64,000 nt of DNA from contig JANLFQ010000001.1 of NCBI GenBank assembly GCA_024653355.1, positions 1 to 64,000 on the forward strand. The letters are read 5' to 3'. Below, in pieces: positions 1 through 64,000 of the stretch. Every line of letters begins with the position of its first letter. The stretch's first letter is position 1. Source of the DNA: a candidate division WOR-3 bacterium (GTDB taxonomy: Bacteria; Hydrothermota; Tepidihabitantia; Tepidihabitantales; Tepidihabitantaceae). The notes beneath the pieces were generated by a model. The model was not told the origin of the DNA. It saw nothing but the letters and a program-made list of their open reading frames with translations, and did not search any database. Made by a program: the position numbers and the translations under genes.

Positions 1-2
1 GC

Positions 3-3000
3 AATCCGGGCAACGACACGGCTTACGGCGAGGTCGAGGTGGTGCGGCAGCAGCGGATTGATGCGGCGGTGCTAGCGGTAATTACACCACAGGGAATAGT
101 CGATTCTGGAGTAATGGTTGTACCGCGGGCGTTTGTTGCCAACCACTCTACTGGTGCGCAACTGATACCGGTGCGGTTGTGGATTGATGGTGGATACAGC
201 GATATCAGGACGGTGTTGGTGGCGCCGGATGATACGGTTTTGGTATCCTTTACCTCCTGGGTAGCGTCACCGGTGGGAGTCTTGACGGTGCGCTGCTCTA
301 CAGCCCTGGCTGGGGACACGTTTCCTGCTAACGATTTGGCGGTAGATACAGTTCGGGTGGTCACGCATCCTGATGGGGCGGTGACCGACATATACGCTCC
401 GATAGGTTTGGTGGATTCTGGGACGGTTGTTATTCCCTGGGCAAGAGTTTGTAATTATGGTAGTTCACCTCTAATCGTACCGGTGCGTATGCGGATTGGG
501 GATAATTATGAGGAGGTTCGAACTAAATTGTTGGGCATTGGTGCGAAAGATACGGTTTTCTTCCCAGCGTGGGTTGCGGTTGATGTAGGAGTATATCCGG
601 TAGTCTGTTCGACAATGGTTTCGGGCGATGAAAATCCAGATAATGACCGGCGGATTGATTCGGTCCGGGTAATAAGGTTTGTGGATGCAGCAGCGGTGGC
701 GATAATCGCACCGATGGGCGTAGTGGACTCCGGCGGAACCGTTGTGCCGCAGGTGGTTATTGCCAATCTGGGGACATCGCCCGTTGATGTGCCGGTAAGG
801 CTACAGATTGGGACGCGGTATGATTTTTGGGTAAGGACAACGGTTTTGCCTAACTCGAGTGATACGGTTTCTTTTCCTGAGTGGCAGGCGATGGAATTGG
901 GTGAGCAGATGGTGCGCTGCTCTACGGCGCTGAAGGGCGACCAGAACGACGCCAACAATGTTGTTAATACTACCGTGAAGGTTGTACGCCGGATTGATGC
1001 CGCCTGTAGTGAGATATTGACGCCCCGGGGAGTAGTGCAGTTGGGTGATAGCGTCGTTCCGTCGGCAGTGATTGTCAACAACTCGACATCAACGCAGGAG
1101 GTGCCGGTTTGGATGTTCATCGGTGCCGGCTATAAAGATTTTCAAAGCAGGATGCTTGAGCCGGGGGAAAGTGATACGGTAGATTTCAGGATGTGGTGGG
1201 CAACGGGCTCTGGTTTTATCACCGTGAAATGTTCTACCGCACTTCTCGGCGATGAGCGACCTGAGAACGATGTTAAGGTTGAAACTGTTTTTGTCCGGAG
1301 TTATCCGGATGCGGCGGTCAATGCGATTCTTGCTCCGGTAGGGATGGTTGATTCCGGGCGCCGCGTGCTGCCCAAGGCACTGGTTGCTAACTACTCTACT
1401 GCTTTGCAACTGATTCCGGTGGAGATGCGAATCGGTAATTTCTACCGTTCTTATCGAGAACATTTGATACCCCCCGGTGTAGTAGATACGGTGCTGTTTG
1501 ATGAGTGGTGGGCGGTTGAAGTGGGCCGACACATCGTACGGTGCAGCACCAGTCTTGAAGGAGACAGTAACCCCGGTAACGATTATCAGGATGTTTTAAT
1601 TGATGTGTGCTGGCGCGATGCGGGTTGCGAGGCAATTCTTGCGCCGGTGGGGGCGGTGCCGGCGGGAGAAAGTGTAATTCCGTTGGTGCGCGTGCGAAAT
1701 TTCGGCACAACAAGAGAACGAATTCCAGCACTGGTTCGCATTGGCACGCGTTATGCGGCTACCGGCTGGAGTGATACGATTGATCCGAATGGTGCGGCAG
1801 AGTTGACATTTCCACCGGTGTTGATTGAGGAGGGCGAGCAGGTGGTGTGTTGTTCAACAGCACTCGCCGGTGATATGAATCTGGCAAACGATAAAATAGA
1901 AATCTGGGTCTTCGGAGTTACGCGAAATATCGACCTGGCTGCAGACAGCGGGGCAACAGTACTGCCCGGAGGTGTGGTTAATTATTTCTTGACCTGTTTT
2001 AATAACGGTAATTTTGTTGATACGGTTGACATTATTAGTTACCGAACAAGGTCCGGCTGGGTTGTTGAACTGTTTGACTCGACCGGAACAAATTACCTTG
2101 CTGATAACAACGGTAATGGTATTCCGGACCTCGGTGCGGTGCCGGCGGGCGGTGGGGTTGGATTTGTGGTGCGGGTGACAGTGCCCTTCAATGAAGCAGG
2201 GTTGATTGTGGATTCGACGGAAGTCGAGGCGATATCGGCGAGCAATCCGATGGTACGGGACCGGGTGCGATTGTTGACCGCGGTGGCGCCGGTGGTTAAC
2301 TTGGTAATTCAACCGGACCAGTTCCATACCGTCGTACCCGGACAAGCAAACAATTTCGTTTTCACAATCAATAACTTCGGGAATATCACGGATTATGCCG
2401 ACCTGAGTTATCGAGTAACGCAAGGGGGATGGCAACATCGCCTACTCGATGGTAGCGGTGCAACGCTTGAAGACCGTAACAACAACGGGCGGCCGGACAT
2501 CGGTCCGATTGCACCTTACGGCGGGAGTACAGAGCTGATATTTGAGGTTACGCCTTCCTGGTCAGCGATGTTAGGGCAGCGGGATTCAGCACGAGTGAGT
2601 ATCTGGTCTTTTGCGGATAATCGGGTGAGCGATGAGGCGGTGGCAATTGCCGAAGTGGGCGGGATGGTGACCGGAATCGATGTTGCGCCCGACCTGACCG
2701 ATGTGCTGGCATTGGGCGAGACACGCGATTACGAGTTTACCGTGGTTACAGCCGGAACCATCCGAACGATTGTCAATCTTGCGGTTGTTGTTCAGAACGG
2801 CTCATGGGAGTGGGAGTTGCTTGACGGAGAAAGTGAAACTGGTTTGCGGGATTCGGATTTTGACCGACGACCTGATTTGGGTTTTGTCAGCCCGGGTACA
2901 CCGGTTAAGTTTAAACTTCGGGTAAAGGCGCCGCACCTGACCCAGTTACTTAATAGTCCTAACCCCAGCGAGACCGAGTTCTGGCTATGGGCTTACGCCG

Positions 3001-3353
3001 GTCAGGATTCACTGCTCCGTGATTCGGTAAGGGTGAAACTTACCCTCACACCCCGGTTTCAGATTTTCCTGAGCCGTTCGCCCAGCGACGGCAGGGTGCG
3101 GTTTATTTTCTCGATTCCGGAACGGGGTGAGGTGTCGTTGCTGGTTTACAACCGATTGGGGGAGAGGGTCAAAACGCTGCTTGACCATCAGCGAAACGGA
3201 ACGGGGATTTATGTTCTGGATTGGGATGGCACAAACGAGTCAGGAAGGAAACTGGCACCCGGGGTTTATTTGTATCGCTTTGAAGTGAAAACAGAACTGG
3301 GCCGGGTGTACCGCACAGTAAAGAAATTTGTCATGACATACCGAAATGAGTAA
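3..3353 (+). CDS. Giant modular secreted/surface protein, 5' end outside window
   Basis: The frame is open to the left window edge. The first residues (NPGNDTAYGEVEVV) are the end of another repeat, so the gene starts upstream, although a GTG occurs at 39. Seen: six full copies of a ~100-residue beta module (about nt 57-1925), each with D-A-A/G at the start, a VDSG-x-VV-P strand, PV-x-x-x-IG-x-x-Y, DTV-x-F-x-x-W and CST-x-L-x-GD-x-NP-x-ND. Three longer CARDB/DUF11-like domains follow (about 1930-3040), with calcium-loop-like stretches such as DNNGNGIPDLG. The end (about 3055-3340) is a FlgD-Ig-like domain with GVYLYRFEV, as on T9SS-type cargo. Role inferred: surface adhesin or stalk; no enzymatic domain is visible. 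The same module recurs in the genes at 14394 and 17320. Confidence 0.85.
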   Translation, partial: NPGNDTAYGEVEVVRQQRIDAAVLAVITPQGIVDSGVMVVPRAFVANHSTGAQLIPVRLWIDGGYSDIRTVLVAPDDTVLVSFTSWVASPVGVLTVRCSTALAGDTFPANDLAVDTVRVVTHPDGAVTDIYAPIGLVDSGTVVIPWARVCNYGSSPLIVPVRMRIGDNYEEVRTKLLGIGAKDTVFFPAWVAVDVGVYPVVCSTMVSGDENPDNDRRIDSVRVIRFVDAAAVAIIAPMGVVDSGGTVVPQVVIANLGTSPVDVPVRLQIGTRYDFWVRTTVLPNSSDTVSFPEWQAMELGEQMVRCSTALKGDQNDANNVVNTTVKVVRRIDAACSEILTPRGVVQLGDSVVPSAVIVNNSTSTQEVPVWMFIGAGYKDFQSRMLEPGESDTVDFRMWWATGSGFITVKCSTALLGDERPENDVKVETVFVRSYPDAAVNAILAPVGMVDSGRRVLPKALVANYSTALQLIPVEMRIGNFYRSYREHLIPPGVVDTVLFDEWWAVEVGRHIVRCSTSLEGDSNPGNDYQDVLIDVCWRDAGCEAILAPVGAVPAGESVIPLVRVRNFGTTRERIPALVRIGTRYAATGWSDTIDPNGAAELTFPPVLIEEGEQVVCCSTALAGDMNLANDKIEIWVFGVTRNIDLAADSGATVLPGGVVNYFLTCFNNGNFVDTVDIISYRTRSGWVVELFDSTGTNYLADNNGNGIPDLGAVPAGGGVGFVVRVTVPFNEAGLIVDSTEVEAISASNPMVRDRVRLLTAVAPVVNLVIQPDQFHTVVPGQANNFVFTINNFGNITDYADLSYRVTQGGWQHRLLDGSGATLEDRNNNGRPDIGPIAPYGGSTELIFEVTPSWSAMLGQRDSARVSIWSFADNRVSDEAVAIAEVGGMVTGIDVAPDLTDVLALGETRDYEFTVVTAGTIRTIVNLAVVVQNGSWEWELLDGESETGLRDSDFDRRPDLGFVSPGTPVKFKLRVKAPHLTQLLNSPNPSETEFWLWAYAGQDSLLRDSVRVKLTLTPRFQIFLSRSPSDGRVRFIFSIPERGEVSLLVYNRLGERVKTLLDHQRNGTGIYVLDWDGTNESGRKLAPGVYLYRFEVKTELGRVYRTVKKFVMTYRNE

Positions 3354-3488
3354 ATCGCTGTTGAAGTCGCACAGTCAGTCGGTTGCAACCCGCGGTACGG
3401 TTGAACGTCAGCGGAAGCGGCTGCGCGTCGAGCTGTTTCGTCCGTTTCGAAAATCTGAAATGGTAAGGGTTTTAGGCAAGGGGGGATT

Positions 3489-4982
3489 ATGTTTGCTTTG
3501 TTGTTATTCTCGCTCCTGATTAATTTCGGCTGGGGCGATGCGGGCAGTACCGCATTCCCTTTGCTTCGGGTGCCGTTAGGTGCTCGTCCCTGTGCACTGG
3601 GTGAGGCGTTTACTGGTGCGGCGGATGATATCAATTCAATTTACTTCAATACGGCTGGTCTGGGATACATCGCTGATATACAACTTGCATTAGCCCATCA
3701 GGAGTGGTTTGCCGATATCCAGGATGAAAATTTTAGTTTTACAGTGCCTTTAGGACCGGGAACGCTGGGAATCGCCGGCGTGCTGTCAATGATGCGCAAT
3801 ATCGAAAACTGGTATTCCGGGGCGAGTTATCCGGAGACAATCGCCCTTGCCAGCGGTTATGCCGCAGCGGCTTATGGGGTGAAAGTGGGTGATGCGTTTG
3901 CTTTGGGAGTTGGGGCGAAGGGGCTTTACGATGCTTTACCCGATGATAATGTCGGGCGTGGAGTATGTTTTGACCTGGGGTTTTTATACCGTGGTAAAGG
4001 CGGTTTGCGTGCCGGTATTGCGGTTCAGAATCTTGGCCCGGGGATGAGGTACGGTGCCGAGCGATTCGCACTGCCACTCGGGGTGCGGGCTGGAGTGAGT
4101 TATAAAATAAACCGAGTTCGGTCGCGTTTGTCTGGGCTGCAGGTGCTGTTTGATGCTAATGCTGCGCTGGGAGGTTTCCCGGATTTCCATATCGGTATGG
4201 AGTATCCGCTTTATGAAATTCTTTTCTGCCGCATCGGTTACCGTTTGGGACCGCAGGATTACCGGACGCTTTCACCCTGGGCAGGTGTTACGGCCGGCGT
4301 CGGTCTGGCACGGGAACAATGGGCACTCGATTATGCTTATGTTCCCTACGGAGAGTTAGGGGCGACTCATCGCATAACGATTCGTACAGGTTTTGCCCGA
4401 CCCAGTTACGGCAGAATTAGAATCCGTGTTACCGAATTAGGTACCGGCTTACCGATTGCCCGTGCCCATTTTACCATTGAAGGAACACATTTCGGACAGT
4501 CCTATACCGAGTCGAACGGTATATTTGTCGTTGATGGGGTGCAGACCGGCTGGGTGAAGATTGTGGTTGACGCGGACAGTTTTTTCCCGCAAAGTGAATC
4601 ACTTTTTGTTGAGCCCCGGGAAACCCATACGGTCAATTTTGTGTTGCGGCGGGCAGGGTACGGTTCGTTCTGGGGTGGAGTTTACAGTGAGAGGAGCAGA
4701 AGGCCCATCGCGGCAAATGTCCACTATTGCGGTCCGGATTCCGGGACCGTAGAGACCAATAACATTGAGGGGAGTTTTGTCATTCGCAAACTGGCGGCGG
4801 GTTTTTATCAACTCCAGATAATTCCCTTAGACAGTGGTTATGTTGCGATTTCCGATTCGTTCACAATTGTGTCGGGTACGCTGCTGTCGCGTACTTTTTT
4901 ATTGAAGGAGCGGGTGACATCTGTGGCGCCTGATACCACCGATAGCAATGATGAACAGGGAAACAATTTGATAAAACAGTAA
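3489..4982 (+). CDS. PorV/PorQ-like outer-membrane barrel with C-terminal carboxypeptidase-regulatory-like domains
   Basis: 497 residues with a short hydrophobic signal peptide. The N-terminal ~300 residues fit the PorV/PorQ (UPF0164-like) family: G-S-T/A-A-F-P-L-L-R-VP-LGARP-x-ALGEAFTGAADD near the start, then SIYFNTAGLG. Alternating amphipathic strands follow. In T9SS, PorV shuttles cargo at the outer membrane; assigning that job here is inference from the neighbouring FlgD-tailed gene. About residues 310-480 hold two beta-sandwich units resembling carboxypeptidase regulatory-like/PEGA domains (for example RVTELGTGLPIARAHFTIEG), which is unusual for a plain PorV. A G-rich run lies directly before the ATG. 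It is 135 bp downstream of the giant protein gene, so co-transcription is possible. Confidence 0.75.
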   Translation: MFALLLFSLLINFGWGDAGSTAFPLLRVPLGARPCALGEAFTGAADDINSIYFNTAGLGYIADIQLALAHQEWFADIQDENFSFTVPLGPGTLGIAGVLSMMRNIENWYSGASYPETIALASGYAAAAYGVKVGDAFALGVGAKGLYDALPDDNVGRGVCFDLGFLYRGKGGLRAGIAVQNLGPGMRYGAERFALPLGVRAGVSYKINRVRSRLSGLQVLFDANAALGGFPDFHIGMEYPLYEILFCRIGYRLGPQDYRTLSPWAGVTAGVGLAREQWALDYAYVPYGELGATHRITIRTGFARPSYGRIRIRVTELGTGLPIARAHFTIEGTHFGQSYTESNGIFVVDGVQTGWVKIVVDADSFFPQSESLFVEPRETHTVNFVLRRAGYGSFWGGVYSERSRRPIAANVHYCGPDSGTVETNNIEGSFVIRKLAAGFYQLQIIPLDSGYVAISDSFTIVSGTLLSRTFLLKERVTSVAPDTTDSNDEQGNNLIKQ

Positions 4983-4990
4983 AATTTTCC

Positions 4991-5018
4991 TTGACAACAG
5001 CGAAAAAAATATTATATT
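4991..5018 (+). promoter_or_regulatory. Sigma70-like promoter of the lysine-rich peptide gene
   Basis: TTGACA (4991-4996), 16 bp, TATATT (5013-5018), in an A/T-rich stretch right after the PorV-like stop codon. The expected start leaves a leader of about 25 nt that contains AAAAAGGAGG before the ATG at 5048. It is among the best promoter plus ribosome-site combinations in the window. Confidence 0.7.
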
Positions 5019-5047
5019 AAGTTGTTGGTTCTTAAAAAGGAGGTACG

Positions 5048-5134
5048 ATGGCATGCATGAAGCGCGGTGTTAAGAAAACCGCAAAGAAGACAGCGAAGAA
5101 GACCGTTAAGAAGACAGCGAAGAAAAAGAAGTAG
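5048..5134 (+). CDS. 28-residue lysine-rich (KKTA-repeat) peptide
   Basis: The frame reads MACMKRGV followed by KKTA, KKTA, KKTV, KKTA and KKKK. Thirteen of 28 residues are Lys, with one Cys and one Arg. Support for a real gene: near-consensus promoter at 4991-5018, AAAAAGGAGG five nt before the ATG, and a clean stop followed by a palindrome. Codons vary between repeat units (ACC/ACA, GCA/GCG), as expected if the peptide rather than the DNA is conserved. The composition resembles the tails of histone H1-like bacterial proteins (Chlamydia Hc1/Hc2, AlgP-like), so nucleic-acid binding is a guess. No family is recognised. It could instead be a leader peptide for mfd downstream. Confidence 0.6.
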   Translation: MACMKRGVKKTAKKTAKKTVKKTAKKKK

Positions 5135-5150
5135 CTGTCGGTAAAATAAA

Positions 5151-5172
5151 GAAGGGGGCATATGCCCCCTTC
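5151..5172. terminator. Perfect 22-bp palindrome over the first mfd start codon
   Basis: An 11-bp arm (GAAGGGGGCAT) is followed immediately by its exact reverse complement. The RNA would form a G/C-rich hairpin with a minimal loop. Only a weak T-rich stretch (GCATTTTA) follows, so it is an imperfect intrinsic terminator for the peptide gene. It also contains the only Shine-Dalgarno-like AAGG and the ATG of the longest mfd frame (5162), so it could hide that start. A palindromic protein-binding site is a third option. Confidence 0.5.
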
Positions 5173-8116
5173 GCATTTTATGGAGGAGATTCGGGAAAAA
5201 TTTGCTTCGGACCCAGATCTTGACAATTTAATCCGGAAGTTGCAACCCGGGATTCGGGTAGCAGTTGGCACGCCACCGCCCGCTGTTCAAGCGCTTTTAG
5301 CGGGGACAGTGGCGCACCGGTTGCAAAAACCCACCGTGCTTGTGTGTGCCGATGAGGCCGGAGCTCATACCGCCTTTCAGGATATCCGCACCCTTTATCC
5401 GGACACCGAGGTGGTACTTTTTAATATCAATTCATTGGCGGCAGTGGAAGGACTGAAAAGGATAGGGGCAAAGTCGGCGGTTGTGGTTGCGGTCGCGTCT
5501 GAACTGGTTGCGCCGGCACCGGAATGGGCAACCGAAAACGGTATTGTCAAACTGGAGCCGGGTTTTGGTATCGGGCTTAATTTCCTTGTGCAGTGGCTGG
5601 AAGATGCGGGTTACGAACGGGTTGACCTTGTGACCGAACCGGGCGAGTATGCGGTGCGGGGTGGAATCGTTGATGTGTACGGGGAAAATCGGGAGTTGCC
5701 GCTGCGGGTCGAATTTGCCGACGATGTCGTCGTTTCGCTGCGGGAGTTTGAACCCCTTTCGCAGCGTTCGCGGCAGACGCTGGAGCAGGCGGTGTTGTTT
5801 ACCCGGCAGCCGCCTGGTTTCGGAATGAGACCGGCGGCATCTTTGTTGCCAGCAGAGGCGGTGTTTATCGGTAGCGGGAACGAAATGCTCGGCAGCGGGA
5901 CGATTGAATTTGTTGAGAGCGGGGTGGGTGAGGATTTGGGATATCAGCCGGCACCAAACTATATGGGTAATTTGAAGTTGTTACAGGAGGAGGTTGACCA
6001 ATCCGATGATGAGTATTTCATCGTGGCGGTTTCCGAACATCACCGGCGCCGGCTGGAAAGTTTACTGGGTGATAAACCACGCTATCTGGTAGGCGGATTG
6101 AGTTGCGGGTTTGTCAATTCAAGGCGGGGTTGGGTTGTTTTGACCGAGCGGGAGATTTACGGCGCGCCGGTGGGCCGGCTGATACGACGCCGGTTTAAGG
6201 GCGTGCCGATTGACAATCTTCTGACACTGCGACCCGGTGATTATGTGGTTCATATCGATTACGGGGTCGGGATTTTTACCGGTACGAAACGGCTGGTGCA
6301 GAGCGGTGTGGAAAAGGACTATCTGGTAATTGAGTACGAGGGTAAGGACCGGGTGTATGTTCCGGTAGAGAACCTCGGGCTGATTGACCGTTATATCGGC
6401 GCCAATGACGAAGCACCCAAACTGGACCGGCTGGGCGGACGCTCCTGGCTTTTAGCCAAGGCAAAGGCGGCACGGGCGAGCGCCGCATATGCCGAGGAGT
6501 TGCTGGAGACTTATGCCCGGCGCGCAACCGCCCACACAACACCGCTCGTCGCTGATTCACCCTGGCTTGCCGAACTGGAGGCGTCGTTTCCCTATGAGGA
6601 GACACCGGACCAGTTGAAGGCGCTTGACGAGGTTCAGAAAGACCTTGCCCGTACGAAACCGATGGACCGGCTGGTGTGCGGTGATGTTGGTTTTGGTAAG
6701 ACCGAAATCGCCTTACGGGCGGCTTTTCAGACAGTGGTGAATTTCAAACAGGTGGCGCTTTTGGCACCAACCACGGTGCTCTGTTATCAGCATTACCATA
6801 CCTTCCGGCGGCGGCTGGAGCGTTTTCCGGTGCGGGTTGAGATGTTGTCAAGGTTTGTTTCACCGGCGCAGCAGGCGGCAATCCGGCGCGGGTTAAAAGA
6901 GGGTACGGTTGATATCGTCATCGGCACCCACCTTTTACTCAACCCCAAGGTTGATTTTCGCGACCTCGGGCTTTTGATTATCGATGAAGAACAACGTTTT
7001 GGTGTCCGGCAGAAAGAACGGTTACGCCGGATAAGGTCCGAGGTTAATGTCCTGGTGCTCTCGGCAACGCCGATTCCCCGTACCCTGTATATGGCGCTTG
7101 CCGGAATCCGGGACATTTCGGCGATTCATACACCGCCGCCGGGCCGCAAAGAGGTTTTAACCGAAGTGGCGGAATGGGACGATGGGCTGATTAGAAGTTA
7201 TGTTTACCGGGAGTTGAACCGGGGCGGGCAGGTGTTTTTTGTCCACAACGAGATTATGAGTTTGGGCACGGTGGAAAGACGGCTCCGGCAAATTTTGCCC
7301 GATGTTGAAATGGTCGTTGCCCATGGCCGACTCTCGAGCCGGCAACTGGCGGAGATTTACCTTGACTTTGCCAGCGGCAAGTATCAGATGCTACTTTCGA
7401 CCGCCATCATTGAGTCGGGGCTGGATTTGCCCAATGTCAATACCATTATCGTCAACCGGGCAGAGCGGTTTGGCTTGGCAGATTTGCACCAGTTGCGGGG
7501 TCGGGTGGGACGGGCTGATATGCAGGCTTATGCGCTGTTTCTTGTGTCGCGGCGCGAACTGGTGACGGCCGATGCCCGCAAGCGTCTCTCGGCGCTGTTA
7601 GCCTACTCGCGATTGGGTGCGGGGTACCGGCTGGCGCTGCGCGATATGGAGATTCGGGGTGTGGGCAACCTTTTAGGAACCGAGCAGCACGGTCATATCG
7701 CCCGGGTGGGTTTCAATCTTTACACCCGATTACTCAGGGAGGCGATTGCCAAACTGCGGGGCGAGCACGAACCGGTGGAGCCAAAATTGGACCTGAACCG
7801 CACGGTGTTCATTCCGTCCGAATACATTCCGGATGCATTCAGCCGCATCGCGATTTACAAAAGGTTGTTAGGGGTTGAAGATGAGACAGAACTCGATGAG
7901 TTGAAGGCGGAGTTGATCGACCGGTTTGGCAGGTATCCACCGGTGATTGAGGAGCTGTTTACCATCGCCCGCATCCGGCTCCTCTGCCGCAAGCGGGGGG
8001 TTCTTGAGGTAAAGTTGCGAGGCGAAAAGGCAACGGTCATCACCGCGGAAAAGACGGTTACAGTTGATGGCGGTGAACAGGGGTTACTTGAGTTCCTCAG
8101 TCAGCCCGCGGTCTAA
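5162..8116 (+). CDS. mfd: Transcription-repair coupling factor Mfd
   Basis: Mfd is a DNA translocase that removes stalled RNA polymerase and recruits UvrA to lesions. Seen: UvrB-like N-terminal region, CarD-like RNAP-interaction domain around residues 355-420 (RPGDYVVHIDYGVGIF), Walker A GDVGFGKTE near 507, DEEQ box near 608, SATPIPRTL, the RecG-like TRG motif region with HQLRGRVGR, and a C-terminal TRCF domain. Length is 984 residues, shorter than the ~1150 of E. coli, mostly at the N-terminus. The longest frame starts at ATG 5162 inside a palindrome; the ATG at 5180 (MEEIREKF) is the alternative. The 3' end overlaps convergent tsaE by 33 nt. Confidence 0.95.
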   Translation: MPPSHFMEEIREKFASDPDLDNLIRKLQPGIRVAVGTPPPAVQALLAGTVAHRLQKPTVLVCADEAGAHTAFQDIRTLYPDTEVVLFNINSLAAVEGLKRIGAKSAVVVAVASELVAPAPEWATENGIVKLEPGFGIGLNFLVQWLEDAGYERVDLVTEPGEYAVRGGIVDVYGENRELPLRVEFADDVVVSLREFEPLSQRSRQTLEQAVLFTRQPPGFGMRPAASLLPAEAVFIGSGNEMLGSGTIEFVESGVGEDLGYQPAPNYMGNLKLLQEEVDQSDDEYFIVAVSEHHRRRLESLLGDKPRYLVGGLSCGFVNSRRGWVVLTEREIYGAPVGRLIRRRFKGVPIDNLLTLRPGDYVVHIDYGVGIFTGTKRLVQSGVEKDYLVIEYEGKDRVYVPVENLGLIDRYIGANDEAPKLDRLGGRSWLLAKAKAARASAAYAEELLETYARRATAHTTPLVADSPWLAELEASFPYEETPDQLKALDEVQKDLARTKPMDRLVCGDVGFGKTEIALRAAFQTVVNFKQVALLAPTTVLCYQHYHTFRRRLERFPVRVEMLSRFVSPAQQAAIRRGLKEGTVDIVIGTHLLLNPKVDFRDLGLLIIDEEQRFGVRQKERLRRIRSEVNVLVLSATPIPRTLYMALAGIRDISAIHTPPPGRKEVLTEVAEWDDGLIRSYVYRELNRGGQVFFVHNEIMSLGTVERRLRQILPDVEMVVAHGRLSSRQLAEIYLDFASGKYQMLLSTAIIESGLDLPNVNTIIVNRAERFGLADLHQLRGRVGRADMQAYALFLVSRRELVTADARKRLSALLAYSRLGAGYRLALRDMEIRGVGNLLGTEQHGHIARVGFNLYTRLLREAIAKLRGEHEPVEPKLDLNRTVFIPSEYIPDAFSRIAIYKRLLGVEDETELDELKAELIDRFGRYPPVIEELFTIARIRLLCRKRGVLEVKLRGEKATVITAEKTVTVDGGEQGLLEFLSQPAV

Positions 8117-8530
8117 ACCGGTGATTTCGATGCGCCGGCGCTGGTCAATAAGGGTGAGTTTTATCCGGATTGTGTTTTTCGGTAAAAGTTTTTCGGCGCG
8201 TTCTGCCCATTCAATTAAACAGACGCCCTCGGCGCCGAGATAGGAGTCGAACCCGGTTTCAAGAAGTTCATCAATTGAGCGGATGCGATAGAGGTCGATG
8301 TGGTACACCGGTAATCTGCCCTGATACTCAGTGATGATGACGAAGGATGGACTCTTGACGACTTCTTTCACCCCCAGGCCGCGGGCAAAACCTTTAATCA
8401 TTGTTGTCTTGCCGGCGCCAAGGTCGCCGTAGAACGCAACAACCGCACCCGGTTTCAAGAAACTGGCGAGGCGTTCGCCCAGGGTAATGGTGGCGTCGGC
8501 ATCGGTGGTTTCATAGACAATCGGTTGCAT
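8084..8530 (-). CDS. tsaE: tRNA threonylcarbamoyladenosine biosynthesis ATPase TsaE
   Basis: TsaE is the ATPase that drives the TsaBCDE cycle making t6A37 on ANN-decoding tRNAs. Seen: Walker A GDLGAGKTTMIKGFARGLG near residue 40, the SPSFVI strand, HIDLYR, and the C-terminal LIEWAERAEKLLP motif. 148 residues, normal for the family. The start at 8530 is supported by a promoter whose -10 box ends 8 nt upstream, with no Shine-Dalgarno site, so the mRNA should be leaderless. It converges on mfd with a 33-nt overlap. Confidence 0.93.
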   Translation of the reverse strand: MQPIVYETTDADATITLGERLASFLKPGAVVAFYGDLGAGKTTMIKGFARGLGVKEVVKSPSFVIITEYQGRLPVYHIDLYRIRSIDELLETGFDSYLGAEGVCLIEWAERAEKLLPKNTIRIKLTLIDQRRRIEITGLDRGLTEELK

Positions 8531-8538
8531 CGTGTAAA

Positions 8539-8566
8539 GTTATACCCTGATTTTCCGTGAGGTCAA
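8539..8566 (-). promoter_or_regulatory. Promoter of tsaE (leaderless type)
   Basis: On the minus strand: TTGACC (8566-8561), 16 bp, TATAAC (8544-8539), then 8 nt to the ATG at 8530. No ribosome binding site fits in that gap. Confidence 0.65.
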
Positions 8567-8689
8567 GGGTGTTGGGTGTATCTAAATAGTTTAGAGCCCG
8601 AGGTACGGAAAGATTAACGCAGAATATGGAAGTCAAAGGTGTAACAAACGAGTTTCAATACAGTTAGGGAATTAGCAAAATTGGATACA

Positions 8690-8723
8690 GGGTTTACCAA
8701 GGCTCCGTTACGGGGATGGTATC
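8690..8723. repeat. Intergenic repeat-like segment, copy A
   Basis: This 34-nt segment aligns without gaps to 56285-56318 with 7 mismatches by eye (shared core: TTACCAA, CCGTT, GGGG and TGGTATC). Both lie in the only medium-sized non-coding gaps that border CoA-metabolism genes. It may be a decayed dispersed repeat or a small structured RNA. The gap 8567-8806 holds nothing else I can name. Confidence 0.35.
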
Positions 8724-8806
8724 CTTACCGATGACCGGTTTCGTTATCGGGCAAAAATTAGCACCGGTCGCAACCGGGATTTTGAATGTAGGTTGCTCTT
8801 TTTCCC

Positions 8807-10003
8807 TTAAACCAGTTCGATACTCATCGCCACCGCTTCACCGCCACCGAGACAGATTGCTGCTAACCCCTTTTTCAGTCCCCGGTCTTTCAGGGCGTAA
8901 ATCAGGGTCACAAGGATGCGCGCGCCCGAGCAGCCAATCGGGTGGCCAAGGGCAATGGCACCGCCGTTGACATTGACCCGGGATTCGTCCCAGCCCAGTT
9001 CTTTGCCATCCGCCAGAACCTGGGCGGCGAAGGCTTCGTTGATTTCAATCAGGTCAAAGTAGTTGATGTCAACACCCTGAACCTTGAGCAGGGTTTTGAC
9101 CGCTTTAATCGGTGCGTAGAACAGCATCTTGGGTTCAACACTGCCGGTGGCATAGGCGACGATGCGGGCGAGCGGCGTGATGCCCCGTTCTTTAACGAAA
9201 TCTTCGCGGGCGATGGCGAGCGCCGCGGCGCCGTCGTTGATTGAGGAGGCGTTGCCGGCGGTTACCGTGCCGTCTTTGGTGAAGACGGGTTTGAGGGATG
9301 CGAGTTTTTCGAGGGTGGTGTCGGCGCGGGGACCTTCGTCGGTGTCAAATATCAGGGGCTCACCTTTTTTCTGGGGAATTTGGACCGGGACAATTTCGGC
9401 TTTGAATTTGCCTTCTTTGATTGCCCGGACCGCATTCTGGTGGCTCCGGAATGCCCAGCGGTCCTGTTCTTCCCGGCTGATGTTAGAGTTGTGGGCGGTG
9501 AAATCACCGAGCGCGCCCATATGGACATCGCCAAAGTAGTCCCAAATACCGTCGTAAATCATTCCATCCTGGAGCTGGGCGTCGCCCATTTTCTGACCAC
9601 CGCGCAATGTTTTCAGGTAGTAGGGCACATTGGACATCGACTCCTGGCCGCCGGCAATCACCAGTCGGGCATCACCGGCTTTGATTTGCTGGCAGGCAAG
9701 GGCAACGGCAATCATTCCCGAACCGCACACCTTGTTGACGGTGAGGGCGGGTACTTCAACCGGCAAGCCCGATTTGACCGCGGCTTGACGGGCTGGTGCC
9801 TGGCCAATACCAGCCGGGCAGACATTGCCCATTATGACGCCGTCCACATCTTCGGGTTTAATGCCGGCGCGTTCGATTGCACCTTTTATTGCCACTGCGC
9901 CCAGTTCCGGGGCGCGCAGTGCTGCCAGACCGCCCAGAAATCTTCCGACTGCGGTGCGTGCTGCACCGATGATATAGGTGTCTTTTGCTTTACCAATGGT
10001 CAT
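8807..10003 (-). CDS. Acetyl-CoA C-acetyltransferase (thiolase)
   Basis: This enzyme condenses two acetyl-CoA to acetoacetyl-CoA or cleaves it in the reverse sense. Seen: active-site Cys in NKVCGSGM near residue 90, [17 protein letters not shown] with the catalytic His near 350, and the second Cys in CLGGGEA close to the C-terminus, so all three catalytic regions are intact. 398 residues, typical. AAAGGAG lies a few nt upstream of the ATG. It is the second gene of an operon, 3 nt after the crotonase gene, which suggests a C4 acyl-CoA or beta-oxidation-like step pair. A dehydrogenase partner is not in the window. Confidence 0.92.
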
Positions 10004-10006
10004 TTT

Positions 10007-10789
10007 CTACTCCTTTCCTTTTTGCCAGTTCGGTTTTCTTTTTTCGAGAAATGCCCTGGTGCCTTCGGCAGGCTCGCCTGAAGCGAAACAGAGTCCAAAC
10101 GCCTCAATTTCGTAGGCGCAACCGGTGTTGAGGTCGGTGTCCAAGCCATGGTTGATGCACATCTTGGCGAGGCGCACCGCACTCGGACCTTTTTGCGCAA
10201 TCTTTTGCGTCAGGGTTTCGACAAAGGGGATAAGTTCCTCGGGCTTGACCACTTTGTTGACGAGGCCGATGCGCAGTGCTTCCTGGGCATCAAGGGCATC
10301 ACCGGTGAAGATTAACTCTTTGGCGCTGCCCGGGCCAACAAGGCGGGCAAGACGCTGGGTGCCACCAAACCCGGGCAAAAGCCCGAGATTGACCTCCGGT
10401 TGACCGATTTTTGCCCCTTCGGCGATAACGCGGATGTCACAGGCGAGTGCCAGTTCGCAACCGCCGCCGAGGGCAAAGCCGTTGATGGCGGCAATCACCA
10501 CCTTTTCAATCTGGGCGATTTTATTTAGTGCCCGGTGGCCGTTGCGAGCAAACTGCCGTGCCTGAAAAGGGGTAAAGTTTGACATCTCGGCGATGTCGGC
10601 GCCGGCGATGAACGCCTTACCTTCACCGGTGAGCACGATAACCGTAATATCTTCCCGGGTTGCGAGATAATCAAACAGTTTTTCAATCTCAAGGACAAAC
10701 TCGGTGTTTAAGGCGTTTACCGGCGGGCGGTTGAATCGGACCCAGTAGACGGATTCTTTTTCCTGACATAAGAGATAGTTGAAGTCCAA
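10007..10789 (-). CDS. Enoyl-CoA hydratase (crotonase family)
   Basis: Hydrates trans-2-enoyl-CoA (crotonyl-CoA type) to the 3-hydroxyacyl-CoA. Seen: oxyanion-hole segment AFIAGADIAEM, GFALGGGCELALACD with the first catalytic Glu, and GQPEVNLGLLPGFGGTQRL with the second catalytic Glu, both in crotonase positions. 260 residues, standard. The start is TTG at 10789, decided by AAAAAAGGAGG five nt upstream. It leads the operon with thiolase behind it. The promoter at 10837-10810 is back to back with that of hypD. Confidence 0.92.
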   Translation of the reverse strand: MDFNYLLCQEKESVYWVRFNRPPVNALNTEFVLEIEKLFDYLATREDITVIVLTGEGKAFIAGADIAEMSNFTPFQARQFARNGHRALNKIAQIEKVVIAAINGFALGGGCELALACDIRVIAEGAKIGQPEVNLGLLPGFGGTQRLARLVGPGSAKELIFTGDALDAQEALRIGLVNKVVKPEELIPFVETLTQKIAQKGPSAVRLAKMCINHGLDTDLNTGCAYEIEAFGLCFASGEPAEGTRAFLEKRKPNWQKGKE

Positions 10790-10809
10790 TCTGCCTCCTT
10801 TTTTATTTC

Positions 10810-10837
10810 AATATACTCATCCCTGGTTTGTGGTCAA
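10810..10837 (-). promoter_or_regulatory. Promoter of the crotonase-thiolase operon
   Basis: Minus strand: TTGACC (10837-10832), 16 bp, TATATT (10815-10810). The leader of about 15 nt holds a strong Shine-Dalgarno site and the TTG start at 10789. Its -35 box is only 7 bp from the divergent hypD -35 box. Confidence 0.65.
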
Positions 10838-10844
10838 GAGACAA

Positions 10845-10872
10845 TTGACCCCCATATTAGAGTTAATATAAT
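10845..10872 (+). promoter_or_regulatory. Promoter of hypDE (leaderless type)
   Basis: TTGACC (10845-10850), 16 bp, TATAAT (10867-10872), then CGGGAT and the hypD ATG at 10879. The predicted transcription start falls on the start codon. Confidence 0.7.
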
Positions 10873-10878
10873 CGGGAT

Positions 10879-11958
10879 ATGAGACGAAAACTGCCGGAGC
10901 AGGTGCTTTTGCAGGAGGTCAACCGGCAGGTAGCGGAGTTGTGCCGCAATCGTGACGGGTTGAAGTTGATGGAGGTCTGCGGTACCCATACGATGGCGAT
11001 TTCCAGTTCTGGCATCAGGCGGGCGGTTGACCCGCGGCTGAAACTGGTTTCCGGTCCCGGGTGTCCAGTTTGTGTGACCGAGGAAAGCGATATCGACCGG
11101 GCGATTGGCTTTGCCGCTCTGAAAGGGGTGACGGTGCTAACTTTCGGCGATATGATGCGTGTGCCCGGGACGAACGGCTCTTTAAACGATGCCCGGGCAA
11201 AAGGCGCCGATGTGCGGGTTGTGTATTCACCGCTTGATGGGTTGCAAATGGCGCGGCAGGAATCGGAAAGGGAGTTTGTGTTTCTCGGCGTTGGGTTTGA
11301 GACAACCGCACCGACCGTGGCGGCGACGGTGCTGGAGGCGGAGAAATTGCAAGTCAAAAACTTTTCGGTGTTGCCGCTGTTCAAGTTGATACCACCGGCG
11401 CTAAAGTTTATCGCCGCCCGTGCCCAGATACGCATTGACGGGTTGATTTTGCCCGGTCATGTGTCAACGGTGATCGGGGCGCAGCCCTATCGGTTTCTGG
11501 TTGACCGTTACCGGATACCCTGCTGTATAACCGGGTTTGAGCCGCGCGATATCCTTGAGGGGATTTTTTTACTCTTGCAGCAGATTGTCAAGGGACCGGA
11601 ACTGACAATTCAGTATCGGCGGAGTGTGCGGCCGGAAGGTAATCCCCAAGCAAAGGCGCTGATGGCAACGGTTTTCAAGTTGGTTGATGCGAACTGGCGG
11701 GGAATCGGTAAAATTGCCCGCTCCGGGCTGGGGTTTAAGAGACGGTTTGCCCGTTTTGACGCCCGCCAGCGTTTCGGGGTGGTTGCGGGCAAAAAAAGTA
11801 AGAGAACCGGCTGTGCGTGCGGTGATGTGATGTTGGGGTTGAAGACACCGCCCGAGTGTCGGCTCTTTGCCCGGCGGTGTACACCGGAAAGTCCAATTGG
11901 TCCGTGTATGGTCTCTTCCGAGGGTGCCTGCGCGGCATACTACCGTTATGAAAGATAA
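10879..11958 (+). CDS. hypD: [NiFe]-hydrogenase maturation protein HypD
   Basis: HypD is the Fe-S scaffold on which Fe(CN)2CO is assembled with HypC before insertion into [NiFe]-hydrogenase. Seen: MEVCGTHTMAIS near residue 35, VSGPGCPVCVT near 60, GFETTAPT near 140, LPGHVSTVIG near 195, and a C-terminal Cys cluster (CACGDVM, PPEC, C, C, GAC) for the [4Fe-4S] site. 359 residues, normal. Leaderless-type promoter directly upstream. It overlaps hypE. No hypC, hypA, hypB, hypF or hydrogenase structural gene is in the window, so these must be elsewhere or lost. Confidence 0.95.
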   Translation: MRRKLPEQVLLQEVNRQVAELCRNRDGLKLMEVCGTHTMAISSSGIRRAVDPRLKLVSGPGCPVCVTEESDIDRAIGFAALKGVTVLTFGDMMRVPGTNGSLNDARAKGADVRVVYSPLDGLQMARQESEREFVFLGVGFETTAPTVAATVLEAEKLQVKNFSVLPLFKLIPPALKFIAARAQIRIDGLILPGHVSTVIGAQPYRFLVDRYRIPCCITGFEPRDILEGIFLLLQQIVKGPELTIQYRRSVRPEGNPQAKALMATVFKLVDANWRGIGKIARSGLGFKRRFARFDARQRFGVVAGKKSKRTGCACGDVMLGLKTPPECRLFARRCTPESPIGPCMVSSEGACAAYYRYER

Positions 11959-13012
11959 GAAAATTTTCGCCGACCAGGGTTTGCCACCGGCGTTTAAATC
12001 ACCACCCGGCGAGGAGCGGATCGGGCTCGGGCATGGTGCTGGGGGCAGAAAGATGCACCGGCTGATTACGGAACTGTTTGTGCGCTATTTTGGCAATCCC
12101 GCGCTCAACCGACTTGAAGACAGTGCGGTGGTGAAATTGCCGGCAGGCACGATGTGTTTCACCACCGACTCTTATGTTGTCAAGCCGCTGTTTTTCCCCG
12201 GCGGCGACATCGGAAAACTGGCGGTGTGCGGGACGGTTAATGACCTGGCAGTAACCGGGGCAGAGCCGCAGTATCTGGCGGTGAGTTTTGTTCTGCGCGA
12301 AGGGCTGACAGTGAAGACGCTGGAACGGGTTTGCCGGTCAATGGCGGCGACAGCAAAAAGTGCCGGGGTGATGGTGGTTACCGGCGATACCAAGGTGATT
12401 GAAGGTGGCGGTGCGGTTGAGGAAATGTTCATCACGACGAGCGGCATTGGTGTTCGACCGCGGGGTTTAAGGTTAGGTTTAGAGTTTGTCCGGAATGGTG
12501 ACATCATCGTGTTGAGCGGTGGTCTGGGCGAGCACGAGGCAGCGGTCGCCATCGCGCGCGGTGGTTATCACTTCCGGGCAAAATTGGCGAGCGACTGTGC
12601 GCCCCTGAATCGGATGATTCGCGCCGTGCTCAAGACGGGCGGAGTTAGGGTGATGCGCGACCCGACCCGGGGCGGACTGGCAACAACGCTGAATGAATTT
12701 GCCCACAAGACCAAATTCGGATTTCTGATTGAGGAGGAGGCTGTGCCGGTAAAAAGGGCGGTTAAAGGAGTGGCGGATTTGTTAGGTCTTGACCCGCTTT
12801 ATATGGCGAACGAGGGCAAGGTGGTAATGGTGGTGGCAAAGGAGCAGGCGGATAAGGTGGTGCGGGTGCTGCAACGCTTTCCAACGGGCAAAGAGGCAAA
12901 GGTAATTGGTGAGGTAATAAAAGAGCCCGCGGGGGTCTGGCTGAAAACAAAGTTAGGCGCCTGGCGCCGGATTTTGATGCTGGAGGCTGAGCAGTTACCA
13001 CGAATCTGTTGA
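11948..13012 (+). CDS. hypE: [NiFe]-hydrogenase maturation protein HypE (carbamoyl dehydratase)
   Basis: HypE dehydrates the S-carbamoyl group on its own C-terminal Cys to thiocyanate, the source of the CN ligands. Seen: GLGHGAGGRKMHRLI at the N-terminus, AIR-synthase-like fold motifs (TTDSYVVKPLFFPGGDIGKLAV, RDPTRGGLATTLNE) and the diagnostic C-terminal PRIC with the acceptor Cys. The frame extends upstream into hypD, but the ATG at 11948 (MKDKKIFADQG) gives the usual family N-terminus. It overlaps the hypD stop by 11 nt, typical of translational coupling. Confidence 0.94.
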   Translation: MKDKKIFADQGLPPAFKSPPGEERIGLGHGAGGRKMHRLITELFVRYFGNPALNRLEDSAVVKLPAGTMCFTTDSYVVKPLFFPGGDIGKLAVCGTVNDLAVTGAEPQYLAVSFVLREGLTVKTLERVCRSMAATAKSAGVMVVTGDTKVIEGGGAVEEMFITTSGIGVRPRGLRLGLEFVRNGDIIVLSGGLGEHEAAVAIARGGYHFRAKLASDCAPLNRMIRAVLKTGGVRVMRDPTRGGLATTLNEFAHKTKFGFLIEEEAVPVKRAVKGVADLLGLDPLYMANEGKVVMVVAKEQADKVVRVLQRFPTGKEAKVIGEVIKEPAGVWLKTKLGAWRRILMLEAEQLPRIC

Positions 13013-13039
13013 GTTGGTTATGAGGTCAAATATTTAAGT

Positions 13040-14110
13040 ATGGCAGCCGCATCTGGGGTGGTAAGCGAAGGTCCAGTTGACATCAATCGGGTGCAGCGCT
13101 ATATGGCGGTTGCGGCGGTTGAGGGCAACAAAATTGTGGGCAGGATTTATGAGCCGGTGCCGGAAAATCTTGCCCAGCTGAAACGGGTTTTTGAGGAGCA
13201 CGGTGCAGTTGCCTACTTTGAGAAGATAGGCGATGGGCATATGATAACCTACGGTTATGCGCCGCAAAGAAAACCGGTGCGCATCTGGGTCAACATCCTG
13301 CTCTTACTGGCAACGATTGGAACAACACTTTTTGTCGGGAGTTTACATGCTGGTAAGAATCCGTTTCAGAATCCTTATAATCTATTGAGCGGCATACCGT
13401 TTTCCCTTGGTTTGATTTTAATCCTCGGGACGCACGAACTGGCGCACTATCTCACCGCCCGGCGATTAGGGGTTGACGCCACGCCACCTTACTTTCTTCC
13501 CGTACCGCATCCGATGACCGGGACAATGGGTGCATTTATTAAAATCCGGTCACCGGTGCCGAGCCGGAGTGCGCTGGTCCGGGTTGGCGTTGCTGGTCCG
13601 CTGGCAGGATTTCTTGTGGCGATTCCGGTGTCAATCGTTGGTATTGCGCTGTCAACGGTGCGGGAAGTTCCTCCGAATGCACCGCTTTTGCGGCTGGGCA
13701 CACCGCTTATATTTGAGTTCATTTCCCGGCTTTTTCACGGCCGATTACCCGCCGGGACCGATGTTGTTTTACACCCGCTGGCGTTTGCGGGCTGGCTGGG
13801 GATGTTCGTTACCGCACTGAATCTTTTGCCGGTAGGACAACTGGATGGTGGGCATATCGCATATGCCATATTAGGTAAGAAATACCGGTTTTTCAGCTAT
13901 TTTATCATCGCCGGGTTGCTATTGATGGGCTTTTTCTGGCTGGGCTGGCCCTTCTGGGCGTTTCTGGCAACGGCGCTGGGTTTAAGACATCCGCCCCCGC
14001 TGGACGACATTACCCCACTTAACCGAACCGATATTGTCCTGGCGATTGCCGCCCTGGTGATAATGGTGCTGTCATTTACCCCGGCACCATTCCCTGCCGC
14101 GGGATTTTGA
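13040..14110 (+). CDS. Site-2-type intramembrane metalloprotease (M50 family)
   Basis: A zinc protease acting within the membrane. Seen: an N-terminal soluble part of ~75 residues, several hydrophobic helices, the zinc motif HELAH at about residues 132-136, and the third ligand in NLLPVGQLDGGH near 269. It resembles the S2P/EGY1-like subgroup without a PDZ domain, unlike RseP. 356 residues. Gap to hypE is 27 nt, so it may be read from the same message; its substrate cannot be told from the context. Confidence 0.88.
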   Translation: MAAASGVVSEGPVDINRVQRYMAVAAVEGNKIVGRIYEPVPENLAQLKRVFEEHGAVAYFEKIGDGHMITYGYAPQRKPVRIWVNILLLLATIGTTLFVGSLHAGKNPFQNPYNLLSGIPFSLGLILILGTHELAHYLTARRLGVDATPPYFLPVPHPMTGTMGAFIKIRSPVPSRSALVRVGVAGPLAGFLVAIPVSIVGIALSTVREVPPNAPLLRLGTPLIFEFISRLFHGRLPAGTDVVLHPLAFAGWLGMFVTALNLLPVGQLDGGHIAYAILGKKYRFFSYFIIAGLLLMGFFWLGWPFWAFLATALGLRHPPPLDDITPLNRTDIVLAIAALVIMVLSFTPAPFPAAGF

Positions 14111-14278
14111 TCTCATCGGCGCTAAATTCCTTTTAAATCGACCAGCGTTTCTCTCATCGGGCATTGGCGGGCTGATGTTGATTTGCGATAGGCAGTTGGC
14201 GAAGTGAAAATGATGCCGGCTTTCAGTTCAGGTCGGCAAAAACAAACAAACGAAGTTGCTTTTGATGAGTCTGGTTTG

Positions 14279-14306
14279 TTGACATTTGTGAGTTCGAGTA
14301 TATAAT
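14279..14306 (+). promoter_or_regulatory. Perfect-consensus promoter of the tandem surface-protein genes
   Basis: TTGACA (14279-14284), 16 bp, TATAAT (14301-14306). Unlike most promoters here it has a leader of about 80 nt, ending in AAAGGAGG before the GTG at 14394. The gap 14111-14278 shows nothing else. Confidence 0.75.
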
Positions 14307-14393
14307 AAAGTTGAAGCCACAGGCGTGGCATTTTCCATAGATTGCAAAAGGGTTACATTCCGGCAGTAAAGTTTGAAAACAAAGGAGGCAACG

Positions 14394-17300
14394 GTGCAAA
14401 GAGTCATTTTCCTTTTAAAACAATTTAACCTTGGGGCGCTGGTTTTGTTTTTTGTTTTGGTTGGCGCCGCATCGGGTCAGATTGAGGTCTGGACCGCGCG
14501 CTATGACGGCGGCGTCGATGGCTGGGACGAAGGGCGGGCAATGGCGCTGACTTCGGATGGGAATGTGGTGATGACCGGTTTTATCGCCAGCACTGACGGG
14601 GTCCGGGATATCGCAACGGTGAAGTTTTCAACCACTGATGGTGACACCATCTGGACCCGGCGCTGGCGTTTTGGAACCGGGTCAAGGGATGAGGCGGTGG
14701 CGATTGGCTGTGACAGTGCGGGTAATGTGTTTGTGGCGGGCTGGACCAGGACCACAGGTGCGGACACGAACTGGGTAATAATAAAGTATCTGGCGGATGG
14801 AACCGAGGCGTGGTATGCAACCTACGACTCAATCGGCGGTCCGGATAAGGCGGTGGCGCTGGTGCCGGATGAGATGGGCGGCGTTTATGTGACCGGGTAC
14901 TCTTTTAATGGGACAAACCGGGACATCGTGACGATTCATTATCTTACCAATGGGACCCAGGATTGGTCAGCGCGTTACAACGGCACGGCAAACGGCAACG
15001 ACCTGCCAACCAAAATTTGCCACGACCCGCAGGGCGCGGTAATTGTGACCGGCTACTCCTGGACCGGAACAACTTCCCGGTTCGACTACCTGACGATTAA
15101 GTATGCGCCAACCGGTGAGACGCTCTGGACCAGAAGATACGACGGCACGGCAAACGACAGTATTATTAAGAGTGATTATGCGCAGGCATTGACGGTGGAC
15201 GATTCGGGAAATGTGTATGTCAGCGGGCGAGCCGGAGAGAGCGGAACCTGGTACGATGCGACGACGATTAAGTATGGGCCCGATGGTGCAACACGATGGA
15301 TAACCCGTTTTGACTGGGGCGAGAACGCTTTAGACGGTGCAGGCGAGATAAAAATTGGACCAGACGGCGCGGTCTATTGTGCCGGCTATACCGAGACAAA
15401 CATCGGTTACTTTGATATGCTGCTGTTCAAACTCACCCCGACCGGTGAAGTTGACTGGCAGCGGATTTACAACTATGTGAGCGATGACGACAGTGTCACG
15501 GCGATGTGTGTCGACCGGTTTGCCAATGTGTACATAACGGGCTACTCATATACGGTTGAGGGTGACCTGGACTGGGTTACTTTAAAGTACAATGCGGAAG
15601 GTGCCCAGGTGTGGATGGCACGGCATGCCACCTGGGACGAAGATGACCAGCCTTACGGCATCGTGGTCAATGCGCTGGGTGATGTGTTTGTCGGCGGTTA
15701 CGACTATCTTGAGGGCAGTGAGGATTATGCGCTGGTTAAATATTCGGCACCGGATGTCGGGGTTTCGCTCATTGTCCAACCCCAGGACACATTTCGGGTT
15801 GATGCGACGGTTATACCCCGGGTCCGGGTTAAGAATTACAGCGCACTGCCATTCACATTTCCCGTGCGGATTGAAATTGGCAACTTTTATTTCGATATTC
15901 AGCAGGTGCCTTCGTTAGCTCCTTACGATTCAGCCGAGGTGACTTTTTACCCCTGGAAGGTAAGGGACCTCGGTGAGCACTCGGTGCGGTGTTATACGAT
16001 GCTTAATGGCGATAAAGAGCCGGGAAATGACACCGTTTTGGGCACAGTAACAACCGTTTCTGCCTGGGAGCAACTGGCAAATCTACCACCGGGTCCGCGG
16101 GGCAAGGGTGTGAAGGACGGTGGCGCGCTTGCCTTTGCCCAGGACAGTTTAATCTTCGCCTTCAAGGGCAACAACACCACTGAGTTTTATGTTTTCAACA
16201 CCGCTCGTCAGGATTGGCTAATTCGGGAGAGTATCCCGGCGATTGGCCGAAGCGGGAGTAAAAAACGGGTCAAGGGTGGTGCCGCGCTGGCGGCAGATAC
16301 CACCGGTAACTTATATGCGGTTAAGGGGAACAACACCTTTGATTTCTGGCGCTACTCAATTGCCAGCAATCGCTGGGAGCAGATTACCGATTTTCCTGCG
16401 GGGACCCGAGGGGTCAAAGGTGGTGCCGGTATGGTCTATGTTCCTGCCCGGCATGCGATTTACGCTTTAAGGGGAGGAAACACGAGCGACTTTTACAGTT
16501 ACAACATTGCCCGTGACTCCTGGGCGGTCAAAAGAAGTGTGCCACCGGGAGACAGAAACAAGCGGATTAAGGATGGAACGGCAATCACCACCGATGGCGA
16601 TTCTACCATTTATCTTTTGAAGGGCGGAACTTATGAGTTCTGGGTTTACCGGATTGACCGGGACACCTGGTTGCATAGGAGCGATATTCCTGACAGTCGG
16701 GTAAACCCGAAAAGGCGTAAAATGAAAAAGGGTGGGGCGTTGGCTTATGACCCGGAGTTTGGTCGGGTTTATGCGATGAAGGGTGGTAAGGCAACCGAGT
16801 TCTGGTTTTATGATGTGCGCGGTGACTCCTGGTCCGAGACGGTTGACACCTTCCCAAGGGGGCGGGATAACAAGGCGCCTTATGCCGGCGGGGCTTTGGT
16901 GTATGGTGCGGGCAAAGTTTATGCCCTGAAAGGCAACAAGACCCTTGAATTCTGGCGCTACAATGCCAACTTCCCGCTCAATCCGCCATTGGGTAACTTT
17001 TCAGGACCCCAGGCAGAAATTAATCAACAGCCGATTGTCAAACTAACGGTTGTACCCAATCCGGTGGTTAACAACTTCACCCTGCGGTACACATTACCGA
17101 AGGCGAGTCGGGTGCGGCTGGTAATTTACGACATCACGGGTCGGGAGCAGATGCGGCTGGTGAATGAGGAGCAAAGTGCCGGTGAACATAGCATCAGCTT
17201 GAATCGGGTGCCCCTGGTGTCAGGCGTTTATTTTGCCCGGCTCGAGACTTTAAGTGGTGAACGGGTTGAGGTTACCAAAAAGGTTCTGGTGGCGAGATAA
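14394..17300 (+). CDS. Secreted double-propeller protein with C-terminal T9SS-like sorting tail (paralogue 1)
   Basis: The start GTG is fixed by AAAGGAGG five nt upstream and gives a clean signal peptide ending at ...GAASGQ. Domains in order: SBBP-type repeats (GNVYVTGYS, TIKY) forming a propeller at about 25-450; one copy of the ~100-residue CST/GD-x-NP-x-ND-like module at about 451-557; six Kelch-like repeats centred on KGNNT-x-EFW-x-Y at about 558-870; and a Por secretion tail at about 880-968 (VVPNPVVNNFTLRYTL, then SGVYFARLET). No catalytic motif is seen. Surface display or binding is inferred. The gene at 17320 has the same architecture and follows directly. Confidence 0.85.
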   Translation: MQRVIFLLKQFNLGALVLFFVLVGAASGQIEVWTARYDGGVDGWDEGRAMALTSDGNVVMTGFIASTDGVRDIATVKFSTTDGDTIWTRRWRFGTGSRDEAVAIGCDSAGNVFVAGWTRTTGADTNWVIIKYLADGTEAWYATYDSIGGPDKAVALVPDEMGGVYVTGYSFNGTNRDIVTIHYLTNGTQDWSARYNGTANGNDLPTKICHDPQGAVIVTGYSWTGTTSRFDYLTIKYAPTGETLWTRRYDGTANDSIIKSDYAQALTVDDSGNVYVSGRAGESGTWYDATTIKYGPDGATRWITRFDWGENALDGAGEIKIGPDGAVYCAGYTETNIGYFDMLLFKLTPTGEVDWQRIYNYVSDDDSVTAMCVDRFANVYITGYSYTVEGDLDWVTLKYNAEGAQVWMARHATWDEDDQPYGIVVNALGDVFVGGYDYLEGSEDYALVKYSAPDVGVSLIVQPQDTFRVDATVIPRVRVKNYSALPFTFPVRIEIGNFYFDIQQVPSLAPYDSAEVTFYPWKVRDLGEHSVRCYTMLNGDKEPGNDTVLGTVTTVSAWEQLANLPPGPRGKGVKDGGALAFAQDSLIFAFKGNNTTEFYVFNTARQDWLIRESIPAIGRSGSKKRVKGGAALAADTTGNLYAVKGNNTFDFWRYSIASNRWEQITDFPAGTRGVKGGAGMVYVPARHAIYALRGGNTSDFYSYNIARDSWAVKRSVPPGDRNKRIKDGTAITTDGDSTIYLLKGGTYEFWVYRIDRDTWLHRSDIPDSRVNPKRRKMKKGGALAYDPEFGRVYAMKGGKATEFWFYDVRGDSWSETVDTFPRGRDNKAPYAGGALVYGAGKVYALKGNKTLEFWRYNANFPLNPPLGNFSGPQAEINQQPIVKLTVVPNPVVNNFTLRYTLPKASRVRLVIYDITGREQMRLVNEEQSAGEHSISLNRVPLVSGVYFARLETLSGERVEVTKKVLVAR

Positions 17301-17319
17301 CAAAAGGCAGGGGGAGAAA

Positions 17320-20300
17320 ATGAAAAGGTTTATTTCCTTTGCACTGGTGCTGCTCGTGCCGGTCTTCGTCCAAGCCGGCATGGTTGATACGATGTGGCTG
17401 CGAACCTATTTTGGTTCGGATTCAGCCAGTCCGAGCTGGAATCAAGCGGCCGATATTGAAGCCGATCCCATGGGGAATGTGTATGTCTGCGGTGCGGGTG
17501 AGAAGGCGGTGCCGGGAAACAACGATATGCTTATTGCAAAGTACAACCAGTGGGGCGAAACGCTCTGGGTGCGTTCTTACGGCGGGGCAGTGAGTGGTGC
17601 TGACGATGACATCGCCCAGGCGCTGGCGGTTGATTCGGTAGGTAATGTTTTTGTGGTCGGAGCGACCGAGTACACGACACCAACCGATATTGACATTACC
17701 TGGCTGAAGTACGACCCCAATGGCAATCTGCTCTGGGCGCGGCACAGTATGTTTCCAGATGACGATATCGGTTACGATATTGTCATCGGCAAGCAGGGTG
17801 ATGTGTACCTGTGTGGCACGACGACCAACACCCGCTATTACCTTTCGACCTTTTTTGTGGCACGCATCAATCCGGCAACCGGTGATACCATCTGGACTCG
17901 AAACTACATCCTCGACACGCTGGCGTTCAATTCCCGGCGCGACCGGCATCCGGATTTTGTGATGATAGACTGGGACAACTGGGACAACTGTGCGACCGCG
18001 CTGGCAATTTCGCCTGACTCCGGGCACATCGTTGCCACCGGGTTTGGGTACAGCAATGCCCGGAGTTACCAAATCTGGACGATGAAGTTTTTGCCGGATG
18101 GGACAAGAGGATGGGAACACGAGTACTGGCGGAGTCAGGACTACGACGATGTCGGATTTGATGTCGCGGTGGCGAACAACGGTTACATATTTGTCGCCGG
18201 ATTTGACGAAAACGATTACAATTACTACGATGCCCTTTTACTGCGCTATGCACCCACCGGTGGTACACCATTGACGAGACGAATCAACGACCCGATGGAT
18301 GACGAAGATTACTTTTTTGCCGTGACACTGGACGATTCCAATCCGCAGAATGTGTATGCCACCGGTGCCTATTATCAGAGTACGACGAGCCGGTTTGATA
18401 TCATCACCTACAAGGCAAACATCGGGTTGACAGCACGCTGGGGAAATGCCGGGGCGATATTTGCCACCAATCAAGACGATTACGGGTTTGACATCGCTTA
18501 CAATCAGGGGCGGGTTTATGTTGCCGGGCAACGGGGCAACGACCTGGTGCTTCTGGCGTACAGCAGTTCTAATACAATTCCGCACGACACCATCTGGTCT
18601 TTTACCTACAATTCACCTTACAATCAGGAGGATTTTGGCGCTGCGGTTTGTGCGCTGGATTCTGATAACGTGTATATCGCCGGTCAGGTGGCACGGAGCG
18701 GCGTGAGCGGCGCACCCTGCGACTTAGTGACGGCACGGCTCTTTTATCCATTCCCGGATATGGCGGTGACGAGGATTGCGGCGCCGGCAGAAACGGTCGG
18801 TTATCACGACACCATCACCCCCCAGGTCTGGTTTGTCAATACCGGCAACACGCTTGCTCGTTTTACAGCACGGTTGCGGATTGGCAGCAGCTACGACAAT
18901 ACCGTCAGCCGGAATACACCTTTAAAACCCGGAGATTCCTGTTTGCTCGATTTTGCACCTTGGGTGGCGGAACCGCTCGGCATGGTTGCGGTTGCCTGCA
19001 CCGTCAGTCTTGCGGGCGACCGTGAGCCCTTGAATAACATCTTGTCCGGTTCGGTGCTCGTGGCACAGCGCGATGCGGGCTGTTTAAGAATTGTGGCGCC
19101 GGTTGATACGGTGGATTCAGGAGCGGTAGTTCAGCCCCAAGCCTGGGTGCGGAACTTTGGAACGGTCAGCAGCAGTTTTTCAGTCCGGATGAAGATTGGC
19201 GACTGGTATCAAGAGGTGGTGAACGCAACGGTCGCTCCTGGTGATAGCGCCCTGATTCAGTTCCCGAACTGGCGGGCACAGCGAGTTGGCACCTGGTCGG
19301 TGCGCTGTTCAACGATACTGGCGCATGATAATAATCCCGCAAACGATTACCGTGATGGTACCGTGGTTGTTAAAAGAGGTCAGATTTCCTGGCCGGCAGG
19401 ATGGCAGGAAGTGGGTTCGATGCCGCTTACGCCAACGCCGAAGCCAGTGCGCGAGGGCGGGTGGCTGGTAGTTGATGAAGACAACGGGTTGGTTTATGCC
19501 GCCAAGGGTTATAAGACAGGGGATTTTTACAGTTACAATCCGCTTACCAACAGCTGGACCACCTTGAATCCCTGGCTTGAAGGAAGGGAAGGAAAACTGG
19601 CATATAAGGGCAGTGCCGCTTGTTTCGGTGAAGGGTATGTGTATGCGGTCAAGGGCAACAACACGCAGGGGTTCTGGCGCTATGCAACCGGTACCGGAGA
19701 TTGGGAACAACTGCCGGATGTGCCCTTGGGCGCCAGCGGAAAGAAGGTCAAAGGCGGCGGCGATATGGTTTATGTTTCTGAAGGTGGGATTGGCTATGTG
19801 TACCTGCTGAAGGGCTACAAACAGGACTTTATGCGTTACAACACCGTGAGTCCGGGATGGGAAAATATGCCTGATGCGCCGGCTGGTGTCAATCCCAAAT
19901 GGGACCGCGGTTCCTGGCTGGTTTACGATGGTATACAGACGATTTACGCCCACAAGGCAAAGTATCACGAACTGTGGCAGTTTGACCTTAACACCCATCA
20001 ATGGGGGGCAAGATTACCGGGTATGCCTTTCCAGAGCGGCAAAACCGGAAAGAGTAAAAAGTCCAAGGACGGCGGCGCGGCGTGCTGGTATGATGGCATT
20101 ATCTATGCATTGAAGGGCAACAACACATGTGAATTCTGGATGTATGACCCGGTGGCGCAGAACTGGACCGAACTTGACCCGATGCCCGAAGTAGGCTCGA
20201 CCGGGCGGCGCAAAAGGGTGAAAGGCGGGGGTGACATCGTGCCCGTTCTTGGAGCGCTCTGGGCGCTTAAAGGGAATAAGACCGTTGAGTTCTGGCGTTA

Positions 20301-20625
20301 TGGATTTGGCAGCGACGGTACCGGTTGCCGGGTGCCATCAGGGGTGCTAACCGAGGGGTTGTCAACAGGAAAAGCATTCAGTTTGTCGGTTGTTCCCGGG
20401 GCAATCTGTTATACCCTTTCCCGTGCCGGATTGGTGCGGTTAACGATTTACGACCAGGCCGGAAGAAGGTGCTGGACATTGACGCCTAAATATCAGCCGG
20501 CAGGCGAACATCGGATTGATATCGGTAAAACCGGGCTGGCAGCCGGGGTTTACTTTGTGCATCTTGAAGTGGTTGGTTCAGGACCGGTAGAAGGTGTGAC
20601 CGGCAAACTGCTGTTGATGGAGTAG
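17320..20625 (+). CDS. Secreted double-propeller protein with C-terminal T9SS-like sorting tail (paralogue 2)
   Basis: The start ATG lies behind GGGGGAG and gives a good signal peptide (MKRFISFALVLLVPVFVQAG); the longer frame overlaps the upstream stop. Domains: SBBP-like propeller at about 22-475, two copies of the ~100-residue module at about 477-684, a second propeller of six Kelch-like repeats at about 690-1010 (KGNNTQGFWRY, KGNNTCEFWMY, KGNKTVEFWRY), and a tail at about 1017-1101 ending in AGVYFVHLEV. It lies 19 nt after paralogue 1, so the pair forms one operon. In-place duplication followed by divergence is the simplest origin. Confidence 0.85.
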   Translation: MKRFISFALVLLVPVFVQAGMVDTMWLRTYFGSDSASPSWNQAADIEADPMGNVYVCGAGEKAVPGNNDMLIAKYNQWGETLWVRSYGGAVSGADDDIAQALAVDSVGNVFVVGATEYTTPTDIDITWLKYDPNGNLLWARHSMFPDDDIGYDIVIGKQGDVYLCGTTTNTRYYLSTFFVARINPATGDTIWTRNYILDTLAFNSRRDRHPDFVMIDWDNWDNCATALAISPDSGHIVATGFGYSNARSYQIWTMKFLPDGTRGWEHEYWRSQDYDDVGFDVAVANNGYIFVAGFDENDYNYYDALLLRYAPTGGTPLTRRINDPMDDEDYFFAVTLDDSNPQNVYATGAYYQSTTSRFDIITYKANIGLTARWGNAGAIFATNQDDYGFDIAYNQGRVYVAGQRGNDLVLLAYSSSNTIPHDTIWSFTYNSPYNQEDFGAAVCALDSDNVYIAGQVARSGVSGAPCDLVTARLFYPFPDMAVTRIAAPAETVGYHDTITPQVWFVNTGNTLARFTARLRIGSSYDNTVSRNTPLKPGDSCLLDFAPWVAEPLGMVAVACTVSLAGDREPLNNILSGSVLVAQRDAGCLRIVAPVDTVDSGAVVQPQAWVRNFGTVSSSFSVRMKIGDWYQEVVNATVAPGDSALIQFPNWRAQRVGTWSVRCSTILAHDNNPANDYRDGTVVVKRGQISWPAGWQEVGSMPLTPTPKPVREGGWLVVDEDNGLVYAAKGYKTGDFYSYNPLTNSWTTLNPWLEGREGKLAYKGSAACFGEGYVYAVKGNNTQGFWRYATGTGDWEQLPDVPLGASGKKVKGGGDMVYVSEGGIGYVYLLKGYKQDFMRYNTVSPGWENMPDAPAGVNPKWDRGSWLVYDGIQTIYAHKAKYHELWQFDLNTHQWGARLPGMPFQSGKTGKSKKSKDGGAACWYDGIIYALKGNNTCEFWMYDPVAQNWTELDPMPEVGSTGRRKRVKGGGDIVPVLGALWALKGNKTVEFWRYGFGSDGTGCRVPSGVLTEGLSTGKAFSLSVVPGAICYTLSRAGLVRLTIYDQAGRRCWTLTPKYQPAGEHRIDIGKTGLAAGVYFVHLEVVGSGPVEGVTGKLLLME

Positions 20626-20714
20626 CGGGCGGTTGCGGTAAGTTTTAACCTTTTAACCCAACTTTTGCCCGAACGAGCCAAGGGCTCTGGTTGCCATTGC
20701 CAAGAAACCATTTT

Positions 20715-20736
20715 GGTCGCCGGTAACGGCGCGACC
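20715..20736. terminator. Hairpin between convergent genes
   Basis: GGTC-GCCG, loop GTAA, CGGC, a 2-nt bulge, then GACC. It lies in the 120-bp gap between the surface-protein operon and the convergent C25 peptidase gene and could end transcription from either side. There is no T-run, so confidence is limited. Confidence 0.4.
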
Positions 20737-20745
20737 GACTTGTTA

Positions 20746-22233
20746 TCAGCGGACAATAACGATTGGTTTAACTGAGTTGCTGGTGCGTAAGAAATAGACC
20801 CCGGTTGATAGCGGGCGCAGGTCGTTGATTCCGTAACTCAGGTTAGCGACAGTTCTGCCCGTGGGGTCGAGAAGGATACCTGAGGGTTCGTAGAGCGTGA
20901 TGGAGCGGGCAAAATTTGTTGTCAATGGTGGATTGATTCTTCTGGGTGAGGGGTTGTGCTCAGCAAGCGAAACTAAGTGTCTTGGTTTCAAAAGCCCATC
21001 GCCGATGAGTGTCATTCCGTAAAACCAGGATATTTCCCAGGGTTCAAAGCCATCGGCGGCTTGGGTAGCGAACCACTGGCGGAATGCTTGGGCAAGGGTT
21101 GTGCCATTACCCAGCGGGTTATAAAAGTCACCAAATTCAAGCATCGAGCCGGTCTTGGTTGAACCAATCGCCCCTAAACCGGAAGCGCTCTGCAACACAT
21201 AGCGACCGCCACAGTAACCCGGTTCAGTGAACCGGGCGTTGGAACAGGCAAAGAGGTTGTAAAAACAGATTTCTGGATTCAACCGGGGGATTGATTCCGC
21301 GTAGAACCAGTCCCAGCTTTGCCCGTGATTGTACTTCATTGCGTGTCCGCCGGGCCAGGAGTGGGCACAAAGTTGCAGCCATTGATAGGCAGCGGTGTCA
21401 ATGCGCGGGCGGTAGTCGCGAACCCGGGTCTGCTCGGAGTCGGCGATAAAAACACGGCTCGGATACAAATAACCCACCTGTTCGTTCCATTCGTTTGCCC
21501 AGGGTGTCCAGTCGTCATCGATGTAAACCAGAGCACGGTCCTGGACGCTGAGGTTGCCGGTGCGATAGGCATGGCAACGGGAGAGATAAGCGGCAATCAG
21601 TGTAGCCTGGTTGCCGATGGTCGAGGCGTAGATGCGAGAGATGCCAATTTCGGGGGCGATATCACCGTAATGGGTATCATAGATTGAATCGCAACCCGGG
21701 ATAAGAGAATCGAATGTGTCATAGCGCACCTTATTGTCTTCCCAGATGCCATCGAGGTCCATAAAGTAAAGGTCACAGGGAAACTCTTCGTACTCTTCGT
21801 CCGGGTCGCGGCGGCGATTGTTGTTCCAATCGTCAATCAGTTGAAACCAGGCGATGGGCAGGTTACCGATAAAAATGGCGGCGGTTAGATTTTGTTGTTG
21901 ATACTCACGATAGAGAAAAGAGCGCAGCGATTCGCAACTTGTGCCCTGTATCAGATAGGTGGCAACGGTGTAACCTTCGCCGGTCAAATCGGCAGTCAAA
22001 GTTTCCAGCGGGGCACGGAGCGGCGCCACGAGGGTGCTTTCAACAAGGATGTCAACCCGGTCTTGGAAGGAGCCGGGGGTGAGGCTCAAAAGTTGGCTGC
22101 GCCAGAGGAGTGCGGCGGACTGGGTCATGCGCCACTCTTGGAATCCAGTAGGCGGGGAGTTATCCGGGCTGATATAACGCAGAATGTTGACATCGGGCAC
22201 GGGGGTGATTAGCAAGGCGGCGATTATGAGCAT
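20746..22233 (-). CDS. Gingipain-like (peptidase C25 type) secreted cysteine protease
   Basis: 495 residues. The middle resembles the caspase-like fold of clan CD/C25: strands AAIFIGNLPI and FMDLDG, the putative catalytic His in LCAHSWPGGH near residue 291, and the putative nucleophile Cys in NLFACSNARF near 330. A GLGAIGSTKTGSM strand and YGMTLIGDGLLKPRH, both typical of C25 family C-termini, follow. The last ~80 residues form a sorting-tail-like beta domain (STGVYFLRTS). The N-terminus has a short hydrophobic segment. A promoter 6 nt upstream of the ATG supports the start. Substrate unknown; it could process other T9SS-like cargo. Confidence 0.7.
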   Translation of the reverse strand: MLIIAALLITPVPDVNILRYISPDNSPPTGFQEWRMTQSAALLWRSQLLSLTPGSFQDRVDILVESTLVAPLRAPLETLTADLTGEGYTVATYLIQGTSCESLRSFLYREYQQQNLTAAIFIGNLPIAWFQLIDDWNNNRRRDPDEEYEEFPCDLYFMDLDGIWEDNKVRYDTFDSLIPGCDSIYDTHYGDIAPEIGISRIYASTIGNQATLIAAYLSRCHAYRTGNLSVQDRALVYIDDDWTPWANEWNEQVGYLYPSRVFIADSEQTRVRDYRPRIDTAAYQWLQLCAHSWPGGHAMKYNHGQSWDWFYAESIPRLNPEICFYNLFACSNARFTEPGYCGGRYVLQSASGLGAIGSTKTGSMLEFGDFYNPLGNGTTLAQAFRQWFATQAADGFEPWEISWFYGMTLIGDGLLKPRHLVSLAEHNPSPRRINPPLTTNFARSITLYEPSGILLDPTGRTVANLSYGINDLRPLSTGVYFLRTSNSVKPIVIVR

Positions 22234-22239
22234 AGAACA

Positions 22240-22267
22240 ATTGTAAAGAGGGTTGAGTGTTTGTCAA
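22240..22267 (-). promoter_or_regulatory. Promoter of the C25-like peptidase (leaderless type)
   Basis: Minus strand: TTGACA (22267-22262), 16 bp, TACAAT (22245-22240), then TGTTCT and the ATG at 22233. Confidence 0.7.
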
Positions 22268-22283
22268 ATAGCGATGTAAGGGG

Positions 22284-24331
<2,048 letters not shown>

Positions 24332-24334
24332 GAT

Positions 24335-26431
24335 TTGAATAAACCGACGAAGTTAGGTGGTTTTCCTGCCGGGTTAACAACGCCGATTCAGTACCTTAAA
24401 GGTATCGGGCCGAAGCGGGCACAGCAGTTTGCCCGCATCGGGGTAAAAACAGTGGGCGATTTGCTTTTTCTTGTGCCCCGGCGCTATCTCGACCGGTCAC
24501 AAATCTTACCGATAGGTCAGTTACGGGTGGGCGACGAGGCAACGGTAATTGGCCGGATTCTCGCGGTGGCGTCACGCCGGACGCGTCAGGGTAAGGACCT
24601 GGTGCAGGTTTTAGTGCGAGACGGTTCTGATACTATTGAGGTTCTATGGTTCAATCGGCCGGATTTAAAAAATAGGTTCAAACCCCATCAGGAAATCCTT
24701 ATTTCCGGAAAGGTGAGTGCCTTCCGACACCGCCAGTTTATCAATCCCAGTTTTGAGTTACTTGAGGGCAAGTCGGACTTTTCTTACGCCAGCACCATCA
24801 TCCCGGTTTACCCTTTGACCGAAGGTTTGTCGAACTGGGTAATTCGCCGTGCCGTGGCAACGGCTTTAGAGCGGTACGGTCAGTTTCTAAAAGAAACCCT
24901 GTCCCAGGAGATATTAGAACATTACCGGTTTCCTGATATTCGGGCTGCAGTCCAAGCGGTACACTTTCCCCGCAGTCTGGTGGTTGCAGAGAAGGCTCGG
25001 GAACGGCTGACTTACGATGAACTTTTTTTCTTTCAACTTCTCCTGGCATTGCGGCGACTGCAAAGTAAAGGGGTGCGGAAACCGCAACCTTTAATTGACC
25101 GGGGTCGTTTGACAAAGAGGTTTGTCGCCCAACTTGGTTTTACTCTGACCCGAGCACAGCGCAAAGCCATTGAGGAGATTGCTGCCGATATGGCTCAGGA
25201 GCGTTGTATGAATCGGCTTTTGCAGGGTGATGTTGGTTCGGGCAAGACGGTGGTGGCACTTTACTCGATGCTCATTGCCTGCGACAATGGGTTTCAGACG
25301 GCGCTGATGGCGCCAACCGAAATCCTTGCCGAACAGCACTACGGAAACTGGGCGGATAAGTTGCGGAAACTTGGCGTGCGGGTGGGTTTGTTGACCGGTT
25401 CAATAAAACCGGCGGAGCGTAAACAGCTCCTTAGCGGTCTGGAAACCGGTGCGGTTGATATGGTTTTCGGCACGCATGCATTAATTGAAGAGGGGGTGAA
25501 ATTCTGCCGTCTGGGTTTAGTGGTGGTGGATGAGCAGCACCGGTTCGGTGTGATGCAGCGGGCGGCGCTTTTGAACAAAGGCGTTAACCCCGATTTCCTC
25601 GTGATGACCGCAACTCCGATTCCGCGCACTTTAACCCTGACAATCTATGGAGACCTTGATGTTTCAATCATTGACGAAAAACCGCCGGGCCGAATGCCGG
25701 TGGTGACGAAACTTTTCACCGAACAAGAACGGGAGCGGGTTTATGCCGGGATTAGGCGCCGACTGGAGCAGGGCGAGCAGGTGTTTGTGGTCTGTCCTTT
25801 GATTGAGGAGAGCGAGAAGATTGAAGTAGCATCGGCAGTGGCGACATTTGAGCGAACCAGAGAGGCTTTTCCCGAATACCGCGTTGGACTGGTTCACGGC
25901 CGGATTAAACCGGATGAGCGGCGGCAGATTATGCAAAGTTTTCAACGCCGGGAACTGGACATTTTAGTTGCCACGCCGGTGATTGAGGTGGGGGTTGACA
26001 TCCCCAATGCGACGGTGATGGTAATTGAACATCCGGAGCGGTTTGGTCTGGCGCAGTTGCATCAGTTGCGAGGCAGAATCGGCCGGGGTGAGCGGCGTTC
26101 TTTCTGCATTTTGATGGTAGGCGATGAGGAACTGGCGGAGTCAAGTGAGCGACTGCGGTATTTCGTGGCAACAACCGATGGGTTCAAACTGGCAGAAAAG
26201 GATTTAGAGTTGCGGGGTCCGGGCGAGGTGCTGGGTACAAAGCAGCACGGTTTGCCAGATTTGCGGGTGGCGGACATCTTTCGGGACCGGGATATCTTAC
26301 TGCGGGCAAGGCGGGATGCGTTTCGGCTGGTACAAATCGACCCCCAGCTGCGCGCCCCGCAAAATGAGATTATTCGCCAAACTCTTCTTGCTCGCTATCA
26401 GGGCCGGACCGAACTTTTGAGGGTCGGATAA
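24335..26431 (+). CDS. recG: ATP-dependent DNA helicase RecG
   Basis: RecG reverses stalled forks and processes branched DNA. Seen: wedge OB domain (about 60-160), Walker A GDVGSGKT near 298, DEQH near 398, [19 protein letters not shown] and the C-terminal TRG region [19 protein letters not shown]. 698 residues, full length. The start is TTG at 24335, 3 nt after the ligA stop, with no clear Shine-Dalgarno site; coupling to ligA translation is likely. A start further in is possible, since the family block begins around [12 protein letters not shown]. Confidence 0.95.
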
Positions 26432-26441
26432 AGGAGGTTTT

Positions 26442-27428
26442 ATGGAAAAACGATTAACAATAAACTTTTTTCTTGTCCTGACCGGGATTTTGAGTTGCAC
26501 GAGTCGGGTGCCGCCATCACTGGGTCCGTTGCGTGAGATAACGGTTATCACCGACTACTGGCCAGTAGTGGGTAATAAGGTGGAAGAGATTCTCGCTCAG
26601 GAGATTCCCACCCCGCAACCGGAGCCTGAGTTTCGTTTGCGCGTTGGTGGTTTTGACCGCTTTGCGGCGCTTTCCCGATTGCGGCTCGTCATGTTGATTG
26701 GCACGCCAGAGGACTCCATCTTGCGGCAAATTCTGGGCAGGAAACTGGACTCTTTGACCGACGGTAATTACGGACTGTTTAAGTTACCCAATGCCTGGGT
26801 AGACAATCAGTGGGTGCTAATCTTTGTCGCCCCGGATACCGGTCAGCTGGATTCTGGTTTAAGTCTGTATGCCCGGCGGATTCATCAAACGGTAACCGAG
26901 ATGGTTCTTGACCAGATGAGGCGGGCGACCTATCACCGGGGATTGGAAGAGGAGTTGACCGCAAAACTAGGGAAACAGTTTTTCTGGACGATTGATGTGC
27001 CGAAAGGATGGCAGTTACAGACGAAAGACAGCGCAAACCGGTTTATTTACATCTTTAATCATTATCCGGACCGGAGCATATTTGTTTACTGGAGCGATAG
27101 CACCGTAGAACTTAATCGGGATTCGGTGTTGAATTTACGAGACCGGTTGACGGGCAAATTCTATGAAGGTGATTCGGTTGACCGTAATTTCGTGCTGACT
27201 GATACTGTCCAATTTCTGGGGGGAGCGGCTTTGAGAATACGGGGGGTGTGGCAGAATCGCAAAGCGGTTATCGGGGGGCCATTTGTCTGTTATGCCTTCA
27301 ACTATCAGGGTAGGTTTTTTATGGTTGATGGCGTGGTCTTCAACCCGGGCGAAAAAAAGTTGTCCAGTTTATTTCAAGTTGAGGCGATTATCCGGACCTT
27401 TCTGCCTTCGGGGGTATTAAAGGGGTAG
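26442..27428 (+). CDS. DUF4837-like lipoprotein
   Basis: 328 residues with AAAGGAGG before the ATG. The N-terminus is a lipoprotein signal with Cys at residue 19 (lipobox I-L-S-C). The rest matches the DUF4837 pattern as I know it: an ITVITDYWPVVG strand, then a fast-evolving alpha/beta body with DVPKGWQLQ and a C-terminal strand pattern. No function is known for the family. It is 10 nt behind recG, so probably in the ligA operon. Its end overlaps the convergent acyltransferase gene by 12 nt. Confidence 0.65.
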   Translation: MEKRLTINFFLVLTGILSCTSRVPPSLGPLREITVITDYWPVVGNKVEEILAQEIPTPQPEPEFRLRVGGFDRFAALSRLRLVMLIGTPEDSILRQILGRKLDSLTDGNYGLFKLPNAWVDNQWVLIFVAPDTGQLDSGLSLYARRIHQTVTEMVLDQMRRATYHRGLEEELTAKLGKQFFWTIDVPKGWQLQTKDSANRFIYIFNHYPDRSIFVYWSDSTVELNRDSVLNLRDRLTGKFYEGDSVDRNFVLTDTVQFLGGAALRIRGVWQNRKAVIGGPFVCYAFNYQGRFFMVDGVVFNPGEKKLSSLFQVEAIIRTFLPSGVLKG

Positions 27429-28535
27429 TTGATAAACCCGGTAGGTGCGGTAGAGTTTTCCACCCCACATTTGGATGGGGCGGATAATGGCAAAGTTGTC
27501 TTCAAGAATCCAGGATACTTCACCTTCGGTGTAGCCAAGTTTTTTGGCACCGATGAACGATTCGTAATAGAGCAGGGAGTCGAAACCAAGGGTGTGGAAT
27601 TTGCGTTTGACGCCCAGTGCCCAGAGTCGTGCCCGGGTGACACGGTTCTTATACCAAAGGAATTTGAGCCAGCCGATAGGAAACAGTTTGCCGTTTAATC
27701 GTTTGAGCACCTGATTGTAGTCAGGCAGGGCGATACACATTCCTGCAGGTTCGTCTTGATAAAAGACCAAAGGGCAGATTGCGGGCTGGATGATAGGTTT
27801 TAACTGACGGGCGAGGTCGTCAATCTCTTCATCGGTCATCGGCGCAAAGTCCCAGTTCTGGGACCAGGAGTCGTTGTATATTTCTTTGATATGTTTTAGA
27901 TCCGTTTTTAAGTCATTGAGATTTACCGGACGAACCAATAGCCCGGGTTTGTTTTTGAGCGCATTTAATACCCGCTGGAGCTTTTCAGGAATCGGCTGGT
28001 CAAGCGGAACCGAGTAGGCATAGAGGTCTTTGACCTTGGTAAAGCCACAGTTTTCAATCAGGACAGGATAGTATGGTGGGTTGTAACTCATTTTGATATA
28101 AGGCATACCGTCAAACGGTTCGATTAAGAGCCCGGCTTCGTCGTTCAGGCTGGGGTTTGCCGGTCCGTAAATCAGTTTCATTCCCGCACCGGACAGATAA
28201 TTCCGGACCGTGGCGAACAGTGCGTCAGCGGTTGCCTGGTTGTTCTCGCATTCAAAAAAGCCAAAAAATCCGATTTTAGTTTGGTGGTACTGGTTGTAAT
28301 TAAAGTCAATTATCGCCGCCACCCTGCCCACCGTCCTGCCTGCTCTTTCGGCAAGAAACAGCTGGCGCTGGGCATGGGACCAGAAGGGGTTTTTGCCCGG
28401 GGTAAGGGTTTGTTTAACATCGTTGATCAGGGGTGGTACCCAGTAGGGGTCATTTTTGTACAGTTCAAATGGCAGGCGGACGAACTTGTCAAGTTCGGCA
28501 TCGGTTTTTACCGGACGGATGGTAATACCGCTCAA
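27417..28535 (-). CDS. GNAT-superfamily acyltransferase-like protein, candidate bacterial ceramide synthase
   Basis: 372 residues. Seen: FVRLPFELYKNDPYWVPPL at the N-terminus, a GNAT-like AERAGRTVGRVAAI strand, IYGPANPSLNDEAGLLIEPFDG in the middle, and a second acetyltransferase-like half. This is the large conserved family often left as hypothetical in Bacteroidota. Reported bacterial ceramide synthases belong to the GNAT superfamily, and this gene overlaps a serine-palmitoyltransferase-like gene by 4 nt (TTGA, TTG start), so N-acylation of a sphingoid base is inferred. A generic acyltransferase role is the alternative. Confidence 0.6.
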   Translation of the reverse strand: MSGITIRPVKTDAELDKFVRLPFELYKNDPYWVPPLINDVKQTLTPGKNPFWSHAQRQLFLAERAGRTVGRVAAIIDFNYNQYHQTKIGFFGFFECENNQATADALFATVRNYLSGAGMKLIYGPANPSLNDEAGLLIEPFDGMPYIKMSYNPPYYPVLIENCGFTKVKDLYAYSVPLDQPIPEKLQRVLNALKNKPGLLVRPVNLNDLKTDLKHIKEIYNDSWSQNWDFAPMTDEEIDDLARQLKPIIQPAICPLVFYQDEPAGMCIALPDYNQVLKRLNGKLFPIGWLKFLWYKNRVTRARLWALGVKRKFHTLGFDSLLYYESFIGAKKLGYTEGEVSWILEDNFAIIRPIQMWGGKLYRTYRVYQLPL

Positions 28536-29719
28536 GGTATCAAGCCCGATTTTTTCCCAACCCTTTCAAAAATTTCCAGCGCCTGGTCGATGTCTTCGTC
28601 GGTGTGGGTTGCCATATAACTGGTGCGAATCAGGGAGCGATTGGGCGGCACCGCAGGGGGTAGCACCGGGTTGGCAAAGATACCGGCGTCGAACAGGGCA
28701 CGCCAGAAATTAAGGGTTTTCATATCGTCGCCGATATGGATGGGTACAATTGGGGTTGCGGTTGTGCCGAGGTTGTAACCCATCGTTCGGAGCCCTTCAA
28801 TCGCGCGCCGGGCGTTGCGCCAGAGTTGTTTGCGCCGCTCCGGCTCGGATTTGATAATTTTCAGGGCGGCAAGGACCGTTGCGACAGCGGTTGGGGGAAT
28901 TGCGGCGGAGAAGATTAAGGGCCTTGCCTGATGGCGGATGAAGGTGATTACCTTGTGCGCACCAACGACATAACCGCCAATGGTGGCAAACGATTTGGAG
29001 AATGTCCCCATAATCAGGTCAACATCATCCTCAACCCCAAAGTGTTCGGCGGTGCCGCGGCCGGTTTCTCCCAGAACACCAACGGAATGGGCGTCGTCAA
29101 CCATCAGCCGGCAGTGGAACTTTTTTACCAGAGGGACGATTTTATCCAGTGGTGCGATGTCGCCTTCCATTGAGAAGATGCCATCAACAATTACCAGTTT
29201 GCCCGCATCCTTGGGGCAACTATCCAACACCAGTTCCAGCGAATCCGGGTCGTTGTGGGCAAATCTTTTGACCGAGCCGTAGGACATCTGACACCCGTCA
29301 ACGATTGAGGCGTGGTCGAGTTTGTCGGTGATGGCGATATCGCCGCGCCGGACCAAAGCGGAGACAACACCAAGGTTGGTCTGATAACCGGTAGAAAAGA
29401 CGATGCAGTCCTCTTTTTTGTAAAATTCTGCCAGTTCCGATTCCAGTTGCACATGAAGGTCAAGTGTTCCATTCAAGAATCGGGAGCCGGTACAACCGGT
29501 GCCGTACTTCTTGATGGCAGCAATCGCCGCTTCTTTAACGCGCGGGTCGGTCGTAAGGCCAAGGTAGTTGTTGGAGCCGAGCATTATCAACTCTTTGCCG
29601 TTGATTACCACCCGGCGGTCTGGTTCGGAGTTCAGGGGGATAAAGTAGGGGTAATAGCCGGCTCGCTTCGCCCGGTCAACAACAGGGTAATATTCATTAC
29701 ATTTGGCAAATAAGTCCAT
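28532..29719 (-). CDS. Alpha-oxoamine synthase, probable serine palmitoyltransferase
   Basis: A PLP enzyme that condenses an amino acid with an acyl-CoA. Seen: MLGSNNYLGL, YGTGCTGSRFLNGTLDLH, DDAHSVGVLG, and the PLP Lys in GTFSKSFATIGGY. The opening YYPVVDRAKRAGYYPYF is characteristic of serine palmitoyltransferases rather than BioF or Kbl. The start at 29719 (MDLFAKC) is chosen over the ATG at 29755 because the promoter's -10 box lies 8 nt before it and overlaps the longer frame. It is translated with the GNAT gene downstream. BioF or glycine C-acetyltransferase are alternatives. Confidence 0.8.
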   Translation of the reverse strand: MDLFAKCNEYYPVVDRAKRAGYYPYFIPLNSEPDRRVVINGKELIMLGSNNYLGLTTDPRVKEAAIAAIKKYGTGCTGSRFLNGTLDLHVQLESELAEFYKKEDCIVFSTGYQTNLGVVSALVRRGDIAITDKLDHASIVDGCQMSYGSVKRFAHNDPDSLELVLDSCPKDAGKLVIVDGIFSMEGDIAPLDKIVPLVKKFHCRLMVDDAHSVGVLGETGRGTAEHFGVEDDVDLIMGTFSKSFATIGGYVVGAHKVITFIRHQARPLIFSAAIPPTAVATVLAALKIIKSEPERRKQLWRNARRAIEGLRTMGYNLGTTATPIVPIHIGDDMKTLNFWRALFDAGIFANPVLPPAVPPNRSLIRTSYMATHTDEDIDQALEIFERVGKKSGLIP

Positions 29720-29727
29720 TGTGATTG

Positions 29728-29755
29728 ATTTTAGATGTGCAAAGGTTGAAGTCAA
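29728..29755 (-). promoter_or_regulatory. Promoter of the SPT-GNAT pair (leaderless type)
   Basis: Minus strand: TTGACT (29755-29750), 16 bp, TAAAAT (29733-29728), then 8 nt to the ATG at 29719. The -35 box is 12 bp from the -35 box of the divergent nucleotidase-like gene. Confidence 0.6.
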
Positions 29756-29767
29756 GGATGCACCATC

Positions 29768-29795
29768 TTGCCTTTAAATTGAATCTCGGTATATT
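29768..29795 (+). promoter_or_regulatory. Promoter of the nucleotidase-ComEA fusion gene
   Basis: TTGCCT (29768-29773), 16 bp, TATATT (29790-29795), then 10 nt (GGATAAAAGG) to the ATG at 29806. A leader of about 3-4 nt is predicted. Confidence 0.5.
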
Positions 29796-29805
29796 GGATA
29801 AAAGG

Positions 29806-31488
29806 ATGCACATTTTCTTAACCCTGACCCTGCTTTTACCAATGCTTTGGGGCAGGTCAGACAAAGCCCAGTTTCAGGTGGTTCGGGTCATATGGACTTC
29901 GGACCTGCATAGTGTAGTTTTGCCCACGCCCGATTTCGCGGCGGCGGGTTTGCCCCGAAGGCATTTGGGCGGCTGGCACGGACTGATGCGGTTAATTAAA
30001 GAAGTGCGGCAACCGGGGAGTTTGCTCCTGGACAATGGCGATTTTGGATTTGGTTCACCGGAAGGCGACAGTTCACAGGGTAGGCTGGCGGTATGGCTGA
30101 TGAACCGTCTGGGTTACGATGGTGCGGTTCTGGGCGCCCGGGACTTTACCGGCGGACTACAAAACCTTGAACTTCTTGCCCGTTATGCAACTTTTCCGAT
30201 TCTTTGCGACCCGATGCTCGATGTGCTCCTCAACCGTTCATCACCCCTTTTCCGTCCTTATTTCGTAAAAGAGGTCAATGGGGTCAGGATTGGCATAATC
30301 GGGCTTACCGACCCGGAAATTACCATTTACAACCGGAAAACGGATGTTGCGGGCCTGGTGATTGACGAGCCGATTAAGCAGGTGGCGCGCTATCTGCCTG
30401 CGGTCCAGGCAGAGTCGGTAGAACTGGTCGTGGTGCTGGGGCATATCGATGCTGGCGTTGCGCGCCAGATTGTCGAATCAGTGCCCGGCATCGATTTGAT
30501 TATCTGCCGCGGCGAGACGGACAAGGTTGAAAGTCAGTTACCGAAGAGCGGTCAGGGTGTAGTGGTTGTTGCCGGGGTTTACGGGCAAAGGGTTGGTGTC
30601 GTTGACATCCTGTTTCACAAGACCGAGCGCCGGGTTTATGCCATAGAGGCACAGGTGATGAATGTTGAACCGGATTTAGAGAAAGATTCAGCGGTTGAAC
30701 AGGCGGTTCTGTCCGGAATGGACTGTGTTGTTGTTGAGAACGAGGAGGAGTTATTTCCGAATGGAGCGGGCAAGGCAAAACTCGGGCTACTGGTTGCCGA
30801 GGCGGTGCGTCAGATTACCGGGGCAGACCTGGTGGTCCTGCCTTTCTGGGTGATTGAACAGGGGCTGGAAAAGGGTAAGTTGAGCCGACGCCAGCTTTAC
30901 AATGCGGTGCCTTACAAGGAGCGGCTGCGGATGGTGAGTTTGCCCGAAAGTTTGCTGGCGGTAGTTCTCACTCCAATAGAAATTGACCCCGGTTTTCCTG
31001 CGCCGTTTGTTGCCGGTGCGGACCTGTTTGTGCGGGGTGATACATTGAATGCTGCCCGAATCGGGGATGTGGTTCAATTTCGACTCCGGGACCGGCGCAA
31101 AGGTGTTTACCGGGTGGCGACCACTGAAACCTGGCTGGAGCGCACCGGTTTAAAAGAAAAGGGCAGGGTTTTTCCCGAAAATCTGACCGCGGTCTGGCTC
31201 AGGTTTGCCGAGCAAGCGGGCCGGTTAAATCCGGTTTTAGGACCAAAACTTTATGCCGCGACGCCGAAACAGGCGTTGAAGACAAGAAGTAGTGGTTTAA
31301 TTGACATCAACAGCGCAACGGTTGAGATGCTGTGTGAGTTGCCCGGCATCGGTCCCAAAACCGCCCAGCGTATCGTTGAGTATCGGGAGCAGTACGGCAA
31401 GTTTAAGTCGGTGGAAGAGATAATGAATGTCCGGGGTATCGGTCCGAAGAAGTACGAACAGATTAAAGATTTGATTACCGTCCGTTAA
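29806..31488 (+). CDS. Secreted 5'-nucleotidase-like protein fused to a ComEA-type helix-hairpin-helix domain
   Basis: The ATG at 29806 gives a signal peptide (MHIFLTLTLLLPMLWG); the longer frame would put it internally. About 30-290 is a metallophosphoesterase fold (WTSDLHS, LLLDNGDFGFG, VLGHID), and about 330-480 resembles the 5'-nucleotidase C-terminal domain. The last ~65 residues are a ComEA-like (HhH)2 domain: DINSATVEMLCELPGIGPKTAQRIVEYR cut here at its core, then VRGIGPKKYEQIKDL. Key metal ligands look lost: the usual GNHE is GARD, and GGHTH is CRGETD. It may therefore bind rather than cleave. The stop overlaps the convergent proS stop in one TTAA. Confidence 0.75.
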   Translation: MHIFLTLTLLLPMLWGRSDKAQFQVVRVIWTSDLHSVVLPTPDFAAAGLPRRHLGGWHGLMRLIKEVRQPGSLLLDNGDFGFGSPEGDSSQGRLAVWLMNRLGYDGAVLGARDFTGGLQNLELLARYATFPILCDPMLDVLLNRSSPLFRPYFVKEVNGVRIGIIGLTDPEITIYNRKTDVAGLVIDEPIKQVARYLPAVQAESVELVVVLGHIDAGVARQIVESVPGIDLIICRGETDKVESQLPKSGQGVVVVAGVYGQRVGVVDILFHKTERRVYAIEAQVMNVEPDLEKDSAVEQAVLSGMDCVVVENEEELFPNGAGKAKLGLLVAEAVRQITGADLVVLPFWVIEQGLEKGKLSRRQLYNAVPYKERLRMVSLPESLLAVVLTPIEIDPGFPAPFVAGADLFVRGDTLNAARIGDVVQFRLRDRRKGVYRVATTETWLERTGLKEKGRVFPENLTAVWLRFAEQAGRLNPVLGPKLYAATPKQALKTRSSGLIDINSATVEMLCELPGIGPKTAQRIVEYREQYGKFKSVEEIMNVRGIGPKKYEQIKDLITVR

Positions 31489-32924
31489 TAGGTTCGGGCG
31501 TAGTATATCAAAGTTTTCGTTTCTTTGCCGCAAACGATACACCGACCGAGGGTGTTCTGCTCGGTCAATGGCATATTACGGGGCGTGGTTTTGGTTTCGT
31601 CAATAATTCGGTTTTCACACTCCTGAGACCCGCACCAGTGGACCCGGACATAACCCGGTTTTTGGGCAAGGTTGTTTTTGAACTGTTCAAGGGTTTCTGC
31701 GGTGCTGGTAACAGTTGCCACCCACTCTCGGGCGCGCTCCAGCATGCCCTTTTGAATCTGCTCAAGGGTTTCTTTTACCGCCCGGTCAATCTGGTCAATT
31801 GGCACCACTGTTTTCCCTTTGCCATCCCGGGGTGCAAGTACCACCTGGTTTGCCTTTACATCCCGGGGCCCGATTTCAATTCTTAACGGCACCCCGCGCA
31901 TCTCGTACTCGTTAAACTTCCAGCCCGGGGTGAACTGGGTTCTTTCGTCCAGTTTAACTCGAAAGCCGCTTAACCGTTCCCGGACCAAGGCGCAACTTTT
32001 TAAAACCGCTTCATCGTCTTTGCCATAAAGAATCGGGATGACAACCACCTGATAGGGAGCGATACGCGGCGGCAAAAAAAGACCCCGGTCATCGCCATGG
32101 GTCATAATCACCGCGCCAATCAGTCGGCTGGAAACGCCCCAGGATGTACCCCAGGGGTGCTTTTCGGTGTTGTCTTCGTCCAGATAGCGGATGTCAAAGG
32201 CGCGGGTAAAGTTCTGACCAAGATTGTGCGATGTGCCGGCTTGAAGCGCCTGACCATCGGGCATCAGCGCCTCAATAGAGTAGGTGGCAATTGCGCCCGG
32301 AAACTTTTCGCTTTCCGGTTTCATGCCGGCAATCACCGGCACGGCGAGGTCGTTTTCTACAAAGTCAACATAGATGTTTAAAATCCGTAAAGTTTCTTCC
32401 TGAGCCTCTTCGGGTGTGCGATGCAGGGTGTGGCCCTCCTGCCAGAGAAACTCAAGGGTACGCAGAAACAGCCGGGTGGTTTTTTCCCAGCGGAAGATGT
32501 TGCACCACTGGTTGATTAACACCGGCAGGTCGCGGTAACTCTTCACCCAGCGGGCATACATCCAGTTGATAATCGCTTCGCTGGTGGGTCTGAGGGCAAG
32601 CGGTTCGGTCAAATCGGTGTCCCCGCCCTTTGTCACCCAGGCGACCTGAGGCGAAAACCCCTTGACATGCTCCGCCTCTTTTTTTAAAAAACTCTCCGGA
32701 ATCAGGGTAGGGAAATAGGCGTTCATATGTCCGGTAGCCTTAAACCGGGCATCAAGCAGGGCTTGCATATTTTCCCACAGGGCGTAGCCATAAGGTCTGA
32801 TGACCATACAACCCCGCACCGGAGCATAATCCGCCAGTTCGGCGCGCAACACGACCGCAGTGTACCACTCAGAAAAGTTTGCCGACTTGGGTGGAATTTC
32901 CTTTACGATGTTTTCATCTTTCAT
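31485..32924 (-). CDS. proS: Prolyl-tRNA synthetase, archaeal/eukaryotic-like type
   Basis: Charges tRNA-Pro. Seen: SANFSEWYTAVVLRAELADYAPVRG at the N-terminus cut at its conserved core, class II motif 2 around NQWCNIFRWE, motif 3 with HGDDRGLFLPP, the anticodon-binding domain, and a C-terminal zinc-like part (CGSQEC, CIVCGKE) ending in the conserved YYARTY. 479 residues without the INS domain of E. coli-type ProS. The promoter lies 8 nt upstream of the ATG and no Shine-Dalgarno site is present. Confidence 0.95.
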   Translation of the reverse strand: MKDENIVKEIPPKSANFSEWYTAVVLRAELADYAPVRGCMVIRPYGYALWENMQALLDARFKATGHMNAYFPTLIPESFLKKEAEHVKGFSPQVAWVTKGGDTDLTEPLALRPTSEAIINWMYARWVKSYRDLPVLINQWCNIFRWEKTTRLFLRTLEFLWQEGHTLHRTPEEAQEETLRILNIYVDFVENDLAVPVIAGMKPESEKFPGAIATYSIEALMPDGQALQAGTSHNLGQNFTRAFDIRYLDEDNTEKHPWGTSWGVSSRLIGAVIMTHGDDRGLFLPPRIAPYQVVVIPILYGKDDEAVLKSCALVRERLSGFRVKLDERTQFTPGWKFNEYEMRGVPLRIEIGPRDVKANQVVLAPRDGKGKTVVPIDQIDRAVKETLEQIQKGMLERAREWVATVTSTAETLEQFKNNLAQKPGYVRVHWCGSQECENRIIDETKTTPRNMPLTEQNTLGRCIVCGKETKTLIYYARTY

Positions 32925-32932
32925 AACGGTTT

Positions 32933-32960
32933 ATGGTAGCGAGCTACCGAAAAGAGTCAA
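32933..32960 (-). promoter_or_regulatory. Promoter of proS (leaderless type)
   Basis: Minus strand: TTGACT (32960-32955), 16 bp, TACCAT (32938-32933), then 8 nt to the ATG at 32924. The spacer and -10 box hold a GGTAGC-TC-GCTACC inverted repeat, a possible operator. Confidence 0.55.
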
Positions 32961-32981
32961 GAAAGGTTAGGGTAATTTAAT

Positions 32982-33170
32982 TCAGTGTGCCAGTGTCCGG
33001 CCCAGATAATAGGGCCAGATGAATAAGGCGAGGACGCCTTTCCAGAAAAACGGTAGATGGAGATAGCCAATGGTAAATAGCCAGCCGATGAACCAGAGGG
33101 TACCGGCTAAAGACTCGCCATGCCATTTGTGGACTATTTTCACCTTTTCCTCCTGCCCGGTGGCAGACAT
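32982..33170 (-). CDS. Small two-helix membrane protein
   Basis: 62 residues: a charged start (MSATGQEEKVKIVHKWHG), then two hydrophobic segments at about 23-41 and 44-57 with many aromatic residues. AAAGGAAG lies 5 nt before the ATG. It lies 44 bp downstream of tRNA-fMet on the same strand and could share its transcript. No family is recognised. Confidence 0.6.
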   Translation of the reverse strand: MSATGQEEKVKIVHKWHGESLAGTLWFIGWLFTIGYLHLPFFWKGVLALFIWPYYLGRTLAH

Positions 33171-33214
33171 TTGCTTCCTTTCCTAATTGTCCGAATTAAC
33201 CGATTGAAAAGAAA

Positions 33215-33288
33215 TAGCGGGGGCTGGATTCGAACCAGCGACCTTGAGGTTATGAGCCTCACGAGCTACCAGGCTGCTCCACCCCGCA
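33215..33288 (-). tRNA. tRNA-fMet (CAT), initiator
   Basis: Complete cloverleaf on the minus strand, 74 nt without an encoded CCA. The D arm and loop (GGAGCAGCCTGGTAGCTC) are identical to the bacterial initiator tRNA. Positions 1 and 72 are T and T, so the unpaired 1:72 required of an initiator is kept, though usually it is C-A. The anticodon stem is TGAGG/CCTCA: the usual third G-C pair (29:41) is A-T, leaving two of the three conserved G-C pairs. Confidence 0.93.
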
Positions 33289-33825
33289 GTTACTCATTAT
33301 TATAACACTGAATTATAGCCAATGTCAACAATTAACCTTTTGGGGATACAATAATGAGCCTGGATATTTTTGTCCTGATGATTTTCCAGGTCTTTGAGGT
33401 AAGTTAATTTGAAGGCAAACCCTGAAGCGGAATCGGAAAGACAGTTTAGAATGGCGACAAAATCAGGTGATAGAATAGCCGGTATTATCTGTCCGGATGG
33501 GGTTACTGATACGGTTTAAGATATAACAGTCTTAATTATCAATAAGATAGAGAAGAAAGTGGTATGCGGAATAGGTTTCCGAAGGGTAAGGTGTGGGGTG
33601 AAAAAGGTGATGAGTTAGGGGTTCCTGGAGGTAATCCTGGGAACTGTCCCCGGACAGTGGGGGGTACGGTTTTTTGTCACTTTTTCTTGATTTCTCGTAT
33701 AATATCATAGAACAGAAAGTAACGGCATACCAATAGACCGAAATTGCTGAATAACATATGGTTGCGAAAGTTAGGCGGGATTTGCAATCAAAGTTACTTT
33801 ACGATTTTGGTGAACAATGCTTGTT
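33289..33825. other. 537-bp gap without a gene, holding a short inverted repeat
   Basis: No frame here has coding character. Two items stand out: CTGTCCCCGGACAG at 33644-33657 (6-bp arms around CC), preceded by GGGAA and followed by a G-run, and TATAAT at about 33700 behind a T-rich tract. Short GGGAACTGTCCCC-like motifs are familiar from REP-type elements mobilised by IS200-like transposases, so this may be a remnant. No transposase is near. Confidence 0.4.
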
Positions 33826-33853
33826 TTGACAACTACTGGTTGGTTATTACAAT
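33826..33853 (+). promoter_or_regulatory. Promoter of purN (leaderless type)
   Basis: TTGACA (33826-33831), 16 bp, TACAAT (33848-33853), then CGTAGT and the ATG at 33860. It is the cleanest case of the leaderless layout. Confidence 0.72.
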
Positions 33854-33859
33854 CGTAGT

Positions 33860-34486
33860 ATGAAAGTAAAAAAGGGGATTGCGGTACTTGCCTCAGGCCG
33901 GGGGACGAATTTTGAGGCGTTAGCCCGCAGTTGTGAAAGGCCAGACTTTCCTGCTGAGTTGAAAATTCTTGTCGTCAATGTGCCCGATGCTCCGGTGCTA
34001 ACCCGTGCTGCCACCTTTCGAATTCCTGCCGTGACCATTGACCATCGTAATTTTCCCACCCGGGAGGCATTTGAGGAAGAGGTCATCAAGGTGCTGGAGC
34101 CGTATCAGGTTGACCTGATTTGCCTTGCCGGTTTCAATCGGATTTTGTCGCCGAAGTTGCTCGAACGGTATCCAATGCGGATTATGAACATCCATCCGTC
34201 GCTTTTGCCCGCTTTTGCCCGTTTGCAGGGTATTAAGGTTCATGAAGCGGTGCTTAATTATGGAGTGAAAATTACCGGGTGCACGGTGCACTTTGTAACC
34301 GCCGATGTTGATTGCGGGCCCATTATTGTGCAGCGGGCGATACCGGTGCGGGATGTGGACACACCGGATTCGCTTTCCCTGCGGGTGTTGGTTGAAGAGC
34401 ATCAGGCATATCCTGAGGCGGTGAGGTTGTTTTGCGAGGACAGGCTGGAAATCGTCGGGCGTCGGGTCCTGGTGCGCTCCCGATAA
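33860..34486 (+). CDS. purN: Phosphoribosylglycinamide formyltransferase PurN
   Basis: Transfers formyl from 10-formyl-THF to GAR in purine synthesis. Seen: VLASGRGTNFEAL at the N-terminus, LAGFNRILSP, NIHPSLLPAF with the catalytic His, and TADVDCGPII with the catalytic Asp region. 208 residues, full length. The usual PGLHA after SLLP reads ARLQG, a small departure near the active site. It leads an operon with the oxidoreductase and lnt genes. Confidence 0.92.
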   Translation: MKVKKGIAVLASGRGTNFEALARSCERPDFPAELKILVVNVPDAPVLTRAATFRIPAVTIDHRNFPTREAFEEEVIKVLEPYQVDLICLAGFNRILSPKLLERYPMRIMNIHPSLLPAFARLQGIKVHEAVLNYGVKITGCTVHFVTADVDCGPIIVQRAIPVRDVDTPDSLSLRVLVEEHQAYPEAVRLFCEDRLEIVGRRVLVRSR

Positions 34487-35523
34487 CGAGCCGGCTCCGG
34501 GTTGCGGTTGTAGGTTGTGGTGCCCAGGCACAACTGGCGCTTATCCCGGCATTGAAGGCAAATCCCTTTGTGGAACTGCAGGCGTTGTGCGATACCGATG
34601 TCCGGAAGTTGCGCCACCTTGCGGCACTGCATAATGTAAAGAAGTACTACACCGACTTTGACCGGCTCAAGGAGGATGAAGAGATTCAGGCGGTGGTGCT
34701 CGCGACCCCGAATTACCTTCATGCACCAATGGCAATTGCGGCGATGGACTACGGCAAGGATGTTTTGTGCGAGATGCCGCTGGCACTTAACTTTTATGAG
34801 GCACAGCAGATGGTTGCGGCGGCAGAACGGACCCGGCGGCGGTTGATGCCCTGTTTGGTGACCCGGTTGAGACCTGATGTTCAGACGGTGAAGAACTTTG
34901 TTGATGGTCGGGAACTGGGCAAGGTGTATTACTGCAAGACCGGCTGGTTGCGTGGTCGTGAGGCGTGGTCACCTGCCGGTTGGTGGTATGAGCCCCGGCG
35001 CGCTGGGGGTGGCGCATTTCTGACACTGGGTTCGGCTCTGCTTGATTCGGCACTTTATCTTCTGAAACCGGCGAAACCGTTGCGGATTTACGGGGTGGCG
35101 GCTAAGCGGAATGCCAATGCGGCGGTTGAAGATACCGCATTTGCCTTAATCAGATTTGATTCCGATGTGGTTTTGACAGTTGAGGTGGGCTGGAGTCTGT
35201 TGATGGAACGGGACTTTGTCTATTTTAATCTGTTTGGCACCTCGGGTGCGGCTTTGTTGAACCCGATTACCATCAATAAGGAGATGCATGGCAGGCTGGT
35301 TAATATCACACCGCAGATTCCTGACAAGGGGCTTTTGCGCGAGGCGTACAAGCGGCTGATTGAACTTTGGGTTGATGCACTTTTGCAGGACCTGCCACCC
35401 GCAGAGACCGTCGCCGATGCGCTGACAATCTCCCGGATTAGCGATGGTTTTTATCAATCGAATACCACAGGCCGGGAAGTGGAACTTACCGAAGAAAAGG
35501 AGGTGCCATCCGGCGGGTTTTGA
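34432..35523 (+). CDS. Gfo/Idh/MocA-family NAD(P)-dependent oxidoreductase
   Basis: The Rossmann domain starts at RLRVAVVGCGAQAQLALIPAL, and the second domain has the family's EVGWSLLM strand. Also seen: DYGKDVLCEMPLALN, the position of the usual EKP, here EMP, so the conserved Lys is missing. Substrate unknown. The start is unclear. TTG at 34432 would overlap purN by 55 nt, yet homology begins only after the purN stop, where the sole frame codon at the junction is ATA (34483) overlapping the purN TAA. A rare ATA start is possible. It is followed by lnt. Confidence 0.8.
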   Translation: MRGQAGNRRASGPGALPITSRLRVAVVGCGAQAQLALIPALKANPFVELQALCDTDVRKLRHLAALHNVKKYYTDFDRLKEDEEIQAVVLATPNYLHAPMAIAAMDYGKDVLCEMPLALNFYEAQQMVAAAERTRRRLMPCLVTRLRPDVQTVKNFVDGRELGKVYYCKTGWLRGREAWSPAGWWYEPRRAGGGAFLTLGSALLDSALYLLKPAKPLRIYGVAAKRNANAAVEDTAFALIRFDSDVVLTVEVGWSLLMERDFVYFNLFGTSGAALLNPITINKEMHGRLVNITPQIPDKGLLREAYKRLIELWVDALLQDLPPAETVADALTISRISDGFYQSNTTGREVELTEEKEVPSGGF

Positions 35524-37001
35524 TACTTTGCTTAGCGGCGCTTTGCCTGGGGTTGGCGTTTGCGCCGTTTCCTTTTCGTTTTTTTGCCTTTTTTGCCCTG
35601 GTGCCACTGTTCTGGGTAGTAGAAAAGGGCAAAAAGGTTTTTTTCTGGGGCTGGCTTTTTGGCTTTTTCGCTGCGGGCTTTCACCTCTGGTGGTTATGGT
35701 TTTTGGTTGTACCGGTGCAGCCGATTACCAGACTGTTACTGAATATCGGTGTGGTTTTGCTTTTTGGCTACCTCGGGCTTTTCACCGGCCTGTTTAGTCT
35801 TTTAATACGGCGATTCGGTTTGTGGTCGGCGCCGTTAATTCTACCGCTCCTGGAGTTTGTCCGTTCCCGAACCCAGATTGCCTTTCCCTGGGATTTGCTT
35901 GGTTATGCGATGACTCCTTACACCTCTTTTATTCAAATGGCGGCGTTGGGCGGGGTCTATCTTGTTTCTGCTTGGTTGGTGCTGGTGAACCTGTTAATTT
36001 ATCGGGCGCTTTTTTCCCGACACCGGATCGGCTATGCGCTCGGTTTGGTTATCGCCTTTTTAATTCCGCTTGGATATAGCCTGTTGAATATCAAGCCGAC
36101 TGCACCCTGGTTTCGGGTCGCAATTGTCCAGCCCAATGTGTCGCCGTATGACAAAGGCGATTGGGATTCAAGAGAGCGGATTCAGGCCGACTTGATTCGC
36201 TTGACCCGAGAGGCGGCAAAAGATACACCCGATTTGGTGATTTATCCTGAGACCGCAACGCTGGTTGATGTTCTGCATTCAACAACGATGGGACCGGCAC
36301 TGCGCAACCTCGCCGACTCACTGAACATTGAGATTTTTACCGGTACCCCGATTTATGACGACGACCATCGCACCTGGCACAACGGCGCTGTTTTAATCCG
36401 TCCTGAGGTTGGGATAACCCAGCGTTATTATAAGATGAGGCTCGTGCCATTCTCCGAAAAAATCCCTTATGCCGATGAACTGCCAATTCTCCGGAAGTTG
36501 ATCGGTACCGCGGATATGGGAAACTGGGACCGGGGCTGGAACTACACCGTGTTTGAGTCCCGGGTGGGTAAACTTTCCGGTCTTATCTGCTTTGAGGCAA
36601 TTTTCCCGGACCTGGCACGGGAGTTCTGTGCCCGAGGTGCAAATCTTCTTGTTGTCGTAACCAATGATGGCTGGTTTGGTACCCTGCCTGGTGCGCATCA
36701 GCATGCGGAGCTGGCGGTAATGCGCACCGTGGAGAACGGCGTGCCAATGGTGCGGTCAGCAAATAATGGCATCTCATTTATTGTTGACCCGTACGGCAGG
36801 GTTCTCAGAAAGACCACGCTGTTTACTCAGGATGTTCTAATCGGGCAAGTTCCACAGGCAATAGGTTCAACATTTTACCGGCGATTTGGAGACTGGACTT
36901 TGATAATCTACCCGATAGGCATTCTTTTGGGTTTGACTGTGCAGCGGCGCGGGCGACGCCGTTTGCGGGAGCGCCGGTCAATTTTCAATCGTCGGGTGTG
37001 A
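35508..37001 (+). CDS. lnt: Apolipoprotein N-acyltransferase Lnt
   Basis: An inner-membrane enzyme that N-acylates the lipoprotein Cys. Seen: about six N-terminal membrane helices, then a nitrilase domain with the triad Glu (YPETATLV), Lys (YYKMRLVPF) and Cys (GLICFEAIFPD). Full length. The only canonical start near the 5' end is TTG at 35520, overlapping the oxidoreductase stop, with no Shine-Dalgarno site close by. Four codons earlier an ATC at 35508 stands 4 nt behind AAAGGAGG and would give I/M-RRVLILCLAAL, a more normal positive-inside N-terminus. I give the ATC start as the better hypothesis. Confidence 0.85.
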   Translation: MRRVLILCLAALCLGLAFAPFPFRFFAFFALVPLFWVVEKGKKVFFWGWLFGFFAAGFHLWWLWFLVVPVQPITRLLLNIGVVLLFGYLGLFTGLFSLLIRRFGLWSAPLILPLLEFVRSRTQIAFPWDLLGYAMTPYTSFIQMAALGGVYLVSAWLVLVNLLIYRALFSRHRIGYALGLVIAFLIPLGYSLLNIKPTAPWFRVAIVQPNVSPYDKGDWDSRERIQADLIRLTREAAKDTPDLVIYPETATLVDVLHSTTMGPALRNLADSLNIEIFTGTPIYDDDHRTWHNGAVLIRPEVGITQRYYKMRLVPFSEKIPYADELPILRKLIGTADMGNWDRGWNYTVFESRVGKLSGLICFEAIFPDLAREFCARGANLLVVVTNDGWFGTLPGAHQHAELAVMRTVENGVPMVRSANNGISFIVDPYGRVLRKTTLFTQDVLIGQVPQAIGSTFYRRFGDWTLIIYPIGILLGLTVQRRGRRRLRERRSIFNRRV

Positions 37002-37034
37002 AGTGGAACCATTTGAATTTAAATAGGAGGTTTC

Positions 37035-37475
37035 ATGAAAATAGTTTTTGTGGCGCTCCTTTTTGGAATAATCGTGACCAGTTTTGCCGATGTGCCGGCG
37101 CAGCAGGAGGGTGTGATTCGAGTGCGCCGGGTTGTATTGGAGGATACGAACGGCATAGTGCAGATTGACATCACCGCGGAGCAGAATGAACCTGATATTT
37201 TGCTTTATGATAGTGATGGTGATGGTGTTGTCGTGTTGAACAGGGACCGGGACACCACCGGGTGCGAAGTTTACAACAAGGAGGGAAAGGTACGATTGAA
37301 GATTTCAGCCCGTTACATCGTGATGTGCGGAGATGATGGCAGAGAGCGGCTTCGATTAACGAAAGAGGGTGTTTCACTGTATGACGAAAAGGGTAAACTT
37401 ATTTTCTTTTTGAGTAGTAACCTGGGGCTTTTCGACGAAGATGGAAAGCTGAGGATGCGATTGAGAGCAAAGTAG
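37035..37475 (+). CDS. Small secreted protein with repeated beta-hairpin D-x-D-G motifs
   Basis: 146 residues with AGGAGG before the ATG and a signal peptide ending near SFA. The body is a series of short repeats: LYDSDGDGVVVLN, VYNKEGKVRLKI, MCGDDGRERLRL, LYDEKGKLIFFL, LFDEDGKLRMRL. Each has a turn with D/N-x-D/E-G and then an amphipathic strand. This suggests a beta-solenoid, possibly calcium-bound through DSDGDG. Family and function not recognised. It sits 33 nt after lnt and may share its transcript. Confidence 0.7.
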   Translation: MKIVFVALLFGIIVTSFADVPAQQEGVIRVRRVVLEDTNGIVQIDITAEQNEPDILLYDSDGDGVVVLNRDRDTTGCEVYNKEGKVRLKISARYIVMCGDDGRERLRLTKEGVSLYDEKGKLIFFLSSNLGLFDEDGKLRMRLRAK

Positions 37476-37535
37476 TTGTTTTTTAATTTGGCGCCAACTG
37501 TTAAGGTCCCTCTTTCTTTCGGGATAAACGAACCA

Positions 37536-37564
37536 TTGGACAGAGAAAAATATCGCGGTAAAAT
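37536..37564 (+). promoter_or_regulatory. Possible promoter of the C39-like secreted protein
   Basis: TTGGAC (37536-37541), 17 bp, TAAAAT (37559-37564). A leader of about 28 nt contains GAAAGGAG before the ATG at 37599. Confidence 0.45.
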
Positions 37565-37598
37565 TTTGGGTCAATCGTGTATTGCGAAAGGAGCGCTA

Positions 37599-39740
37599 AT
37601 GAAGATGTTTTTTGTTCTGGTCTTGTGTTTTAGTGCCACACTGGCACTTAATTTGCCTGAATCCGGATTGACTACCGCTCAGGCGGTGCCTTTTGAGACG
37701 ATCAAGACGCTGGCACTACGCAAGGCAGAGGCAGAGTGGCCCGGGTGCCGGTTAGGAGTGGTTGTGCCCTATCTGGACGAGAACGGTTATACCGCGGGTT
37801 ATATGTTTCATTTCCGAACCGATGGCAAGGAGTTCCCTGACTATGAACGGGTCGTGCAGGACATTTTCGCCGAGCGGGAGAACCTTACGGTTAATACCGA
37901 TTTGACCCGATGGCGTTCAAAGTATGCCCACATCTTTGTGTCGGCGCGCTATGACCGGACGCCAATTGTTTTCTACGGCTACGGAGCATCGGAGTTCTAC
38001 GCTATCGGGCAAAAAGGGCAAAAGCGGGCAGAGGATGTTCTTGGTGCGCCGGTTTACCTGTCCCGAATTTACTTTGTTGCACCAAAGACATTTCTTGAAT
38101 TCACCAGTTCAAACGGAGATAGAGTGATATTCAGCAACCATTTTGAACAGATGTGGCGCTCCCGGGCAGAGTTTGTCAATGATATTCGGATGCAAAAGGC
38201 AGCAGCAGGGGTTCAGGAGGAAGACCCGGTCGCGGCGGCGCATTACCGGCAGGAGTGGGAACAGGCGCTGAACAGGGACTTTTCGCAGTTTAATGAGGTC
38301 TTTGTGCCGAATGCGGAGCGGGCGCCATTTTACGACTGGAGTTATGGGTGTACACCAACTTCCGCGGCGATGGTTTTAGGGTACATTGACCGAACCCAGG
38401 ATTATGGCAGGCTGGTTGACTGGTTCTGGCAGAGATGGGATATGGTGGAAGGCGAATGGGATAAGCAGATTCCCAATGTTCAGCGGGAGTGCGCCTTGCG
38501 GATGTTCACCGACACAACCCGGGGTGGAACTTATATCGGGGCAATCGCCCAGGGGCTTTATCTTGTGGGTTATGACAACGGCTACGACTTTGAGATGGTT
38601 GAGGATTACGGTTCGGCAGGTAACGACTGGGCGTGGAGTACGATTGTCAGTGAGATTGACGGTGGTTATGCCTTTGTATGGTCGGCAATCTGGGCGATTC
38701 ATTCGCTTGCCGCATATGGTTATCGGACACCGGATAAGGACCTTTATGTTCACAACACCTGGTGGACACCAGCCGAATGGTGGCATTACTCAGGTGATGG
38801 TCAATCCCATGTTGCTTCTCCTCATCCCCGGGGCGGCAATGTCCACAAAATTGAGGTGCGTTATCCGATGGGTGATACCTTTTACAACTCCCTTGGCCGC
38901 GGTGAGGTTTTGCAGGTTGGGGACACAATTGATGTCCGCTGGGACAACTTTGGAACTCCCGGGACCGCAGTGGCGATAGACATTTCTTTTAATGCGGGCA
39001 GGACCTGGTCTTTTCTTGACAGCGTTCCGGACACCGGTTTGTATCGCTGGTATCTCAATCCAACGCTCGTTCCCTGCGAGTCGGTGCGGTTGCGGTTCCG
39101 GCAGTATCACAATGGGATATTGACCGCCGGCGATGGAACATTTGGTTGTTTTCGAATCATCCGGGAACCGTTACCGCCGACGCTGCTCTCGCCGCGCGCC
39201 GGTTCACAGATTCTTAACCCGCCGGTCGTTCTTCTGGTTGATACGACCCTGCGCAATGTTGACAGTTTCTGTTTCCGGGTTTATTACGGTTTGAGTGATA
39301 CCATCTGGCGGGAAACAAAAACGACGCCCCGCTGTTCTCTGCCCGATACTATCTTTACCTACAACCGCAGTTATAAATGGACCTGCAAAGCACACAACCG
39401 GTTTGGCTGGGGGGTATTTGCCGCCCCGGCAGATTTCCGGATTCGATTTAACCCCGGAGTGGAAGAAAGTCCGGACCAGCGCGCGCCCGGTTTTGGCGCA
39501 GGCCCGACAGTTTGGACATCGAGCGCGGTTAGGATAGAACCGGGCTTATTCTCGGGAATGCCGGTCGAGATATACGATGCCACCGGGAAATTGGTTCGGG
39601 TACTGCGGGAGCGAAGTTCGGACCGTTTTTACTGGGACCTCACCGATGAAAAGGGCGCCCGGGTGTCAACAGGTTTGTACTTTATTCGGATTCCGGGTCA
39701 GGAACCGGCGGTAACTCGAAAATTGATACTGCTTAATTAA
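37599..39740 (+). CDS. Secreted C39-like cysteine peptidase with C-terminal FlgD/T9SS-like tail
   Basis: The ATG at 37599 follows GAAAGGAG and gives a signal peptide (MKMFFVLVLCFSATLA). About 25-200 is a propeptide-like part. Next comes a papain-like C39 domain with the putative nucleophile in YGCTPTSAAMVLGYID at Cys 251, and a His/Asp region around AIHSLAAYGY and DLYVHNTWW. Ig-like domains lie at about 430-620, and a FlgD-like tail (EIYDATGKLVRVL, GLYFIRIPG) ends the protein at residue 713. The C39-like fold often acts on peptides or on bacterial adhesins; the target is unknown here. Confidence 0.75.
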   Translation: MKMFFVLVLCFSATLALNLPESGLTTAQAVPFETIKTLALRKAEAEWPGCRLGVVVPYLDENGYTAGYMFHFRTDGKEFPDYERVVQDIFAERENLTVNTDLTRWRSKYAHIFVSARYDRTPIVFYGYGASEFYAIGQKGQKRAEDVLGAPVYLSRIYFVAPKTFLEFTSSNGDRVIFSNHFEQMWRSRAEFVNDIRMQKAAAGVQEEDPVAAAHYRQEWEQALNRDFSQFNEVFVPNAERAPFYDWSYGCTPTSAAMVLGYIDRTQDYGRLVDWFWQRWDMVEGEWDKQIPNVQRECALRMFTDTTRGGTYIGAIAQGLYLVGYDNGYDFEMVEDYGSAGNDWAWSTIVSEIDGGYAFVWSAIWAIHSLAAYGYRTPDKDLYVHNTWWTPAEWWHYSGDGQSHVASPHPRGGNVHKIEVRYPMGDTFYNSLGRGEVLQVGDTIDVRWDNFGTPGTAVAIDISFNAGRTWSFLDSVPDTGLYRWYLNPTLVPCESVRLRFRQYHNGILTAGDGTFGCFRIIREPLPPTLLSPRAGSQILNPPVVLLVDTTLRNVDSFCFRVYYGLSDTIWRETKTTPRCSLPDTIFTYNRSYKWTCKAHNRFGWGVFAAPADFRIRFNPGVEESPDQRAPGFGAGPTVWTSSAVRIEPGLFSGMPVEIYDATGKLVRVLRERSSDRFYWDLTDEKGARVSTGLYFIRIPGQEPAVTRKLILLN

Positions 39741-39748
39741 AACCGGCG

Positions 39749-40240
39749 TTAGTATCGGTCGTTACCCGTTAGCGCCTTTTCCAGTTCATCGGCGGTGCTT
39801 GCTATGTAGAAAATATAAACCGGAAACATTTTCTTAATGGTCTCGACTTCACACACCGCTTTGAACAGCACATAGGAGATACCGGAAGAACTGGTTTTCA
39901 CCTCCCAGGAACCGACTAAATGTTCGGCGTTATCGGCTAATAACATATTGGCGATCTCCGGCGATAAAGCACCATCACAAGAGTATACAGGAGACCAGAT
40001 TTCCAGGACCTCCTCACTTAAAAAATCCTTTGATTTCGAATTGATAAACACCAGTTGGGTACGGCCATCAACAGCGAATTCCACTGGGTATTCCCACTTG
40101 AATTCCCCATCTTCGGTGACGGTGTAAGATGCGCTGACGGAATCAAGTTTGGCTTTAATCCACGGACTGCAGTCTTTACCGTATCCTGGATACAGGATAG
40201 CGGTCAGCAGGATAAAACAAAGCGGTATTAACCGTTTCAT
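39749..40240 (-). CDS. Secreted YbjN-like protein
   Basis: 163 residues. A signal peptide (MKRLIPLCFILLTAILYPGYG) precedes a domain whose order resembles the YbjN/T3SS-chaperone-like fold: SPEIANMLLADNAEHLVGSWEV, a VLFKAVCEV strand, and a final helix ending IASTADELEKALTGNDRY. That ending is typical of YbjN relatives (ADEL-x-x-x-LTG-x-D). YbjN proteins are usually cytosolic, so export would be unusual. CAGGAG lies upstream of the ATG. Only 8 bp separate it from the convergent C39-like gene. Confidence 0.6.
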   Translation of the reverse strand: MKRLIPLCFILLTAILYPGYGKDCSPWIKAKLDSVSASYTVTEDGEFKWEYPVEFAVDGRTQLVFINSKSKDFLSEEVLEIWSPVYSCDGALSPEIANMLLADNAEHLVGSWEVKTSSSGISYVLFKAVCEVETIKKMFPVYIFYIASTADELEKALTGNDRY

Positions 40241-40379
40241 CGCTTTTACTCCTGTTGCTATCTATTGTTACCACATTTCTGAAAGGCTCAGGATAAATCG
40301 ACCCTGGCGTTTCGGTAAATGCAGGTAATAAATTTTAACTCTCGAAATGATTGATGTCAAGAGTGACATTGGGTAACAG

Positions 40380-40407
40380 TTGATTTATCAATAGGTTTTG
40401 AGATAAT
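40380..40407 (+). promoter_or_regulatory. Promoter of hutI (leaderless type)
   Basis: TTGATT (40380-40385), 16 bp, GATAAT (40402-40407), then 4 nt to the ATG at 40412 and 7 nt to the ATG at 40415. Confidence 0.5.
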
Positions 40408-40414
40408 AACTATG

Positions 40415-41671
40415 ATGGACGCCGGGTTGTTGATTAAAAACTGCGGGCAGATTCTTACCCTTACCGGTTCGGAGCTGGGCATCATTTACAACGGGGCGGT
40501 TCGAATCCGCGGGAATAAGATTGTTGAGGTTGGTAAGGATTTACAGTCCGGAGCAGGGGAAGAGGTGCTTGATGCGAAAGGATGCGTAGTTTTACCTGGT
40601 TTTGTTGACCCCCACACCCATATGATTTTTGGGGGATGGCGGGCAGATGAGTTTGAGATGCGGCTGGCAGGTAAAAGTTACAAGGAGATTGCCCAGGCCG
40701 GGGGCGGAATATTGTCAACGGTGCGTGCCACCCGTCAGGCATCAGCAGAGGAGCTGTACCTAAAGGCGCTTGAGTTCTTGAAGGAGATGCTTTCCTGGGG
40801 GACAACTACGGTGGAGGTGAAGTCGGGCTATGGTCTGGACACAGAAACTGAACTCAAAATTTTACGGGTAGCGCAACGGTTGGGCAAATTGGGGTTGGCG
40901 GAGATTGTGCCGACATTCCTCGGTGCCCATTCGGTTCCGCCGGGTGTTCCGAAAGAAGATTATGTAAGACTGGTGGTTGAGGAGATGTTGCCCGCGGTAG
41001 TAGAAGCCGGACTCGCGCAGTTCTGTGATGTGTTCTGTGAAAACTTTGTGTTTAATGCCGGTGAAAGCCGTCAGATTCTTCAAGCCGGTAAAGAGTTTGG
41101 TTTGTTACTCACAATCCATGCCGATGAGATTGAATCTTCGGGTGGTGCCGAGGTTGCCGCTGAACTCGGAGCGGTTTCTGCCAGCCACCTTTTGAATCCC
41201 TCTGATGCGGGACTTGAGGCGATGGCAGAAACCGGGGTAATTGCGGTGCTTTTGCCCGGGACCTGCTTCTTTTTACAAGAAAGACACAAACCACCGGTCC
41301 AAAGAATGCGGGCGCTCGGGATTGATATCGCCCTGGGCAGTGATTTCAATCCCGGTTCTTCTACCCTGCTTGCTCAACCTTTGACCTTGCAATTTGGCTG
41401 TTTACACTACGGGTTGAGCATTGCTGAGGCGATAAGGGGGGTAACAGTGAATGCGGCACGGGCATTACGGCGCGAGCGAGAAATCGGCACAATTGAGCCC
41501 GGTAAACGGGCGGACATCGTGATTACCGATGTTCCTGACTATCGGCACCTTGCCTACCGCTTTGGGCACAATCCGGTACGGGCGGTGATTCATAAAGGAA
41601 GGGTAGTTTATCAAAAAGGAGAAAAAGATGAACAGTTTGTGTTACTGGGAGATTCCGGCAACCGATGTTAA
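40415..41671 (+). CDS. hutI: Imidazolonepropionase HutI
   Basis: Hydrolyses 4-imidazolone-5-propanoate to N-formimino-L-glutamate in histidine breakdown. Seen: the metal motif in DPHTHMIFGGWRADEF near residue 70, KSGYGLDTETELK, ADEIESSGGAE, and the late SDFNPGSS with the metal Asp. 418-419 residues, full length. Of two adjacent ATGs (40412 and 40415) the second fits the leaderless spacing better. No other hut gene is in the window. The C-terminal codons overlap the VOC gene by 44 nt. Confidence 0.93.
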   Translation: MDAGLLIKNCGQILTLTGSELGIIYNGAVRIRGNKIVEVGKDLQSGAGEEVLDAKGCVVLPGFVDPHTHMIFGGWRADEFEMRLAGKSYKEIAQAGGGILSTVRATRQASAEELYLKALEFLKEMLSWGTTTVEVKSGYGLDTETELKILRVAQRLGKLGLAEIVPTFLGAHSVPPGVPKEDYVRLVVEEMLPAVVEAGLAQFCDVFCENFVFNAGESRQILQAGKEFGLLLTIHADEIESSGGAEVAAELGAVSASHLLNPSDAGLEAMAETGVIAVLLPGTCFFLQERHKPPVQRMRALGIDIALGSDFNPGSSTLLAQPLTLQFGCLHYGLSIAEAIRGVTVNAARALRREREIGTIEPGKRADIVITDVPDYRHLAYRFGHNPVRAVIHKGRVVYQKGEKDEQFVLLGDSGNRC

Positions 41672-41972
41672 ATGTTCGGCGGATTTTTATGCCCGATTGT
41701 TTGGCTGGAAGATGAGTGAGTCAGGCGAAAACTACATTATGTTTGATGTTGAAGGCGGGATTGGGGGCGGGATTTATAAAGTTGCAAAGATGCCGGAACC
41801 GGCGATTGATGTTTATATCAAAGTAGCGGACATTCCCGCGACGCTGAAGAGAGTAGAAGAATTGGGCGGGAAGGTCGAGAAACCGAAAACTGAAATCGGT
41901 AACGAGTTTGGTTATTACGCCCTTTTCCGTGATCCATGTGGTTGTCGGATTGGTATCTGGGCAAAAGAGTAA
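41628..41972 (+). CDS. VOC-family (glyoxalase-like) small protein
   Basis: 114 residues covering two beta-alpha-beta-beta-beta units: CYWEIPATDVKCSADFYARLFGWK, then YIKVADIPATLKRVEELGGKVEKPKTEIG and a FRDPCGCRIGIW end. This is the glyoxalase/bleomycin-resistance-like shape common to CFP32-type proteins. AAAAGGAG precedes the ATG. It overlaps the hutI end by 44 nt, which means tight coupling. The reaction cannot be told. Confidence 0.85.
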   Translation: MNSLCYWEIPATDVKCSADFYARLFGWKMSESGENYIMFDVEGGIGGGIYKVAKMPEPAIDVYIKVADIPATLKRVEELGGKVEKPKTEIGNEFGYYALFRDPCGCRIGIWAKE

Positions 41973-42133
41973 ATTTCCTGCCGCTACCGTTCAACTCGGA
42001 CGGCACTGCATTCCGCGCTAAACAGTTCAAGCGAATGGACTCGGGTTGATATTCCCGGGTTGCGGTTTGGCCGATGAGAGATAGTCATTGCGTTTATGTC
42101 TGCTGCGCGGGGCTCAATCAATCAGAGCAATGG

Positions 42134-42403
42134 CTAATCGCCTTCTTCTTGATTTTGTTTGTAGTCAATACCCGGCACCCAGATGTTTGGACCTTCAACC
42201 TCGGTTGGTTGAGGTGCTGGATTTGGTTTTCGGTAATGCTGATATAGACGCCAGCCGAACCAGAAAAGCCCGGCAAGGATGATGAAAAAAATGATGGTGT
42301 TACCGATTCGGCGATTCCGGCGTTTTACCCGTTCGAGTTCTTCAAATTCTACCCGGTTCAAATCTTCATCAAATTTTGGTATGTCGATTTTGCTTTTTGG
42401 CAT
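42134..42403 (-). CDS. Small single-helix membrane protein
   Basis: 89 residues from the ATG at 42403 (MPKSKIDIPKFDEDLN). A basic stretch (ERVKRRNRR) is followed by one transmembrane helix at about 34-52 (NTIIFFIILAGLFWFGW), then a proline-rich exported tail. A longer frame reaches 42439, but the -10 box lies within that extension, so the shorter start is right. No family is recognised. Confidence 0.7.
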   Translation of the reverse strand: MPKSKIDIPKFDEDLNRVEFEELERVKRRNRRIGNTIIFFIILAGLFWFGWRLYQHYRKPNPAPQPTEVEGPNIWVPGIDYKQNQEEGD

Positions 42404-42409
42404 TGAATT

Positions 42410-42439
42410 ATTATAGATGACATTCGGTTTTTTTGTCAA
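42410..42439 (-). promoter_or_regulatory. Promoter of the 89-residue membrane protein (leaderless type)
   Basis: Minus strand: TTGACA (42439-42434), 18 bp, TATAAT (42415-42410), then AATTCA and the ATG at 42403. Both boxes are perfect. Confidence 0.7.
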
Positions 42440-42487
42440 TTACTGCACCGGCAAAGACAGCGGGTGAATCTGACGGTGTTTTGGCTT

Positions 42488-43507
42488 TCACTCGCTTAAC
42501 ACCCAGCGGTCAAAAAGCGTGAGCCATTCCGGAGTAAGTTTGCCGCTCGTTAATGCCTTTTCAAGGTTGGTGCGCGCGGTTTCTAATTCAATGGGCTGCC
42601 AGCGATGCCAGCGGGTAGTGCCGTAATTTTTTAGCGCCTCAAGGACAACGGTATTCTGACCGTTGAGTTCGGCTGCGGTCCCAAACTTCTTTTTGAGTTT
42701 CTTTGCCTTCGCATACACCAGTTTGTAGAGTGCCGGGTAACGGTAGTCCCGGGCGAGGTGATGGTCAAGGACTAAGGTTTTAAGCGCGGAAAGAGATAAA
42801 ATCCGGCAGAGGTTGATGATACTTTTTAGAAGGTCGATGTCGGTGCTGGGGTTACTTTGGAGGAAACTGGGGTACCCGTCAATGACCGCCTGGCGAGGGT
42901 TGAGCCGGCAGATTGTTTCGGTAACTTTGGGGTCAACCGGACCAGCGACATCCGAGGATATCAGGATACTCTCTTTGCCTCGTCGGATATCGGTCATAAT
43001 AACCTTGCCCGGTTCTGCCTGCGCCTGGCCGTGCCAGAGCGGGGGTGAGAAGCCAATTTCGGTTTTCTTGAACTTAAACCGCCTGCCATCAGCCCAGATG
43101 ATTTCTTTCGGTAAACCGTCAATTGTTTTGAAGAAACGGCGGGCAGTTTCCTGCTGTTTTTGGGGCAGGTCGTCAATTGCTTTGGCAAAGATGACCTTTC
43201 CGGAATAAATCTCCGGGTCCCGGCTATCGACAAAATGGTCGAGGTGGTAGTGAGAGATTATTAGAATTTGAGAGCGGGCGCAGGATTCACGGACCCGTTG
43301 CTGGTAGTCGGTTAAAAGTTGACGACGCTGTTCTTCGGGCAGGGGAAACTCGGCGGTTTGAGCCGAAACGCCGGGGTCGATTGTTGCGACAACATCAGGG
43401 GTCTCGATGCGGGTGCACATCCCTTTGACACCAAAAGAGTCAAAGGCGATGCAGTGCATCGTAAGCGCTGGGCCTTCACGGATGATGACCGGGTCTTTGA
43501 AATTCAT
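42488..43507 (-). CDS. Metallo-beta-lactamase-fold hydrolase, UPF0282-like
   Basis: 339 residues. Seen: the metal motif in ISHYHLDHF at about 86-91, an early AFDSFGVKGMCTRIETPDV strand, and SSDVAGP with a further metal Asp. The layout matches the UPF0282 proteins best known from archaea, whose substrate is unknown. The gene begins inside the cdsA stop (ATGA overlap), so it is translated with the isoprenoid/phospholipid genes. It stands where dxr or rseP is often found in other bacteria. Confidence 0.8.
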   Translation of the reverse strand: MNFKDPVIIREGPALTMHCIAFDSFGVKGMCTRIETPDVVATIDPGVSAQTAEFPLPEEQRRQLLTDYQQRVRESCARSQILIISHYHLDHFVDSRDPEIYSGKVIFAKAIDDLPQKQQETARRFFKTIDGLPKEIIWADGRRFKFKKTEIGFSPPLWHGQAQAEPGKVIMTDIRRGKESILISSDVAGPVDPKVTETICRLNPRQAVIDGYPSFLQSNPSTDIDLLKSIINLCRILSLSALKTLVLDHHLARDYRYPALYKLVYAKAKKLKKKFGTAAELNGQNTVVLEALKNYGTTRWHRWQPIELETARTNLEKALTSGKLTPEWLTLFDRWVLSE

Positions 43508-44319
43508 CGTAAAAAGAGCCGGAGGATATAGTAAAACGCCGGGATGGTGAACAAGAGGCTATCAATGCGGTCGAGAAAGCCACCGTGCGCCCCAAGAATG
43601 GTAGAACTGTCCTTTGTGCCTACCGCTCTTTTGAAAAGCGATTCGAACAGGTCACCAGCGTGAGCGATGGCACCCAGCACCGCTCCCAGTAAAACAGCGA
43701 TGCCAACCGGATAGCGGGAAAACGGCGCCATTCTCGGAAGCCACAAGCCGCTGAGAACAGCGGAAAAAACAGTCCCCGAGAGGAAACCTTCAACCGTTTT
43801 GTTAGGGCTGAGTACAGGGGCGAGTTTATGTTTGCCGAACAGTTTGCCCAGAGCATAAGCGGCGGTGTCATTAATCCAGGTTAATACTAAAGGGAAGAGG
43901 GTGAGCCAGGGAGAAAAATGTTTTTCTTGGACAGTGCTGCGAATGAGGATGAGGTGCGAGGGCAGAAAACCGAGATAGATGAGGGTGAAGAGACTATAGA
44001 CCGGAATGCGGGGTAGTGGTTGGCGCTGGGTTGTTGCCCAGAGAAAGACGATGCCGATGGGCGCAATAAGAAAATGGGGCAATAGTTTTAAATAGGCGGC
44101 AAGGACAATCGTCAGGTTAAGGAAGATTAGCAACCAGAGATTCAGGTTGATTTCGGCGATTCGGAGAAGGTTGACAAACTCAACTGTTGCCAGTGATACC
44201 CAGATAACAACAAGGAGGGTGAGTATTTCCAGTTTGGTGCAAAGGATGATGCCGGCGACCGCCAGTGCAAGAGCGGTACCGATGACGATTCGACCGGCGA
44301 GGCTATTCTTCTTTAACAC
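43504..44319 (-). CDS. cdsA: Phosphatidate cytidylyltransferase CdsA
   Basis: Makes CDP-diacylglycerol from phosphatidate and CTP. Seen: about seven membrane helices and the signature around WINDTAAYALGKLFGKHK with LSPNKTVEG. The longest frame would run 119 nt into uppS; the GTG at 44319 (VLKKNSLAGRIVIGTALAL) starts just before the first helix and overlaps uppS by 17 nt, giving 271 residues. It is followed by the UPF0282-like gene. Confidence 0.88.
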   Translation of the reverse strand: MLKKNSLAGRIVIGTALALAVAGIILCTKLEILTLLVVIWVSLATVEFVNLLRIAEINLNLWLLIFLNLTIVLAAYLKLLPHFLIAPIGIVFLWATTQRQPLPRIPVYSLFTLIYLGFLPSHLILIRSTVQEKHFSPWLTLFPLVLTWINDTAAYALGKLFGKHKLAPVLSPNKTVEGFLSGTVFSAVLSGLWLPRMAPFSRYPVGIAVLLGAVLGAIAHAGDLFESLFKRAVGTKDSSTILGAHGGFLDRIDSLLFTIPAFYYILRLFLR

Positions 44320-45019
44320 GGCCAAAGCGCCTTTCGCGGCGCGAGAACTCTTCAATCGCTTCAAGTAGTTGTTTTTTGCGAAAATCGGGCCAGAGGGTTT
44401 CGGTAAAGTACAGTTCGGCATAGGCGAGGTGCCAGAGGAGGAAGTTGGAGATGCGCTTTTCGCCGCCGGTGCGAATCAAAAGGTCGATGTCCGGCAACTC
44501 CGGGTCGTAAAGAAAACGGCGAAACTGTTCTTCGGAATCGGGCGGATTGGCAATTTTACCCTTGCGGCCCAGTTCCCAGATTTGCTGGCAGGCGTCAATT
44601 ATTTCGGTTCTGCCGCCGTAACTTAAAGCGATGGTAAAAGTTAAGCCGGTATTTTGCTTCGTTTCAGCAACGAGCGCCGCCACCTTTTTTTGAACCGTTT
44701 CCGGAAAGTCCGATAATCGGCCGATGGCACGGAAACGGACATTGTTTTTTATCATATCAGCGCGTTGTTCATCAACTGCCCGGTCAATCAAGTTTATCAG
44801 GTTGTCAACTTCTTTCTTGGGTCTTTGCCAGTTCTCGGTTGAGAATGTAAAGACGGTGAGGAATCGCACGCCAATTTCACCACAGGCCTCAACAATTTCG
44901 CGCAATGCCTTTACGCCCTGGCGATGACCGAAAGTGCGAGGTAGACCACGCCGTCTTGCCCAGCGGCCGTTGCCGTCCATTATTGCGGCGATATGAACCG
45001 GTATACGAAGTTTCGGCAT
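44303..45019 (-). CDS. uppS: Isoprenyl transferase (undecaprenyl diphosphate synthase) UppS
   Basis: Builds the C55 carrier lipid for cell-wall synthesis from farnesyl-PP and IPP. Seen: HIAAIMDGNGRWARRRGLPRTFGH cut at its core with the catalytic Asp near residue 14, FTFSTENW, ALSYGGRTEI, LPDIDLLIRTGGEKRISNFLLW and the final YFTETLWPDF. Start at the ATG at 45019 rather than the TTG at 45025. It sits between frr and cdsA, the usual order. Confidence 0.95.
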   Translation of the reverse strand: MPKLRIPVHIAAIMDGNGRWARRRGLPRTFGHRQGVKALREIVEACGEIGVRFLTVFTFSTENWQRPKKEVDNLINLIDRAVDEQRADMIKNNVRFRAIGRLSDFPETVQKKVAALVAETKQNTGLTFTIALSYGGRTEIIDACQQIWELGRKGKIANPPDSEEQFRRFLYDPELPDIDLLIRTGGEKRISNFLLWHLAYAELYFTETLWPDFRKKQLLEAIEEFSRRERRFGRVKEE

Positions 45020-45065
45020 TATCAATTCTGTTTGACTTATCGGAACGGGTTACGGATTATGATGT

Positions 45066-45623
45066 CTACCGCTCCATTATCTCGGCCTGTTTTTTCTCTA
45101 AAAGTTCATCGACCTTTTTGATGAACTCGTCGGTTATCTCCTGGATTTTTTTCTGGGCAAGTTTGGCGTCGTCTTCGGAGATTTTTTTCTCTTTTTCCAG
45201 TTTTTTAGCCTCTTCATTAAAGTCGCGTCGGACCGCCCGGATTGCGACGCGGGTGTCTTCTGCCAGTTTGGCGCAAAGTTTTCCCAGTTCCCGGCGTCGT
45301 TCCTCACTGAGCGGCGGGATGGGGATGCGGACGAGATTGGCTTCAACTTTGGGTGTGAGACCCAGTTCGGCTTTGAGAATTGCCTTTTCAATCTCGGGCA
45401 ACAGCGTACGGTCCCAGGGTTGGACTACCAGTTGGCGGGGTTCAGGGACCGAAATGTTTGCGACCTGTTTTAAAGGGGTTGGTGTGTTGTAGTAATTAAC
45501 CTTGATACCATCGAGAATCGCGGGATTGGCACGGGCGGTGCGAATACGGGCAAATTCACCAGCGAGTACTTCGAGCGCCTTTGTCATCTTGCTACGACAT
45601 TCATTGTAAAGTTTTTCTAACAT
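45066..45623 (-). CDS. frr: Ribosome recycling factor
   Basis: Splits post-termination ribosomes with EF-G. Seen: RTARANPAILDGIKVNYY in the N-terminal helix, TPLKQVANISVPEPRQLVVQPWD cut to its conserved core, and PPLSEERRRELGKL. 185 residues, normal. It overlaps the pyrH stop by 7 nt and is co-transcribed. Confidence 0.97.
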   Translation of the reverse strand: MLEKLYNECRSKMTKALEVLAGEFARIRTARANPAILDGIKVNYYNTPTPLKQVANISVPEPRQLVVQPWDRTLLPEIEKAILKAELGLTPKVEANLVRIPIPPLSEERRRELGKLCAKLAEDTRVAIRAVRRDFNEEAKKLEKEKKISEDDAKLAQKKIQEITDEFIKKVDELLEKKQAEIMER

Positions 45624-46297
45624 ACACAGCTCCCGATTTTTTTACCTCCGATTATTTTTAGAATAGCATCAGGCTGGTTTATGTCAAACACGACAATCGG
45701 GATTCGATGTTCCCGACAGAGGGCAAATGCGGTTTGGTCCATTACCTTTAGTCCTTCGGCTAAAGCCTGTTCATAGGTGATGCGGGGGTAGAATTGGGCA
45801 TCGGGGTATTTCTCGGGGTCAGCAGAAAAAATCCCCGGAACCTTTGTTCCTTTGAGGATTATTTCCATATTCAGTTCGAGAGCGCGCAGGGCTGCGGCGG
45901 AATCGGTGGAAAAGAATGGGTTACCGGTACCGCCGGAGAGGACGAGGATTTTGCCTTCTTCAAGGAGCAACCGCGCCTGGTTGATGGTGTACTGGGGGAC
46001 AAATTTCCCCACCGGGATGGCGGCGAGGTGACAGACCGGGGCTTCGGGTTTTAATTTCTCGGTAAGTATGATGCCATTGATTACGGTGGCGAGCATCCCA
46101 GCCTGGTCTGCAGCAACGGGGTCAAACTGCCGGGCAGTTCGGCCCCGGATGATATTGCCGCCGCCCAGTACCAGTGCCAGTTTCACCCCCTTTTTATGAG
46201 CCCGAATTAACTGGCGTACAATATCACCGATAAGCGCATCACGCTGAAAGATTTCACCGGACAGTTTTAAAAGGACGCGGTGGTAGGTGCTACTCAC
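45617..46297 (-). CDS. pyrH: UMP kinase PyrH
   Basis: Phosphorylates UMP to UDP. Seen: RVLLKLSGEIFQ near the N-terminus, VLGGGNIIRGR, GGTGNPFFSTDSAAALRA and DQTAFALCREHRIPIVVFD. The frame is open further upstream into tsf, but the GTG at 46297 overlaps the tsf stop by 8 nt and puts the first strand at residue 6, as in the family; about 226 residues. Order tsf-pyrH-frr is canonical. Confidence 0.94.
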   Translation of the reverse strand: MSSTYHRVLLKLSGEIFQRDALIGDIVRQLIRAHKKGVKLALVLGGGNIIRGRTARQFDPVAADQAGMLATVINGIILTEKLKPEAPVCHLAAIPVGKFVPQYTINQARLLLEEGKILVLSGGTGNPFFSTDSAAALRALELNMEIILKGTKVPGIFSADPEKYPDAQFYPRITYEQALAEGLKVMDQTAFALCREHRIPIVVFDINQPDAILKIIGGKKIGSCVC

Positions 46298-46883
46298 CCA
46301 GTTTAAACCGGGCGTATCGTCGGATGACGATGTTTTCGCCAAACTTTGCGATGTTCTCTTTTAAATAGTCACCGACGGTTTTTTCCGGTGCTTTGACGAA
46401 CTGCTGTTCGAGAAGACAGACCTCAGCGTAAAATTTTTCGACCTTACCCTGGACGATTTTCTCAACAACCGGCGCCGGTTTTCCGGTCTGGGCGGCTTGC
46501 TCTTGATAGATGCGTTTTTCCCGTTCTATCACTTCCTGGGGCACCTGAGTGCGGTCGATGGCGATTGGGTCACAGGCGGCGATGTGCATCGCAATGTCCC
46601 GGACAAAACGCCGAAATTCCTGGTTGCGGGCAACAAAATCGGTTTCGGTGTCTACTTCAATCAGGACGCCAAGACGTTCTCCGGGGTGGATATAGGCGTC
46701 AATGACACCAGCAGCGGTGGGCCGCTCTGCCTTTTTGGCTGCTTTGGCAATGCCTCGTTTGCGTAGTATTTCAATTGCCTGGTCGATGTTACCTTGCGCC
46801 TCTTCAAGCGCAGTTTTGCAATCCATAACTCCGGCACCGGTTCGACGGCGCAGTTCAACAACTTTTTCCATTGGTTGAGCCAT
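46290..46883 (-). CDS. tsf: Elongation factor Ts
   Basis: Nucleotide exchange factor for EF-Tu. Seen: the RRRTGAGVMDCKTALEEA signature near residue 11 and the core TDFVARNQEFR. At about 197 residues it is the short form, with one core domain and the C-terminal helices, rather than the ~283-residue E. coli form. AAGGGAGG sits 7 nt before the ATG at 46883; the ATG at 46889, which overlaps the rpsB stop, is too close to it. Confidence 0.95.
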   Translation of the reverse strand: MAQPMEKVVELRRRTGAGVMDCKTALEEAQGNIDQAIEILRKRGIAKAAKKAERPTAAGVIDAYIHPGERLGVLIEVDTETDFVARNQEFRRFVRDIAMHIAACDPIAIDRTQVPQEVIEREKRIYQEQAAQTGKPAPVVEKIVQGKVEKFYAEVCLLEQQFVKAPEKTVGDYLKENIAKFGENIVIRRYARFKLGE

Positions 46884-46885
46884 AG

Positions 46886-47614
46886 TCATACCTCCCTTGA
46901 TTGTTCGTTTGCCCCCATACCTTCAGTTTCAAACTGTTTTTTGCCTTCCATTACCGCATTGGCGATGATGCTGGTAACGAGTCGGATAGAGCGTAGGGCA
47001 TCATCATTCCCTGGTATCGGATAGTCGATCAGTTCGGGGTCGCCATTGGTGTCAATGAGGGCGATGATTGGGACCTTCATCCGTCGGGCTTCAGCGACCG
47101 CGGTGGCTTCACGCACCGGGTCAACGACAAATATCGCTCCGGGCAACCGGTCGAGCTGCTGGAGACCGGCAAACAGTTTGGCGAGTTTTCGGTACTCCCG
47201 TTGCAGTCGCATCACCTCTTTTTTGGTGGCGTTGAGTTGCGGTTGGTTGAGCAGTTGCTCCAGTTTTGCCAGCCGATTGATGCGGGTGGTGATGACCTCA
47301 AAGTTCGTAAGGATACCTCCCACCCACCGGACCGTGACATAACAGGAGTTACAGCGTTTTGCCTCTTCTTCAATTATCGGTCTTGCCTGGGGTTTTGTGC
47401 CGACAAAGATAATCTCTTTCCCCGATTCGGTAACCGAGCGCACGACATCGTAAGCGGTGCGAAGCCGTTCGAGGGTTTTTTCGAGGTCGATGATGAAGAT
47501 GCCGTTTCTTTTCCCGAAGATGTAGGGTTTCATCTTCGGATTCCAACGCCGGGAATGATGTCCAAAATGGAGCCCGGCTTCAAGTAGTTGTTTAATGGTT
47601 AACGTTTGGTCCAC
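46886..47614 (-). CDS. rpsB: Ribosomal protein uS2
   Basis: Seen: [25 protein letters not shown] cut at its conserved core, [10 protein letters not shown] and [26 protein letters not shown] with the S2 signature. 242 residues. Its start overlaps the rpsI 3' end by 16 nt. Confidence 0.97.
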
Positions 47615-47988
47615 TGGAACCGCTTCCTTCTTTTTGCCAATCCATACTTCATTCTTTCCTTTTCCCGCGGGTCGCGCTTCAGGAGCGCTGCCGCCTTAAG
47701 CTGGGCGCGCAGGTCCGGGTTGTAGGTCAGCAGCGCCCGGGCTGCACCCAGCGCTACCGCTCCTGCCTGCGCGGCTAAACCGCCGCCCGCGACGGTACAT
47801 TTAATCCCGAATGTTGCCCGCGTTCCGGTTATCTCCAAAGGTGCCAATGCCATTTGTACAAGGTCGCTCCGGCCGAAATATGTTTCGAAAGGTTTGCCGT
47901 TGACTGTGCTTTCGGCAATACCCGGGATAAGACGGACTTTGGCGACGGCGGTTTTTCTTGAGCCGGTTGCAAAGTATACTTGATTCAT
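47599..47988 (-). CDS. rpsI: Ribosomal protein uS9
   Basis: Seen: [18 protein letters not shown] at the N-terminus, [21 protein letters not shown], and the basic tail ending KRFQWTKR with the P-site-reaching K-R. 129 residues. One base lies between it and the rplM stop, the classic rplM-rpsI pair. Confidence 0.97.
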
Positions 47989-47989
47989 A

Positions 47990-48421
47990 TTATTCTATGT
48001 CTACCGGTATAAGCTTCTGTGCCTGGTGCGGATGCTCTGCTCCCACATAGATGTGCAGACGGCGAATCCGTTTCGCCTGAAGGCGATTTTTGGGTAGCAT
48101 CCGTAGGACCGCCAGTTGCAGAGGGCGGGTGGGAAATCGAGCAATCGTTTCCCGATAAGTTCGCATCTTCAGTTTTCCCGGAAGGGTGGAGTGCCGGTAA
48201 TAAATCTTTTGCTCTGATTTGTTACCGGTGACCCGAATACCCTGGGCGTTTATTACCACCACATGGTCCCCGGCATCGACGTGCGGGGTATAGTTGGGGC
48301 GGTGTTTTCCCATGAGCAGTCGGGCGATGCGGGTCGCAAGCCGCCCCAGGACCTGCTCATTGGCGTCAATGAGATACCATTCGCCTTTCATTTCCGATTT
48401 TTTTGCTGTCGAAGTTTTCAT
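47990..48421 (-). CDS. rplM: Ribosomal protein uL13
   Basis: Seen: WYLIDANEQVLGRLATRIARLLMGKHRP cut at its core, DHVVVINAQGIRVTGNK, and RMLPKNRL. The ATG at 48421 (MKTSTAKKSEMKG) is chosen: the promoter's -10 box ends 10 nt upstream, so the longer frame to 48460 would be mostly untranscribed. 143 residues, a usual size. First gene of the rplM-rpsI-rpsB-tsf-pyrH-frr-uppS-cdsA run. Confidence 0.95.
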   Translation of the reverse strand: MKTSTAKKSEMKGEWYLIDANEQVLGRLATRIARLLMGKHRPNYTPHVDAGDHVVVINAQGIRVTGNKSEQKIYYRHSTLPGKLKMRTYRETIARFPTRPLQLAVLRMLPKNRLQAKRIRRLHIYVGAEHPHQAQKLIPVDIE

Positions 48422-48431
48422 CGTAACAAAC

Positions 48432-48460
48432 GTTATACCAGATTTATTGCCTGTTGTCAA
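48432..48460 (-). promoter_or_regulatory. Promoter of the rplM operon (near-leaderless)
   Basis: Minus strand: TTGACA (48460-48455), 17 bp, TATAAC (48437-48432), then 10 nt to the ATG at 48421, in the short gap after ssb. Confidence 0.65.
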
Positions 48461-48498
48461 TCTTTGCCTTGTTGAAGTTTAAGCGCCATTTCATAGGT

Positions 48499-48966
48499 TC
48501 AGAATGGTATGTCATCGAGCTGGTCTTTAGGGATGTCGGGTTCTTCATCAACGGGTGGGATGGCGTCGATTTCGGTATCTTCAGGTCCGGGTGCCGCGCT
48601 GCGGTCGAGAATCTGAACACTTCGGCCATAGATGTTGACCTCACTTCTCTTTTCACCGGTTGGGCTATCCCAGGCACGACTGCGTAACTCGCCGTTGATT
48701 AATACGGCAATTCCTTTCTTCAACCGATCGCTTAAACGTTCCGCCAGTTTTGCCCAGATGGTAACATTGAAGTAGTAGGTTTCGTCTTTCCAGTTTTCGT
48801 CATTTTCTTTGAAGCGGCGGTTGACGGCGATACGAAATGAACAGACCGGGGTGCCTTTCGGTGTGAAGCGCAAATCGGCGTCGGCGGTGAGTCGGCCCAT
48901 AATAATTACGGTGTTGAGATAACCGAGCCGTAAATTACCGGGGCTGTTACGCTGCTGGTCAGCCAT
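48499..48966 (-). CDS. ssb: Single-stranded DNA-binding protein
   Basis: Seen: OB fold starting LNTVIIMGRLTADADLRFTP, FNVTIWAKLAERLSDRL, GELRSRAWDSPTGEKR, an acidic linker, and the C-terminal DDIPF tip that binds partner proteins. 155 residues. It overlaps the rpsF end by 8 nt. The usual next genes rpsR and rplI are absent here; the rplM promoter follows instead. Confidence 0.96.
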   Translation of the reverse strand: MADQQRNSPGNLRLGYLNTVIIMGRLTADADLRFTPKGTPVCSFRIAVNRRFKENDENWKDETYYFNVTIWAKLAERLSDRLKKGIAVLINGELRSRAWDSPTGEKRSEVNIYGRSVQILDRSAAPGPEDTEIDAIPPVDEEPDIPKDQLDDIPF

Positions 48967-49330
48967 TGTTCACCTCATCAGGGGTTGAGTTATCGGTCGG
49001 CGTTGAGGCGCTTTTGGGCGCCGCTGTTTCGATGCCGGCAGGCGCATGGGGCAGACGGAAAAATGAGAGACGGAAGATTTCTTCACGGTGCATTAAGTCC
49101 TGGCGCACCTTTTCCGGCAGGGCAGCCGGACCAAGAAAAGTGATGAAGTAGTAGATTGCTTCGCGTTGTTTGCGAATCGGGTAGGCGAGGGCGCGGCGTT
49201 CGGAGCGAATGTCGTAAAACCTCTCGGCGCCATGGCTTTTCAAGAGGTTGACCAGTTCCTCCTGGAGCCGCGCGCCGTCTTTTTCTGATAGGTTCGGGTC
49301 AACGATTAATGTTAGTTCATAGTTGTTCAC
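48959..49330 (-). CDS. rpsF: Ribosomal protein bS6
   Basis: Seen: NYELTLIVDPNLSEK at the N-terminus, RRALAYPIRKQREAIYYFITF, and a Thr/Ser/Pro-rich C-terminal tail. 123 residues. AAAGGAGG lies just upstream. It follows ychF by 11 nt. Confidence 0.94.
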   Translation of the reverse strand: MNNYELTLIVDPNLSEKDGARLQEELVNLLKSHGAERFYDIRSERRALAYPIRKQREAIYYFITFLGPAALPEKVRQDLMHREEIFRLSFFRLPHAPAGIETAAPKSASTPTDNSTPDEVNNG

Positions 49331-49341
49331 GGGTCCTCCTT

Positions 49342-50394
49342 TTATTTAAATCTGATTAACAGGACATCACCGTCCTGTATTTGATAATTTTTACCTTCAA
49401 TTTTTACTTTACCCGCATCCTGGGCGGCTTTAAAACTACCGGCGCTGATGAGTTCCTGATAAGAGATAACCTCCGCTTTGATGAAACCTTTGCCGATGTC
49501 GGTGTGAATCATATAGGCGGCTTCAAGGGCGGTTGTACCAATTGGTGCCGACCAGGCGCGCGACTCTTCACCTTTGACGGTATAGAAACGGATGAGGTTC
49601 AGGGCGGCAAAACAGCGCTGAACGATGCCGGCCGGTCCTTCCGGCGCAAGGTTCAGGCTGGCACGCAACTCGCGTTTGTCCGGTTCCGGAAGGTCGGCAA
49701 TCTCCTGTTCAAGGGCGGCGGAGAAGAGCAGGTTGGTGCGCGCCGCGAGCCGGGGGAATTTATTTGAGTCCACGGGCTGTTCGTCGCTGCAGTTGATGGC
49801 GTAGACGATTGGTTTGAGGATAAACAGGTTAAACTCCCGGACCGCCTGTTTTTCATCGGATGTCAACGATGGCGGGGTAAAACCCTGGCTGAGTGCGACG
49901 GTTAGTTTCTCGAGTGCCGAGATGAGGGTGTTTCTTTCCGGTGTTGCCGGTTCTTTGCGGGCGGTGGCGAGACGGCGTTCGACAATTGTCAGGTCCGCCA
50001 GTGCCAGTTCGCTTTCAACAATTGCCACATCCCGTTCCGGGTCAACAGAATCAAATATGTGCGTGATGTCCGGTGTGGTGAAGTTGCGCACCAGATGGAG
50101 GATGAGATGTGACTCCCGGATGTGAGCCAGGAACTTGTTGCCCAAACCTTCGCCCTGACTGGCTCCTTTTACCAGACCGGCAATGTCAACAAAGTCGATG
50201 TGTGCCGGGGTTACCTTGCGGGGTTTTATTATCTGGGCGAGTATTTCCAGCCTTTCATCCGGTACCGTAACTACCCCGACATTCTTTTCAACCGTGGTGA
50301 AGGGAAACAGGTCAACGCGGGCGTGGGCGCCGGTCAGAAGGTTGAATAGCGAAGTTTTACCGACATTGGGCAAGCCGACGATGCCAACCTTCAT
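49342..50394 (-). CDS. ychF: Ribosome-associated ATPase/GTPase YchF
   Basis: An Obg-family, ATP-preferring NTPase linked to stress and translation. Seen: P-loop GLPNVGKTSLFN at the N-terminus, VDIAGLVKGASQGEGLGNKFLAHIR with the G3 motif, a helical insertion, YAINCSDEQ, and a C-terminal TGS domain (GTTALEAAYMIHTDIGKGFI). 350 residues. It overlaps pth by 4 nt, a pairing found in many bacteria. Confidence 0.95.
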   Translation of the reverse strand: MKVGIVGLPNVGKTSLFNLLTGAHARVDLFPFTTVEKNVGVVTVPDERLEILAQIIKPRKVTPAHIDFVDIAGLVKGASQGEGLGNKFLAHIRESHLILHLVRNFTTPDITHIFDSVDPERDVAIVESELALADLTIVERRLATARKEPATPERNTLISALEKLTVALSQGFTPPSLTSDEKQAVREFNLFILKPIVYAINCSDEQPVDSNKFPRLAARTNLLFSAALEQEIADLPEPDKRELRASLNLAPEGPAGIVQRCFAALNLIRFYTVKGEESRAWSAPIGTTALEAAYMIHTDIGKGFIKAEVISYQELISAGSFKAAQDAGKVKIEGKNYQIQDGDVLLIRFK

Positions 50395-50984
50395 TTTAAG
50401 TTCTCCGGTGGAGCGGTTGTCGTGCTGGGATGATGTTGGGCAGGGGCATTTATCAGATTCATCGTCTTCTCGATGCCATCGGTGACCACCGAGAGGCAGG
50501 CGTCAGCCGCGCGTTCGAGGATTTCCGGCAGAAGTTGGGTCTCTTCCGGGGTAAAGGGCGATAGGACATATTCTACCGCATCCATTCCCTGCGGGGCACC
50601 AATCCCGATGCGCAGGCGCGGGAAGTCGTTGCGATTCAGGTGATAGATTATTGATGCGAGGCCCTTGTGACCACCATCCGAACCTTTGGGTCGGAGCCGA
50701 AGCTGTCCAAAGGGCAAAGCAAGGTCATCCACAACCACAAGGAATTCGTCGGGCTGGGCGGTTAGTTGTTCCCGGACCACGACACCCGATTCGTTCATAT
50801 AGAGGAGCGGTTTGACCAGGAAAATATCGGTGTTGGCGTAACGGGCGCGTGCCAGGAACCTACCGGGTAAATGGTGGAACCTTACACCCAGGCGCCGGGC
50901 AACTGTATCAACGGTCATAAAACCTATGTTGTGCCGGGTCGGGGCGTAACGTGGTCCCGGGTTCCCCAGTCCGAAGATGGTCAT
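50391..50984 (-). CDS. pth: Peptidyl-tRNA hydrolase Pth
   Basis: Recycles peptidyl-tRNA. Seen: IFGLGNPGPRYAPTRHNIGFM with the catalytic His, LVKPLLYMNESG, VVDDLALPFGQLRLRPKGSDGGHKGL. The open frame extends into the rplY tail with a run of Lys/Arg that belongs to rplY in another frame. The ATG at 50984, one base after the rplY stop, fits the family. 197 residues. Confidence 0.94.
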   Translation of the reverse strand: MTIFGLGNPGPRYAPTRHNIGFMTVDTVARRLGVRFHHLPGRFLARARYANTDIFLVKPLLYMNESGVVVREQLTAQPDEFLVVVDDLALPFGQLRLRPKGSDGGHKGLASIIYHLNRNDFPRLRIGIGAPQGMDAVEYVLSPFTPEETQLLPEILERAADACLSVVTDGIEKTMNLINAPAQHHPSTTTAPPENLK

Positions 50985-50985
50985 C

Positions 50986-51687
50986 TCACTTTTCCTTCTT
51001 CTTTTCTTCTTTTTTCTCTTCGCCTGCCTTACCTTTCTCTTCGGTCGCTTCTTCTTCACCTTCCTCCTTCTTTGCCTTAATCACTTCCGGTTCAGCAACG
51101 GCTTCGGTGGGCGCCGGGGTCGCAATTGCGGCAGCAAGCTTACGGGGAGTCAGGATGGTGACGATGGCAGATTCACCCGGCAGGAGAAATTCAACCTCTT
51201 CGTACTTCAGGTCCGAGATATGGATTGAGTGTCCCATTTTCAGTTGGGTGATGTCAATGTCAAAATGCTCCGGAATTTTGTCAATCGTTGCCCGCACCGG
51301 GATTTCATGGAGCACGAGTTCGAGCATCCCGCCCTGTTTTACACCTTCGGCGGTACCGTGGAGCCGCACCGGCACACTCATCGTAATCTTCTCGTCCGGA
51401 TGGACCTTCTGGAAGTCGATATGAAGGAAGGCGTTGTTGATTGGGTTGCGCTGAATCGTTTTGATAACACAGCGTACAACACCCTGACCGTCAATTTCGA
51501 GGTCAACAATTGGTGTGCGTCCCCTCAGTTCGCTGAGCAGGCGTTGAAACTCGTGGGCGGACAGTGTTAAAAGTGTTGAAGGGTCACCATGACCGTACAT
51601 TACGGCGGGCAGTTGTCCTGCCCGGCGCATTTTGCGCATTTTTGATTTTCCAGTTTCGGTTCTGATTTTTGCCTTGATCTGTGCCAT
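50986..51687 (-). CDS. rplY: Ribosomal protein bL25 (Ctc-type), with charged tail
   Basis: Binds 5S rRNA. Seen: the L25 domain with GKSKMRKMRRAGQLPAVMYG, VHPDEKITMSVPVRLHGTAEG and the CTC beta domain with GVKQGGMLELVLHEIPV. After about residue 185 there is an extension of about 45 residues made almost only of Glu, Lys and Ala, absent from E. coli L25. AAAGGAG precedes the ATG. It is 9 nt after prs. Confidence 0.93.
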   Translation of the reverse strand: MAQIKAKIRTETGKSKMRKMRRAGQLPAVMYGHGDPSTLLTLSAHEFQRLLSELRGRTPIVDLEIDGQGVVRCVIKTIQRNPINNAFLHIDFQKVHPDEKITMSVPVRLHGTAEGVKQGGMLELVLHEIPVRATIDKIPEHFDIDITQLKMGHSIHISDLKYEEVEFLLPGESAIVTILTPRKLAAAIATPAPTEAVAEPEVIKAKKEEGEEEATEEKGKAGEEKKEEKKKEK

Positions 51688-51696
51688 AACACTCCT

Positions 51697-52635
51697 TTAT
51701 ATAAAAAGGGAACTTACCGACTCTTCGCGGTGAATCCTTAAAATTGCTTCCGCCAGCAATGCGGAGACGGAAAGCAGCTTGATTTTCGGATGGTTCTTTT
51801 CCGGCGGTTGAGCAATGGTATCGGTAATCACCACTTCGGCGATTTGGGAATCAGCGATAAGTTGCACCGCATTACGGGAAAAGATACCATGGGTGGCGGT
51901 AGCATTAACCGACCGGGCGCCGGCATTGAGCAATGCATCAGCTGCCCGGAGTAAAGTGCCACCGGTATCAATCATATCGTCGAAAATGAGGGCTTCCATA
52001 CCGGCAACATCACCGACGACCCGCAGCGCTTCGCTCTGGTTGGGTGCGGCGCGGCGTTTGTCGATGATGGCGATGGGAATCTTGTCGCCCAGGCGCTCGG
52101 CAAAACCTCTTGCCCGGTGGGCGCGGCCCGTATCGGGCGCAACCACCACCAAGTTTTCGGTCCGGGCAGCGAAGTATTTAACCAAAACCGGTGTGGAAAA
52201 AAGATGGTCCACCGGGATGTCAAAATAACCCTGAATCTGGTCGGCGTGCAGGTCCATGGTTAAAACCCGGTCGATGCCGGCACGGGTCAACATATTGGCA
52301 ATCAACTTCGCGGAGAGCGGAACCCGAGGTTTGTCTTTTCGGTCCTGGCGCGCATAGCCGTAATAAGGGATAACCGCGGTGATGCGGCGGGCTGAGGCGC
52401 GTTTCAGGGCATCAATCATCAAAAGGAGTTCAAGGATGTTTTCTGCCGGGGGTGGGGTGGGTTGAATTACAAATACATCTTTTCCGCGAACATTCTCGTT
52501 GATGTTGATTCGGATTTCGCCGTCGGCAAAGTTAGTTATTTCAGCGGCACCAAGGGGTACATCAAGGTGCCGGGAGATTTTTTCTGCCAGCGGCCGGTTT
52601 GCCCGGCCCGAAAACAGTTTCAAATCCTCTGCCAT
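51697..52635 (-). CDS. prs: Ribose-phosphate pyrophosphokinase
   Basis: Makes PRPP for nucleotide, His and Trp synthesis. Seen: KLFSGRANRPLAEKI, YYGYARQDRKDKPRVPLSAKL, DLHADQIQGYFDIPVDHL, and the PRPP loop IFDDMIDTGGTLLRA. 312 residues. GGGAGGAAAGG precedes the ATG. It lies downstream of tRNA-Gln and ispE on the same strand; ispE-prs clustering is common. Confidence 0.97.
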   Translation of the reverse strand: MAEDLKLFSGRANRPLAEKISRHLDVPLGAAEITNFADGEIRININENVRGKDVFVIQPTPPPAENILELLLMIDALKRASARRITAVIPYYGYARQDRKDKPRVPLSAKLIANMLTRAGIDRVLTMDLHADQIQGYFDIPVDHLFSTPVLVKYFAARTENLVVVAPDTGRAHRARGFAERLGDKIPIAIIDKRRAAPNQSEALRVVGDVAGMEALIFDDMIDTGGTLLRAADALLNAGARSVNATATHGIFSRNAVQLIADSQIAEVVITDTIAQPPEKNHPKIKLLSVSALLAEAILRIHREESVSSLFI

Positions 52636-52672
52636 CCTTTCCTCCCGTAACCGGGTATACGCTGTTTTTACG

Positions 52673-52744
52673 CTGGGGTGGAAGGAGTCGAACCTTCACG
52701 CCAGGATCCAAAGTCCTGTGTCCTGCCAGTTAGACAACACCCCA
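52673..52744 (-). tRNA. tRNA-Gln (TTG)
   Basis: Minus strand, 72 nt, no encoded CCA. Acceptor TGGGGTG pairs with CACCCCA; the anticodon arm is CAGGA-CTTTGGA-TCCTG with anticodon TTG; the T arm is GAAGG-TTCGACT-CCTTC. The first 15 nt are also the last four codons plus stop of ispE, so the tRNA must be cut from, or compete with, the ispE message. Confidence 0.94.
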
Positions 52745-53623
52745 ATTGTCGCGGACAGTCGGTCTTGACCGGGTGGAAATTACGGAAAAACCGAGGGCTT
52801 CTCGTTTCACCAACTTCAACACGGCCATCGGGTCAGGTCCTAAAAACAGGCCATAGACCGTACTGCCGGAACCAGACAGACTTGCGGCACAGGCGCCTTT
52901 TTTCAAAAGCAGGTCTTTTGCCCGCTTCAGTTGTGGAAACCGGCGGAAAACCACCGGTTCAAAACTGTTGTAAAGTTGTGCCGCAATCCCTGCCGGTTCA
53001 TTGCGCCTCAACTTTAACGCCAGTATTTTAGGGGAAATCGGCACCGCTGTCAATTTCCGTCTTTGTCGGTCAAGAGCACGGTAAGCCCAGGCGGTATTGA
53101 CCCCAAACCCCGGGATTAAGAGTACGAAGTTCAAAGTTGGGAGGCGAACTCTGCGAAGCAATTCACCCCTACCCCGGGCAACACAGGCTGCGGCGCGCAG
53201 AAAAAACGGCACATCACTGCCCAGTTGCGCGGCAAGGCGGTGCAATTTGCTGGTTGAAAGGGGGGAGTCGAACAGTGCCGAGAGTCCCAGAAGCACGCTT
53301 GCGGCATCGCTTGACCCACCACCAAGTCCTGAACCGGGTGGGATGCGTTTGTGGATTGAGATGAAACAGCAAGGCGGGATTTTTAGTTGACTGAAAAACA
53401 GGCTTGCCGCCCGGAATGCAAGGTTCTGCTCCGGGGCGATGTTCAACTGGATGCCGGTGATTTTCAGTTTGAGTCCGGAACCGGTCTTGGTTATCTGTAC
53501 CGTGTCCCCGAACTCAAGCGGGACCATAGTGGTCAAGATTTCATGAAATCCGTCCCGGCGTTTTTTCCCGACCCATAAGCCAAGGTTGAGTTTCGCCGGT
53601 GCCAGAAGGGTAATTTTGTCCAT
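52730..53623 (-). CDS. ispE: 4-diphosphocytidyl-2-C-methyl-D-erythritol kinase IspE
   Basis: Fourth step of the MEP isoprenoid pathway. Seen: LAPAKLNLGLWVGKKRRDGFHEI cut at its core with the catalytic Lys, the ATP loop RIPPGSGLGGGSSDAASVL, and the catalytic Asp in LGSDVPFF. The GHMP kinase C-terminal ASLSGSGSTVYGLF is present. 297 residues. The last codons and TAA overlap tRNA-Gln. The start touches the stop of the upstream hydrolase gene. Confidence 0.94.
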   Translation of the reverse strand: MDKITLLAPAKLNLGLWVGKKRRDGFHEILTTMVPLEFGDTVQITKTGSGLKLKITGIQLNIAPEQNLAFRAASLFFSQLKIPPCCFISIHKRIPPGSGLGGGSSDAASVLLGLSALFDSPLSTSKLHRLAAQLGSDVPFFLRAAACVARGRGELLRRVRLPTLNFVLLIPGFGVNTAWAYRALDRQRRKLTAVPISPKILALKLRRNEPAGIAAQLYNSFEPVVFRRFPQLKRAKDLLLKKGACAASLSGSGSTVYGLFLGPDPMAVLKLVKREALGFSVISTRSRPTVRDNWGVV

Positions 53624-56131
53624 CTATCTACCAAGAAATGTGGTTTTAAGGTCAAAGTTCCAGTCCGGGTCAAAGAATCCTGCAGCCCGGACTCCTGCCC
53701 AGCCGTACCTTCGAACCCGGCGGTCAAATATCAGGAAGTCGGGAATTGCGGTGCCCGAGCCAATAACGCCAAAGAAGAAGGACAGTTTGGTTGATTGCGG
53801 GTCGGTGCCCATCCGGACAAGAAGAAGTCTTTCCGGATTGAGCGGATTGGGATAGGTGAGGATGACCGCGACAGTTTCGGCCTGTAGACCGGGCAGAGCG
53901 GCGTGTAATTTGCCGGCCTTGACGGTTATCGGCAACTGCCTTGCAATGCGGTGGGTGAACCGGTTTTCTTCTGGTCCGCCAAACAGAATCAGGTTACGGT
54001 TTAACGGGACGGGTGCGGTGTCGGGCAGGATTTCTGTTGTGCCGTTGCCGATTAAAAACCAGCGCAGCGCCTCCTGATTTGCCGCGTGACGCAAAAAGTC
54101 AACAAGCGCGGGATTTTGCGTTCCATAAACAATAGTAAATGGTTTCATCAGAACCTGTTTTGCCGGACCGTAGCGGTTCGGGGTTTTGTGGATCTTTGCG
54201 GTCTTTGCCCGACCCAATTTCCAGCCGTGCGCTGTTTTGTGGACGGTAACGGTGCGGGGAAGAAACAGGTTGGGAATGACAGTTTGCCGGTCAATTTCCA
54301 ACCGGATGGTGCCGGAGAAGAAAAGCCGCTGGTCAAAGTTGAGGGTTAACTGTTTGATGTTTTCGGTGAACAGTTTGACCACCGAATCGCTGGCAAACCC
54401 TTCAAGATAGGCGTCGTAACCAACAGTTTCGACCCGGTCGATTTTTGCCCAGTAACAGGAGTTGGACTGCGCGAGGTCCGCGGTGCGGAACCTGATGTGG
54501 CGTGGTCCCGAATTACGGTGGCTTTCCTTTAAGAAGCGCATCAAACTTGTGTCGTCAACACAGACCGTGCCGTCTTCATAACTCCACCAGTGTTTTTGTC
54601 CCGGTACCTCTTTATACTCGTAGTTGTAGTTAAGGGCATCGAGCCAGAGGGCAAAGTTTCTTCCGTGCAGGGCAGGTACATTGTCGTCATCAGCACCATG
54701 CAGGATAAAGACCGGCAGGTTTTGGGCGTTTTCCAGAAACGCCGGGACATTGTCGGGTCGCATTGCCATATCACGCACCATTAGTTTTGCCGGTTCGGCA
54801 AAGGTATTGCTCTTTTGAAGAAAGGTGGGTACATAGAGGGGCAAAGAGGGCCAGCCTGCAGCAGGTGCGATGGCGGCAAACAGGTCAAAATGGGAAAGTC
54901 CGATGTGCCAGGTGCCATGTCCGCCCATTGAATGGCCGGTCAAAACCACCCGGTCCGGGTCAATCGGGAACCTTTTTATTGCCTGATGTAACACTTCAAG
55001 CGCGTCAATTCTGCCCCAGTCCTGCCAGTCAAAACCGTAAGGTCGGCGGTTGGTCGGACAGACAACAAACGCCCAATCTTTAGGCTGGAAACATTCGGCA
55101 AGGCTCGATGCCTCAACTCCGGCGCCATGCAGGGAAAGTATCAACCCGTAACTTTTTTGGGGGTCGTAGTTTTTCGGATAGAGAACCGCATAGTACTGAC
55201 ACGAGGAGTCGATTTCCGAAAGGAAGGTAACTCTGTGGGGCTGGGTGAGTTTCCGGGAGCGTAAGGTTATGGTGTCGGTGTTGGTCCAGTTTTGACCGCG
55301 CAGGGAGATGACCATCGCATAACCAGCGCTGTCAAAAGGTAGCGGCGGTACTTTCAGTTTTAGTGCCGGTTTTTTAACCCCCTGTGCTGGGATGTTATTG
55401 ATGACGGTGTCGGCTAAAGTAAAAGTGTCAATTTTCATTAAAACCCGTATCTGGTCAATGGGTTCGGTTGTGGTGTTGAGTAACGGCAGTCCGCACCAGG
55501 CGACAAAACCGGAGTCGGCGATGAGGTCAAAGATGGTAACATCGTGGGTTATGGCAATTATCGGCTCGGAAACGGGTACAAGGAGGAATCGGACTCGCTG
55601 GTCGCCAAAACCGCTCAGGCGCAATACGATTCGATTTGTCCCCGAATCAAGTGTTACCGGTACTCTGAACCAGTTGTTGCCATAGACATCACCTATGTAC
55701 CCCTTGCCGTTCAAGATAAATCCGCCCAGTTTTGTCGGGACGACCAGGGCGCGGCAACGATAGGGTAGAACAAGTTCGGCGTAGGCGTAACCGGTTGCCA
55801 TTATGCCGGCGATGCCGTAGTAGTTGAGAATTGAATCCCAGCGCACCGATTGGTAATCGGTTTCCAGCCAGCCTGATGAGTCGGCGCGGACCTTGTGCCA
55901 CTTTACCAGTCCACCCTGAACCAGGCTGGAGCGAAGGGCGTCACCTTCCCGGGGCACAAGGCTGTTCACATCTTCAATCGCTTCGGTTATGCCTTCCCGC
56001 ACGCCAACCGAGAACGGACCACAGAGCAGCCAATCCTGGATGAGAATCGTGTCTTGTATTGAAGGGAGTTCAGCCGCCGGAATGAAAAGGGGGCAAAACA
56101 GGAGAAAAACAAGTGGTAAAATTTTTCTCAT
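53624..56131 (-). CDS. Large secreted alpha/beta-hydrolase (esterase or prolyl-oligopeptidase-like)
   Basis: 835 residues with a signal peptide (MRKILPLVFLLFCPLFIPAA). About 25-300: beta-rich region of unclear family with LLCGPFSVG, typical of jelly-roll modules next to such esterases. About 320-545: hydrolase core with the oxyanion strand LSLHGAG, the nucleophile in GHSMGGHG at Ser 401, the Asp in HGADDDNVP and the His in KHWWSYED. The C-terminal ~290 residues are unassigned. No T9SS tail is obvious. The substrate is unknown; feruloyl-esterase-like or peptidase activity are options. It leads the run into ispE. Confidence 0.8.
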   Translation of the reverse strand: MRKILPLVFLLFCPLFIPAAELPSIQDTILIQDWLLCGPFSVGVREGITEAIEDVNSLVPREGDALRSSLVQGGLVKWHKVRADSSGWLETDYQSVRWDSILNYYGIAGIMATGYAYAELVLPYRCRALVVPTKLGGFILNGKGYIGDVYGNNWFRVPVTLDSGTNRIVLRLSGFGDQRVRFLLVPVSEPIIAITHDVTIFDLIADSGFVAWCGLPLLNTTTEPIDQIRVLMKIDTFTLADTVINNIPAQGVKKPALKLKVPPLPFDSAGYAMVISLRGQNWTNTDTITLRSRKLTQPHRVTFLSEIDSSCQYYAVLYPKNYDPQKSYGLILSLHGAGVEASSLAECFQPKDWAFVVCPTNRRPYGFDWQDWGRIDALEVLHQAIKRFPIDPDRVVLTGHSMGGHGTWHIGLSHFDLFAAIAPAAGWPSLPLYVPTFLQKSNTFAEPAKLMVRDMAMRPDNVPAFLENAQNLPVFILHGADDDNVPALHGRNFALWLDALNYNYEYKEVPGQKHWWSYEDGTVCVDDTSLMRFLKESHRNSGPRHIRFRTADLAQSNSCYWAKIDRVETVGYDAYLEGFASDSVVKLFTENIKQLTLNFDQRLFFSGTIRLEIDRQTVIPNLFLPRTVTVHKTAHGWKLGRAKTAKIHKTPNRYGPAKQVLMKPFTIVYGTQNPALVDFLRHAANQEALRWFLIGNGTTEILPDTAPVPLNRNLILFGGPEENRFTHRIARQLPITVKAGKLHAALPGLQAETVAVILTYPNPLNPERLLLVRMGTDPQSTKLSFFFGVIGSGTAIPDFLIFDRRVRRYGWAGVRAAGFFDPDWNFDLKTTFLGR

Positions 56132-56141
56132 ATAAGGCTAT

Positions 56142-56169
56142 AGTTTAACCGTGTGGTGGAGATGGTCAA
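56142..56169 (-). promoter_or_regulatory. Possible promoter of the secreted hydrolase-ispE run
   Basis: Minus strand: TTGACC (56169-56164), 16 bp, TAAACT (56147-56142), then 10 nt to the ATG at 56131. The -10 box is weak. Confidence 0.45.
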
Positions 56170-56567
56170 GCACAGGTCCATCTATTTAGACCCCGGAAAT
56201 TGAAAAACCTCACGGTGCAGTTTTAGTTGCTATTTGTAACTGTCTCAATTTCAAATTGTTATTGGATTTCAGGCCGCCGGCATAGGGCTTACCAAAGAGC
56301 CGTTCCCGGGGTGGTATCGGGGTTTATAGCCACGATTCAGGTGGTTTGTGCCCGTGCCGTAGGTCATATGTTAATATCGGGCACAAAATCTAATGCGGAT
56401 GCTGGTAAAAGGGCAGGTTGGGATTGGTCCGGTGTTACAGAGGAGATTGTCGGATTTCTGAGGGCGATTGTGATGGGTAAGGTTAAAGGGGTGGTTATAG
56501 TTATCCTGATGAAGGGAGATTTTCGGGCTAAAATCGGGCTTGTAATCGGCTCTTTAATCGTAATCAG
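56170..56567. other. Gap of ~400 bp without a convincing gene
   Basis: An open frame of 114 codons exists (56227-56571) but lacks a ribosome site, looks compositionally unlike a protein and contains the repeat-like segment at 56285-56318. The T/A-rich start and repeated GGG-rich blocks suggest a decayed element. I see nothing else assignable. Confidence 0.4.
56285..56318. repeat. Intergenic repeat-like segment, copy B
   Basis: Gap-free match to 8690-8723 with 7 mismatches over 34 nt by eye. Upstream, ATTGGAT and CAGG also occur before both copies, and an ATCTA...TTTAGA...CCCG block lies further upstream in both gaps, so the related region may be larger. Confidence 0.35.
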
Positions 56568-56596
56568 TTGACAGGGGGTTGAGATGTTTTTACTAT
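56568..56596 (+). promoter_or_regulatory. Promoter of the propionyl/methylmalonyl-CoA operon (near-leaderless)
   Basis: TTGACA (56568-56573), 17 bp, TACTAT (56591-56596), then 9 nt to the ATG at 56606. Confidence 0.62.
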
Positions 56597-56605
56597 CAGT
56601 TATCT

Positions 56606-58159
56606 ATGTCAAATTATGAGCGTGTGATGGAGGAGTTGCGGCGTCGGACCGCAGAGGCTTTGAAGGGCGGCGGCGAGGAGCGGATTAAGAAGCAGCATGA
56701 GGAAGGGAAACTGACCGCAAGGGAGCGGATTGATTTGCTTCTTGACAGGGGTAGTTTTGTGGAACTGGACCGGCTGCGGGTTCACAGTTGTGTTGATTTC
56801 GGGATGGATAAGAAGAAGATTCCGGGTGATGCGGTGGTTACCGGTTACGGCAGAATTCACAATCGGCCAGTCGCGGTATTTTCGCAGGATTTTACGGTCT
56901 TTGGCGGCACACTTTCCAAGGTTTTCGCCGAGAAGGTGTGTAAGATAATGGATTTGGCGATGAAGGTGGGGATGCCGGTAATCGGGTTGAACGACTCGGG
57001 CGGAGCAAGGATTCAGGAGGGGGTGGAAAGTTTAGGTGGCTATGCGGACATCTTTTTGCGTAATACGCTGGCGTCCGGTGTTATACCGCAAATTTCGGCG
57101 GTGATGGGTCCGTGTGCGGGCGGTGCGGTTTATTCGCCGGCATTGACCGATTTTATCTTTATGACCGAGCAAACCAGTTATATGTTCATCACCGGTCCGG
57201 AGGTGATTAAGGCGGTAACCAAGGAGGAGGTGACAAAGGAGAAACTGGGTGGGGCGGATACGCACAATGCGGTTTCCGGGGTCGCCCATTTCAAGGATAT
57301 TGACGACCGGGATTTGCTGGAGCGGATTCGGAAGTTAATCACCTACCTGCCCCAGAACAACAGAGAGAAGCCGCCGCGGACTGTTGCGCGCGACCGTGCC
57401 GACCGGGATGTTGAAGGAATTGAGGAGATTATGCCGGACGACCCGCGCAAGCCTTACGATATGCTGGCGGTGATTCAACGGGTGGTGGACCAGGGGAGTT
57501 TTTTTGAGGTCCAGCAGCACTGGGCGAAGAATATAATTATCGGGTTTGCCCGGATGGATGGTATGGTAGTTGGTGTGGTGGCTAATCAGCCGAAGTTTCT
57601 TGCCGGATGTCTTGATATTGATGCCTCGGTAAAGGCGGCGCGGTTTGTGCGGTTCTGCGATGCGTTCAACATCCCGATTGTCACCTTTGTTGATGTGCCC
57701 GGTTTTCTGCCCGGCACGGCACAGGAGTACGGTGGCATCATACGGCATGGCGCAAAGTTGCTTTATGCCTACTGTGAGGCGACGGTGCCGAAGATAACGG
57801 TGATTACCCGCAAGGCTTATGGTGGTGCCTACGATGTGATGTCTTCAAAGCACATCAGGGGCGACTTTAACTTCGCCTGGCCCACGGCAGAGATTGCGGT
57901 AATGGGGTCCGAGGGTGCGGTGAACATCATCTTCCGTAAGGAGATTAGCGAGGCGTCAAATCCTGAGGAGCGACGGCGCCAGCTGGTTACAGAGTACGAG
58001 GCGAAATTTGGTAATCCGTTCAAGGCGGCAGAACTCGGTTATGTGGATGAGGTGATTGAGTTTAAGGAGACGCGGCGGAAGATAATCGCCAGTTTGCAGA
58101 TACTGGAAAATAAGTCTCTGACCAATCCGTGGAAGAAGCACGGTTGTATTCCGTTGTAA
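56606..58159 (+). CDS. pccB: Propionyl-CoA carboxylase beta subunit / methylmalonyl-CoA decarboxylase carboxyltransferase
   Basis: Transfers carboxyl between carboxybiotin and propionyl-CoA. Seen: [21 protein letters not shown] at the N-terminus cut at its core, [34 protein letters not shown], the second half [22 protein letters not shown] and the C-terminal end KHGCIPL. 517 residues from the ATG at 56606; the longer frame starts before the -10 box. Biotin carboxylase and biotin carrier are not here. The direction could be decarboxylation with a sodium pump, as in methylmalonyl-CoA decarboxylase. Confidence 0.9.
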
Positions 58160-58175
58160 CAGATAAGGGGTGGTG

Positions 58176-59843
58176 ATGAAGCAGGGTAAAGACGATTTGA
58201 AGCGGGCAATTGAGTTGTGGGAGGAAAATGTTTTAAACCCGGCACTGAAGAAGGCGCCCGAGTTGAAGGATGAATGGACGACGGTTTCCGGGATTCCGCT
58301 GAAAAGGGTCTACACACCCCTGGAATGGGAAGGCGAAGATTACCTTGCCCAGCAGGGTTTGCCGGGAAGTTTCCCTTTTACCCGCGGGGTCCAGCCCACG
58401 ATGTACCGCTCCCGGCTCTGGACGATGCGCCAGTATGCGGGGTTTGGTTCGGCAGAGGAGACCAACGCCCGTTATCACTACCTTTTGCAGCAGGGCCAGA
58501 CCGGGCTTTCGGTGGCGTTTGATTTGCCCACCCAGATGGGTTACGATTCAGACCATCCGATGGCGCGGGGTGAGGTCGGCAAGGTCGGGGTGGCGATTTC
58601 GACGATTGAGGATATGGCGCGGTTGTTTGCCGGCATTCCCCTGGACCGGGTGTCAACCTCAATGACGATAAACGCCACGGCCGCGATTTTGCTGGCGATG
58701 TACTGCGTTGTCGCCGAGCGTCAGGGTGTGGATTGGAAAAAGTTACAAGGGACGATTCAGAACGATGTTTTGAAGGAGTATGTGGCACGAGGAACTTACA
58801 TATTTCCGCCCCGACCCTCGTTGCGGCTGGTGACCGATATTATCGCCTGGTGTGCCGGCGCGGTGCCGAAATGGAATACGATATCAATTTCCGGTTACCA
58901 CATTCGCGAGGCAGGGGCGACCGCGGTTGAGGAGGTGGCGTTTACTCTGGCAAATGGTCTGGAGTATGTCAAGGCGGCGCAGGCGCGCGGACTGGAAGTG
59001 GACCGGTTTGCGCCCCGGTTGTCGTTTTTCTTTGCTGCCCACACCAATATCTTTGAGGAGGTGGCAAAGTTCCGGGCGGCGCGCCGGTTGTGGGCACGCC
59101 TGCTTAAGGAGCGGTTTGGGGCGTCAGACGAATCGTGCAAGTTGCGCTTCCATACCCAGACCGGTGGCGTGACATTAACCGCCCAGCAGCCGGAGAACAA
59201 TGTTATTCGGGTGGCGTATCAGGCGCTCGCTGCGGTTTTAGGAGGAACCCAGAGTTTGCACACCAACTCCCGTGATGAGGCGCTGTCGCTGCCGACCGAG
59301 GAGTCGGTGACGATTGCTTTGCGCACCCAGCAGATTCTTGCTTATGAGACGGGTGTGACCGATACCGTTGACCCGCTTGCCGGTTCCTATTTCATTGAGA
59401 GTTTGACCGATGAGATTGAACGCCGGGCACGGGCGCTGATTGATGAGATAGTGCAAAGGGGCGGAGCGGTAAGTGCCATTGAGCAGGGGTTTATTCAGGA
59501 GCGGATTGCCGAAAGCGCCTGGCGTTATCAGCGTGAGGTGGAGGAGGGTAAGCGGATTGTGGTCGGCGTCAATCGGTTCAGTGATGCGGTTGAGCCGAAA
59601 CTGCGGCTGTTACGGGTTGACGAGGCGCTGGCGGAAAAACGGCGGCAGGAACTTGCCGATTTTCGGGCACGGCGCGATGCGGCAGCGGTGCAAAGAGCAC
59701 TGGTGGATGTTGAGCGGGTTGCCCGCAGTGAAGAAAATTTGATGCCGGTGATTGTGGCGGCGGTGCGCGCTAATGCGACGGTGGGTGAGATCAGCGATGC
59801 GCTGCGCACCGTTTTTGGCGAGTATGACCGGGAAAGGAGATGA
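58176..59843 (+). CDS. Methylmalonyl-CoA mutase, catalytic large-chain domain only
   Basis: Interconverts succinyl-CoA and (R)-methylmalonyl-CoA by a B12 radical reaction. Seen: [25 protein letters not shown] cut at its core, [35 protein letters not shown] and the C-terminal [16 protein letters not shown]. 555 residues: the B12-binding domain is absent, so a separate small subunit must be encoded elsewhere, as in archaea and several anaerobes. AAGGGG lies 5 nt before the ATG at 58176. Confidence 0.95.
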
Positions 59844-59844
59844 A

Positions 59845-60258
59845 ATGATAAAAAAGATTGCCCATATCGCAATTGCGGTACCCGATTTAGAGGCGGCAGC
59901 AAAATTTTACGCCGAACAACTGGGATTAAAGTTGACCGGTAAGGAGACGGTGCCGCACCGCAAGGTGACGGTGGGTTTCATCCAGATTGGCGAGACGAAG
60001 ATTGAACTGGTGCAACCGGATGCGCCCGATGCGCCGGTTGCTAAATTTATCGCCGAGCGGGGACCAGGACTCCATCACATCTGTTTTGAGGTTGACGATG
60101 TTGATGCCGAATTCCAGCGGCTTTCCGGAGCCGGGGTTAAAATCGTTGACCCGGCACCACAGCCCGGTGCCGACGGCACCAAAACCTTCTTCATCCATCC
60201 GAAGGCCACCGGCGGCGTGCTGATTGAACTGAACCAGCCGGCAAAGGGTCAGGAGTAG
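59845..60258 (+). CDS. mce: Methylmalonyl-CoA epimerase
   Basis: Converts (S)- to (R)-methylmalonyl-CoA. Seen: KIAHIAIAVPDLEAAAKFYAEQLGL cut at its core with the metal His, VGFIQIGETKIELVQP, GLHHICFEVDD with another metal His, and a final LIELNQ with the Glu ligand. 137 residues. GGAAAGGAG overlaps the mutase stop and fixes the ATG at 59845. The end overlaps convergent era by 10 nt. Confidence 0.94.
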   Translation: MIKKIAHIAIAVPDLEAAAKFYAEQLGLKLTGKETVPHRKVTVGFIQIGETKIELVQPDAPDAPVAKFIAERGPGLHHICFEVDDVDAEFQRLSGAGVKIVDPAPQPGADGTKTFFIHPKATGGVLIELNQPAKGQE

Positions 60259-61121
60259 AGGTTCTGACGGATGAAGTTTTCGTCCTGACGCCAGGATTTG
60301 GCGACTTTGACCCAGAGTTCAAGATAGACCGGCCGACCTAAAAATTGCTCAATTGATTCCCGGGCAATTTCACCAACTTTTTTCAACGCCCGGCCCCCTT
60401 CACCGATTAAAATCCCCTTCTGGGACTCTTTTTCAACATAAATCACCGCCCGGATGTAGTCTTTACGGTTGGGCCGTTCGCGGAACTCTTCGATCACGAC
60501 GGTTGTTGAGTAGGGGATTTCCGCACCGTAGCGGTTGAAGACCGCCTCGCGGATGAGTTCGGCGACAAAGAAACGCTCGGGTCGCTCGGAAAGGGTGTCG
60601 GGCGGATAGAAGGGCGCGCCTTCCGGCAGCAGTTCGACAATGCCTTTTTTCAGGTCGTCCACACCGTTGCCTTTTAAGGCGGAAATCATAAACACCTTTT
60701 CGATGCCTGCCTGAGCACACTCCGCCGCGAGGGGCAAAAGGTTTTGTTTGGGGACGGCGTCAATTTTGTTCAGGGCGACGAGGGCGCGGCGGTGCGCGAG
60801 GAGTTTGAGGTCGCTACATTCGGGCTGGGTGGCGTCGATGACCAGAAGGACGACATCGCTGTCGTCCAGCGCCTTTTTAATCTCTTCTTTCATAAATTGG
60901 TGCAGGGCGTATTTCGGGTCAAGGATGCCGGGTGTGTCAAGGAGGAGCGCCTGGTAGTCAGGACCGTTGAGGATGCCCAGTATCCGGTGCCGGGTTGTCT
61001 GCGGTTTCGGGGTGACGATGGCGAGGCGATGACCAAGGAGTTGATTCAAAAGTGTTGATTTGCCGGCGTTGGGACGACCAATGATGGCAACATAGCCGGC
61101 GCGAAATGGTTTGTTGTCCAT
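60249..61121 (-). CDS. era: GTPase Era
   Basis: 16S rRNA maturation and 30S assembly. Seen: P-loop IIGRPNAGKSTLLNQLLG, DTPGI with the G3 motif, ALNKIDAVPK, and a C-terminal KH domain with GILIGEGGRALKKVGEIAR. 290 residues. Its ATG overlaps the accA TAA by one base. Confidence 0.96.
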   Translation of the reverse strand: MDNKPFRAGYVAIIGRPNAGKSTLLNQLLGHRLAIVTPKPQTTRHRILGILNGPDYQALLLDTPGILDPKYALHQFMKEEIKKALDDSDVVLLVIDATQPECSDLKLLAHRRALVALNKIDAVPKQNLLPLAAECAQAGIEKVFMISALKGNGVDDLKKGIVELLPEGAPFYPPDTLSERPERFFVAELIREAVFNRYGAEIPYSTTVVIEEFRERPNRKDYIRAVIYVEKESQKGILIGEGGRALKKVGEIARESIEQFLGRPVYLELWVKVAKSWRQDENFIRQNLYS

Positions 61122-62098
61122 TAACGGCGGGATTGGTCTTGGGAAACCGATAGTTCCTGAAATACGCCGATGGCACGGAATTTTTCAATCCGGCGCCGCA
61201 CCAGTTCGTCACCGGGCAGTGTGTTGAGGACATGATAGTTTGCCAGAACCGCCTTTTTTAACAGGCGGGCAGCTTCGTCCCAGTCGTGATGGGCACCGCC
61301 TGCCGGTTCCTGGACGATTTCGTCAATAACGCCCAGGCTGAGAAGGTCCGGGGCGGTGATTTTTAAAACGGCGGCGGCTTGTTCGGCACGGGAACCGTCA
61401 CGCCAGAGAATAGCGGCACATCCTTCAGGCGAGATTACCGAATAGACCGCATTTTCCTGCATTAAAATCCGGTCGCCGACCGCAATCGCCAGCGCGCCGC
61501 CCGAACCACCTTCACCGGTGACGACAACGATGATGGGCACTTCAAAAAGCGGTATCTCACGCAGGTTACGAGCGATCGCCTCCGCCTGCCCGCGTTCTTC
61601 GGCACCGATGCCGGGATAGGCACCAGGGGTGTCAACAAGGCAGAGGATGGGCACATTGTGGCGGGCGGCAAGTTCCATTACGCGCAACGCCTTGCGGTAG
61701 CCTTCAGGATGGGGCATACCGAAGTTGCGCGCCAGTTTTTCTTTTGTGTCCCGGCCCTTTTGCTGGCCGATGATGGCAAAGGGAATCTGGTCGATTTTGC
61801 CCAGACCAGCAACGATTGCCGGGTCATCAGCGTATGCCCGGTCGCCGTGCAGTTCGACAAAATCGGTGACTATGCGGTCGATGTAGTCAAGGGTATAAGG
61901 TCGGCGGGGATGACGGGCAAGAAGGACGCGTTGCCACGGGGTCAGGTCAGCATACAGTTTTGTTTTGAGTTCTTCAATCTGCTTCTGGATGCGTTTTATC
62001 TCGGATTCAGCGCCAAGGGCGCTGACCTCTTCCAGCCGGTCGAAAAGTTCAGCGAGCGGTTGCTCGAAATCGAGCCAGCCCTGGGAAGGTGAGGGCAT
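61121..62098 (-). CDS. accA: Acetyl-CoA carboxylase carboxyltransferase alpha subunit
   Basis: Part of the first step of fatty-acid synthesis with AccD. Seen: WQRVLLARHPRRPYTLDYI, FVELHGDRAYADDPAIVAG, GQQKGRDTKEKLARNFGMPHPEGYRKALR cut at its core, PGAYPGIGAEERGQAEAIA and GEGGSGGALAIAVGDRI. 325 residues. AccD is not in the window. It is coupled to era. Confidence 0.96.
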   Translation of the reverse strand: MPSPSQGWLDFEQPLAELFDRLEEVSALGAESEIKRIQKQIEELKTKLYADLTPWQRVLLARHPRRPYTLDYIDRIVTDFVELHGDRAYADDPAIVAGLGKIDQIPFAIIGQQKGRDTKEKLARNFGMPHPEGYRKALRVMELAARHNVPILCLVDTPGAYPGIGAEERGQAEAIARNLREIPLFEVPIIVVVTGEGGSGGALAIAVGDRILMQENAVYSVISPEGCAAILWRDGSRAEQAAAVLKITAPDLLSLGVIDEIVQEPAGGAHHDWDEAARLLKKAVLANYHVLNTLPGDELVRRRIEKFRAIGVFQELSVSQDQSRR

Positions 62099-62105
62099 AG
62101 TTTAA

Positions 62106-63044
62106 TTATTGATGGTCTGATTCAGCAGCGGCTATGCCGTAGGCAACACCGAAGCGGTGTGCGGTGCCGAGACCAAATCCCAGGGGTGCGAAGGTGTAGT
62201 CAAATCGGAAACGGTTGACGGCAACGCCGATGCCGAAGTTCAGACGGTTACCCGGGTTTAAAGGGTCGTAACCGGTACGAAGTGAGAGGATATCACCGAG
62301 CCGAAATTCGGTGCCAAGTTGAGCCTGAAATTTTTGGGAGTAGAAGAAATAGGAACCATCAGCGACAAAAAGCAGGCTGTTTTTGCCGAAAGGCAGGTTG
62401 TAGCCGATACCACACCGGAGCCGCGTTGGGAGCCAGATGAGTTGATATTTATAAGAAAGCGTTCGGCCGAAGTCAACCACCGCAATGCCCGCAGAGAGGT
62501 TTTTCCGGGGTTTGAATCGGGCACCGATGTCAAAACCGAAGCCGGATAGTTCATTATTGAGCACTTTGGAATAGAAGTAACGGGCGCTGATACCGGCATT
62601 TGCCCATGGGGCAAAACAGCGGGCGATGTTGATATAGCCAGTAAGGTCAAGGGGAGAGAATGTAGCCAGGGGTTCCTCGGTAGGGATTTCTTCCCGGTAA
62701 TCAAATTTGCCGCTGGCGAAAGAGACAGCACCGAGCCCGAGGGCAAAGTGTCGGAAGTCGCGGGCGATGAAAAGTGACTGGTGGTGTGTGTCCAAGAACC
62801 ATTTGGTATATTCCACCTGAGCAGCGAAGGGTGGAGTGTTTGCGGTTGCCGCCGGGTTGTAAAAAATTCCCTGTGGGCCAAGGGAAGTGGCGGTACCGGC
62901 ACCGGCGAGAGCAGCTTCCCGGGTACCAACCGGAATGGTCAACCACACACAGCCCACTTGCCGGTCATTCGCTCCATAACAGATGGCAAGGGCAACGACT
63001 AACAGCAGACTGCTATGTAGCGAATGTCTCTGGAACCGCGCCAT
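62106..63044 (-). CDS. PorV/PorQ-like outer-membrane barrel protein
   Basis: 312 residues with a signal peptide ending near ICYGA. Seen: LTIPVGTREAALAGAGTATSLGPQGIFYNPAA, the hallmark start of the PorV/PorQ group, cut to its core PVGTREAALAGAG, then a long series of amphipathic strands with DIGARFKPRKNLSAGI, and a C-terminal RFDYTFAPLGFGLGTAHRFG that matches the same place in the gene at 3489. GAGGAG precedes the ATG. It follows the partial upstream gene by 3 nt. Confidence 0.78.
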   Translation of the reverse strand: MARFQRHSLHSSLLLVVALAICYGANDRQVGCVWLTIPVGTREAALAGAGTATSLGPQGIFYNPAATANTPPFAAQVEYTKWFLDTHHQSLFIARDFRHFALGLGAVSFASGKFDYREEIPTEEPLATFSPLDLTGYINIARCFAPWANAGISARYFYSKVLNNELSGFGFDIGARFKPRKNLSAGIAVVDFGRTLSYKYQLIWLPTRLRCGIGYNLPFGKNSLLFVADGSYFFYSQKFQAQLGTEFRLGDILSLRTGYDPLNPGNRLNFGIGVAVNRFRFDYTFAPLGFGLGTAHRFGVAYGIAAAESDHQ

Positions 63045-63047
63045 TTT

Positions 63048-63998
63048 TTACTCCTCAATTATTTCGACATTTGCCCGGGGCAGGGTAATGCGCTCGCCCG
63101 ATTCCAGTTCGACTTCAAGAACCCGGACTTTTGCCTCGGTTTCAATTGTCTGAAGTTCAACCGGAAGAGCGGTGACCTTGCCGATTTTGCCGAAATGCGG
63201 TTGCCTGATGATGCGTACCGCCATACCGATTGCCAATCCGCCTTCGGAACTGCTCGGCTTCACCTCTCCGCCCGAACCGCTGCAGGGGACAATTATCTCG
63301 GGGCGAATAACACCGGCACGAATCTGGGTGGCGCCATTTGCCGAAGCCATTTTGTTTTCCAGTGACTGCAGCAGTTCAAATGTCCGCTTCGCCATTCGCA
63401 TCTCACCAAAACCTTCGGTGATGATTATGGTAAGACCGCGTTTTTCTGAGCCCGTGATGGCAACACCGATGTCGTAACCTAAAAATTTTCGCAGGGTTGA
63501 ATCTTCGATGCCACCGCCCACGATGCCGCGGGCACCAACTTTCAGTGCCTGTTCAATCGCTTCATAGGTGATAAGTGAACCGCCGATGACAATTTTACCC
63601 TGACAGTCGCCATTGATTTTATCGGCGGTTAGAACCTCGTCGGGCGTTTTGACAACAAGTTTTATCACGCCGCGGGTTTCGCCGCCGACGCCGAAAATCC
63701 CTTGAATCAGGCTGACCTCGTTGGCAATAACAACCCCTTCCTTGGGAAGGATTTCGTCCACAATCCCTTCAATATAAGCGTCAACCTGTACCAGCTGGGG
63801 CGGTTCCCGCACGATGACCTGACCGGTTACCGGTGAGATGTTCTCAATTGTGCCTGTCACCGGTGAGCGGACCTCAGACTTGAACAGTCCAAAGAGACCT
63901 TTAGAACGGGCGATAACCTCGTCTTTCTTCACCGGGTCGCCGGCTTTTTTCAACATAAGATGGGGGACATCTTCGGGCGGTACACCAAGGATGCCACC
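63048..63998 (-). CDS. Barrel-sandwich-hybrid plus KOW-motif protein, 5' end outside window
   Basis: The frame is open to the right edge; codons upstream of the ATG at 63956 read GGILGVPPEDVPHL and continue the fold, so the start lies outside. Seen: a biotinyl/lipoyl-like sandwich (AGDPVKKDEVIARSKG, then SPVTGTIENISPVTGQVIV), a central alpha/beta part with GGSLITYEAIEQALKVGARGIVGGGI, and a C-terminal KOW-like strand GMAVRIIRQPHFGKIGKVTALP. No named family recognised. It could be a membrane- or envelope-linked scaffold. It is translated ahead of the PorQ-like gene. Confidence 0.6.
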   Translation of the reverse strand, partial: GGILGVPPEDVPHLMLKKAGDPVKKDEVIARSKGLFGLFKSEVRSPVTGTIENISPVTGQVIVREPPQLVQVDAYIEGIVDEILPKEGVVIANEVSLIQGIFGVGGETRGVIKLVVKTPDEVLTADKINGDCQGKIVIGGSLITYEAIEQALKVGARGIVGGGIEDSTLRKFLGYDIGVAITGSEKRGLTIIITEGFGEMRMAKRTFELLQSLENKMASANGATQIRAGVIRPEIIVPCSGSGGEVKPSSSEGGLAIGMAVRIIRQPHFGKIGKVTALPVELQTIETEAKVRVLEVELESGERITLPRANVEIIEE

Positions 63999-64000
63999 GA

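Follow-up and report, generated by a model that had tools for sequence, protein, structure and literature searches.

A lysine-rich microgene conserved directly upstream of mfd in an order of WOR-3 bacteria

Organization of the locus

The window, meaning the whole 64-kb stretch of DNA that was analysed, forms the first part of a 1.15-Mb contig from a genome of 1.88 Mb, and it contains a promoter, a Shine-Dalgarno (SD) site, a very short open reading frame (ORF), a hairpin and the mfd gene in close succession on one strand (Table 1). Each element of the tiny gene reported in a preliminary description of the sequence, namely the near-consensus promoter, the SD site and the following palindrome, was found in place. 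The promoter ranks second best within the first 20 kb, and in 264 kb of the same genome, sampled in stretches as a background, only three promoters matching at least 10 of the 12 consensus positions are followed by GGAGG and ATG. The encoded peptide is half lysine and is built of KKTA-repeat units; the background sample holds just one other SD-preceded micro-ORF with at least 30% lysine, the basic gene behind an IHF-like gene. The hairpin has a predicted energy of -17.9 kcal/mol, and among 200 genes of at least 150 aa in the 264-kb sample just three have a comparable terminator within 80 nt. A known RNA family was rejected, as the element has no Rfam match at the gathering score. The start of mfd was placed at the ATG at 5180, which is supported by the orthologues, while the ATG at 5162 falls inside the hairpin loop.

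Table 1 Features of the microgene and mfd in the window
Feature	Position	Strand	Description
Sigma-70-type promoter, TTGACA-16-TATATT	4991..5018	+	11 of 12 consensus positions
Shine-Dalgarno site, AAAAAGGAGG	5034..5043	+	4 nt ahead of the start codon
Lysine-rich microprotein ORF, MACMKRGVKKTAKKTAKKTVKKTAKKKK	5048..5134	+	28 aa, 87 nt including the stop codon
Terminator-like hairpin, GAAGGGGGCATATGCCCCCTTC	5151..5172	+	Perfect 9-bp stem, 16 nt past the ORF stop codon
T-rich tail GCATTTT, from the hairpin to the mfd start	5173..5179	+	Too short for a promoter or SD site
mfd, transcription-repair coupling factor	5180..8116	+	978 aa, without SD site; Pfam UvrB_inter, CarD_TRCF_RID, DEAD, Helicase_C, TRCF

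Conservation of the cassette and its linkage to mfd

Relatives are labelled here by family (f), genus (g) and genome (G), and most of the genomes are metagenome assemblies. A protein search recovered the peptide in 11 of 61 relatives, and a search for an SD site followed by the peptide start M-[AP]-C-[MK]-K was positive in 17 of 147 genomes of the phylum, whereas the reversed control pattern was matched in a single genome. Of the pattern-positive genomes, all except one belong to the order of the window, and genomes missed by the pattern also hold the cassette, with different peptide starts. Among the orthologous peptides are MVAKKKPAKK... (54 aa) and MAVAKKKPAKK... (86 aa) in g6, MVRKKKAAKKK... 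and MAVKYGTKKK... in g7, MACAKKT.KKKTTKKKK in f3 and MPCAKKTTKTKKTTTKKSK in g13.

The strong expression signals claimed for the gene, a promoter of 11/12 and an SD site in the window, were confirmed and are kept across orthologues. All 21 tabulated orthologues have a promoter matching 10 to 11 of 12 positions at the equivalent place, an SD site GGAG(G) 3 to 5 nt ahead of the ATG, and a perfect hairpin of 6 to 12 pairs whose sequence differs between genomes. The peptides range from 17 to 86 aa (mostly 17-28) with 37-58% lysine, and the ORFs differ in length by whole codons. A cysteine at position 3 (Cys3) occurs in every tabulated peptide except those of the two g6 members, and both g7 peptides also lack it. 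A degenerate second cassette lies in G004:C49 (L109 / L030), about 1.2 kb upstream of the intact copy, with promoter and SD site retained and the ORF drifted to MPCMKRGVRKASEEGAGRTG...

Of the 24 genomes that could be scored, 23 (the 21 tabulated, G008 and G025) carry the microgene immediately before mfd and in the same orientation; these 23 represent 13 genera and the four families f1 (g1-g7), f3, f4 and f5. The joint presence of promoter, peptide and palindrome with mfd, proposed earlier as a check on the gene, was thus seen in all scorable genomes but one. Four genomes could not be scored, either since the 5' end of mfd is absent or truncated at the end of a contig (G012, G015, G026) or since mfd gave no match (G018). 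In the sole exception, G017, a single metagenome assembly, the promoter and SD site persist before mfd and the ORF, repeat and hairpin were lost together; loss of the frame from a surviving DNA repeat, which the preliminary description had named as evidence against the gene, was therefore not what was found. Other neighbours of the pair are partly common within f1, and no orthologous neighbour set common to different families was seen. Outside the order, 19 mfd loci from elsewhere in the class and phylum were compared, and a comparable lysine-rich ORF was seen at none of them; two of these loci have just a micro-ORF of a different kind, 13 residues long and preceded by an SD site, and two include little or no upstream sequence. 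Judged from the sequences compared, the cassette is conserved directly before mfd throughout the order.

Selection on the peptide

In nine close comparisons between orthologues, 27 of the codon changes are synonymous and 4 non-synonymous, and third positions account for 29 of 33 base differences; of random changes, about 22% are expected to be synonymous. A few genomes contribute to two of the nine comparisons, which makes the calculated P value too small, and the synonymous excess is large nonetheless. This excess indicates that the amino-acid sequence of the peptide is under purifying selection. Lysine is retained as the residue, and its codons track genome composition: they are AAA-rich in the AT-rich f3 and AAG-rich in the GC-rich g3. 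Selection on the peptide had been argued earlier from synonymous variation between the KKTA units of the window, which is real but only partial, since units 2 and 4 are identical in DNA (AAGAAGACAGCG); the comparison between species bears out the claim much more strongly than the comparison of units.

Expression of mfd and the possibility of attenuation

In g1, g5 and f3, only 6-8 nt separate the end of the hairpin from the start of mfd and no promoter can be placed between the stop codon of the peptide and mfd, so that mfd would be transcribed there only by read-through from the microgene promoter. In the other genera this gap is 22-220 nt; g2 and g6 have a -10-like element, scoring above nearly all shuffles, 6-8 nt before the mfd start, suggesting that mfd of these two genera may have its own near-leaderless transcript. 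A recognisable SD site is missing from mfd in 18 of 21 cases. Because mfd would depend on read-through of the hairpin or on a weak promoter of its own, and mostly lacks an SD site, it is fair to infer that the locus is designed to yield much peptide and little mfd product.

An ORF and a terminator between the promoter and mfd, strictly so in g1, g5 and f3, is also the layout of a leader attenuator, and control of mfd by a leader peptide was among the functions suggested earlier. In such a device, translation of the ORF would decide whether the hairpin stops RNA polymerase, as in coupling-dependent attenuation of the pyrBI type, and mfd would be made when ribosomes closely trail the polymerase; mfd would thereby sense slow or stalled polymerase. 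The likeness to pyrBI-type attenuators lies in a short ORF with strong translation signals that ends beside an intrinsic terminator and precedes a structural gene. The linkage to mfd in 23 of 24 scorable genomes and the 6-8 nt between stem and mfd in two families, with no intervening promoter, speak for this part of the earlier proposal. In E. coli, a following ribosome represses a terminator near the stop codon, and repression ends beyond 27 nt (PMC4824070). The distance from the ORF stop codon to the stem is 4-22 nt in all 21 orthologues, which is within this range and makes a coupling-dependent leader possible. However, stop codon and stem are equally close (9-15 nt) in the three other gene-terminator pairs of the window's genome, and the closeness of the hairpin was therefore rejected as a sign of attenuation.

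To look for an antiterminator, the energy of the duplex that each hairpin arm could form with the upstream transcript was compared with that of dinucleotide-shuffled sequences. For the 5' arm, no pairing was better than shuffled and no z-score fell below -0.5; for the 3' arm only, z-scores of -2.0 and -2.4 were obtained in two close g3 relatives. Unlike pyrBI-type leaders, the ORF is unconstrained in length (17-86 aa), no pause or antiterminator element was found and the gap to mfd is variable, reaching 220 nt in other genera, of which g2 and g6 have the -10-like element close to mfd. Against a leader device also stand the second peptide gene in g3, which is not at mfd, and the retention of mfd in G017 without ORF or hairpin. 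We regard such a device as a live alternative, though a less likely one, and consider it still less probable that the ORF and hairpin form a sensor of the spacing between RNA polymerase and ribosome that sets mfd expression. If that were so, one bicistronic unit would pair a polycation with an enzyme that clears stalled polymerases.

A candidate polycationic microprotein acting in trans

The reading that we prefer, with a probability of roughly 0.6, is that the microgene encodes a free-standing polycationic, H1-tail-like microprotein that would bind nucleic acid and act in trans, followed by mfd as a low-level read-through partner. From the consensus promoter and SD site, the peptide is expected to be abundant; it would be disordered and would bind nucleoid DNA and/or RNA through its charge, by analogy with H1-like lysine-rich tails. 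A disulfide between their Cys3 residues may link two copies of the peptide, or Cys3 may make a redox or metal contact. Most transcripts would end at the hairpin, after the peptide, leaving mfd at a low dose through read-through (g1, g5, f3) or partly through a weak promoter of its own, for which g2 and g6 offer the clearest candidates. Action in trans was rated likelier than a leader device because alternative pairing of the 5' arm is lacking, the ORF extends to 86 aa, gaps to mfd reach 22-220 nt and g3 has a second microgene. All six g3 genomes carry this second lysine-rich microgene, with SD site and hairpin, at a locus other than that of mfd, which suggests that the peptide is wanted apart from mfd. 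The idea that it compensates for the loss in G017 was rejected, as all six hold it. The five-fold variation in length with lysine content kept is as expected of a disordered polycation, unlike a folded protein. Also counted in favour of a free-standing peptide were SD-preceded lysine-rich micro-ORFs in other phyla and other contexts, the precedent of AlgP and the rarity of comparable terminators (3 of 200). Action in trans alone does not explain why the pairing with mfd survives in four families in which all other neighbours differ, and a dual role, as a trans-acting peptide and a leader, is possible alongside the preferred reading.

Comparison with known proteins supports a likeness of this kind at most in the mode of working. 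The preliminary description had seen in the peptide an isolated tail of a histone H1-like protein, which fits its composition, a lysine-rich low-complexity repeat of variable length; membership of such a family is not supported, because no model reaches its cut-off. No peptide reached the curated cut-offs of the Hc2/H1-like models PF07382, NF038053 and NF038052, and the window peptide gave no match to them at all. The long g6 forms gave sub-threshold matches (E-values of 1.7e-4 and 0.001), the 86-aa member scoring 19.6 bits against a cut-off of 40 for PF07382 and 21.9 against 80 for NF038053, and a resemblance based on composition is weak evidence of homology. Nothing in Pfam, NCBIfam or the PDB sequences scored above cut-off for the peptides. 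The closest functional precedents, by analogy, are Hc2, which varies from 165 to 237 aa by the number of lysine-rich repeats (PMC2848022), and AlgP, whose KPAA-repeat peptides bind DNA in vitro (PMC9239181). With chlamydial Hc2 (HctB) and the H1-like proteins of Burkholderia and Bordetella, the peptide shares repeats of Lys, Ala, Thr, Pro and Val, length set by repeat number and the lack of a folded domain, but it differs in its microprotein size, its conserved M-[AP]-C N-terminus and its fixed place before mfd. The KPAA tails of Pseudomonas AlgP and PhaF are likewise disordered lysine-rich repeats, but they belong to larger proteins whose N-terminal domain is helical, whereas the microprotein consists of nothing but the basic stretch. 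The window ORF is likewise not joined to a Bac_DNA_binding domain as in HU with a lysine-rich tail, and none of 15 HU/IHF proteins of the order that were read out carries such a tail; an origin from an HU tail was rejected on this ground, and a tail-like function in this order would be free-standing. An origin from phage was also rejected, as no similar DNA was found in phage records. In the same order, desulfoferrodoxin-N proteins of f3 (L074, L076), with a strong promoter and SD site, have a similar Lys/Ala/Thr/Val stretch, but as an N-terminal tail fused to a metal-binding domain and away from mfd.

No description of a lysine-rich gene upstream of mfd or in WOR-3 bacteria appears in the papers that a literature search returned. 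Annotation easily discards genes so small and of such simple composition, yet four families have kept this one along with promoter, ribosome site, hairpin and neighbouring gene. It suggests that H1-tail-like polycations may exist as stand-alone bacterial microproteins, and it offers a testable link between a polycationic peptide and Mfd, the remover of stalled RNA polymerase.

Other explanations for the microgene

The product could instead be a small basic protein associated with the ribosome, comparable to the tiny basic gene that follows the IHF-like gene (MPCGRKRKLRKVKRHKYKKRRKALRHKKKIR), to which it is similar in size, charge and, in many orthologues, an M-P-C start, and its strong expression signals would suit such a role. 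A structural ribosomal protein would not, however, differ in length between 17 and 86 aa in a single order; none of the neighbours seen was ribosomal and the Pfam, NCBIfam and PDB sequence searches gave no match, so that we consider this improbable. A conserved small RNA with an incidental ORF would account for the short transcript unit and for the strong promoter and hairpin in all members, but it is already disfavoured, and very improbable, given the 27:4 synonymous excess, the conserved SD site, the whole-codon length changes and the lack of an Rfam match. A functionless low-complexity repeat produced by DNA slippage, to which the repetitive KKTA units might point, is refuted by the conservation of frame, Cys3 and SD site across four families, the 17 of 147 genomes against one control match, and purifying selection.

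The pairing of an IHF-like gene with an immediately following conserved basic peptide of 29-31 aa (MPCGRKRKLRKVKRHKYKKRRKALRHKKKIR and relatives) recurs at L240 (minus-strand position 14166, near G000:C1:995836), L136:1348-1437 and L206-L212. Peptides of this type have no Pfam match and resemble the bacterial AURKAIP1/COX24 (mS38-like) small ribosomal protein.

Lysine-rich micro-ORFs in other lineages

A scan of GTDB 220 for an SD site followed by the M-[AP]-C-[MK]-K start returned 35 loci. Outside the order, free-standing lysine-rich micro-ORFs occur in a planctomycete (42 aa), a deltaproteobacterium (91 aa), two species of Goldiibacteriota (12 aa) and the Endomicrobiales (14 aa); none adjoins mfd in the flanking DNA examined, and they may be independent inventions. 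Both Goldiibacteriota ORFs (L045:3261-3299, minus strand; L056:1790-1828, plus strand) encode MACKKK[VA]KKKKK, with a strong SD site and a downstream palindrome and T-run, and lie directly upstream of ftsK, which encodes another DNA translocase. The deltaproteobacterial ORF (L031:7647-7922, minus strand) directly precedes genes for a pyruvoyl-dependent arginine decarboxylase and an arginase-family protein, perhaps agmatinase, a setting that is likely a polyamine operon. In the Endomicrobiales (L047:6726-6770), the ORF MACKKKAKKKKKKK has an SD site and is followed about 40 nt downstream by a tandem second lysine-rich micro-ORF starting MAKKKKAKKKKK. Two Erythrobacter genomes (L043, L053) have an SD-preceded basic ORF of 35 aa, MACKKVTR.VR...KPGPKTV.V.PHRRSKPKPCK, with cysteine near both ends. 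In Micrarchaeota/Diapherotrites (L037, L049, L063, L064), lysine runs of 11-14 aa, such as MACKKKKKKSDG, immediately follow the stop codon of an ORF upstream, and the DNA preceding them looks similar in several.
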